Below are positions 1 through 46,317 of a stretch of 46,317 bases of DNA, piece after piece. This DNA is from a virus. The notes under the pieces were generated by a model. The model saw only the letters and a program-made list of their open reading frames with translations, made no database searches and was not told the DNA's origin. The DNA lies in IMG/VR virus record IMGVR_UViG_3300025853_000164, positions 1 to 46,317 of that record; one strand, 5' to 3'. Position 1 is the stretch's first letter; each line of letters starts with the position of its first letter. A program made the position numbers and the translations under genes.

Positions 1-10432: not shown

Positions 10433-10786
10433 ATGTCCATTATACATTCAACTAGTATTACTAATCTTGAAGTTATTGATACTGGTTACAATATTGTTTC
10501 AAAAATTGTTGTAAAATGGACTTCTTATGACGATACCGATCCACAGAAAACGACCATTGAATCTGTAGATAAGTATGAAGTAGAAACCCATAATGTATCC
10601 CCAGATTCCGATGAATTTATTCCATTTAAAGAATTAACGGAAGAAATTGTACGTGGTTGGATTTCTGATCAATTTAATGATAAATCAATCATACAAAATC
10701 ATGAGCATTGGATTGATAGTCTTCTTAATCAATCTGATAATTCGCAACCTACTTGGACTATATTTAGTAAAGATGTTCCTTGGTGA
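10433..10786 (+). CDS. Conserved hypothetical protein
   Basis: A 117-residue acidic, soluble protein with no membrane segment or cysteine. The N-terminal half reads like a beta-rich domain (NIVSKIVVKWTSYDD) and the C-terminal half is tryptophan-rich (GWISDQFND, WIDSLLNQ). It is the last gene of the first fibre cluster, just before the promoter of glutaredoxin. It resembles small cyanophage proteins of unknown function found beside fibre genes. Function not recognised. Confidence 0.6.
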   Translation: MSIIHSTSITNLEVIDTGYNIVSKIVVKWTSYDDTDPQKTTIESVDKYEVETHNVSPDSDEFIPFKELTEEIVRGWISDQFNDKSIIQNHEHWIDSLLNQSDNSQPTWTIFSKDVPW

Positions 10787-10815
10787 TTGATTTTTTTTAT
10801 CATATATGATATAAT
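10787..10815 (+). promoter_or_regulatory. Sigma70-type early promoter of glutaredoxin
   Basis: TTGATT (10787-10792), a 17-bp spacer, then TATAAT (10810-10815), starting right after the stop codon of the upstream gene. The spacer contains the perfect palindrome ATCATATATGAT (10799-10810), which runs into the -10 box and could be an operator. Confidence 0.6.
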
Positions 10816-10857
10816 ATGATTTGCTTTAGTATGACTTATAGTAAATAATATATTCTT

Positions 10858-11094
10858 ATGAATTTTACCGTATACTCAAAAGAGAATTGCCCATACTGCT
10901 ATAAGGTCAAACAGGTATTGGAATTGACAAATAGCAACTATGTGGTTTATAATCTCGGTGAGGACTTTACGAAAGAAGAGTTCTATGCTGAATTTGGGAA
11001 AGGATCAACCTTTCCCCAAGTGATTTGTGATGATAAAAAGTTGGGAGGTTCCGTTGACACAATCAAATTCCTCAAGGAACATCAACTCGTCTAA
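10858..11094 (+). CDS. grx: Glutaredoxin
   Basis: A 78-residue thioredoxin-fold protein with the active site C11-P-Y-C14 near the N-terminus after a short beta strand. It also has the TFPQV cis-proline motif (about residue 58) and GGSVD (about 64-68), the glutathione-binding element. Length is normal for a phage glutaredoxin. It reduces disulfides, often to supply ribonucleotide reductase with electrons; that role is known for the family and inferred here. It is the first gene after the fibre cluster and has its own sigma70-type promoter, which fits early expression. Confidence 0.9.
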   Translation: MNFTVYSKENCPYCYKVKQVLELTNSNYVVYNLGEDFTKEEFYAEFGKGSTFPQVICDDKKLGGSVDTIKFLKEHQLV

Positions 11095-11285
11095 CATAAA
11101 TAAATCAGAAGACCACAGAAACCGTGGCGTTGATTTTATTCTTAATGGAGGTAAAAGAAAGCAGACTCAACCATTTCACATCATCTTTGAGAAGATGGTT
11201 TGCTTTCTAAATCGGGAAGTCACCATCTATTTCGAGTTTTCCTTTAAGTCAAGGAAAAGAAAAGTAATTTCCCGGAGAAAGAAAA
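11095..11285 (+). other. Intergenic leader with possible mini-ORFs
   Basis: 191 bp between glutaredoxin and a small membrane protein. It begins with a CATAAATA late-type box (11095-11102). It contains a possible 21-codon reading frame (11145-11210, MEVKESRLNHF at its start) and a possible 34-codon frame (11195-11299, MVCFLNREV at its start) that overlaps the next gene. Neither has a convincing ribosome binding site, so I do not call them as genes. Confidence 0.4.
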
Positions 11286-11516
11286 ATGTTAGCAATTAGT
11301 TTAGTATTTGGTTCATTCCTGACCGTTTTATTTCTAATTGTTGGACTTTTAGTTGGTTGGACTGCCAGAGAATACATGATGAATTATCGGGAAGTACCAA
11401 GACCTCACCCAGAGATGTTTGACGGGCAAGGTAACCTGATACCTGACGAAGTAATTGCATTTAATTTTGACAACTATCATGACTACGAAGACACCAGCGA
11501 CGAAGACGACGAGTAA
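11286..11516 (+). CDS. Small membrane protein, conserved in cyanophages
   Basis: A 76-residue protein with one N-terminal transmembrane helix (about residues 5-26, SLVFGSFLTVLFLIVGLLVGW). A short proline-containing cytosolic segment and a strongly acidic tail (DTSDEDDE) follow. A CCCGGAG-type ribosome binding site lies just upstream. The reading frame overlaps the start of the next gene by 38 bp, which suggests coupled translation. I recall similar proteins in many cyanophage genomes; function unknown. Confidence 0.65.
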   Translation: MLAISLVFGSFLTVLFLIVGLLVGWTAREYMMNYREVPRPHPEMFDGQGNLIPDEVIAFNFDNYHDYEDTSDEDDE

Positions 11517-12084
11517 GGCAAAGACAACAAAAAAACCTGCCACACAAAGTTTAGATCTTCCAAACAATCCACTCATTTTTGAGATTTTTGATCTTGCATC
11601 AAAGCAGAGATCAAAAGCAAAGAAAGTAGAAGTTCTCCAAAAGTATAATCATGATGCTCTGAGAATGCTTTTGATCTGGAACTTTGATGAATCGATTCAG
11701 TCTGCACTTCCAGATGGACCAGTTCCTTATTCTGGTTATGCCGAACAGACAACTCAAAGTGGGACTCTTTCTACAAAGATTACGGAAGAAGTCCGTAGAA
11801 TGTATGAGGTAGGATCTTTCTCAATGGGAGCATCTGATACTGATGGTAAGACCACTCTTCGCAGAGAGTGTAAGCACTTCTATCACTTCATTAAGGGTGG
11901 CAATAATGGTCTGACTTCTATTCGTAGAGAGACCATGTTTATCAATCTCTTGGAAGGTCTGCACCCACTGGAAGCAGAGATCGTTTGCCTTGTCAAAGAT
12001 AAGAAGCTCTCCGACAAATACAACATTACAAAGGAAGTTGTTTCCGAAGCATTTCCTCAAATCGTATGGGGGAATCGTGGGTAA
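11479..12084 (+). CDS. Conserved phage protein, DUF6433-like
   Basis: A 201-residue protein when started at the ATG of MTTKTPATKTTSKAKTTKK; an upstream TTG would add eight residues. The N-terminal 20 residues are a Lys/Thr-rich linker. The rest begins NNPLIFEIFDLASKQRSKAK and contains NHDALRMLLIWNFDESIQSA, matching a conserved T4-like phage family of unknown function (DUF6433, from memory). It overlaps its upstream and downstream neighbours, forming a tightly packed operon with three further small genes. Function unknown; no catalytic motif seen. Confidence 0.65.
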   Translation: MTTKTPATKTTSKAKTTKKPATQSLDLPNNPLIFEIFDLASKQRSKAKKVEVLQKYNHDALRMLLIWNFDESIQSALPDGPVPYSGYAEQTTQSGTLSTKITEEVRRMYEVGSFSMGASDTDGKTTLRRECKHFYHFIKGGNNGLTSIRRETMFINLLEGLHPLEAEIVCLVKDKKLSDKYNITKEVVSEAFPQIVWGNRG

Positions 12085-12337
12085 GGGAATCAATATCATT
12101 AATGTAGATTGCGATCCTTCTGCCGCCAATGATAAGAGTCTTCCACGAGATTCTTATCTGATTACCTATGGAGACAATGGAGAACAAAAATATGATGTTG
12201 TTCAGGGTCTCCAATCAGATATTTTTGACCAGTATTGGGATAAGTATCGTGATGTAAGAGGACTTAAATGGACAGAGGGAACAGTGAACCCTAAGATGTG
12301 GGGTTATAAACCAAACGAAAAAAAGAAAAAGAAATGA
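12077..12337 (+). CDS. Conserved hypothetical protein, GTG start
   Basis: I place the start at GTG 12077, preceded by GGGGG at a spacing of about four bases. It overlaps the upstream stop and gives an 86-residue protein beginning MGKGINIINVDCDPSAANDK. This is more likely than a start inside the upstream gene. The C-terminus is basic (KPNEKKKKK). SLPRDSYLITYGDNGEQKYD looks like a small beta domain. The stop overlaps the next ATG in an ATGA, so translation is coupled. Function not recognised. Confidence 0.6.
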   Translation: MGKGINIINVDCDPSAANDKSLPRDSYLITYGDNGEQKYDVVQGLQSDIFDQYWDKYRDVRGLKWTEGTVNPKMWGYKPNEKKKKK

Positions 12338-12588
12338 ATGAGGAAAATCTTAGAGATCAAATAAATCAACTGATTCGTAATGAGATCCAAGAGAACATTA
12401 ATGAGTTCGTTGATATGAAAGACGAAGAAAGAAAATCTGGACTCGGATTTGTTGGTTCGGATGACAATAAAGACCTCACTGTAAGAATTCCTAATAAAGA
12501 GATTGATAAGATCATCAAGGAGTATAAGAAGATAAAAAAATATCACAAGTCATCTTTGTTTGAGATTAAGAAGCTAAACCAAAAGTGA
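12334..12588 (+). CDS. Hypothetical helical charged protein
   Basis: An 84-residue protein starting in an ATGA overlap with the upstream stop. It is highly charged and predicted helical (QINQLIRNEIQENINEF; EIDKIIKEYKKIKKYHKSS), with a basic C-terminus. No cysteine or membrane segment. Last gene of the operon that begins with the small membrane protein. Not recognised. Confidence 0.55.
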   Translation: MNEENLRDQINQLIRNEIQENINEFVDMKDEERKSGLGFVGSDDNKDLTVRIPNKEIDKIIKEYKKIKKYHKSSLFEIKKLNQK

Positions 12589-12671
12589 CTTTTGTTTCCC
12601 GGAATCGTCGGAAAAAATCCCGGCAAAATTTTGGGTCTGTAAGGTTTTGTATCATATTTTACAGAACTCAC

Positions 12672-12700
12672 TTGCTAAATAATCTCAACAGGGGTATAAT
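12672..12700 (+). promoter_or_regulatory. Sigma70-type early promoter
   Basis: TTGCTA (12672-12677), 17-bp spacer, TATAAT (12695-12700), 17 bp before an ATG. The start site would lie only a few bases from the start codon, giving a very short leader. Confidence 0.65.
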
Positions 12701-12717
12701 ACCCTTACGTTCATCCT

Positions 12718-12906
12718 ATGATTTTACCTCTCCTACTGGCACTTGCCCAACCAGAACCAAAAATGCTTCTCACTTGTGAGCAGTTTGAGTGGTTATCTGA
12801 AAGGACAATGAGAACCGAATCTCTTTCTGTATGGAAGAAGATTGAGTTTATTGCTAGATATGCAGACGGGACTGATCCTGCCTGTTTCCCAGAGGTAGAA
12901 GAATAG
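12718..12906 (+). CDS. Small conserved cyanophage protein
   Basis: A 62-residue protein with a short hydrophobic N-terminus (MILPLLLALAQPEPK) followed by a helical, Trp-containing domain with two cysteines (CEQFEWLSERTMRTE; DPACFPEVEE). It starts directly behind a good sigma70-type promoter, so early expression is likely. I recall homologues in many T4-like cyanophages, all of unknown function. The hydrophobic start could be a signal peptide or a weak membrane anchor. Confidence 0.6.
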   Translation: MILPLLLALAQPEPKMLLTCEQFEWLSERTMRTESLSVWKKIEFIARYADGTDPACFPEVEE

Positions 12907-12933
12907 GACGCAAGTAGGACGACGCGGAACGGA

Positions 12934-13539
12934 ATGCCTATGTTCTTTTATACTTATTACTCATACGAACCATATGGTCGTGGATATATCGGTTCTAGGG
13001 GGTCTTCTGTAGAACCCTATAGCGACCCGTATATGGGCAGTTATACGGACGATACTTTCAGTCCCACTGAAAAGATTGTCTTATCTACCCACGCGAGCAG
13101 GGAAGAGGCACACTTAGCAGAAATAAAACTCCACGAGTTTTTCTCTGTTGATGATAATAAACATTTTGCCAATAAAGTAAAATCAACTAGGGTTGGTTTA
13201 TGTTCCTATGGTATGGTTCGTGTGAATAATGGAGTAGAAGAAAAACTAGTCCATAAAGACCAAGTTCCTAGTGGTTGGGTAAATGGGAGATTGGTAAATC
13301 CAACTTCTTATATGAATACACCTGATAGGTATATTAACGACGAAAGAAGAGGTTCTCTTTATAAAACCTTCTTGGAGGATGTAAAGAAAGACCCATCTAT
13401 CTTGGACATACCTATCAGGGAACTTGGTAGAATGTATAAAACTAGCCACACTTCTATTCGTAGGTGGAAAAAAACTAGGTCGTTCATTCGCTATTCGCAA
13501 ATAGCGAACGCAAACGCCGCCCGAAGGAACGGGATTTAA
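12934..13539 (+). CDS. Putative GIY-YIG-like homing endonuclease
   Basis: A 201-residue protein. Residues 5-22 (FYTYYSYEPYGRGYIGSR) match the two opening motifs of GIY-YIG nucleases, and E58/E63 in an AEIKLHEFF-like helix may be the metal ligand. Residues 105-119 (LVHKDQVPSGWVNGR) match a DNA-binding motif common in phage homing endonucleases. Residues 160-180 (IRELGRMYKTSHTSIRRWKK) form a helix-turn-helix. It is free-standing between two conserved small genes, as expected for a mobile endonuclease. The GIY motif is degenerate, so activity is uncertain. No late promoter is seen upstream. Confidence 0.6.
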   Translation: MPMFFYTYYSYEPYGRGYIGSRGSSVEPYSDPYMGSYTDDTFSPTEKIVLSTHASREEAHLAEIKLHEFFSVDDNKHFANKVKSTRVGLCSYGMVRVNNGVEEKLVHKDQVPSGWVNGRLVNPTSYMNTPDRYINDERRGSLYKTFLEDVKKDPSILDIPIRELGRMYKTSHTSIRRWKKTRSFIRYSQIANANAARRNGI

Positions 13540-13565
13540 CCGTCTCATTTCTTTGGAGTAAAACC

Positions 13566-13697
13566 ATGTCTAAAGTCGTTTATCGTGGTCAAGCATACGA
13601 CACTGTAGAGCGTCGTGAGCAAAGACAAGCACAACAGCAACCTCAACAGCACAACGAAGCCTATCGTGGCATTAAGTTTGTCAAGGAGGACAAGTGA
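13566..13697 (+). CDS. DUF4278-like small protein
   Basis: A 43-residue protein with a TTTGGAG ribosome binding site nine bases upstream. It carries two YRG motifs (MSKVVYRGQAYDT near the start and EAYRGIKFVKED at the end), the pattern of the DUF4278 family found in cyanobacteria and their phages. A Gln-rich linker lies between them. Its TGA overlaps the next ATG by one base (TGATG). Function unknown. Confidence 0.65.
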   Translation: MSKVVYRGQAYDTVERREQRQAQQQPQQHNEAYRGIKFVKEDK

Positions 13698-13807
13698 TGC
13701 AGAAACTCAATTTCCTTCAACTCATTAAAGAGCAGAAGCAAAAAGAAGAGAAGCGTCATAAAGCAGTTCTCTGCATGGCGGGTCACTGCCAGGTAGGTAA
13801 AAAGTGA
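13697..13807 (+). CDS. Hypothetical mini-protein
   Basis: A 36-residue, basic, helical protein (MQKLNFLQLIKEQKQKEEKR, then HKAVLCMAGHCQVGKK). It starts inside the stop of the DUF4278-like gene and its own stop overlaps the GTG of the next gene (GTGA). The overlap chain is the main evidence that it is translated. Two cysteines in CMAGHC could bind metal. Not recognised. Confidence 0.5.
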   Translation: MQKLNFLQLIKEQKQKEEKRHKAVLCMAGHCQVGKK

Positions 13808-13890
13808 TTGCTTTGATTGCTGGCATCGTCGGCGGATCAACAGCATTCATGCTTCTAATTTATGCTGAAGTACTATTGCTGAGTAAGTAA
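13804..13890 (+). CDS. Single-helix membrane mini-protein
   Basis: A 28-residue protein from a GTG start in a GTGA overlap with the upstream stop. Almost the whole chain is one hydrophobic helix (IALIAGIVGGSTAFMLLIY) with a glycine pair in the middle and a basic last residue. The stop overlaps the next ATG (TAATG). Likely a membrane peptide; function unknown. Confidence 0.5.
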   Translation: MIALIAGIVGGSTAFMLLIYAEVLLLSK

Positions 13891-14045
13891 TGCAAAATTA
13901 CACATATCATTATGATGATATGGATAAAGATAACAGACCACCTGCCTGTTATCAGTTAAAGTACAGAGGTTGCAACTATTGGTCATGCTACCTTGTTCAT
14001 TTGGACGAGTGGTTTGATAAACTACTAAAGTTTGAGGGAGATTGA
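13890..14045 (+). CDS. Hypothetical small protein, stop codon in terminator loop
   Basis: A 51-residue protein (MQNYTYHYDDMDKDNRPPAC at the start) rich in Tyr, Trp and Cys, with three cysteines (C20, C28, C33) and an acidic end. It starts in a TAATG overlap. Its last codons form the 5' arm of a terminator hairpin and its TGA lies in the loop, so it closes the mini-gene operon. Not recognised. Confidence 0.5.
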   Translation: MQNYTYHYDDMDKDNRPPACYQLKYRGCNYWSCYLVHLDEWFDKLLKFEGD

Positions 14046-14061
14046 CTCTCCCTCTTTTTTT
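14034..14061 (+). terminator. Rho-independent terminator
   Basis: Perfect 7-bp stem GAGGGAG (14034-14040) / CTCCCTC (14048-14054) with a 7-base loop, followed by seven T (14055-14061). It ends the mini-gene operon; the stop codon of the last gene lies in the loop. Confidence 0.85.
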
Positions 14062-14070
14062 GTGTATAAT
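14042..14070 (+). promoter_or_regulatory. Sigma70-type promoter embedded in the terminator
   Basis: TTGACT (14042-14047) lies in the loop of the terminator hairpin. A 17-bp spacer follows, then TATAAT (14065-14070). It would drive the small gene at 14092, thyX and possibly phoH. Confidence 0.7.
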
Positions 14071-14091
14071 GGTGAGAGAGAAATCTATTCT

Positions 14092-14256
14092 ATGGACAAA
14101 GACAAACTAAAACTGATTGTCCGTAATCTTGAACTGTTGGTTGATTCTCTGAAAGCAGAAATTTATTCTGATACTCAAAGTTACTTAAAGTATCAGGACT
14201 CAACACTACATGATTACGACGAAATCTTTGAGGACGATGATGGATACCCAGATTAA
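14092..14256 (+). CDS. Small hypothetical protein
   Basis: A 54-residue protein from ATG 14092; a longer frame from 14032 is ruled out because it would start before the promoter. It begins with an amphipathic helix (DKLKLIVRNLELLVDSLKAE) and ends in an acidic tail (DEIFEDDDGYPD). It sits directly behind the terminator-embedded promoter and 12 bp before thyX. Similar short coiled, acidic proteins are common in cyanophages. Function unknown. Confidence 0.6.
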   Translation: MDKDKLKLIVRNLELLVDSLKAEIYSDTQSYLKYQDSTLHDYDEIFEDDDGYPD

Positions 14257-14268
14257 AGAGGAACAAAA

Positions 14269-14904
14269 ATGAGTGTAAAACTGATCAGTGTGACGCCCGA
14301 TGCCGAAAAGACGATGGCATATGTGGCACGAGTGTCAAATCCAGCAAACCAGGAAAATGATAACTATGCTGGACTTTTGCGTTATTGTATCAAGCACCAA
14401 CATTGGAGTGTGTTTGAGCAGGCATTTATGACTTTGGAGATTGAGACGAATCGTGGCATCGCAGCTCAGATTCTGCGTCATCGTAGTTTCACATATCAAG
14501 AGTTTTCCCAGCGTTATGCAGATTCTTCTTTGATTTCTGATTATATTCCTGTGCCTGATTTGCGTCGTCAGGATACCAAGAATCGTCAGAACTCCATTGA
14601 TGATATTGGTGAGTATGAGAAACTGCAATTGCAAGGTAAGATTCAGGAGCATTTTGCGGAGGGTATGCGCCTCTACAAGGAACTTCTTTCTCACGGAGTA
14701 GCAAAGGAGTGTGCTCGCTTTGTACTGCCTCTGGCGACCCCCACACGCATTTATATGTCGGGTTCTGTTCGCTCATGGGCACATTATATCTCTCTGAGAT
14801 CTGCTAATGGCACTCAGAAGGAGCACATGGATATTGCCAATGAGTGTAAAAAGGTGTTTACCGAACAATTCCCCACAGTCGCAGAAGCACTGGAATGGGT
14901 CTAA
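14269..14904 (+). CDS. thyX: Flavin-dependent thymidylate synthase ThyX
   Basis: A 211-residue protein with the ThyX signature RHR-X7-S (residues 70-80, RHRSFTYQEFS), followed by QRYA. Further conserved parts are the N-terminal VARVSNP and the C-terminal SLRSANGTQKEHMDIA region. It converts dUMP to dTMP using FAD and methylenetetrahydrofolate, supplying thymidine for phage DNA synthesis. Length is typical for the family. A GAGG ribosome binding site precedes the ATG. It is a common auxiliary metabolic gene in cyanophages and here precedes phoH. Confidence 0.95.
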   Translation: MSVKLISVTPDAEKTMAYVARVSNPANQENDNYAGLLRYCIKHQHWSVFEQAFMTLEIETNRGIAAQILRHRSFTYQEFSQRYADSSLISDYIPVPDLRRQDTKNRQNSIDDIGEYEKLQLQGKIQEHFAEGMRLYKELLSHGVAKECARFVLPLATPTRIYMSGSVRSWAHYISLRSANGTQKEHMDIANECKKVFTEQFPTVAEALEWV

Positions 14905-14929
14905 ATATCATTATCTTGAATTCATAACA

Positions 14930-15178
14930 ATGGCAACATACCCCGTAGTGAATAAAAACACTGGTGAGCAAAAAGAAGTTGTGATGAGTATTCACGACTG
15001 GGATCAGTGGTTAAGTGATAATCCAGATTGGACACGAGATTGGTCTGATCCTTCCACCGCACCAATGGCAACTGATGTCGGTGAGTGGAGAGATAAACTA
15101 ATTGCAAAAAATCCAGGATGGAATGAAGTGCTTGCAAAAGCATCAAAAGCACCAGGCGCAAAAAACCTAAAGATCTAA
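14930..15178 (+). CDS. Small conserved cyanophage protein
   Basis: An 82-residue soluble protein (MATYPVVNKNTGEQKEVVMS at the start) with Trp-rich repeats (HDWDQWLSDNPDWTRDWSD) and a second NPGWNEVL element. The start resembles the FmdB-type small proteins of phages, but the zinc cysteines of that family are absent. It lies between thyX and phoH with one base between its stop and the phoH ATG. Function unknown. Confidence 0.6.
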   Translation: MATYPVVNKNTGEQKEVVMSIHDWDQWLSDNPDWTRDWSDPSTAPMATDVGEWRDKLIAKNPGWNEVLAKASKAPGAKNLKI

Positions 15179-15179
15179 T

Positions 15180-15938
15180 ATGGCAAGAAGAAAAAGAGCA
15201 TCTGCAGAGCAACCCATCGGGGTTGGACTCACGACAAAGCAGATGAAGAGGAAAAAACCTCTGAGTTCTGACTATTTGGTTGAAATTGATCCACTTACCG
15301 ACAATCAAAGAAAACTTTTTGAGTCATATAAAAACCAAAAGCACTTAGTTGCCTATGGTTGTGCTGGAACTGGTAAAACATTTATTTCTCTTTATAATGC
15401 AATTCGTGAGGTATTAGACGAAAGAAGTCCTTTTGAGAGAATTTATCTTGTTCGTTCTCTTGTGGCAACTCGTGAGATTGGATTCCTTCCTGGAACCTAT
15501 GATGACAAATCCGATATTTACCAGATTCCCTATAAGAATATGGTAAAGTACATGTTCCAAATGCCTTCTGATGCAGACTTTGAGATGCTTTATGGCAATC
15601 TCAAATCACAAGAAACCATTAAGTTCTGGTCTACTTCCTTCCTTCGTGGAACCACACTTGATAATGCTATTGTGATTGTTGATGAATTTCAAAACTGCAC
15701 AATGCATGAATTGGATTCTATCATTACTCGTATTGGTGAAAATTCCAAGATTATCTTCTGTGGTGATGCAACTCAATCAGACTTGCAAAAGACGAATGAT
15801 CGTAATGGAATTGTAGATTTTATGTCCATCTTGCGTAAAATGCCATCTTTTGATATAATTGAGTTTGGAGTTGATGATATCGTTCGTTCTGGTATCGTTA
15901 AAGAATACATTGTTGCTAAAATGGAAGCAGGTTTTTAA
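15180..15938 (+). CDS. phoH: PhoH-like P-loop ATPase
   Basis: A 252-residue protein with Walker A GCAGTGKT (residues 60-67) and Walker B AIVIVDE (163-169), plus the ERIYLVRSLV and GFLPGT motifs typical of PhoH. PhoH is an ATPase/helicase-like protein and a hallmark auxiliary gene of marine phages; its exact role in infection is not settled. No Pho-box-like repeat is apparent upstream, and it appears to be read with thyX. The stop overlaps the ATG of the next gene by one base. Confidence 0.92.
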   Translation: MARRKRASAEQPIGVGLTTKQMKRKKPLSSDYLVEIDPLTDNQRKLFESYKNQKHLVAYGCAGTGKTFISLYNAIREVLDERSPFERIYLVRSLVATREIGFLPGTYDDKSDIYQIPYKNMVKYMFQMPSDADFEMLYGNLKSQETIKFWSTSFLRGTTLDNAIVIVDEFQNCTMHELDSIITRIGENSKIIFCGDATQSDLQKTNDRNGIVDFMSILRKMPSFDIIEFGVDDIVRSGIVKEYIVAKMEAGF

Positions 15939-16618
15939 TGTTTAATCATGTTGATATTAGTCTTCCTCAACTTGAGAGGGAGACTATTGATGGAGTAAGA
16001 TATTACTCTGTTCCCGATGAAGATGAACTCCTTCGACTGGTCTCCATTACATCGGTGACCAGTCATTTTAATAAGGAGATTTTCGTCAACTGGCGGAAGA
16101 AAGTTGGTAATGAAGAAGCAGACCGTATCACAAACGCAGCAACAAGTCGTGGTACGGATATGCATACTTTGGTAGAACATCACCTTAAAAACGAGGATCT
16201 ACCAAAAGTCCAACCAATCTCCGATTTTCTCTTTAAGATCTCAAAATCAGACTTAAATCGTATAAATAATATTTACGCCCTTGAAGGGTCCCTATATAGT
16301 AAGCAACTGGGCATTGCTGGGACCGTTGATTGTATTGCCGAATATGACGGCGAACTAGCAATAATCGATTTTAAAACTTCTAAAAAACCAAAACCACGCA
16401 AGTGGATCGAACACTATTTTGTACAGTGCATGGCATATGGTTGTATGCTGTACGAACTGACTGGTATCTCAGTCAAAAAACTTGTAATCATCATGGCTTG
16501 TGAAAATGGAGAATGCGTCGTCTATGAAGAACGAGACAAATCAAAGTACATCAAACTTCTCACCCAATACATTAGAAAGTTTGTTAGAGATAAACTGGAA
16601 CTCTATGGAACAGAATAA
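15938..16618 (+). CDS. RecB/Cas4-like PD-(D/E)XK exonuclease
   Basis: A 226-residue nuclease. Motifs visible in order are SRGTDMH with H76, LEGSL with E116, GIAGTVD with D131, LAIIDFKTSK with D144 and K146, and the QxxxY motif (Q163, Y167). These are the active-site elements of the RecB/Cas4 nuclease family, which uses two metal ions to cut DNA ends. In T4-like cyanophages the gene usually lies among replication genes and may act in recombination or host DNA breakdown; that is inference. It overlaps phoH by one base and gp33 by 14 bp. Confidence 0.85.
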   Translation: MFNHVDISLPQLERETIDGVRYYSVPDEDELLRLVSITSVTSHFNKEIFVNWRKKVGNEEADRITNAATSRGTDMHTLVEHHLKNEDLPKVQPISDFLFKISKSDLNRINNIYALEGSLYSKQLGIAGTVDCIAEYDGELAIIDFKTSKKPKPRKWIEHYFVQCMAYGCMLYELTGISVKKLVIIMACENGECVVYEERDKSKYIKLLTQYIRKFVRDKLELYGTE

Positions 16619-16865
16619 AGAACTAGAACAGGCAATAGAAAACAAATTTTTGACACCTTCTAGGTTTGCCCTAGAGATTGAGAAAATTGTTGCGGAAGAA
16701 AACATCAATTATATCGATGCCATCTGTCACTATTGCGAAATCAATAGTCTTGAGGTAGAATCAGTAGTGAAACTGATTTCTAAACCCCTGAAGGAACGAC
16801 TAAAGTGGGATGCAACTCGTCTCAACTTTATGAAGCGTACTTCTAGGGCAAAACTACCACTATGA
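16605..16865 (+). CDS. 33: Late promoter transcription coactivator gp33-like
   Basis: An 86-residue helical protein from ATG 16605 (MEQNKELEQAIENKFLTPSR at the start), overlapping the end of the upstream nuclease. FALEIEKIV, YIDAICHYCE and KLISKPLKERLK match the small proteins annotated as gp33 in cyanophages. T4 gp33 bridges RNA polymerase and the sliding clamp on late promoters. Synteny supports the call: gp33, gp59 and gp32 are neighbours in T4 and lie in that relation here. The many NATAAATA boxes in the window are its expected targets. Confidence 0.7.
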   Translation: MEQNKELEQAIENKFLTPSRFALEIEKIVAEENINYIDAICHYCEINSLEVESVVKLISKPLKERLKWDATRLNFMKRTSRAKLPL

Positions 16866-17056
16866 TTTCCCGTGATGAATTAATGCACCATCGCCTACAA
16901 GCATGGTTGCGTGAGAATAAATGCGATGATATTGAGTATCTTGGTGAATATGAAGATACTCTAGGAATTATGAAACATTGGTATCGCATTGCCGACCATG
17001 AAGTCACAGTTGATTGTATTGAAGATCTTGAGTTAGTCGATGCTGAAAGTGACTAA
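16862..17056 (+). CDS. Small acidic conserved protein
   Basis: A 64-residue acidic protein (MISRDELMHHRLQAWLRENK at the start) that begins in an ATGA overlap with gp33. It has a Trp/His-containing middle (MKHWYRIADHEV) and an acidic end. It is followed by a terminator, so the phoH-nuclease-gp33 operon ends here. Function unknown. Confidence 0.55.
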   Translation: MISRDELMHHRLQAWLRENKCDDIEYLGEYEDTLGIMKHWYRIADHEVTVDCIEDLELVDAESD

Positions 17057-17091
17057 ATAATGGTGCTTGTCTGTCGTTATTCAAGCGGAAT

Positions 17092-17113
17092 GGGGTCTTT
17101 ATGACCCTTTTCT
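17092..17113 (+). terminator. Rho-independent terminator
   Basis: GGGTC (17093-17097), loop TTTAT, GACCC (17103-17107), then TTTTCTT. It ends the phoH-gp33 operon just before the endonuclease gene; it lies inside a larger inverted repeat. Confidence 0.65.
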
Positions 17114-17115
17114 TG

Positions 17116-17123
17116 TATAAATA
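17116..17123 (+). promoter_or_regulatory. T4-like late promoter TATAAATA before homing endonuclease
   Basis: Exact TATAAATA box 24 bp before the endonuclease ATG, with the predicted start site near 17129, inside the 3' arm of the inverted repeat. T4 homing endonuclease genes are known to be controlled by such late promoters. Confidence 0.75.
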
Positions 17124-17147
17124 ACTGTAACGACAGTCAAAGCAGAA

Positions 17148-17645
17148 ATGTATTACGTTTATCTCTATTTGAGAGAGGATAGAACTCCTTATTATGTTGG
17201 TAAAGGTATTGGTAGAAGGTGCTATAATCCTCATATTAGAGGTGGCGGAGATATATGCCCTGACGATAAAGACAGAATTAAGATTATAAAATATTTTGAT
17301 ATTGAAGAAGATGCCTACATCTTTGAAGAATGGTTAATCTCTGTCTATGGTAGAAAATGTGATGGTGGTATTTTAATCAATATAAAAGATGGTGGTATTG
17401 GTGGCGGTTCAAGTTTGCCATTAGACATAGAGGAAAGGAAAAAATATAAAAGAGAATATATGAGGGGGTATAATAAAAAATACTACCACGAAAACCCCGA
17501 AAAGGTAAAAGGGTGGAGGGATAAAAGAGCAGAGAGGAGGAGAGAGACGGAGCGTGCCTGGCGTGCTAAAAACAAAGAGAGATTGAATGCCCGCAAAAGA
17601 GAACAATATTGGAAGAAAAAACTTGAAAGTGTAGACAAAGAGTGA
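17148..17645 (+). CDS. GIY-YIG homing endonuclease
   Basis: A 165-residue protein. The GIY-YIG motifs are YVYLY (3-7) and YYVGKG (15-20). The conserved basic residues R23/R24 and the glutamate in AYIFEEWLISVYG (E60 or E61) form the probable active site, and LINIKDGGIGGG (77-88) is the family's closing motif. Residues 95-165 are a very basic tail (YMRGYNKKYYHENPEKVKGW) that probably binds DNA. It is free-standing, inserted between the gp33 operon and gp59, with its own late promoter. It would cut unoccupied sites in related phages and promote its own transfer. Confidence 0.9.
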   Translation: MYYVYLYLREDRTPYYVGKGIGRRCYNPHIRGGGDICPDDKDRIKIIKYFDIEEDAYIFEEWLISVYGRKCDGGILINIKDGGIGGGSSLPLDIEERKKYKREYMRGYNKKYYHENPEKVKGWRDKRAERRRETERAWRAKNKERLNARKREQYWKKKLESVDKE

Positions 17646-17651
17646 TATAAT
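17623..17651 (+). promoter_or_regulatory. Sigma70-type promoter of gp59
   Basis: TTGAAA (17623-17628), 17-bp spacer, TATAAT (17646-17651). The -35 box lies in the last codons of the endonuclease gene and the -10 box starts right after its stop codon. It would give gp59 an early promoter independent of the inserted gene. Confidence 0.65.
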
Positions 17652-17674
17652 ACATATAGTTATAATGAAAAAAA

Positions 17675-18271
17675 TTGAGAGTGGCACCATTCGAAGTCTA
17701 CTGTGAATATCTTGCCCTAAAAAACCACTTTTCAAATCCAAAATACGACTACTTTAAGTATAATAAAAAAGTTCGTGCTACTATAACTTCCTTTAATAAG
17801 AGAAAAGATAAGTACTTCTTTGAAAAAACAAGTCGTAAATATAAGGACGAAGAGATTGTTAATTTTTTGGTCGCAAACTTTGTAGAATCTACTAGTGTAA
17901 ATCAGGTATGGATTGGCGAAATTATCAATTCTGGCGAAAGAAACTACGCCGAATGGACGAAACGACAACAGAGTTTGACCTACTTGTTCAAAGAACAAAG
18001 CAACGAATTGTTCTCGGAGAACGAATTAGAGAGTGTTTTCGACTGTTCGAAAGGTCATCCACCCGTTCTAAAAATGTTCCTGGGCGGGAAAATTTCCCTA
18101 GAAACCCTAGTGATATATGATAAAATATTCCTGTTCGGGAATAAGTTTGATAAGCAACTTTTGGACCCAGTGTGGGAATCCGTAAGTTTAAAATTAAAAA
18201 AATATTCTCCGTTCATAAATATTGATGTGTTCAATTATCGTAAGATTTTGCGGTCTATAATCAATGAGTGA
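17675..18271 (+). CDS. 59: Loader of replicative helicase gp59
   Basis: A 198-residue protein starting at TTG 17675 (MRVAPFEVYCEYLALKNHF) or GTG 17681; no good ribosome binding site or ATG is present. Conserved blocks match T4 gp59: YFKYNKKVRATITSFNKRKD, KYFFEKTSRKYKDEE, NQVWIGEI, and KISLETLVIYDKIF near the C-terminus. gp59 loads the gp41 helicase onto gp32-coated single-stranded DNA at forks. It lies directly upstream of gp32 apart from one small gene, as in T4. The non-ATG start right behind an inserted endonuclease is unusual. Confidence 0.85.
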   Translation: MRVAPFEVYCEYLALKNHFSNPKYDYFKYNKKVRATITSFNKRKDKYFFEKTSRKYKDEEIVNFLVANFVESTSVNQVWIGEIINSGERNYAEWTKRQQSLTYLFKEQSNELFSENELESVFDCSKGHPPVLKMFLGGKISLETLVIYDKIFLFGNKFDKQLLDPVWESVSLKLKKYSPFINIDVFNYRKILRSIINE

Positions 18272-18596
18272 CTTTTTCAAATCTGATATTATCCAAGACG
18301 AACTGACTGAAATCAATAATCTTCAGGAAGAAATCTATGGCAGTATCCTGACCTTTGGTGGAATGGATGCTGAGACCAAAATGGAACACGTTGAAAAGTT
18401 ACAGACCTTGCTAGAAAAGCAAAGGATCATGTATACTAGATTGTCCCTTTCAGACGACCCAGAAGCGGTTGAGATGAAAGAGAACCTACGCAAATCAGTG
18501 GCACTGATGGGTTTCCCACCAGAGACTGATATGCAAGTTTTATTCGACAGTATGAGAGAAACAATCGAATCCCTCAAGCAATATCTTGACGACTGA
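18264..18596 (+). CDS. DUF1825-like conserved cyanobacterial/cyanophage protein
   Basis: A 110-residue, largely helical, acidic protein (MSDFFKSDIIQDELTEINNL at the start). It has KMEHVEKLQTLLEKQRIMYT, RLSLSDDPEA and LMGFPPETDMQVLFDSM. Its layout matches the DUF1825 family shared by cyanobacteria and their T4-like phages, as I recall it. It overlaps the end of gp59 and precedes the gp32 promoter. Function unknown. Confidence 0.65.
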   Translation: MSDFFKSDIIQDELTEINNLQEEIYGSILTFGGMDAETKMEHVEKLQTLLEKQRIMYTRLSLSDDPEAVEMKENLRKSVALMGFPPETDMQVLFDSMRETIESLKQYLDD

Positions 18597-18614
18597 GGGC
18601 ATCCTTGCTATACT
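18586..18614 (+). promoter_or_regulatory. Sigma70-type promoter of gp32
   Basis: TTGACG (18586-18591), 17-bp spacer, TATACT (18609-18614). It lies at the end of the DUF1825-like gene and 46 bp before the gp32 ATG, giving an early, host-like promoter with a leader of about 40 bases. Confidence 0.75.
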
Positions 18615-18659
18615 ATCCGAGTAAATCCCCCGAATCCAAATCAATCCGAGGTAATCCAA

Positions 18660-19583
18660 ATGTCTTTCGCAGACCTTAAAAAGCAATCGAAACTTGGCAA
18701 CCTGACCGCAAAACTGGTCAAGGAAGTCGAAAAAATGAATAACAATGGCGGTGGTGGTGATGACCGCCAATGGAAACTGGAGTGTGATAAGAGCGGCAAT
18801 GGTTATGCCGTGATCCGTTTCCTGCCTGCTCCGAATGGTGAAGACCTGCCGTTCGTCAAACTCTATAGTCATGCATTCCAAGGTCCTGGTGGTTGGTACA
18901 TTGAGAACTCTCTGACCACCCTGGGTCAGAAGGATCCTGTGTCTGAGTACAACACGATGCTGTGGAACAACGGCACCGATGCTGGTAAGGAAGCAGCACG
19001 CAAGCAGAAGCGTAAACTGACCTACATTGCCAACATCTATGTGGTCAAGGATCCTGCCAACCCCGAGAACGAAGGTAAGGTCTTCCTGTATAAGTTTGGC
19101 AAGAAGATTTTTGACAAACTCACTGCTGCCATGCAACCTGAGTTTGAGGATGAGGAAGCAATCGATCCGTTTGACTTCTGGGGTGGTGCTAACTTCAAAC
19201 TGAAGGCAAAGAACGTTGCTGGTTATCGTAACTACGACTCTTCTGAGTTTGCCCGTCCTGATGCACTCCTGGACGATGATGATGCCATGGAAGCAATCTG
19301 GAAGCGTCAATACTCTCTGGCAGAACTGGTTGCTGCTGATCAGTTCAAGGACTATGAGACTCTGAAGAAGCGCCTTGACTATGTGCTGGGTAATAAGGGC
19401 ACTCCTCGCTACCAGGATCCCGAAGAGTTTGATGAGGACAACACTCGTGGTTCTGCCCGTGAACTCACCGAAGACCTCCGTGATGAACTGTCTTCTCTGA
19501 AACCCACTCGCACCGTTGCCTCTTCTGACGAAGATGAGGACGATGATGCAATGTCCTATTTTGCCCGCCTTGCCGACGAGTGA
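18660..19583 (+). CDS. 32: Single-stranded DNA-binding protein gp32
   Basis: A 307-residue protein. The basic N-terminus (MSFADLKKQSKLGNLTAKLV) corresponds to the cooperativity domain. The core OB-fold includes NGYAVIRFLPAPNGEDLPFVK and KVFLYKFGKKIFDKL. The C-terminus is strongly acidic (SSDEDEDDDAM), the partner-binding tail. The Cys/His zinc cluster of T4 gp32 is absent; only one cysteine is visible in the chain. It coats single-stranded DNA during replication and recombination. Codon use is richer in G+C than in the fibre genes (many CTG, GCC, GGT), as expected for a highly expressed gene in a less AT-rich host. Confidence 0.92.
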   Translation: MSFADLKKQSKLGNLTAKLVKEVEKMNNNGGGGDDRQWKLECDKSGNGYAVIRFLPAPNGEDLPFVKLYSHAFQGPGGWYIENSLTTLGQKDPVSEYNTMLWNNGTDAGKEAARKQKRKLTYIANIYVVKDPANPENEGKVFLYKFGKKIFDKLTAAMQPEFEDEEAIDPFDFWGGANFKLKAKNVAGYRNYDSSEFARPDALLDDDDAMEAIWKRQYSLAELVAADQFKDYETLKKRLDYVLGNKGTPRYQDPEEFDEDNTRGSARELTEDLRDELSSLKPTRTVASSDEDEDDDAMSYFARLADE

Positions 19584-20197
19584 AGTCTGATTACACAATA
19601 GACCGTGTAAGCAAATCCGAAGCCGCAGAGTTACTTCTGCGGTTTCATTATCTTAAGGATGTTTCAAAAAGTTTCAAATCTGGTTACAATTACGGTCTAT
19701 ACAAGAAAAATGACTTTTCACCTCTAAATATTGGAGGCATTCAGGGAGTTTGTATCTTTACTGGACTCCCTGTTCCAGAAATTGCTAAAGGCGCGTTTGG
19801 GTTAGAACGTCATGAACAACAAGGACTCTTCGAGCTCTCAAGGCTCTGTATCCACCCCGATACTCAGGAACGAGAGTATAATATCACTTCTTGGTTCGTT
19901 TCAAAGGCGATTAAAAACCTTAGAAGGGAAACAGAAGTCAAAGCAATTATCTCATACGCTGATAGCGACCATCATAGTGGCACAATCTATCGGGCTTGCA
20001 ATTTCAAGTATTGCGGTCTATCAGATGCAAAGAAAGATTTCTACTATGCCGACGGCACCAAGCATTCACGAGGCAAAATAAAAGGTGCCGAGGGAGAATG
20101 GAAAGAACGCTCCCGCAAGCACCGATATGTGATGATGTTTGATAAGAATCTAAAACTATTGTGGAATAGTGACCCTAGTGTTCTCAGTCTGAATTAG
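19580..20197 (+). CDS. Mom-like GNAT-fold modification enzyme
   Basis: A 205-residue protein from GTG in a GTGA overlap with the gp32 stop. The middle has ELSRL (85-89), NITSWFVSKAIKNL (101-114), AIISYADSDHHSGTIYRACN (122-141) and YCGLS. These match the acyltransferase-like proteins related to phage Mu Mom, which attaches a carbamoylmethyl group to adenine and protects DNA from restriction. The 3' end overlaps the convergent gp53 gene by 42 bp. Assignment rests on motif memory; a different GNAT substrate (protein or small molecule) is possible. Confidence 0.6.
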   Translation: MKSDYTIDRVSKSEAAELLLRFHYLKDVSKSFKSGYNYGLYKKNDFSPLNIGGIQGVCIFTGLPVPEIAKGAFGLERHEQQGLFELSRLCIHPDTQEREYNITSWFVSKAIKNLRRETEVKAIISYADSDHHSGTIYRACNFKYCGLSDAKKDFYYADGTKHSRGKIKGAEGEWKERSRKHRYVMMFDKNLKLLWNSDPSVLSLN

Positions 20198-20809
20198 ACC
20201 TTCGCTTACATATTCAGAAGATAAATCATAAGTCATAATTTCTCTCATATCATTGAGAAACTGTTGCAGATATTCTCTTCTCAGCAAATAGATAGAAGAT
20301 TTTTGGTTGTTCTTTCTGGTTTCATATTCCCAGTTTGTGACTGGTCTTACTGGATTTAATGTTGCTCTGTAATCATCGGGATCTGGTATTGTGAAATTGG
20401 AATCAACGACCTTTTCTTTTGGAAGAATTAATCTACCACTAGAATCCTTAACCTCTTTGGTTTCATAATAACGAACATCATTTAATTCATCTATACCATA
20501 AAGGTTTTCTGCATATTTGTAGAGATGATAATTAGATAGAGGCCATTCGTCTCTTACATTAATAATGCCAGCAGTTAATAAGACCACCCAATCTAATTCT
20601 GCATTTCCATAAAACTCTTCTGCTACGAGATCTGGTCTAGAACCTTCTGGAATTTCGTATTTGTTGAAGATAGTGAAGACTCTTGATAAATCATCACGGA
20701 GTTTGTTTCTTCTGAATAAGTTTTTTACTGTTATGTAACTTTGTGAGGAAAGACTATCAGATAGAAAAGACTGATAGTCAACATTTGGTAGTTCTCTGAA
20801 GTATCCCAT
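20156..20809 (-). CDS. 53: Baseplate wedge protein gp53
   Basis: A 217-residue protein. The motif RPDLVAEEFYGNAELDWVVL (about residues 58-77) followed by INVRDEWPLS corresponds to the T4 gp53 core (LANAIYGNPQLYWVLL). The C-terminus (REYLQQFLNDMREIM) also matches the end of gp53. gp53 clamps neighbouring baseplate wedges together. It is the last gene of the minus-strand baseplate operon and converges on the Mom-like gene with a 42-bp overlap; no terminator is apparent between them. Confidence 0.85.
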   Translation of the reverse strand: MGYFRELPNVDYQSFLSDSLSSQSYITVKNLFRRNKLRDDLSRVFTIFNKYEIPEGSRPDLVAEEFYGNAELDWVVLLTAGIINVRDEWPLSNYHLYKYAENLYGIDELNDVRYYETKEVKDSSGRLILPKEKVVDSNFTIPDPDDYRATLNPVRPVTNWEYETRKNNQKSSIYLLRREYLQQFLNDMREIMTYDLSSEYVSEGLIQTENTRVTIPQ

Positions 20810-20810
20810 T

Positions 20811-21971
20811 TTAGTACCCTACTCCCTCTTCTTTTGAATCGTACTCATCATAATCTTCATTGTAAATTGGTGTCAGTTCGCTGAATGACAAATCCATCTG
20901 CATTGAGATTGGTGTTCCATCATAATAAGTGGCATGAACACCATCACCAGTATAATTAACGCTCATATTTGTAAGAGCACACAACTTAAACTTGTTTAAG
21001 AAACTATGTTCCTGGTCACCTTGCATATATTGTATTTGGAAAATATTTGGAGTGTTTAATAATGCTCCACCAGAACCTTTTGGTGCCATATTTCTCTTAA
21101 ATGCCTTTATGATGGTTTTAATTTCATCAGACTCTTTTTGGAATCTTGGAGTGAACTTAAAAGAGAACTTAAACTGCCTTAATCCAGGACCAGAGAACAG
21201 GAGTTCTTGGTTGGGATTAATGATAGTGCCCTGAGATCTTGCAAGGACTTGATCTAGACTTAAATTTCCACCAAATGTATTTACTGCCTGTATAGCAAAA
21301 TAATTTTTTACTAACTCCGGATTTCCTGCCAAACTTCCAACCATACCTTTTACTGCATCTGCTGCACCTCCCAGATCTCCACCAATCAAATTTGATGCTG
21401 CTGCAAGTCCTTGCTGTTGTAGAAAGTTCATGCTAGAAGCACCATAATTTGCAGTATTATTATCATTAATTTGTGAGGGAATTGGAAGAAGTATTGTGCC
21501 TAAAATATTTGCCTTATCCGCCCCAGCAGGACCTCCAGTAAGTCCTTGTCTTTTATATGTTATGGCAGTGAATTTGATGAAATCTTGTCCTTTTTCTATG
21601 GCATCTTGTGGATATCTAAGAGATCTAAATTTTTCCTTTTTACCCCGAGTTGGTATTGGTTTTGTAATCTGTTCTTGTTTTTTGGGGGGTGGTGTTGATA
21701 CGGCACCATTAGTCGGAGGAGATGGAGTATTTGGAGGAGTTTGTTTATTTTCCTTTCCTTTATCGTATTCTTCTTTCGTTACCGTAGTCCACTTTTTCCC
21801 ATCCCACTTTTCATAGGCAGTCCCAGTTTGACGACCTCTACGATTAGATACTTTTTTGGTACGAAGTTCACCAGCCCTTGCAAGATCTGCTGCTTCTTGC
21901 TTCTTTACCGCTTCTTCCCGTGTTTGTACTCTTTGTTCTGCTAATTCTTTAGAGCGCGACTGCCTTGACAT
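20811..21971 (-). CDS. 48: Baseplate tail tube cap protein gp48
   Basis: A 386-residue protein. The first 125 residues are a charged and proline-rich linker (SPPTNGAVSTPPPKK). The conserved part starts at FRSLRYPQDAIEKG and includes FKFSFKFTPRFQKESDEIKT, FKRNMAPKG, IQYMQGDQEHSFLNKFKLC, and MQMDLSFSELTPIYNEDY at the end. These are features of cyanophage gp48, the cap on which the tail tube starts. It is one base from gp53, so the two are co-translated. Confidence 0.85.
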   Translation of the reverse strand: MSRQSRSKELAEQRVQTREEAVKKQEAADLARAGELRTKKVSNRRGRQTGTAYEKWDGKKWTTVTKEEYDKGKENKQTPPNTPSPPTNGAVSTPPPKKQEQITKPIPTRGKKEKFRSLRYPQDAIEKGQDFIKFTAITYKRQGLTGGPAGADKANILGTILLPIPSQINDNNTANYGASSMNFLQQQGLAAASNLIGGDLGGAADAVKGMVGSLAGNPELVKNYFAIQAVNTFGGNLSLDQVLARSQGTIINPNQELLFSGPGLRQFKFSFKFTPRFQKESDEIKTIIKAFKRNMAPKGSGGALLNTPNIFQIQYMQGDQEHSFLNKFKLCALTNMSVNYTGDGVHATYYDGTPISMQMDLSFSELTPIYNEDYDEYDSKEEGVGY

Positions 21972-21987
21972 TTATCCGCTTTTCTAA

Positions 21988-22383
21988 CTATTTAGAGCGA
22001 ATTTTACGAAAACTAAGTTCTACCACATCAGAAAGTTCTTCTGGGTAGATTTCATATAACTGACCAACGACTTGATTATAATTATACTTTCTCATTTCAC
22101 CGCCCCAGTGGAAATTTTCACCACGAAATCCCCAAGAATAAACATCTGTCACTGCGACTAATGGAAACTCATCATATTGTATTCCATTGGTCTTAGCACT
22201 ATAAAAGAAAGTATAAAACTTACCAGCACTTGGAATCGTTCCACTTTCACTCAGAACACTAATCAGTTCCTCCATCTTGTCATCTGAGGACTCTGTTCCA
22301 ATTAAATTATCAATCACTCCACGCACACGATTATCATTATCATCTGTTGGATTTCTTCTTTGTTTTAGAGTTTTTCTTGGCAT
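21988..22383 (-). CDS. Conserved protein between gp48 and gp4
   Basis: A 131-residue protein with a basic N-terminus (MPRKTLKQRRNPTDDNDN) and a compact C-terminal domain (FYTFFYSAKTNGIQYDEFPL; VYSWGFRGENFHWGGEMR). Its start overlaps the gp4 stop by one base. The position between a head completion gene and a tube cap gene suggests a virion or assembly role. I recall homologues at this position in other T4-like cyanophages, but not a proven function. Confidence 0.65.
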   Translation of the reverse strand: MPRKTLKQRRNPTDDNDNRVRGVIDNLIGTESSDDKMEELISVLSESGTIPSAGKFYTFFYSAKTNGIQYDEFPLVAVTDVYSWGFRGENFHWGGEMRKYNYNQVVGQLYEIYPEELSDVVELSFRKIRSK

Positions 22384-22832
22384 TACTTAATACCGAGTTC
22401 GTTTTCCGTAAGAACCTTAAACTCATAACCACGATCTAGACACCACTCTTCTGCTGCCTTCCACTTTGCCTGATTCTTGGCATACTCAACGACTTCATAG
22501 ATATATGCTTTCGTCTTTCTTTTCTGAACCTTTGGTTCCACACACTGTTTTTGTGGTTTAATCTCAATAATCATTTTTTTGATTTTACCACTAGATTCTT
22601 TGACCTTAATATAAAAGTCTGGGAAGTATCTGTGGTATCTATTGTCCAGTGGTGATCTGTAGGGAATAACAACCTCCTCACTAGAATATTCTATAATGTT
22701 TTTATTCATATCGCAGTAGTAGAGAAATTTTCTTTCCCAACTACTTCTATAAATGATATTATAAACATCTCCTTTATATTTTTCTGGATTTGATGGTTTA
22801 TATTTACCTTGTAGATATTCTTTCTTAGGCAT
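22383..22832 (-). CDS. 4: Head completion protein gp4, PD-(D/E)XK nuclease-like
   Basis: A 149-residue protein. Conserved blocks match T4 gp4: YRSSWERKFLYYCD (28-41) with E33, YHRYFPDFYIKV (66-77) with D72, and IIEIKP (88-93) with E90 and K92. This pattern is a Vsr-like nuclease fold. gp4 (also called 50/65 in T4) completes filled heads before tail joining. An AAGGA ribosome binding site for gp4 lies inside the last codons of the upstream NUMOD gene, with which it overlaps by 8 bp. Confidence 0.85.
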   Translation of the reverse strand: MPKKEYLQGKYKPSNPEKYKGDVYNIIYRSSWERKFLYYCDMNKNIIEYSSEEVVIPYRSPLDNRYHRYFPDFYIKVKESSGKIKKMIIEIKPQKQCVEPKVQKRKTKAYIYEVVEYAKNQAKWKAAEEWCLDRGYEFKVLTENELGIK

Positions 22833-23247
22833 TTTTCCATCCTTTAACAGATTTTCTTTTTCCTTGCATCAATTCGCAAACATGACCACTACTTAATTTG
22901 TGCTCCCTACAAAAATGCGATAAGCAAGAAAATTCAACTATTTTACCATCTTTAATTAAAGCACCTTTTTTGTGTAAAGATGGTCTTTTTGTTCCAGTAG
23001 CACTTTTACTCATTTTATCTTTCGTTTTTTGAGAATGCTTTTTTCCACTCATTCCGTGATTTTTTAACCTTTCTTTTCTTTGATCTTTTGAAAGATTATT
23101 CCAATAAAGTGCAGTAGTATTTGACATTTTTTTTATTGTTTTATCATTATAACAATCCCATTTTTCATCTTTAGTTGTATCAAATTCAATTGGTCCATTA
23201 TCATCAATATTAAGAGATTTGCTCAAATTTTTCGTGTCAAATAACAT
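22825..23247 (-). CDS. Homing endonuclease relic or NUMOD-domain DNA-binding protein
   Basis: A 140-residue basic protein. Residues about 66-85 (HGMSGKKHSQKTKDKMSKSA) match the NUMOD3 DNA-binding motif. Residues about 100-139 (FSCLSHFCREHKLSSGHVCE, then GKRKSVKGWK) match the NUMOD1/IENR1 helix-turn-helix. No GIY-YIG, HNH or PD-(D/E)XK catalytic motif is seen in the first 60 residues, and there is no room for one upstream because the promoter lies there. It may be the DNA-binding remnant of an endonuclease, or a repurposed regulator of the minus-strand operon. Confidence 0.65.
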   Translation of the reverse strand: MLFDTKNLSKSLNIDDNGPIEFDTTKDEKWDCYNDKTIKKMSNTTALYWNNLSKDQRKERLKNHGMSGKKHSQKTKDKMSKSATGTKRPSLHKKGALIKDGKIVEFSCLSHFCREHKLSSGHVCELMQGKRKSVKGWKNA

Positions 23248-23274
23248 AGGAATTTATAAACTTACATTCCCATT

Positions 23275-23282
23275 TATTTATA
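23275..23282 (-). promoter_or_regulatory. T4-like late promoter of the minus-strand baseplate operon
   Basis: TATAAATA on the minus strand, about 28 bp before the NUMOD gene ATG. It would drive the NUMOD gene, gp4, the small conserved protein, gp48 and gp53 late in infection. Confidence 0.7.
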
Positions 23283-23324
23283 TCTAAATACTTAATAATG
23301 TAAGACTCGTATAAGGTATTTAGA

Positions 23325-24092
23325 GTGGCAGAATCGCTAATTCAAAATTACAAGATGAGGACTCTTAACAGATCCGATCTTGTAACACCATCCTTATCAA
23401 ATCAATATCAGGTTTATATTTCTGGAATACCTAAAAAAATTCTTTCATATTTGGAGGGAGATTATGGAGTTGATAGTAGTTGGATCAATAGAAATGTAGG
23501 ATTAATGTGTGCAGAAGCAACTTTACCAACGAGTTCTTTTGCAACCTCTGAAGTAAAGGATAATTTTCAGGGTATTAATCAACAATTTGCTCATACGAGA
23601 CTATATGTTGACAGTGATTTTACTTTCTATGTTGATTACAATTATAATATGATAAAATTTTTTGAGGGGTGGATGGATTATATTTCGGGAACAGATCAAA
23701 AAGTTCCTAGTAATAGTAAAGGATATTATCGTAGATTTAATTATCCAAATGATACTGAAAGTGGATATAAAGTTGATACATTGTCAATAACTAAATTTGA
23801 ACGAGATTATCAACGAAGCGGAACATATTTACAATATGATTTCTTCAATGCTTTTCCTAAAGGAATGAGTGCCATTCCAGTTTCATATGGATCTGCTGAT
23901 TTGGTAAAAGTCACCGTTACTTTTGCTTATGATAGATATATCATGAATCAAAAGGATAAAGCATCTAATGCTCCTGCACCTCCTCTTAACCCAGAAACAA
24001 AGGCAAAACCAAGACCAAAAAATACTGATGGAACAATTGTAACCAGAGGTGGAACTAAAATACCTCAAGGCAATTTTAAATCAAGTTTATAA
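23325..24092 (+). CDS. Tail-tube-like baseplate protein (gp54/gp19 fold)
   Basis: A 255-residue protein from GTG 23325 with AAGG eight bases upstream. The chain shows tail-tube family features: an early SNQYQVYISGIP strand, VGLMCAEATLPTSS (the usual peptide before the tube loop), and FFNAFPKGMSAIPVSYGSAD followed by VTVTFAYDRYI at the end of the fold. The last 45 residues are a proline-rich basic tail. In this position it could be the tail tube initiator gp54 of T4, but a second tube-like protein is also possible. Confidence 0.65.
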   Translation: MAESLIQNYKMRTLNRSDLVTPSLSNQYQVYISGIPKKILSYLEGDYGVDSSWINRNVGLMCAEATLPTSSFATSEVKDNFQGINQQFAHTRLYVDSDFTFYVDYNYNMIKFFEGWMDYISGTDQKVPSNSKGYYRRFNYPNDTESGYKVDTLSITKFERDYQRSGTYLQYDFFNAFPKGMSAIPVSYGSADLVKVTVTFAYDRYIMNQKDKASNAPAPPLNPETKAKPRPKNTDGTIVTRGGTKIPQGNFKSSL

Positions 24093-24098
24093 ATCGTC

Positions 24099-24106
24099 AA
24101 TAAATA
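24099..24106 (+). promoter_or_regulatory. Late-type promoter AATAAATA before gp26
   Basis: AATAAATA box 29 bp before the gp26 ATG, in the 42-bp gap after the tube-like gene. Fits the NATAAATA pattern. Confidence 0.45.
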
Positions 24107-24134
24107 ATCACAACTGAACTTATAATGGGTTAGT

Positions 24135-24857
24135 ATGCCTTTACCAAAAATTAATACCCCAACCTATGAGTTGGAATTGCCTTCTAATGGAAAAAAAATC
24201 AAGTATCGTCCTTTCCTTGTAAGAGAAGAAAAAATCCTTATTATGGCGCTGGAATCTGAAGATATGAAGCAGATTTCTAATGCAATTAAAACTGTTATTT
24301 CCGACTGTATCCTTACAAGAGGAATTAAGATTAATGATCTTTCTACTTTTGATATTGAGTATATATTCTTAAATGTAAGAGCGAAATCTGTTGGAGAATC
24401 TGTTGAGGTTAATGTCACTTGTCCTGACGATGGAGAAACACAAGTTCAGGTAGAAATTGATATTGATAGCATTCGTGTTCAAAAGAATCCAAAGCACACC
24501 AATATCATTAAACTAGATGATGATCTTTCCCTCAAAATGAAATATCCCTCTCTGAATCAGTTTGTTGAAAGTAATTTCGAAACATCAAACAATGATAGTG
24601 ATGTTGATAAATCACTTGATGTAATTGTTTCTTGTATTGATACGATTTATAATGAAGAAGAATCTTGGTCTGCATCAGATTCTACAAAAAAAGAATTGCA
24701 AGAATTTGTAGATCAGATGAATACAAAACAATTTAAAGAGATTGAGAAGTTTTTTGAGACTATGCCAAAGTTATCTCATATCATTGAAGTAACAAATCCC
24801 AATACAAAAGTGAAAAGTGAAGTTGTTCTGGAGGGTCTGGCAAGTTTTTTCAGCTAG
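24135..24857 (+). CDS. 26: Baseplate hub assembly protein gp26-like
   Basis: A 240-residue protein. The start (MPLPKINTPTYELELPSNGK, then KIKYRPFLVREEKILIMALE) and VTCPDDGETQVQVEIDID match the T4 baseplate protein family that includes gp26. In T4, gp26 acts with gp51 in hub assembly and is now viewed as a tail-assembly chaperone. It is followed three bases later by a 59-codon gene and then by a tape-measure-like gene, the same order as chaperone genes in other tailed phages. Confidence 0.8.
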   Translation: MPLPKINTPTYELELPSNGKKIKYRPFLVREEKILIMALESEDMKQISNAIKTVISDCILTRGIKINDLSTFDIEYIFLNVRAKSVGESVEVNVTCPDDGETQVQVEIDIDSIRVQKNPKHTNIIKLDDDLSLKMKYPSLNQFVESNFETSNNDSDVDKSLDVIVSCIDTIYNEEESWSASDSTKKELQEFVDQMNTKQFKEIEKFFETMPKLSHIIEVTNPNTKVKSEVVLEGLASFFS

Positions 24858-24859
24858 CG

Positions 24860-25039
24860 ATGGCGCATGAAAGTCTTGAGAACTTTTATAAGACCAATTT
24901 TGCCTTGATGCAACATCATAAATACTCATTAACAGAGTTGGAAAATATGATACCTTGGGAAAGAGAAATTTATGTATCTCTTCTCCAGCAATATATTGAG
25001 GAAGAAAACCTGAAGTATCAGCAAAAGAATGGCATTTAG
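24860..25039 (+). CDS. Small hub assembly / tail chaperone protein, gp51-like
   Basis: A 59-residue protein (MAHESLENFYKTNFALMQHH at the start) with ELENMIPWEREIYVSLL and an acidic helical end. It begins three bases after the gp26 stop and overlaps the following gene by 11 bp. I recall similar short proteins annotated as gp51 hub assembly catalyst in cyanophages, although T4 gp51 is far longer. The WE-containing motif and position resemble the second tail-assembly chaperone (G/T type) of other phages. Confidence 0.65.
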   Translation: MAHESLENFYKTNFALMQHHKYSLTELENMIPWEREIYVSLLQQYIEEENLKYQQKNGI

Positions 25040-26690
25040 TAGTCAGGCATTTAGGGCACCATCGTTAACATCAAGACCTAAATTGGGGAAGACTACTGTT
25101 TCCTCTTCAGTTTTTCGTGGAACTGCTGCGGCAGTAAGTTCCCCCAAGGCTATGAAAGTTCCCAAAGGAATGGGGTATGATAGCATTTATCGTGGTTCTA
25201 ATGTAGATCCTAAAAATCTAAAGCAAGAATCTACACCTGTTGAACAAACTCTAGTAGAAACAAATAGAATTCTTGTAGAAATACAAAACCAGTTAGCGAT
25301 TGATTTTGCCTCTAGGATTGCGAGAGATAAAGAAGAAGTTAATAAAATAAGAGCAGTATCCGATAAAAAGAAAAGAGCAGAAGCAGAAAAGGGTGCTGAG
25401 GCAGTCAAAAAAACTGGTGGTATTATAAGTGGAATAGGCAATAAAATACTTGCTCCTGCAAAGGGAATATTTGATAAGATAAAAGATTTTTTAGCAATAG
25501 TCCTTACTGGATTTTTAGTTAATAAAGCACTTCCTTGGTTGGCGGCAAATCAAGGCATTATTGATGGGATATTTAAGTTTCTTGCCAATCATTGGAAGAA
25601 GATACTTTATTTGATTGGTGGTATAATAATATTCAAGGTTGTTCGTAAGATTATAAAAATCTTTAAGGCAGTCAAGGCTGTTGCAAAGTTCTTAAAGAAT
25701 GGAATAAAAGCATTATTCAATATCTTCCGAAAAGGTGGAAGAGTGATGGGTGCTATGAGAGGAGCACTCAAAGGTGGACAAGGAGTAAAAGGTGCATTAA
25801 AAGCAGGACAGAAGGCATCACAAAGGTTTGGTGCAAAAGCGGCACAATCTGCGGCAAAGAAAGCAGCAGCAAAAACTGCCGCAAAAGCGGGTGCAAAGGG
25901 TCTTGGTAAAGCGGTATTGAAAAAGATTCCTCTGATTGGATTGGGTGCTGGTATATTGTTTGGTGCTCAAAGAGCACTTGCTGGTGACTTTGTGGGTGCT
26001 GGTATGGAACTGGCATCTGGTGCTTCTGGAACTGTTCCTGGTTTGGGAACTGCTGCATCTGTTGCGATTGATGCGGCACTAGTAGCAAAAGATGTTGGTG
26101 CATTTGATGGTGTCGGAAAAGACGGAACAGTTCTAGGAAAAGATGTTGGCGACAAAGACACAGTTGATACCAAGTTAACTGTTGGTGAAACAGTTGTACC
26201 CAAAAAACAAAGTAAAGAATTTAAACCGTTCCTAAACGATATCATCAATAATGAAGGTGCATTGTTTAAGGCAATGGATTTGTCATTTAAGATGCAAGAA
26301 CAAAACATTAAAATGTTTACCGATATAAATGAAAAGTTTGATAATGTTCTGACATCCTTTGACAATATTATTGATGGTATGAAATCTAGTAGCACAACAA
26401 TTAGTACTGGTGGAGGGGGTGGAGGCACTTCTGCAAGCACAGCAGCAGCATCTATATCTCCACCTACTACTGGTGGAGGAGACACATCACAAAAACTAAC
26501 ACCGCCTATGGATGATGGTGAAGGAACAATCACCACATTACCAATGTTGCCAGATACTTCATCAAATATTTCTGAGGCAAAAGCAGCAGCACCACAAGGT
26601 GGAGATTCTGTTCCTGTTCTGGATGCCGAAGATTCTGATAATTTCTATGTTGAATTTATGAAAAAACAATTTGGAATATTTGGAGCTTAG
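25029..26690 (+). CDS. Tape-measure / hub-like tail protein
   Basis: A 553-residue protein. It has a coiled, charged section (about 75-120) and then several hydrophobic stretches (FLAIVLTGFLVNKALPWLAA; KILYLIGGIIIFKVV; IPLIGLGAGILFGA). An Ala/Lys-rich repeat (about 225-295, with AQSAAKKAAAKTAAKAGAKG) and a low-complexity Gly/Thr region near 465 follow. Helical repeats with embedded hydrophobic segments, together with the gene order gp26, gp51-like, this gene, fit the tape-measure role of T4 gp29. Similarity to gp29 itself cannot be shown by eye. Confidence 0.55.
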   Translation: MAFSSQAFRAPSLTSRPKLGKTTVSSSVFRGTAAAVSSPKAMKVPKGMGYDSIYRGSNVDPKNLKQESTPVEQTLVETNRILVEIQNQLAIDFASRIARDKEEVNKIRAVSDKKKRAEAEKGAEAVKKTGGIISGIGNKILAPAKGIFDKIKDFLAIVLTGFLVNKALPWLAANQGIIDGIFKFLANHWKKILYLIGGIIIFKVVRKIIKIFKAVKAVAKFLKNGIKALFNIFRKGGRVMGAMRGALKGGQGVKGALKAGQKASQRFGAKAAQSAAKKAAAKTAAKAGAKGLGKAVLKKIPLIGLGAGILFGAQRALAGDFVGAGMELASGASGTVPGLGTAASVAIDAALVAKDVGAFDGVGKDGTVLGKDVGDKDTVDTKLTVGETVVPKKQSKEFKPFLNDIINNEGALFKAMDLSFKMQEQNIKMFTDINEKFDNVLTSFDNIIDGMKSSSTTISTGGGGGGTSASTAAASISPPTTGGGDTSQKLTPPMDDGEGTITTLPMLPDTSSNISEAKAAAPQGGDSVPVLDAEDSDNFYVEFMKKQFGIFGA

Positions 26691-26693
26691 TAA

Positions 26694-28271
26694 ATGGAAA
26701 CCAGACAGGTAGAACAACTAAAACTAAATGTTACAAATATAAAAAGTTTCTTAGTATCTTCAAATAAAGAAAGTCAAAAGATTTCGGCACAAAAGTCTTC
26801 ACTTATAAGAAGACAAGAACAATCTGAGAAAAGAAAATTAAAAGAAAAAAATATAGAAAGTGTTCCTGGTTCTGGAACTGCCGGAAATATTTTTAGTAAG
26901 ATTACCAGTCCTGCCACTAGTTTTCTTGATAAGATATTAAATTTTGCGGGAAGTATTTTACTTGGTGTAATTGTGAATAACTTACCTGCAATAATAGCAA
27001 AAGCAGAAGAAGTTATTAATGTTGTTAAACCACTTTGGGATGGAGCAGTAAAAACTATTGGATTTATATTCAATACTTCTAAGACCATATTTGAGGGTGT
27101 AGTATCGTTCTTTAATCCCAAAAAAGTAGAGAGTGAGACGCAAGAAGTTACCGCAGAATTAAACTCATTGGAAAAAGAACTTGACTTTGATGAAAATATA
27201 TTGGGAAATCTTGGACCTCTTCCATCCGAAGAAGAGTTTGAGCAGGATGAGGTTGAAGAAATAACTGAGAAAGTTCCAGAACCAGTTAAAACTATAATTC
27301 CGGTAATTCCTTTCAGTCCACCAGAACCCCAAAAGAGAAATGAGGGTGGGGAAATTATTAGAACAACGCAACCAAATCAATCACCTCCCAAATCTTCTGA
27401 GAATATTAGGCACCCATTCCAAAGATTATATAATAATGTTCATATGAATCGTGATACATTAGAATTATACAGAAAAAATATAGACAAATATGAAAAGATT
27501 AATGAAAAACTTAAAGGTATTAGTCTCGGAGGAGGAGCACCTACTAGTGGAGGACCTCCTTTCAGTCCCGATCAAACACCAGTACCAGTAAATGTTGGAC
27601 CAATAAAACCAGGAGGAATGTTAGATTTTATAGGACATGGTGATGGTGCCACTGGTAGATTGATATTGAAAGATGCTAGCGGTAAGAAAGTCGGTAGTTG
27701 GGAAGCTATCAGTGGTGTTCTAAGAACTGCTGGAACATCGCAAGCAGAAAGAACAAATGTTTCTGGTAGATTATATCCACTTCCCGATGGAACCTATCCT
27801 TTGGTTGCATATGCAAGACACGGATTTGTTAAGGGAGTTGGAACCTGGTCCACTTTTATTAATAATGCTTCTGGCGCAATCGGAAGAAGAAGTGCTGTTA
27901 TGGTTCATAATGATATTGGTAGTAATGGAACAGCAGGTTGTATCGGTGTTGAACTTGGAGGAACATCTGGAACTAAGGCAGAACAAGCATTTTTAACTTT
28001 ATATGAGGCAGTAAAACCAACATCGGTAAATGTTTCAATAGGAAAGGGTGCTAAAAAGAATCAAAGTTTGAAACCCAAACCAAGAGTGACACCTGATAAT
28101 GTTCCAGTATCGCAAGCACAAAAGAATAAAGGTAAGACGAAGACTGTTATTATTCCAGTAGAAGTCTCAAAACCTGTCCCAATTTCAACTAGTTCTAATA
28201 ATGGATCTACTATATTAAATACTTCTAAGTCTAGATCTAGAACATCAAATTCTCTTCACAACATACCATAA
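26694..28271 (+). CDS. Tail protein with L,D-transpeptidase-like domain
   Basis: A 525-residue protein. The first 150 residues have a coiled segment and a hydrophobic stretch (FLDKILNFAGSILLGVIVNN), as in the preceding tape-measure-like protein. Residues about 145-250 are acidic and proline-rich. Residues about 300-455 form a separate domain with GRLYPLPDGTYPL, GRRSAVMVHNDIGSNGTAGC (about 397-416) and then IGVELGG. The H405-X10-C416 pattern in a GxxH...GC context resembles the active site of YkuD or DUF2778 peptidoglycan enzymes. If real, the domain could act on the cell wall at injection. The family match is by motif only. Confidence 0.55.
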   Translation: METRQVEQLKLNVTNIKSFLVSSNKESQKISAQKSSLIRRQEQSEKRKLKEKNIESVPGSGTAGNIFSKITSPATSFLDKILNFAGSILLGVIVNNLPAIIAKAEEVINVVKPLWDGAVKTIGFIFNTSKTIFEGVVSFFNPKKVESETQEVTAELNSLEKELDFDENILGNLGPLPSEEEFEQDEVEEITEKVPEPVKTIIPVIPFSPPEPQKRNEGGEIIRTTQPNQSPPKSSENIRHPFQRLYNNVHMNRDTLELYRKNIDKYEKINEKLKGISLGGGAPTSGGPPFSPDQTPVPVNVGPIKPGGMLDFIGHGDGATGRLILKDASGKKVGSWEAISGVLRTAGTSQAERTNVSGRLYPLPDGTYPLVAYARHGFVKGVGTWSTFINNASGAIGRRSAVMVHNDIGSNGTAGCIGVELGGTSGTKAEQAFLTLYEAVKPTSVNVSIGKGAKKNQSLKPKPRVTPDNVPVSQAQKNKGKTKTVIIPVEVSKPVPISTSSNNGSTILNTSKSRSRTSNSLHNIP

Positions 28272-29606
28272 ATGTCAGCAGCACAAAGTTCTATATACGA
28301 GAAGTTTATAATCATATCAGCAGACGGACAAAATCGTGCTGATATTGCTGAGGCACAGTTTAGAGTTATAAGTTTTGATTACTACGAGAATATCTTATCC
28401 CCCTATATTACTGGGACGGTGGTTATATCAAGCACCTCTGGTTCTGCAAAATCAAACGATGATAAGCAAAACAGATTGGGAGCACTTCATAGTTCATTAC
28501 CTCTTCGTGCTGGTTGTACTCTTCTTGTAAAAATAAAAACAGAAGTTGGTGAGGCATTGAATTTTTCTGTAGAATCTGATGAGTATAAAAAACTCTATGT
28601 AACTGATGTGAGTGTCCTTGATAAAAATTCCACATCAGAAACATTACAAATTAGATTTGCATCTAGAACTGCATGGTTAAATGAGACTAATAAAATAACT
28701 AGAAGATTTACTGGAAGCATTAGCGATTCCGTCAAAAAAATACTTAAGGTTGACTTATCTTTTAAGGATGAGCAAATAAAGATTGATCCCTCTAGTAATT
28801 CATATTCTTTTGAGGGTATGAGAAAGAGACCGCTTGATTTGATTTCTATGCTTTGTATTAGAACCGTTCCATCAAGTGTCACAAATCCTGGTTATTTCTG
28901 CTATGAGACAAGAAATGGATTCAATTTTGTTTCGGCAGATAGTTTAATCAATCAGGATCCATTTGAAAGAGTTTATACTTACAATGGAAAAGTGGTGGCA
29001 TCCGCAGAATTGAAAGACGATTCTAATAACTATAAGATTGCATCCCTGAACACTCTTAAAGATCAAAGTCTTTTGTCTCAAATTCGTACCGGAGTTTATT
29101 CGTCAAAGAATGTATTTTTCAATCCTGCCACCTATGGATTTACGGAGATTGATATTTCCGTTGAGGATAAGAAATTAACACAAGACCCTAAGTTTTCTTC
29201 ACTAGGTAAAAAAGAAGGAGCACCACAATTCTTGTTTGGAGGTAAGAACGGAAAGAAATATCACAGAATACAATCGGCAATTTTTAATGTGGGTGCAGAA
29301 GGATTGTCAAAGGATGTAAATAATAGTCCGGAACTATATTATGCTGCTGGAAGCACGAGATATAATATTATGTTCTCGCAGATTCATTCTGTGACCATTC
29401 CTTGTAATACAGATCTTGAAGCAGGCGGATTGCTTAAATTAGAAATTGAATCTAATTCTCAAGATAAAGAACAAGGACCAGATGAAGTTCAGAGTGGAAA
29501 CTATATAATTCAGGCACTCCGTCATCACTTTGACCCAAATAAATCCACCACATCAATGAATTTAATTCGTGATTCTTATGGTTTACACTTTACCAAATCC
29601 AATTAA
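28272..29606 (+). CDS. Baseplate hub protein, gp27-like
   Basis: A 444-residue protein whose ATG directly follows the stop of the gene before it. Features include YEKFIIISADGQNRADIAEA and FRVISFDYYENILSPYITGT at the start, LYVTDVSVLDKNSTSETLQI, and YIIQALRHHFDPN near the end. These resemble hub proteins of the gp27/gp44 type, which form the ring that holds the spike. The next gene encodes a spike OB-fold, which supports the call. A structural hub role is likely; identity with gp27 is not certain. Confidence 0.65.
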   Translation: MSAAQSSIYEKFIIISADGQNRADIAEAQFRVISFDYYENILSPYITGTVVISSTSGSAKSNDDKQNRLGALHSSLPLRAGCTLLVKIKTEVGEALNFSVESDEYKKLYVTDVSVLDKNSTSETLQIRFASRTAWLNETNKITRRFTGSISDSVKKILKVDLSFKDEQIKIDPSSNSYSFEGMRKRPLDLISMLCIRTVPSSVTNPGYFCYETRNGFNFVSADSLINQDPFERVYTYNGKVVASAELKDDSNNYKIASLNTLKDQSLLSQIRTGVYSSKNVFFNPATYGFTEIDISVEDKKLTQDPKFSSLGKKEGAPQFLFGGKNGKKYHRIQSAIFNVGAEGLSKDVNNSPELYYAAGSTRYNIMFSQIHSVTIPCNTDLEAGGLLKLEIESNSQDKEQGPDEVQSGNYIIQALRHHFDPNKSTTSMNLIRDSYGLHFTKSN

Positions 29607-29614
29607 TAAGTCTA

Positions 29615-30418
29615 ATGGAATCTAATAACACTGATGGTATAAAATTTTTTGGTGCTAACTCCAACGAATGGATAGGTATTGTATTGAGTGCCGAATCTCA
29701 GAAAGAACAAATACAAGGAACTGGTGGTTTTGGGTGTAGATATAAAGTCGCAATAATGGGGCACCACCCAACAGACCAGGCAGAAATTAAGGATGAAGAT
29801 ATTACATATGCACTAGTTCAGTTTGGTGTATGTGACGGCAGTGGTGCCGCAAATAAAATGAGAACACCAAGAATATCTCAGGGTGACGTTGTAAGAGGAA
29901 AGTTCCTGGATGGCTCTGGTAAACAACAACCAATTATTGAGGGTGTTCTTGGTAGAACTTCTGGCACTCGTTATGGTAAGGGAAGATTTGAGTCTAAAAC
30001 TGGATTTTGGGGAGGATTAAAACCAGGAAATCTTTTAGAGAGAGATGAGGCAAACGAGACCAGTACTCCTCCTTGTGTTCCAAAAGCAATACCAAAGGGT
30101 TCTGGTAGTGACAAGACTGCTAAAAGAGAGACGGATAAGGAAGCACTAAAAGCAGCAGGAATTGACCCAGATGGAGAACCAAAGGTTGGAGAAGTTAAAA
30201 AACCAGAAGGTAATGGTTTAACGGCAGAAGAACAGGCAGAGATATTAAAAGAACAACAAACTGGCACAGTGAAAACTGACGAACAACTCCAAGCAGAAGA
30301 AGGTGGTCCATCTAACACTGTTCCAACCGAAGAAGTAGAAACCAGAGAACAACGCCAAGAAAGAGAAGATAGGGAAGCAGCACAGGCACTGCTAGATTCT
30401 GGCGAATTCCTGTTCTAA
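29615..30418 (+). CDS. Baseplate spike OB-fold protein, gp5-like without lysozyme
   Basis: A 267-residue protein. The N-terminal half carries an OB-fold pattern (NEWIGIVLSAESQKEQ; CRYKVAIMGHHP; ALVQFGVCDG; ISQGDVVRGKFLDGSGKQQP; IIEGVLGRT) like the spike base of T4 gp5. The C-terminal half (about 135-267) is low-complexity and charged (KKPEGNGLTAEEQAEILKEQ; EVETREQRQEREDREAAQAL). The lysozyme domain and triple beta-helix of T4 gp5 are absent. It lies between the hub-like gene and a gene with a beta-helix-like product. Confidence 0.65.
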   Translation: MESNNTDGIKFFGANSNEWIGIVLSAESQKEQIQGTGGFGCRYKVAIMGHHPTDQAEIKDEDITYALVQFGVCDGSGAANKMRTPRISQGDVVRGKFLDGSGKQQPIIEGVLGRTSGTRYGKGRFESKTGFWGGLKPGNLLERDEANETSTPPCVPKAIPKGSGSDKTAKRETDKEALKAAGIDPDGEPKVGEVKKPEGNGLTAEEQAEILKEQQTGTVKTDEQLQAEEGGPSNTVPTEEVETREQRQEREDREAAQALLDSGEFLF

Positions 30419-30442
30419 ATATCAACACGGAGGAAAATATCT

Positions 30443-31918
30443 ATGAGTTGCGCCAGAGCCGAATCACTAACATCAGGCAATATTATTATATCCGCAGATC
30501 CCTGTAAGGATAATACCTTTGCTAGAATAGAAGCATACCTTACTAACTTTTTTGATCGTCTATCAAAGATACAGGGTGCGGTTGATAATCTTCAGAACGA
30601 GATTAGATCTGTTGTTAAAGTTATTGGAGATACTATAACTGGATTCGTCAATAAAATTCTTGGATCGCTGAATGATAAGATTGCCGAACTAATTCCAAAG
30701 GCAATGCAAGCATTTGAGAAATTTTTAATTGGAACTGGAAGAACAATACCAGAAATCATTGCAATTGAGACTCCCCTCATTCCTGCAGTAAAAAAACTCC
30801 TTGATGGAATTTTCTGTGCAGCAACAAAAGTAATAAAGGGTGCAAAAGATGCACTGACCGACTTAATCACTGGTGCCGTTAAGAACGTTCTGAATGCCTC
30901 TGCTTGCGTAGTAGAAAATATCATTGGTGGATTTACCAATAACCTGATTAATACAGTTGATTCTATCGTTGGTCCATTACTAGAACCAATCACTGGAATT
31001 TTAGGAACATTCTTTAAGTTTGATCTGAAGAATTTCCTTGTTACAGGAATCAATGCAGTAAGAAAAATTCAGAATCTTTTTGAGTGTGATGAAGAGAAGA
31101 TTTGCCCAGCATCAACCAAATACAAGATTGATCAGGGTCCTCTAAAAGATATGAGTGAAGAGGACCAGGACAGTGCATTTAATAGAGTCTTCAGTGGAGT
31201 TGCACTTTCTCAGGGAGCAAAGAATCTTCAGTCAGACTTTGAGAAGAAATATGGTAAGTGGAGTGTATTTGGTGCTCCATTGGGTGAGGCATCAGATCTT
31301 GGACCTTGCAACTTTGGTAATGTAACCGAATGTGGATTACCTACGGCAACTATTTTTGGTGGAGATGGATTTGGTGCCGCTGGTAATGTAATTCTTGGAA
31401 AGATTATTGAGAATGTAGATACTGAGGATGCTGTCGGATCTGTAATTAAGACTGGAAGTATCGTCGGTGTTGATATTACAAATCCAGGACAAGGATACTT
31501 GGATACACCACTAATATCGTTCCAAGATGGTTGTAACAAGGGATATGGTGCTTATGGTAGATGTATTGTTGACCGCAATCCATCTTCTCCCACCTACGGA
31601 CAAATTACCGGAGTGGTAATGATAAGCGAAGGTGAAAATTATCCTGCCGATATTGATGAATTACCACTTTATATTAAGGGTGTCGTAATTGAGGATCCTG
31701 GTTCTAATTATGAAGAAGATGATACTGTTGAGGGTCTTGACCTAACAATCAGAGATGGAAGAGTTGTTGCCGCAACTATTAAACCTGGATTCGGATACAA
31801 TGGACTGCCAGACCTAAATATCAATAGTGATACTGGATTTGGAGCAGTATTGAGACCTATTATGACTGTTGCAACTCCACAAACAGAAATCGTCCAAGTC
31901 ATAGATTGTATTAGTTAA
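30443..31918 (+). CDS. Conserved virion structural protein
   Basis: A 491-residue protein with a GGAGG ribosome binding site. Residues 1-210 are helical and rich in amphipathic stretches (DNLQNEIRSVVKVIGDTITG; FTNNLINTVDSIVGPLLEP). Residues about 330-480 contain repeated beta motifs (VDITNPGQGYLDTPLISF; VVIEDPGSNYEEDDTVEG; AATIKPGFGYNGLPDLN), also seen in other cyanophage structural proteins. Ten or so cysteines are present, more than usual in a virion protein. Its place between spike genes suggests a hub or tail-tip component. Function unknown. Confidence 0.6.
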   Translation: MSCARAESLTSGNIIISADPCKDNTFARIEAYLTNFFDRLSKIQGAVDNLQNEIRSVVKVIGDTITGFVNKILGSLNDKIAELIPKAMQAFEKFLIGTGRTIPEIIAIETPLIPAVKKLLDGIFCAATKVIKGAKDALTDLITGAVKNVLNASACVVENIIGGFTNNLINTVDSIVGPLLEPITGILGTFFKFDLKNFLVTGINAVRKIQNLFECDEEKICPASTKYKIDQGPLKDMSEEDQDSAFNRVFSGVALSQGAKNLQSDFEKKYGKWSVFGAPLGEASDLGPCNFGNVTECGLPTATIFGGDGFGAAGNVILGKIIENVDTEDAVGSVIKTGSIVGVDITNPGQGYLDTPLISFQDGCNKGYGAYGRCIVDRNPSSPTYGQITGVVMISEGENYPADIDELPLYIKGVVIEDPGSNYEEDDTVEGLDLTIRDGRVVAATIKPGFGYNGLPDLNINSDTGFGAVLRPIMTVATPQTEIVQVIDCIS

Positions 31919-31920
31919 TT

Positions 31921-32505
31921 ATGGGGCAGGAAACTAGGACTACGGAGGTATTAGGACCAAAGTGTGTAATAGAAACTGGCAATCCTCAAATGGGAATGTC
32001 AGGTAGAGATTCTACTAAAATATTATGCACTAATGATATGGCAATGAGATTTATTTTATCTCATACTGAAAGTGGTTTGAGTAAAATAACGACAGAGGGT
32101 ACAGTACTAGTTGAGGCAGCTTCCAGTCCCAAATTGTCAGAAGGAGTAACAGCATATAAGATTATTGCCCATAAAGGAGACTTTGACTTAAATGTTGATA
32201 AGGGAAGCACAAAAGTATATGCCAGACAGATAACTCTTCAAGCAAGTAAAGAGATTGTTATTGATGCTCCGAGTATAAGAATTGGTTCTGATAATGAGAA
32301 TGTTACTAAAGATATTAAAATTATTGGACAACACGTAGATATTAAGTCAAAAAAAGGAAATTTAGCAAATAGTTTAATGGAAAGCAGTTACTTAAAGGCA
32401 TTTGACGGAACTTTGGTTTCTGACCTTGCACTTATTGCCTCTGGTTCTCCATTGGCAGCTGCTGCCAAAGTCGGTGCAGAAGTAGCGAAAAAACTTTTTG
32501 GGTAA
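31921..32505 (+). CDS. Spike beta-helix-like structural protein
   Basis: A 194-residue protein. The middle (about 85-150) alternates short strands with regular spacing (DFDLNVDKGSTKVYARQITL; ASKEIVIDAPSIRIGSD; DIKIIGQHVDIKSKKGN), the pattern of the triple-stranded beta-helix of gp5 and VgrG-type spikes. It ends in a helical, Ala-rich segment. With the OB-fold protein two genes upstream it could form a spike made from two polypeptides. The assignment is structural inference. Confidence 0.55.
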   Translation: MGQETRTTEVLGPKCVIETGNPQMGMSGRDSTKILCTNDMAMRFILSHTESGLSKITTEGTVLVEAASSPKLSEGVTAYKIIAHKGDFDLNVDKGSTKVYARQITLQASKEIVIDAPSIRIGSDNENVTKDIKIIGQHVDIKSKKGNLANSLMESSYLKAFDGTLVSDLALIASGSPLAAAAKVGAEVAKKLFG

Positions 32506-32511
32506 TAAGAA

Positions 32512-35346
32512 ATGGCAAATTGTCCAGTACCATCAAATCCAGCATTTACAAGATCAGGTAGTTCGGTCTTTGAAAATATTACTATATGGGGAAAAACATG
32601 TATTAATGGAATAGACATAACTGGTCAAGCATTATTTTACGAAGATGCTACCTTTAAGAAAGACGTTATAATTGAAGGAATATTAGACATTAATTTTTTA
32701 TTAGTAAAAACTAGACTAGATGTTGGTATTGGTGGAACAGCACTTAATATTGATACCAGAACAGAACAGATTGGTATATTTACTGCAACACCACAGCAAA
32801 AGTTTCAGTTTAATAGTGAAGAAGAGAATACATTTGTAATTACTGGTCTTGGAACTGTTGGTATAGGAACTACACAACCTGGAGTTGGAATCAGTTCTCT
32901 CAATGATTCTACTCAAGGTAAATTGAGTTTAGAAGTAGAAACAATAGGAATTAAAAGAAATATCTATGATTCTGTTGGATATCACGGAGCGAATGGTGGT
33001 TATCTGCAAAGAGATGAATTTGGAATCAGATGGACTGAAGTAACCCCAGCATTTACTGAAGGGATCTATGTTCAAGATGAGGGTGTTTACATTCCAACCG
33101 TTGGTGTGGCACAATCCTTTACCGTATTAAACTTTACTCAGATTAATAGTCTTGGTCTTGGAACTGATACGATTATTCCAGTACCAAATCCAGATAATCC
33201 AGGATTTATTGCTGATATCCAATCTCAGGATTTGTGGGGATATACTGTCTCTGGTGATATTTACAGAATGACCAATGTTGGTATCAATCAAAATAATCCA
33301 GCATTTACATTAGATGTAAACGGAACATTAAATGTTGATGGTGCCACTACACTTAATAATACATTAGACGTTGACCTTGCAACTACACTTAATAATACAT
33401 TAGACGTTGACCTTGCAACTACACTTAATAGCACATTAGATGTTGATGGTGCTACCACTCTTAATAATACTCTTGATGTTGATGGTGCCACTACACTCAA
33501 TAATACATTAGACGTTGACCTTGCAACTACACTTAATAGCACATTAGATGTTGATGGTGCTACCACTCTTAATAATACTCTTGATGTTGATGGTGCCACT
33601 ACACTCAATAATACATTAGACGTTGATTTATCTTCAGTATTTCATGGTTCTGTTGAGTTAGACTCAACACTTATTGATGTAAATCAACAAACAGGAGTTG
33701 CAGGTAAAGACTATAGACTCGCATCAGTTGGCACTGGAGTATCTTGGAGACCACCTGGTGTTCAAACTCAAAAAACAATTTGGGTTACTAAAGATGGTGA
33801 TGATTCTAATAGTGGATTGTTAGAGGGTGATGCGAAAGCTACTGTTGGTGCTGCTGCACTAATAGCACAACCATATGATACAATTAAAATTCGTCCGGGT
33901 CGTTATATTGAAAATAATCCCATTGGACTTCGTGAAAATGTTTCCGTCACTGGAGAAGATTTACGTCTGGTTACTATCGAACCCCAAAATACATCATTGG
34001 ATGTTTTCTGGGTAAGAAGAGGATGTCTCATTGAAAACTTAAACTTTTCAGGAGAAACCGTTGGTGTAACACACTTTGGTGCTGGAGCAGTTGCCTTCCC
34101 CAAAAGGGGAGTAACTGCAAATAGTGGATATCCAAATGCAGGACCAGCAAATGAAGGTGCCGACTTACCACCAAGATGGAGATCTCCATATATTCGTAAC
34201 TGTACCAACTTCATGAGTGGAAGTATTGGTATGAAAATTGATGGAGACGATGCAACTGCTAGTATTGCTGGCGCAGACCTTAAATCTATGGTTTGCGACT
34301 CATTTACACAGTATAATGAAAATGGTATTGGCGTATCAATCACAAATAATGGATATGCTCAGTTAGTTTCTATCTTTACAATCAACTGCGATATTGCGAT
34401 TTATTGTGACACTGGCGGTTCTTGTGATTTAACAAACTCAAACTCATCCTTTGGTAATTATGGTCTATATGCTGTTGGACTTGGAAGAACAGAATATACT
34501 GGAACCGTATTGAATGATGTAGTACCAGGCGATAATTCTGACGTTATTGTAGGAACTGGCGTTACTGATGTAAATGGTGTCGCACAAAGACCATTTGATG
34601 GTCAGGCATTATTCTTCCAAATTAGTAATGTGGGTCAAGCAAATTATCCAGATGCCGTTGCATTTAATCAACTTACAGAACCCCTACAGCAACTTGAAAG
34701 AATTGATGTAAAAGGTTCTCCGAGTGGATACAGTGCTATTAATCCACCATCTGTTATTATTAGAGATGCTGATGGAACGGTAAATCCAAAAGGACCGCAA
34801 GGTATTGTTGCTGAGGCATCTGTAACAGTAGATGCTAATGGCGTAATTACAGAAATTGACGTGATTAACTCTGGTAGAAATTATCTGCCAACTCAAAATA
34901 TTGTTGTTGATATTGATGGTAATACGGGACTTGCAGATGCAGTAATGTCTCCAATATACTTTACTGTTTCTGCCGCAACACCAAATGTTTCTGGCATTAC
35001 AACCATAACATTTAATGAATTTGTTCCTTATGAGTTATTCTCTGGAGATCCATTTGTTCTTAAGAGAATTAGTCGTATCCTTACAAGTTCACACTCTTTT
35101 GAGTATGTCGGCACGGGTACAAGTATAAATACTGCGTTACCCTTTAGAGGTGCTCTTCCAATTAAAGCGAATGAAGTTGTTGCTCTTGACGGAGCACAAA
35201 TTCCATTCACATCAACAGATCAAAAAGGAAATTTTGATATTGGTGTTGGAATTCAAGTTGATCAAACAACATCAACAGTCCGAGGAAGAGATTTTAGTAA
35301 AGCAATCCAAGCAGAAGTCACACCACTCATACTAGCGTTGAGATAA
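32512..35346 (+). CDS. Fibre / beta-helix structural protein with LDVDGATTLNNT repeats
   Basis: A 944-residue protein. The N-terminal 270 residues include VGIGTTQPGVGISSLNDS. Then come eight 12-residue units of the type DVDGATTLNNTL (about 274-369). A pectate-lyase-like beta-helix follows, starting at KTIWVTKDGDDSNSGLLEGD and continuing with VSVTGEDLRLVTIEPQN, CLIENLNFSG, and YIRNCTNFMSGSIGMKIDGD. The last 130 residues have FVPYELFSGDPFVLKR and LPIKANEVVALDGAQIPFTS. This is a tail fibre or baseplate fibre; the beta-helix could bind or degrade glycans. It starts the second fibre cluster. Confidence 0.7.
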   Translation: MANCPVPSNPAFTRSGSSVFENITIWGKTCINGIDITGQALFYEDATFKKDVIIEGILDINFLLVKTRLDVGIGGTALNIDTRTEQIGIFTATPQQKFQFNSEEENTFVITGLGTVGIGTTQPGVGISSLNDSTQGKLSLEVETIGIKRNIYDSVGYHGANGGYLQRDEFGIRWTEVTPAFTEGIYVQDEGVYIPTVGVAQSFTVLNFTQINSLGLGTDTIIPVPNPDNPGFIADIQSQDLWGYTVSGDIYRMTNVGINQNNPAFTLDVNGTLNVDGATTLNNTLDVDLATTLNNTLDVDLATTLNSTLDVDGATTLNNTLDVDGATTLNNTLDVDLATTLNSTLDVDGATTLNNTLDVDGATTLNNTLDVDLSSVFHGSVELDSTLIDVNQQTGVAGKDYRLASVGTGVSWRPPGVQTQKTIWVTKDGDDSNSGLLEGDAKATVGAAALIAQPYDTIKIRPGRYIENNPIGLRENVSVTGEDLRLVTIEPQNTSLDVFWVRRGCLIENLNFSGETVGVTHFGAGAVAFPKRGVTANSGYPNAGPANEGADLPPRWRSPYIRNCTNFMSGSIGMKIDGDDATASIAGADLKSMVCDSFTQYNENGIGVSITNNGYAQLVSIFTINCDIAIYCDTGGSCDLTNSNSSFGNYGLYAVGLGRTEYTGTVLNDVVPGDNSDVIVGTGVTDVNGVAQRPFDGQALFFQISNVGQANYPDAVAFNQLTEPLQQLERIDVKGSPSGYSAINPPSVIIRDADGTVNPKGPQGIVAEASVTVDANGVITEIDVINSGRNYLPTQNIVVDIDGNTGLADAVMSPIYFTVSAATPNVSGITTITFNEFVPYELFSGDPFVLKRISRILTSSHSFEYVGTGTSINTALPFRGALPIKANEVVALDGAQIPFTSTDQKGNFDIGVGIQVDQTTSTVRGRDFSKAIQAEVTPLILALR
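33331..33618 (+). repeat. Tandem 36-bp repeats with a 108-bp perfect higher-order duplication
   Basis: Eight in-frame 36-bp units encode variants of DVDGATTLNNTL. Units 3-5 (33403-33510) and 6-8 (33511-33618) are identical 108-bp blocks, so the array grew recently by duplication or slippage of a three-unit block. Confidence 0.9.
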
Positions 35347-35347
35347 T

Positions 35348-36022
35348 ATGGCAGTAGCACCACTTAATAAATTTATTACGATTGCAGTTCCAGTAGCTCC
35401 AGGAGAACAAACAGTTTATACTGCTCCTACTGGCGTTTCTTCTATTGTTCTTTATGCATCTGTTGCAAATGTTGGAGTTAATACATATCCAACAGTAACG
35501 TTTACACATAGAAGAAAAAGTACTGCATCTAGGACATCTGGAAATACGAGAAATATAAGAGTTATTAAAGACGCAGAAATACCACCAAATGATTCTTTAG
35601 TAATTATTGACGGCAGATTGGTATTGGAAAGATCTGCACTCATCCAAGATTCTGTTATTATCGAAGGAACACAGAGTGGAATTGTTGCAGTAAGTACAGC
35701 ACAATATGACAATGTTACCGGTATCACAACTATAGAAACAGCATCACCTCATGGATTTGATGTTGGTGATGAGGTAACTATGAGTGGATTAGCATTCACT
35801 TGTGGATCTGGGTATGTTGGCGGTCTAACAACGTCCATCTTCCCATCTCCACAGCAATCATTTATTGTTGATAGTATTGATGGTCCAGTGGGAACTTCTC
35901 TCACATTTACCACAAATTCTGGGGTCGTTGCTGGAATAGCACATACATATGTGAGTGGTGGTCAAGTTGCTCCACTGCAAATGGAATTGATTATGAGTAT
36001 CCTGGAAAATAGCACAACATAA
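35348..36022 (+). CDS. Virion structural protein
   Basis: A 224-residue beta-rich protein starting one base after the upstream stop. The N-terminus (APLNKFITIAVPVAPGEQTV, then TAPTGVSSIVLYASVANVG) looks like a small beta-sandwich as in fibre connectors. IETASPHGFDVGDEVTMSGL is the HGFxVGDxV element shared with other structural genes in this window. The C-terminus (QVAPLQMELIMSILENSTT) is helical. Function unknown; probably a connector or fibre accessory. Confidence 0.6.
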   Translation: MAVAPLNKFITIAVPVAPGEQTVYTAPTGVSSIVLYASVANVGVNTYPTVTFTHRRKSTASRTSGNTRNIRVIKDAEIPPNDSLVIIDGRLVLERSALIQDSVIIEGTQSGIVAVSTAQYDNVTGITTIETASPHGFDVGDEVTMSGLAFTCGSGYVGGLTTSIFPSPQQSFIVDSIDGPVGTSLTFTTNSGVVAGIAHTYVSGGQVAPLQMELIMSILENSTT

Positions 36023-36025
36023 TTT

Positions 36026-39000
36026 ATGGCTAAGTATATTTCTGGTCGTTCTAAAAAAGTTCCCTTATCTAGGATTACCGATGATAGATATCGGTATCTA
36101 TCTGTCGGTGAAGCAGAACCAGATTTAGGCGACCCTCTTGTTGGACCTTCATCCATTGGTGCAAAACCAGTTGTTGCTGGAGCACAATACATAATGGTTG
36201 GTATTGAGGGATATCCTGGAGAAAGATATTGGATTCCCAATCAAGGTGGTGTTATTCCTGGTTCCATCAGTGTTTTTGATGAAAATGTAATTGTAGGAAC
36301 TTTAAGTAGTGTAACTCAATTAAACTTTAAAGGTGCAGTAGTCAGAGCAGAAGAATATGGTATTATTGGTACAACATCAATAGGAGCTACGATTACTGTT
36401 TTTGCTCCAGGTAACGATACGGAAGTTATATTTAACAGTTCTGATGAATTTTCAACAGATACAAGATTTGCTTTTGACAATGGATTACTTTCTGCAGGAG
36501 ATAGAATCACTGTAGGAACTGGTGGTACAGTAATTACGACCACAGGTATTGGTTCGGTTGGTATAGGAACGACAAATCCAACACAAGAGTTACATTTGCA
36601 GGGTGACTTAAGACTCACTGGCACAATTTATGATTCCAACAATCAACCAGGAGATACTGGCAATTTATTAGTAAAAACAGTAACTGATGGGATTCTTTGG
36701 GTAACTCCAAATTCTGTTAATTCTGGTGCTGGTGGAACCATAGGACAAATTCAGTTCCACAATACTGCTGGTTTAGTAGATGGTGCAGATAATTTCTATT
36801 TTGATTATATAAACAGTCGTGTTGGTATTGGAAGCACTCAACCAACACAGTTACTTGATGTCTTAGGAGTTTCTACATTCAGTGGTGGAGTCTTTATTGA
36901 TGACTTAAGTGTTAGTGGTTTCTCCACATTTACGGAAATTATTGATGCTAATAGTGGTCTGGATGTATTCGGACATACGGAACTTGATAGTGTAAATGTA
37001 TCGGGTCTTTCTACATTTGTGAGTAATGTAGATATGAATGCTGGTCTTGATGTTGATGGGCAAACAGATCTTGATGTTCTGAATGTTTCCGAGACGGCAA
37101 GTTTTACTGCTACAACTGACAATACATTAGGTAATGTAAACACTGGTGCAGTACAACTTGATGGTGGTGCTGGTATTGCCAAGAACTTAACTGTAGGACA
37201 AACAATCCAGGCAACCAACCTCAATATTACTGGTATTGGAACCATATCGGAATTTGATTTCGGTACTGGTTTATTTGATAATATAAAAGTAACTGGAATT
37301 TCTACTCTTGGAAATGTTAAAGTAGATGGAAGTACAATTTATACAAACTCTGGAACATTAACACTAGATAGTTCTGGCAATTCCGTTCAGGTCGCATCAA
37401 GTGACAGATTGGTTGTTAATAACACCACTCAATCAACATCAAAAGATAATGGAGCAATTGTTGTTGAAGGTGGTGTTGGAATAGAAAAAAATCTCAATGT
37501 TGGAGGAATTTCTACATTTTCGGATGTGTTGTATGTTAAAGTACCAACAGCAGTAAACTCTGTAGGCAGTGTTGCTGGTTCACACTTAATATCAAGATTT
37601 ATTAATCTTTCATCAGATAATGCTGAGAGAGGACTCGAAATTGGAGCACCTTCGACAAATGTTTATGGACCATCTTATCTGAAAGTTTATGGTACAACTA
37701 ATAGATTTGCAATTTTAGATCAATATGACAATGAAAATCTTACTATTCTTGACGATGTTATTAACAGTGGTAGGTTTGGACTAGTTGGAATTGGATCAAC
37801 ATTACCTAAAGAAAAACTTGACGTTGATGGAAATGTAGTGCCATCGGTTGACAGTACTTATGATTTAGGTGGTTCATCAAACAAATGGGATAATGTGTAT
37901 GCAAATACATTTAATGGAACATTTGTAGGTAATGCCGATACTGCATCCCAAGTATCTACAGGAACCACAACAGGAAATAGTGATTACTTCTTAACATTTG
38001 TTGATTCAAATAATGCAACTAGAAGTAATGAATTCTTATATACTGATAGTGGTATTGTTTATAATCCATTCACTAATGATTTATTTACAATTAGTGGAGA
38101 CATTGTAGCTGGTAAGGGTAGTGGATCAGTTGCATTAACTATAAACGATGGATATGGTAATGCTAATATTGCTTTTAATCATCAAAACGGTATTCCTGAT
38201 GTAACTGGAAACTGTATAAGATTGGAAACCAATGTCGATTCAACTTCCATTCCATTTATTGATTTTGAATTGGGTTCTGGAACTGCGGGAGTGGTGACCT
38301 CATTAACGAGAATTGTTAGGATTAATGAAAATGGATTTGTTCCTGGATCAACATCAACATTTAATCTAGGTTCATCTAGTTTGTATTGGGATAACCTTTA
38401 CGTCAACAATATTTATGGTGCAACTATAACTGGAACTATCACGAATCTTGCGGGTGGTGCAGCGGGAAGTATTCCATATCAATCTGCAGCAAATACAACA
38501 ACTTTCTTAGCAGAGCCAAATATAACTGGTCGTGTTCTTACTTACAACAATACGACAAATGCTCCACAATGGAGTGACTTAACTACTCTATCAGGTGCTG
38601 GATATACTTTAGAAGCAGTAGACAGTGGAAATAATGTCATTCTAAGATTGAGTGATGGAAGCACTAATGACGATGTAACAATTACTGCTGGTTCTAATAT
38701 TACTATTGATCCAGTAGCATCTGGTGGATTTACTATCTCTGCTGTTGCTGGTGCTGGATTAACAACAGACTCCACTATCTCAGATTTAATTAGTGTAAGT
38801 GGTGGAACTATTTCTGCCGATGATGCTGGTGCAGATAGAATATTCTTCTGGGATGATAGCGAGTCAAAAGCCACTCATCTGGGAGTAGGCACTGGATTAC
38901 AGATTTCTGGAACTACATTAAGTGCAACTAGTGATGCTGGTAAGACTTATACACTAGATTCAGTAGATAGTGGTGATAATGTCATTCTAAGATTGAGTGA

Positions 39001-39727
39001 TGGAAGCACTAATGACGATGTAACAATTACTGCTGGTTCTAATATTACTATTGATCCAGTAGCATCTGGTGGATTTACTATCTCTGCTGTTGCTGATGGT
39101 AGTGGTGGAATCTTATCGGATGTAGATGTTGTACAAGAGAACTATGAATGTACAAATCCAATAACAACTGCTACTAATGCTGGAATCACAACAATTACAA
39201 TTGGTGAAGACAGTAATGCTTATGGTACTCGTTATGTGCAAGCGACAGAACCAACGGGTGTTTGTGACGGTGATATTTGGTATGATACTTCTGGTGCATC
39301 TGGTAGTTCAGATATTCCTTCAGGATCTGTAATGCTTTTTGTCCAAGCAAGTGCTCCAACTGGATGGACTAAATTAACAAGTCATAACAATAAAGCATTA
39401 AGAATAGTTTCTGGAACTGGTGGTGGATCTGGTGGTTCTACTGCTTTTACAACCGTATTTTCTTCCAGAACTACTACAGGTAGTGTTGATCCTCATACGC
39501 TTACGATTAGTCAAATGCCATCTCACTCGCACACTATGAGAAATACTGGATCGGATAACCTTAATGATGGTTCGTTTGTTAAAAACTTTAATTATATAAC
39601 CAATACCGGAACGGGATCGGCCACAGGATCGACCGGGGGCAATGGATCTCACTCACACGGATTCACTGGAGGTACAATGGATTTTGCAGTTCAGTATGTT
39701 GATGCTATAATATGTCAGAAGAATTAA
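36026..39727 (+). CDS. Long tail fibre with HxH-containing tip
   Basis: A 1233-residue protein. It contains repeated modules VGIGTTNPTQELHLQGDLR, SGLSTFVSNVDMNAGLDVDG and DSTYDLGGSSNKWDNVYANT, typical of fibre shafts. A perfect 120-bp direct repeat lies at 38631-38750 and 38976-39095. The C-terminal 125 residues form the tip: IPSGSVMLFVQASAPTGWTK, MPSHSHTM, GSHSHGF, and the end VDAIICQKN. Collar/tip proteins of this type (as in T4 gp37) use paired HxH motifs to bind metal in the trimer. It is the best candidate here for a receptor-binding fibre, followed by its chaperone genes. Confidence 0.75.
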   Translation: MAKYISGRSKKVPLSRITDDRYRYLSVGEAEPDLGDPLVGPSSIGAKPVVAGAQYIMVGIEGYPGERYWIPNQGGVIPGSISVFDENVIVGTLSSVTQLNFKGAVVRAEEYGIIGTTSIGATITVFAPGNDTEVIFNSSDEFSTDTRFAFDNGLLSAGDRITVGTGGTVITTTGIGSVGIGTTNPTQELHLQGDLRLTGTIYDSNNQPGDTGNLLVKTVTDGILWVTPNSVNSGAGGTIGQIQFHNTAGLVDGADNFYFDYINSRVGIGSTQPTQLLDVLGVSTFSGGVFIDDLSVSGFSTFTEIIDANSGLDVFGHTELDSVNVSGLSTFVSNVDMNAGLDVDGQTDLDVLNVSETASFTATTDNTLGNVNTGAVQLDGGAGIAKNLTVGQTIQATNLNITGIGTISEFDFGTGLFDNIKVTGISTLGNVKVDGSTIYTNSGTLTLDSSGNSVQVASSDRLVVNNTTQSTSKDNGAIVVEGGVGIEKNLNVGGISTFSDVLYVKVPTAVNSVGSVAGSHLISRFINLSSDNAERGLEIGAPSTNVYGPSYLKVYGTTNRFAILDQYDNENLTILDDVINSGRFGLVGIGSTLPKEKLDVDGNVVPSVDSTYDLGGSSNKWDNVYANTFNGTFVGNADTASQVSTGTTTGNSDYFLTFVDSNNATRSNEFLYTDSGIVYNPFTNDLFTISGDIVAGKGSGSVALTINDGYGNANIAFNHQNGIPDVTGNCIRLETNVDSTSIPFIDFELGSGTAGVVTSLTRIVRINENGFVPGSTSTFNLGSSSLYWDNLYVNNIYGATITGTITNLAGGAAGSIPYQSAANTTTFLAEPNITGRVLTYNNTTNAPQWSDLTTLSGAGYTLEAVDSGNNVILRLSDGSTNDDVTITAGSNITIDPVASGGFTISAVAGAGLTTDSTISDLISVSGGTISADDAGADRIFFWDDSESKATHLGVGTGLQISGTTLSATSDAGKTYTLDSVDSGDNVILRLSDGSTNDDVTITAGSNITIDPVASGGFTISAVADGSGGILSDVDVVQENYECTNPITTATNAGITTITIGEDSNAYGTRYVQATEPTGVCDGDIWYDTSGASGSSDIPSGSVMLFVQASAPTGWTKLTSHNNKALRIVSGTGGGSGGSTAFTTVFSSRTTTGSVDPHTLTISQMPSHSHTMRNTGSDNLNDGSFVKNFNYITNTGTGSATGSTGGNGSHSHGFTGGTMDFAVQYVDAIICQKN
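38631..39095 (+). repeat. Perfect 120-bp direct repeat in the fibre gene
   Basis: 38631-38750 and 38976-39095 are identical over 120 bp, 345 bp apart, in frame. Each encodes LRLSDGSTNDDVTITAGSN and following residues. Recombination between them would delete or add 115 codons without a frameshift. Confidence 0.85.
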
Positions 39728-39736
39728 TTTTTAACT

Positions 39737-40066
39737 ATGAAACTTGAACAAGGAAAATACTGCCCTCTAATTAAAAAAGATTGTATAGGACTTCAGTGCT
39801 CTTGGTTTACTCAAATTAGAGGAGTAAATCCCAATACTGGAGAACCAGTTGATGAATGGGGATGTGCAATCACCTGGATGCCAATACTTTTAATTGAAAA
39901 TTCTCAACAACAAAGACAGACTGGAGCAGCAGTAGAGTCCTTTAGAAATGAGGTTGTAAAAACAAGTGAAAAAAATCAACAACTTTATATTAATTCTATA
40001 CAACAAAAAGTAATGCCAACTTTATTAAATAATCCAATAAATACATTACCAGATTCAAATCAATGA
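39737..40066 (+). CDS. Conserved Cys-containing phage protein
   Basis: A 109-residue protein. The N-terminus holds four cysteines (YCPLIKKDCIGLQCSWF, then DEWGCAITWMP) in a spacing that could bind a metal ion. The rest is helical (GAAVESFRNEVVKTSEKNQQ). I recall the same pattern in proteins beside fibre genes in several marine phages, with no known function. It overlaps the next gene by four bases (ATGA), so it is coupled to the fibre assembly chaperone. Confidence 0.65.
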   Translation: MKLEQGKYCPLIKKDCIGLQCSWFTQIRGVNPNTGEPVDEWGCAITWMPILLIENSQQQRQTGAAVESFRNEVVKTSEKNQQLYINSIQQKVMPTLLNNPINTLPDSNQ

Positions 40067-40557
40067 GAATATCAATTATACCCGAAGATAAAAAAATTTC
40101 AATTGATGGAGAAGTTATTTTAGATATTCAGCAAGATATATCTTGGATTGATTCAAATGTTCATGCCGTTCAATGGTATGATACTTGGGGAGAAGTAGAA
40201 TTCAAAGATTATTCTTCAAATCAAAGAATAGAAGAACTTGGTATATATCAACAAGCAATCGTAGATTTTAACAATGAAAAACAAAGACTTGAAGATGAGA
40301 AAATTCTATTCGAAGAGGAAAAAGAAGCAGCAAGAGATTATTGGCAAGAACTTAGACTAATAAGAAATTCTAAACTTTTAAATTCTGATTGGACACAAAT
40401 TCCTGATGCTCCATTGACAGAAGAACAAAAACTTGCTTGGAAAAATTATCGTCAACAACTGAGAGATCTTCCAGAAAACATTAGTGACCCTAAACCACTG
40501 GTTTTGGATGAAAATCACCCAGATTGGATTGCACTTCTTGCACTCATTAAATATTAA
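40063..40557 (+). CDS. Tail fibre assembly chaperone-like protein
   Basis: A 164-residue protein. Residues about 70-95 form a coiled coil (NNEKQRLEDEKILFEEEKEA). They are followed by RLIRNSKLLNSDWTQIPDAP and KLAWKNYRQQLRDLPENI, the signature of the phage tail assembly chaperone family (Phage_tail_APC) that ends many fibre operons. It probably helps the adjacent fibre fold or trimerise. Confidence 0.75.
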   Translation: MRISIIPEDKKISIDGEVILDIQQDISWIDSNVHAVQWYDTWGEVEFKDYSSNQRIEELGIYQQAIVDFNNEKQRLEDEKILFEEEKEAARDYWQELRLIRNSKLLNSDWTQIPDAPLTEEQKLAWKNYRQQLRDLPENISDPKPLVLDENHPDWIALLALIKY

Positions 40558-40559
40558 AC

Positions 40560-40567
40560 CATAAATA
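40560..40567 (+). promoter_or_regulatory. Late-type promoter CATAAATA
   Basis: CATAAATA box right after the chaperone gene, 63 bp before the tail collar gene, in a 72-bp gap. Fits the NATAAATA pattern. Confidence 0.5.
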
Positions 40568-40629
40568 AAAGAGGAATTTTTAAGTATTGAAGAACTTAAA
40601 GTACTTTTAGGAATTAGTTAGTAAATCTT

Positions 40630-41127
40630 ATGGCAATAAAAATAAGAGATGGTGGTGCTTGGGTAGATGTTGGTGGTGGTGGTGGTGGTGGTGATGGAAT
40701 CATACCTTCTGGCGGCATTATTATGTGGTCTGGTTCGATCGCATCTATTCCATCTGGATGGGCACTATGTGATGGTACAAGTGGAACTCCAGATTTAAGA
40801 GATAGATTTGTTGTTGGTGCTGGTAATGGATATGCAGTGGCAGCAACTGGTGGTAGTGCAGATGCTTCTGTTATTGATCACGAACACTTTGTTGCTTCTT
40901 CTTCAGGACTTACATCTGATGAAACTGAAAAGGATCCTTTAACAGATACTCTCTATGTAAGTAGATCTGGATTTGGTGGAAGCTCTACTAACGATGAGTA
41001 CAGAGATTATATTCTTGAAACATCTGTTAATGAGGCAGATGTTGGTAGAACAAATTCTGTTGGTATTTCTCCAATAAATGCAAACCTCCCACCATATTAT
41101 GCTCTTGCTTTCATTATGAAGACCTGA
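40630..41127 (+). CDS. Tail collar domain protein
   Basis: A 165-residue protein. After a run of seven glycines encoded by (GGT)7 at 40672-40692, it has the tail collar signature PSGGIIMWSGSIASIPSGWA, followed by LCDGTSGTPDLRDRFVVGAG. It ends in NANLPPYYALAFIMKT, the usual end of collar proteins. These proteins form short fibre tips or collars that contact the cell surface. It is the last structural gene of the second fibre cluster. Confidence 0.8.
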   Translation: MAIKIRDGGAWVDVGGGGGGGDGIIPSGGIIMWSGSIASIPSGWALCDGTSGTPDLRDRFVVGAGNGYAVAATGGSADASVIDHEHFVASSSGLTSDETEKDPLTDTLYVSRSGFGGSSTNDEYRDYILETSVNEADVGRTNSVGISPINANLPPYYALAFIMKT

Positions 41128-41148
41128 CCAGTTTCCAGACTGGCACAG

Positions 41149-41177
41149 TTGACACCTGACCCCAGATGCCCTATAAT
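41149..41177 (+). promoter_or_regulatory. Consensus sigma70-type promoter
   Basis: TTGACA (41149-41154), 17-bp spacer, TATAAT (41172-41177), a full match to the bacterial consensus. It lies 25 bp before the next ATG and would drive the two small genes and the first tRNAs. Confidence 0.85.
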
Positions 41178-41202
41178 ATGTGGGTAATCAACGGAACACC
41201 CA

Positions 41203-41409
41203 ATGGGCACCGCACAAGAATCTGTTCTCGGCATCGTTATTGACGTTTGCACTCGCTCCTTCCTTCTGCTCAGCGATGAAGGCAATGAAAAGATGGTAAA
41301 CTGTGATACCGTCCAAGAGTTTATGAATGTCCTGGAAGTTGTGACTTCCAACCTTAATGAAGACCAGATTGAGTATGCTGACCTTGCTATTCAGGGAGAA
41401 GAGTATTGA
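41203..41409 (+). CDS. Small conserved cyanophage protein
   Basis: A 68-residue protein (MGTAQESVLGIVIDVCTRSF at the start). LLLSDEGNEKMVNCDTVQEF and the acidic helical end suggest a small beta/alpha domain. It starts behind a perfect promoter and its stop overlaps the ATG of the Phd-like gene by one base (TGATG). I recall similar early proteins in T4-like cyanophages; function unknown. Confidence 0.6.
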   Translation: MGTAQESVLGIVIDVCTRSFLLLSDEGNEKMVNCDTVQEFMNVLEVVTSNLNEDQIEYADLAIQGEEY

Positions 41410-41582
41410 TGGAAGTATTTACGATTAAGGAATGGGAAGACAACTTTGATTCCCTCCTTGAGAGGGTAGAAAATGGAGAGCATATAGGTATTATGGGAGA
41501 TGATGGTAAGGCAGCAGTTATGATACCAGCAGATGATGAACTTCTCCGAATATACACTGAGAATAATAACGAAGCTCAGTAA
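41409..41582 (+). CDS. Phd/YefM antitoxin-like small protein
   Basis: A 57-residue protein (MEVFTIKEWEDNFDSLLERV at the start). FTIKEWEDNFDSLL, RVENGEHIGIMG and DDGKAAVMIP follow the pattern of Phd/YefM antitoxins (a helix, then RVxxGE, a strand, then GxxAAVMVP). No toxin gene lies beside it; the next features are tRNAs. It could repress its own promoter, neutralise a host toxin, or be a diverged relic. It starts in a one-base overlap with the upstream gene. Confidence 0.6.
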   Translation: MEVFTIKEWEDNFDSLLERVENGEHIGIMGDDGKAAVMIPADDELLRIYTENNNEAQ

Positions 41583-41594
41583 GTTTATCATCTG

Positions 41595-41666
41595 GGTTCT
41601 GTCGCCTATTGGTTAAGGCCGACACCTTATAAGTGTCTGAACGGAGTTCAATTCTCCGCAGAACCA
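41595..41666 (+). tRNA. tRNA-Ile(UAU)
   Basis: 72-nt cloverleaf. Acceptor GGTTCTG/CAGAACC, D-stem GCC/GGC, anticodon stem GACAC/GTGTC with loop CTTATAA (anticodon TAT), T-arm CGGAG/CTCCG with TTCAATT. CCA is not encoded. UAU reads AUA, a codon frequent in the AT-rich phage genes. Confidence 0.9.
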
Positions 41667-41670
41667 CCTT

Positions 41671-41743
41671 GCTGGTTTACCCATCTGGTGATAGGAGCGT
41701 CCTCATAAGACGACACAGGCGTGTTCGATCCACGCAACCAGCA
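41671..41743 (+). tRNA. tRNA with CAU anticodon (Met, or Ile2 if modified)
   Basis: 73-nt cloverleaf. Acceptor GCTGGTT/AACCAGC, anticodon stem with loop CTCATAA (anticodon CAT), T-arm GCGTG/CACGC with TTCGATC. There is a mismatch in the D-stem and a G-A pair at the top of the anticodon stem. The amino acid depends on whether C34 becomes lysidine; sequence alone does not decide. Confidence 0.85.
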
Positions 41744-41772
41744 TTGACCATTAGCACTCTTTGAGTTATAAT
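41744..41772 (+). promoter_or_regulatory. Sigma70-type promoter of the tRNA-Leu gene
   Basis: TTGACC (41744-41749), 17-bp spacer, TATAAT (41767-41772). The -35 box begins on the base after tRNA-Met and the -10 box ends 10 bp before tRNA-Leu, so the intron-containing tRNA appears to have its own promoter. Confidence 0.75.
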
Positions 41773-41781
41773 GGTCTCATC

Positions 41782-42064
41782 GTCGGTATGGTGGAATCGG
41801 TAGACACACCAGACTTAGAAAATTGAGCCTCATTTGGGAAACCTTATGAGTGACACTCCTCAAATTCGGGGAAACCTGTAAAATGGCAATCCCGAGCCAA
41901 GCATCGCAAGATGAAGGTGTAGAGACTAGACGGGGAGCACCTAAACTGAAAAGTATGGTGAAGGTATAGTCCAGACCACAAAACCGTAAGGGCAAGGAAA
42001 CTTGTAGTGGTAAGAAAATCTGTTGGGCATTGTGCCCGTGGGAGTTCAAGTCTCCCTACCGACA
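41782..42064 (+). tRNA. tRNA-Leu(UAA) split by a group I intron
   Basis: Exon 1 is 41782-41816 and exon 2 is 42015-42064; the joined tRNA is 85 nt. Acceptor GTCGGTA/TACCGAC, a Leu-type D-arm (TGGTGGAATCGGTAGACACA), anticodon stem CAGA/TCTG with loop CTTAAAA (anticodon TAA), a long variable arm GGGC/GCCC, T-arm GGGAG/CTCCC with TTCAAGT, discriminator A, no encoded CCA. The pair at 27-43 is C-U. UUA, the codon it reads, is common in the AT-rich phage genes. The exon break after U34 is the known site of the cyanobacterial and plastid tRNA-Leu intron. Confidence 0.9.
41817..42014 (+). ncRNA. Group I intron in tRNA-Leu
   Basis: 198 nt, no reading frame. The 5' splice site follows U34, which forms a U-G pair with the internal guide (GAGCCT pairing to AGACTT, one A-C mismatch), and the intron ends in G. 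P2 is CTCAT/ATGAG. The conserved run TTCGGGGAAACCT with GGCAATCCCGAGCCAAGC gives P4 and P5. P6 is CATC/GATG closed by a GCAA loop. P7 is GACTA/TAGTC in AGAGACTAGACGG and GGTATAGTCC. P8 is CACC/GGTG. P9 is CCAC/GTGG with an inner CAAG/CTTG stem and GAAA loop. All core elements match the tRNA-Leu intron class (IC3) of cyanobacteria. Confidence 0.9.
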
Positions 42065-42068
42065 TTAA

Positions 42069-42076
42069 AATAAATA
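42069..42076 (+). promoter_or_regulatory. Late-type promoter AATAAATA
   Basis: AATAAATA box five bases after the end of tRNA-Leu and 18 bp before the next ATG. Confidence 0.4.
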
Positions 42077-42093
42077 AGACAAAAGCATCCACT

Positions 42094-42399
42094 ATGTCTT
42101 ATAAGATTGACACTGCATACTGTTGGTATTTGGACCACAGTATGATAGTGAAGATGTATTTCATTAATCAGGTTCCATTCACCTTTGATGAACTACCTGA
42201 TGGACACTTGGAAGATGAAGAATTAGTAGAACTCGCAAATAAAGAAACATCCTTCGAGCCAGAAGACTTATACAGGAGTTCTTTCTATCTTATAGATGAG
42301 GAGGTGCATCCTTGTTTATTTCCTGTTGACTTAGAAAACCCAGAAGATATGCCAGATGATGAAGTCTATTACTATGACGAGGAGGATTTGATGGGTTAA
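42094..42399 (+). CDS. Acidic conserved hypothetical protein
   Basis: A 101-residue, strongly acidic protein from ATG 42094. A longer frame would start inside tRNA-Leu and is not used. It begins MSYKIDTAYCWYLDHSMIVK, has aromatic-rich strands, and ends with PDDEVYYYDEEDLMG. No membrane segment. It lies between the tRNA cluster and a long structural gene. Not recognised. Confidence 0.55.
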   Translation: MSYKIDTAYCWYLDHSMIVKMYFINQVPFTFDELPDGHLEDEELVELANKETSFEPEDLYRSSFYLIDEEVHPCLFPVDLENPEDMPDDEVYYYDEEDLMG

Positions 42400-42405
42400 T
42401 AAATA
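42398..42405 (+). promoter_or_regulatory. Late-type promoter AATAAATA
   Basis: AATAAATA box overlapping the end of the upstream gene and 32 bp before the long structural gene. Fits the NATAAATA pattern. Confidence 0.45.
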
Positions 42406-42437
42406 AAACATAGAAATGTCCCAGGAATCATAATAAG

Positions 42438-45400
42438 ATGCCACTCAACAAACTTGATAATTTTATTAAGAATACAGAAGGTCGTATTTTATATGTAAGT
42501 CCATCAGACTTAGACTCAACAGATAGTATTCTTAACACTGGCAACTCACTTGCTCGCCCCTTTAAGACCATTCAGAGGGCACTGATTGAGGCAGCAAGAT
42601 TCTCTTATGTCAAGGGAGATAGTAACGACGAGACTGAGAAGACTACCATTCTCCTGATGCCTGGTGAGCACATTGTTGATAATAGACCAGGATGGTCAAT
42701 TTTTAATGATGGTGGAACTCCAAAGGTTATTCGTTCTGATGCATCTGCCGCAGAAATTGTTCCAGCAGATTTTTATCTCACACTGGAATCTAACTTTGAC
42801 TTAACACAATCCGACAATCACCTTTATAGATTTAACAGTATTAATGGTGGTGTCATTGTTCCCAGAGGCGTATCAATCGTTGGTCTTGACTTAAGAAAGA
42901 CCAAGGTTCGTCCTAAGTATGTTCCAAATCCAACGGACAGCACACCAAATTCGGCAATCTTTAGAATTACTGGCGCAGGTTATTTCTGGCAGTTTTCTCT
43001 CTTTGATGGAGATGAACTCGGAACAGTTTATACAAAGAATAATAACTTCAGTGTAACTAATCAGGCAGTTCCAACCTTCTCACACCACAAACTCACGGTA
43101 TTTGAGTATGCCGATGGTGTAAATGAGGTTCAGAATTATAATATTACTGACCTTGGAATGTATTATGCGAAACTCTCTGTCGCATATGGGATTGGTTCTG
43201 GTAGAGATATTGATGATAAGTTCCCATCACTTCCAAAAGGATTTGAGCCACAAAGACCAGAATATGAGATTGTCGGTGCTTTTGCTCCAGATCCAATCAA
43301 AATTACAAGTATTGAGGCAGGTAGTGGCGGTGTAGTAACCAACAGAGTTACTGTAACCACAGAAACCCCACACGGTCTTTCGGCAGGAACACCAATTCGT
43401 ATTAGTGGTGTAACACCTGTTGATGGAGATACAAACTACAATATCTCCACAAAAGTAAGTGAAGTAGATGCAAATAATGCAAATATCTTCTATTACAACT
43501 TACTTTATGCACCAGCAACGATGACGACTCCTGGTGTCATCTCTGGTAATGAATTTGTTACCATTGAGACTGACACCGTATCTGGTGCATCTCCTTATAT
43601 CTTTAACATCTCCATGCGTTCTGTATGGGGTATGAATGGTATGCACGCCGATGGAAGCAAGGCAACTGGTTTCCGCTCAATGGTTGTTGCACAATTCACT
43701 GGTGTATCACTCCAAAAAGATGACCGTGCATTTGTAAAATATAGCGAATCTGCAAGAGATTATAGTGACAATATTGCCATTGTCCCAGAGACTGGTGGAG
43801 CACTTTCTGGCAATTCCTCATCTAAAGGAACCGTATATCACTTAGATCCCGATGCAATTTATAGAAGTGGATGGGAATCCACACACATCAAAGCTTCTAA
43901 TGATGCATTTATTCAGATAGTTTCTGTTTTCGCAATTGGATATAACAAGCACTTTGAGTGTTTGAGTGGTGCTGATATGTCCATCACCAACTCCAACTCA
44001 AACTTTGGACAGATATCACTTGCTGCTGGTGGATTTAAGAAAGAGGCATTCACAAAGGATAATAAGGCATATATTACTCACATTATTCCACCAAGAGCAA
44101 TCACTGGTTCGGAAGAAAATGTTGATTGGTTGACAATTGATTATGATGCATCAAATAGCACAACCAAGTTATATCTTAATGGATTTACCTCCGAAGATAT
44201 TGTTCCCCCAGTTCTGACCCAAGGATATAGAGTTGGTGCCAGAGTTGCTGATAAGTTATACTTAGAAGTTGGTGGAACAGAATACTCGGCAGATATTCTG
44301 ATGTCCGATGGTGCCACCAGTTCCGTCAAAGAATATTCTGTCGGAGCACCATCAACTAATATCTTTACACTTTCATCAGGCACACATACACTTGCAACTG
44401 GTGAAAAAGTAATCATTATTAGTGATGATGGAGATTTACCAGAGAATCTGAGAACCAATACCGTTTATTATGCAATTGTTCCGAGTGGAAGCACGACAAC
44501 ATTTAAGTTGGCAGCATCAGAATCGGATGCAAACAATGATTCTCCAATTGCTGTCTATGGCGGAACAAACCTTAAAGTTCTGAGTAGAGTATCCGATAAG
44601 ATTGCTGGTGACATTGGACATCCAGTTCAGTGGGATGGTTCTCAATGGTATATTACCACTGGAGCAACTGGAAATACAATCTATTCGGCAATTTCTTCTC
44701 TTACAGGAACGTCAGAAGCATCTTATATTAAGAGAATTGCCGATACAAGAAGCCTTGATGAAAAGATTTATAAGGTCAGAGTTGTAGTTCCAAAAGAACT
44801 TTCTGGTTCCAAGACACCTGAAGATGGATTTGTCATCCAAGAATCCAGTTCGACTGGATATCGTGGCACGGATGATACAGACTTTAATAAGACCACAATT
44901 ACTGCGGCAGATGACTATGATTATAACAGAAATCCAAGATTCATTGCCACCTGTACTTTTAGCAGTCCAACGGCAACAGTAAGAACCGAACTTCCTCACA
45001 ATCTCACAACTGGTGACAGCATTATTGTTCGTAACGTAACTGATGCGAATAATACCGTAGGTGCTGCCACTAGTGGATACAACGGAACTCATACGGTTAC
45101 TGTTGTTGATGATATGACGTTTAGTTACTCCATAACTAGCAATGTTCCTGGAGCAACATCATCAAACAATACTGGAATTAGAACTGATGTTTCTCCAAGA
45201 TTTGAGAGAAATGACTTACAATCAAACTTCTACATCTATAGAAATGAAGTAATCCAAGATTATGTGGATGGTGAACGTGATGGAATTTTCCATCTTTATG
45301 TTGCAAATTCTGGTAATGCTGTCTCTAAAGAATTTACAGACCTGAAGTATGGTCAAAATATTGTCGATCTTTATCCGCAACTTGATAGAGATAATGTAAA

Positions 45401-46317
45401 CGACAATCCAGCATCTGCAAAGTCTTATGCAAAAGTATCTCCTCTTGGTGAAGTTGTAACAAACGATCTCAAAAAGAGTATTACTAGAGAAACTGCAGAT
45501 ACATTACTCACAAAACTTGGTGTTGGTCTCGATATTTCCTCTATTTCCAATTCTGCTGGCGTAAGCACAATTACTTTTGCCAGAAGACACGGACTTCAGG
45601 GTATTGCATATGGTGAGGTTGGTACTTCTGGAGCATCCTATACACCTGGAGAGCACTTTAATGTAAGACTTCTGAATGGATCTGCAACGGGAACCTGGAA
45701 TGGAGCAACGGCAAAAGTTACAGTAAACGGTGCTGGAAGTGTAACAGATGCATCAATACTTGCATCTGGTTCTGGATACAGTGCTGGAACACTGTATTTT
45801 AGTACCGCTGATATTGGTGGTAATGGTGCGGCAACATTTGATGTTACTGCCGCAGGTATTTCTGCCGCAATTGGTGATGTAGTTCAGTTTACCGGTGCTG
45901 GCACAACATCAGACACTTATCATCGCATTACTGCTGTTGGATCTGCCACTCAAATTTCGGTTGCCAAGACATCTGGTGACCCAGTAATTACTTCTAATCA
46001 TTATGCTTATGTTGTAGGTAAGTCCATTGCATTTACTGCAAGTGGAAACACTATCACTGCAACAGGACACGGATTAGTTGCTGGAAATAAGATTAGAATC
46101 ATTGACGGAAGTAATAATAATGTTGGGGACTTTATTGTTAATACAAGAGTTGATGTTAATACATTTACGGTTTCCAATCTTTCAGTTTCCTCTGGTTATA
46201 TTCTCAGACATGCATTATCTGCGAATGCTGGAACATCAGATAGAGATGCAGAAAATCTTGGAAAGAGAGCATTTGCAATTTATGGTGGCGAAACACTGAC
46301 TCTCGGTGCTGGAATTA
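42438..46317 (+). CDS. Large virion structural protein, 3' partial
   Basis: Starts at ATG 42438 (MPLNKLDNFIKNTEGRILYV) and stays open to the window end, giving 1293 codons. The start matches the long structural protein common in T4-like cyanophages, including LARPFKTIQRALIEAARFSY and KTTILLMPGEHIVDNRPGWS. A beta-helix-like region follows (GGVIVPRGVSIVGLDLRKTK; CLSGADMSITNSNSNFGQIS). Repeated TETPHGLSAGTPIRISG / TELPHNLTTGDSIIVRN / TATGHGLVAGNKIRI elements mark a tandem beta domain. Likely a baseplate- or fibre-associated protein; the C-terminus is outside the window. Confidence 0.75.
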   Translation, partial: MPLNKLDNFIKNTEGRILYVSPSDLDSTDSILNTGNSLARPFKTIQRALIEAARFSYVKGDSNDETEKTTILLMPGEHIVDNRPGWSIFNDGGTPKVIRSDASAAEIVPADFYLTLESNFDLTQSDNHLYRFNSINGGVIVPRGVSIVGLDLRKTKVRPKYVPNPTDSTPNSAIFRITGAGYFWQFSLFDGDELGTVYTKNNNFSVTNQAVPTFSHHKLTVFEYADGVNEVQNYNITDLGMYYAKLSVAYGIGSGRDIDDKFPSLPKGFEPQRPEYEIVGAFAPDPIKITSIEAGSGGVVTNRVTVTTETPHGLSAGTPIRISGVTPVDGDTNYNISTKVSEVDANNANIFYYNLLYAPATMTTPGVISGNEFVTIETDTVSGASPYIFNISMRSVWGMNGMHADGSKATGFRSMVVAQFTGVSLQKDDRAFVKYSESARDYSDNIAIVPETGGALSGNSSSKGTVYHLDPDAIYRSGWESTHIKASNDAFIQIVSVFAIGYNKHFECLSGADMSITNSNSNFGQISLAAGGFKKEAFTKDNKAYITHIIPPRAITGSEENVDWLTIDYDASNSTTKLYLNGFTSEDIVPPVLTQGYRVGARVADKLYLEVGGTEYSADILMSDGATSSVKEYSVGAPSTNIFTLSSGTHTLATGEKVIIISDDGDLPENLRTNTVYYAIVPSGSTTTFKLAASESDANNDSPIAVYGGTNLKVLSRVSDKIAGDIGHPVQWDGSQWYITTGATGNTIYSAISSLTGTSEASYIKRIADTRSLDEKIYKVRVVVPKELSGSKTPEDGFVIQESSSTGYRGTDDTDFNKTTITAADDYDYNRNPRFIATCTFSSPTATVRTELPHNLTTGDSIIVRNVTDANNTVGAATSGYNGTHTVTVVDDMTFSYSITSNVPGATSSNNTGIRTDVSPRFERNDLQSNFYIYRNEVIQDYVDGERDGIFHLYVANSGNAVSKEFTDLKYGQNIVDLYPQLDRDNVNDNPASAKSYAKVSPLGEVVTNDLKKSITRETADTLLTKLGVGLDISSISNSAGVSTITFARRHGLQGIAYGEVGTSGASYTPGEHFNVRLLNGSATGTWNGATAKVTVNGAGSVTDASILASGSGYSAGTLYFSTADIGGNGAATFDVTAAGISAAIGDVVQFTGAGTTSDTYHRITAVGSATQISVAKTSGDPVITSNHYAYVVGKSIAFTASGNTITATGHGLVAGNKIRIIDGSNNNVGDFIVNTRVDVNTFTVSNLSVSSGYILRHALSANAGTSDRDAENLGKRAFAIYGGETLTLGAGI

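Follow-up and report, generated by a model that had tools for sequence, protein, structure and literature searches.

Enzymes of the YkuD class carry out transpeptidation, carboxypeptidase and endopeptidase reactions (PMC12729407), and phages use this superfamily as a lytic domain: the PhaLP collection of phage lytic proteins holds ten YkuD entries, a rare class there, and the accessible part of that source singles out no conserved tail cassette in T4-like cyanophages (PMC8310338). Tlde1a, a member of the Tlde1 family (Pfam PF10908), is a type VI secretion effector with L,D-carboxypeptidase and exchange activity that is likewise delivered by a contractile tail-like machine; Csd6 is its nearest structural relative, and R115, H121, S128, H129 and C131 are its key residues (PMC9638812). 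In the Anabaena myophage A-1(L) the hub protein gp15 contains lysozyme, endoglucanase and peptidase domains, and endoglucanase and peptidase activity were demonstrated (PMC10966104). Phage YkuD-type lysins and wall hydrolases in a cyanophage hub are already on record (PMC8310338, PMC10966104). How T4-like cyanophages without a gp5 lysozyme breach the cell wall is unsettled in the literature that we found.

Here, we describe a domain of a tail protein, protein Y, encoded in a stretch of viral DNA of 46,317 nucleotides (the window, meaning the whole stretch that was analysed). With a probability of roughly two in three, this domain is a divergent cysteine enzyme with an L,D-transpeptidase fold that sits as a swappable module on a tail protein at the gp27/gp5 hub and cleaves the stem peptides of peptidoglycan as the DNA enters. 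As in A-1(L), wall-cutting domains would be built into the hub region of a cyanophage baseplate. Unlike in A-1(L), the phage belongs to another group, the domains are others and they reside in a pair of proteins, X and Y, not in the hub protein itself; an L,D-transpeptidase fold was not named for gp15.

Table 1 Features of the tail cassette and of the domain in protein Y (positions in the window).
Feature	Position	Strand	Basis or remark
gp26-like baseplate hub protein, left cassette border	24135..24857	+	phrog_150, E 4e-81
Partner tail protein X, 553 aa	25029..26690	+	Hydrophobic segments, no cysteine
Tail protein Y, 525 aa	26694..28271	+	ORF call; downstream member of the X/Y pair, which gp26 and the gp27-like hub protein flank
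L,D-transpeptidase-fold domain (predicted), residues 305-455	27606..28058	+	Alignments, AlphaFold2, Foldseek
PLPDGTYPL, residues 362-370	27777..27803	+	P362, P364, D365, G366, Y368 invariant
R399	27888..27890	+	Invariant, six residues N-terminal to the His; spacing as R115-H121 of Tlde1a (PMC9638812)
H405, predicted catalytic base	27906..27908	+	Alignments
C416, predicted nucleophile	27939..27941	+	Alignments; sole cysteine in protein Y
gp27-like hub ('tail protein'), right cassette border	28272..29606	+	phrog_350, E 4e-75; cyanophage relatives
gp5-like hub/spike, two ORFs (29615-30418, 30443-31918)	29615..31918	+	Both match phrog_1922

The initial annotation had assigned the protein to a T4-like tail whose gp5-like spike lacks lysozyme, and both statements hold: gp26-, gp27- and gp5-type matches surround protein Y (Table 1), and Pfam recognised no lysozyme domain in either gp5-like ORF. 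The gp5-like gene is split in the window and a single ORF in the cyanophages that we looked at; a 194-residue protein encoded downstream (31921-32505) has sub-threshold matches to DUF3540 and DUF2345 and is perhaps the spike tip. The gp27-like protein matched 228 phage records, nearly all of Synechococcus or Prochlorococcus phages, and short stretches of the window DNA match cyanophages; the host is therefore probably a marine cyanobacterium. Protein Y itself consists of a hydrophobic N-terminal part (about residues 60-140) with weak PHROG matches, a linker, the L,D-transpeptidase-like domain and a basic, Ser-rich tail.

Y occupies the same position in the window as in cyanophages. In cyano-T4-like phages, X and Y are flanked by gp26 on one side, frequently with gp51 after it, and by the gp27-like protein on the other; in P-SSM2 the two are T4-GC 13 and 14. 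Wherever the borders of this arrangement (gp26-X-Y-gp27) were visible, the domain was located in X or Y: in Y in the window's group, and in X in S-H34, S-N03, S-H38, P-TIM68 and most others. In various phages X and Y carry GH19, GH24, Phage_lysozyme2, M15, glucosaminidase, M23, SLT, VanY or Hydrolase_2 domains, and a glycan-cutting domain often accompanies the L,D-transpeptidase-like one. S-H34 encodes GH19 in its X protein and GH24 in its Y protein alongside it, S-H38 has Phage_lysozyme2, and in further records the partner is glucosaminidase (L010, L070), GH19 (L063) or GH24 (L084). Phages without the domain may combine SLT with VanY (DSL-LC03) or GH24 with M23 (ACG-2014f). Some partner proteins have no recognised enzyme, including X of the window, in which Pfam and PHROG searches recognised no enzyme domain. 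The domain is best read as one among several interchangeable wall-cutting modules beside the injection spike, and this cassette context supports well the earlier idea of a peptidoglycan-acting tail enzyme, as a prediction. The initial annotation also considered a cysteine enzyme of this class unusual in a T4-like tail; this stands for its position in the tail. The domain itself is nonetheless widespread among cyano-T4-like phages, and the phage lytic proteins on record include YkuD domains (PMC8310338).

The fold was predicted for two family members. AlphaFold2 gave a pLDDT of 89.8 and a pTM of 0.87 for the window domain and a pLDDT of 84.9 for a relative about 50% identical to it; the two models are not fully independent because the underlying alignments overlap. 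In Foldseek searches of the PDB the first model had Campylobacter Pgp2 on top (E 2.8e-3, probability 1.00), and the second Helicobacter Csd6, followed by Pgp2 (E 2.4e-3 to 5.8e-3, probability 0.99-1.00), whereas all other PDB matches had probabilities below 0.5. The E-values, at best 2.4e-03 to 2.8e-03, are modest, with TM-scores of about 0.5. Csd6 and Pgp2 are L,D-carboxypeptidases that adopt an L,D-transpeptidase fold. Both cellular enzymes are involved in cell shape, have extra domains and are only 11-14% identical to the phage domain. In a viral structure library the model matched a Nodularia phage endolysin (probability 1.00), a phage protein with a Tlde1 domain and a tape-measure protein. 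In the window model H405 lies in strand 99-102 and C416 immediately before strand 113-115 (model numbering). Taken together, the two models predict an L,D-transpeptidase superfamily fold, as the relatedness to YkuD or DUF2778 enzymes proposed earlier would require.

At the level of single sequences the relationship is remote. Searches of Pfam, PHROG and the PDB with the domain gave no matches, neither to YkuD (PF03734, cut-off 23.4 bits) nor to Tlde1 (cut-off 30.1 bits); an actinohivin match among the PDB sequences (E 0.95) is noise. Weak matches below the cut-offs were seen in relatives, to Tlde1 in 10 out of 36 (best E 0.0014) and to YkuD in three out of 36 (best 0.0039). A PF10908 search across whole phage records gave zero matches at an E-value of 10, and a profile of the tail family matched no PDB sequence. 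Tlde1_dom was formerly called DUF2778. Compared to the YkuD motif, H-x(n)-[S/T]-H-G-C-h, the window protein has H405...T413-A414-G415-C416-I417; the spacing is shorter than in the classic motif and the second His is absent, being replaced by A, L or Q in the tail family. With Tlde1a, the R-x5-H spacing and [ST]-x-G-C are shared, and R399, H405, T413, A414 and C416 fall into register with one additional residue between His and Cys (a spacing of 11 compared to 10), but A, L or Q stands at the position of H129.

The link to YkuD is provided by a bridging family of endolysins in Nodularia phages, S-2L, IMG/VR contigs and cyanobacterial genomes. Like the tail family, the lysozymes of Nodularia phage kac68v162 and Cyanophage S-2L and a plasmid protein of Nostoc sp. 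ATCC 53789 have a near-identical RRSAI..HID...GTAGCVG string in a C-terminal domain of similar length. Unlike Y, which is a hydrophobic tail protein, the endolysins examined are fused to a GH24 lysozyme, in Nostoc with PG_binding_1 in between, and they match YkuD far better than the window domain does: all 16 aligned members have a match (best 4.7e-07), and the Nostoc domain, with 29 bits, passes the cut-off. When the tail and endolysin profiles were compared with each other, the match was significant (probability 96.9, score 66.2, compared to at most 21.3 in 60 column-shuffled controls), with the R, H, D and GT-x-GC columns in register, H on H and C on C. This register, together with spacings like those of R115, H121, S128 and C131 in Tlde1a (PMC9638812), indirectly supports the spatial closeness of H405 and C416 that the initial annotation presupposed. 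Against a shallow alignment of 28 canonical cyanobacterial YkuD domains neither profile rose above shuffled controls, so it is the bridging family, together with fold and motif, that connects the tail family to the superfamily. YkuD proteins were found in 76 of the 98 cyanobacterial genomes sampled; many small genomes had none at the threshold used. No cellular copy of the tail-type domain turned up in a scan of genome contigs, and a second scan with the bridging Nostoc domain as query retrieved three cyanobacterial relatives. The window domain is best read as a divergent, remote family within the L,D-transpeptidase superfamily. It should be mentioned that a 411-base gene annotated without function in the Citromicrobium microvirus vB_Cib_ssDNA_P1 (record L115, 1487-1699) weakly matches the endolysin-type domain (34% identity over query residues 53-138, E 0.03); its product is possibly a tiny L,D-transpeptidase-like protein for lysis or entry.

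The boundaries and residues named by the initial annotation (a domain at about 27590-28060 with PLPDGTYPL, H405 and C416 in a 525-residue protein) were borne out. Residues 305-455 are conserved as a block in 25 loci of a first IMG/VR scan and 57 of a profile scan, and H405 and C416 are invariant in 36 aligned relatives, as are R399, D407, G412-T413 and G415. The profile scan was built on patterns around the motif and is biased towards sequences that bear it; motif-independent tblastn searches also found the domain in the named phages S-H34, S-N03, S-H38, P-TIM68, MA01, MA10, ME01 and MC09, and those matches that were read show the motif as well. The pattern R-x5-H-x(6,16)-[ST]-x-G-C, picked after the sequence was seen, occurs once in the six-frame translation of the window, and of 20,000 shuffled versions of the protein one contained it; the motif of the window protein exceeds chance. 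Relative to one homologue (L007), dN is 0.075 in the domain and 0.135 and 0.287 in the flanks, i.e., the domain changes more slowly, and its dN is well below dS.

None of the 39 distinct complete proteins bearing the domain, which are 521 to 1715 residues long, has a cysteine other than that of the motif. X and Y proteins without the domain have no cysteine at all in 21 of 25 cases checked and one or two in the other four, and the gp27-, gp26- and gp5-like proteins of the window do have cysteines. Retention of a single cysteine at the predicted nucleophile, in a class of nearly cysteine-free proteins, is strong sequence-level evidence for thiol chemistry and against a binding relic. This bears on the foremost alternative, a peptidoglycan-binding module that has kept fold and pocket and would hold the tail tip on stem peptides in a non-catalytic manner, or tether it to the wall as a long-lived acyl-enzyme. 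Such a module could explain why the motif lacks its second His and why, in S-H34 and S-H38, the domain accompanies true hydrolase domains in one protein, as a binding domain would. We nevertheless consider it unlikely: not only the cysteine but also His, Arg and Thr are invariant at the active-site positions in all 43 distinct near-full-length domain sequences, and the domain is the sole peptidoglycan-related one recognised in the cassette of the window. X and Y tail proteins are nearly cysteine-free even when they carry hydrolase domains (L131-L137, L011-L085), perhaps a general property of tail proteins in such phages.

If the domain is an enzyme, tail contraction would bring X and Y into the periplasm, where H405 would activate C416 for attack on the mDAP-D-Ala bond of the peptidoglycan stem, possibly also within cross-links. 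The acyl-enzyme formed would be resolved by water, and stem peptides trimmed or severed around the puncture would ease the passage of tube and DNA. The domain would thereby take over the peptide-cutting role that M23, M15 or VanY has in related phages, frequently with a glycan cutter in the same cassette. Computation shows the domain and its cassette position, its conservation and lone cysteine, the class of fold and the alignment of the active site; activity, bond specificity and timing we infer. Fold and active-site pattern resemble L,D-carboxypeptidases and Tlde1 more closely than cross-linking enzymes, and the L,D-carboxypeptidase resemblance suggests hydrolysis. Against this model, an L,D-carboxypeptidase that removes only D-Ala4 would not alone open the wall, and X of the window has no recognised glycan hydrolase to assist. 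The lack of a Pfam match for the window protein, the modest Foldseek values, the missing second His of SHGC and the direct comparison with canonical YkuD domains also count against it.

Cross-linkers belong to this fold class as well, and besides L,D-carboxypeptidation and exchange, Tlde1a itself cross-links slightly (PMC9638812). A strict transpeptidase would make new 3-3 links, exchange D-amino acids or attach a protein to mDAP, and so seal the injection site or stop lysis from without. That it does so is rather improbable, since the top PDB matches are L,D-carboxypeptidases and both the cassette neighbours and the bridging endolysins bear wall-degrading domains. A scenario in which such a tail enzyme remodels or re-seals the wall at the injection site, for example with 3-3 links or D-amino acids, and thus spares a thin-walled picocyanobacterium from lysis, is likewise doubtful.

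Hydrolysis at entry presupposes that Y is part of the virion. Purified virions of S-CREM2 contained both proteins annotated as 'endolysins', represented by 73 and 71 peptides, and the authors suggested a location inside the capsid as a possibility (PMC10665884). This pair directly precedes the spike genes and is the equivalent of X and Y; because of the gene position we read them as tail proteins. For Y of the window, we infer presence in the virion from its position. The nearest relatives outside tails are endolysins, as would be expected of a late-lysis module that sits in the tail gene cluster only incidentally, but the strict gp26-X-Y-gp27 location, the hydrophobic N-terminal part and the detection of the S-CREM2 pair in virions (PMC10665884) make this very unlikely. 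That the domain is an unrelated beta-rich one with a coincidental H and C would agree with the window sequence alone having no database match and is hardly credible in view of the fold matches of two family members, the bridging family and the invariant motif.

In the literature, which we covered in part, we found neither this diverged family nor its constant location in the X/Y cassette nor its lone-cysteine signature described. The data point to the X/Y pair as a carrier of exchangeable wall-cutting domains, of which an L,D-transpeptidase-class cysteine enzyme would be one common option. The domain assignment also corrects the labels 'chitinase' and 'hypothetical' of named relatives. In the RefSeq 'chitinase' proteins of S-H34 and S-N03 (L026 4945-7677 and L027 4855-7578) the L,D-transpeptidase-like domain is unannotated; the label in S-H34 is due to a separate GH19 domain in the same protein and not to this one.

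Across 12 cyanophages the lengths of X and Y, which range from 320 to 1565 residues, correlate with a Pearson r of 0.93; the set includes the window (25029-28271), L026, L028, L029 and L131-L137, and part of the length is contributed by the enzyme domains. The longest pair is that of S-CREM2, a phage whose tail is reportedly the longest among cyanomyoviruses. It is conceivable that X and Y form or replace the tape measure.
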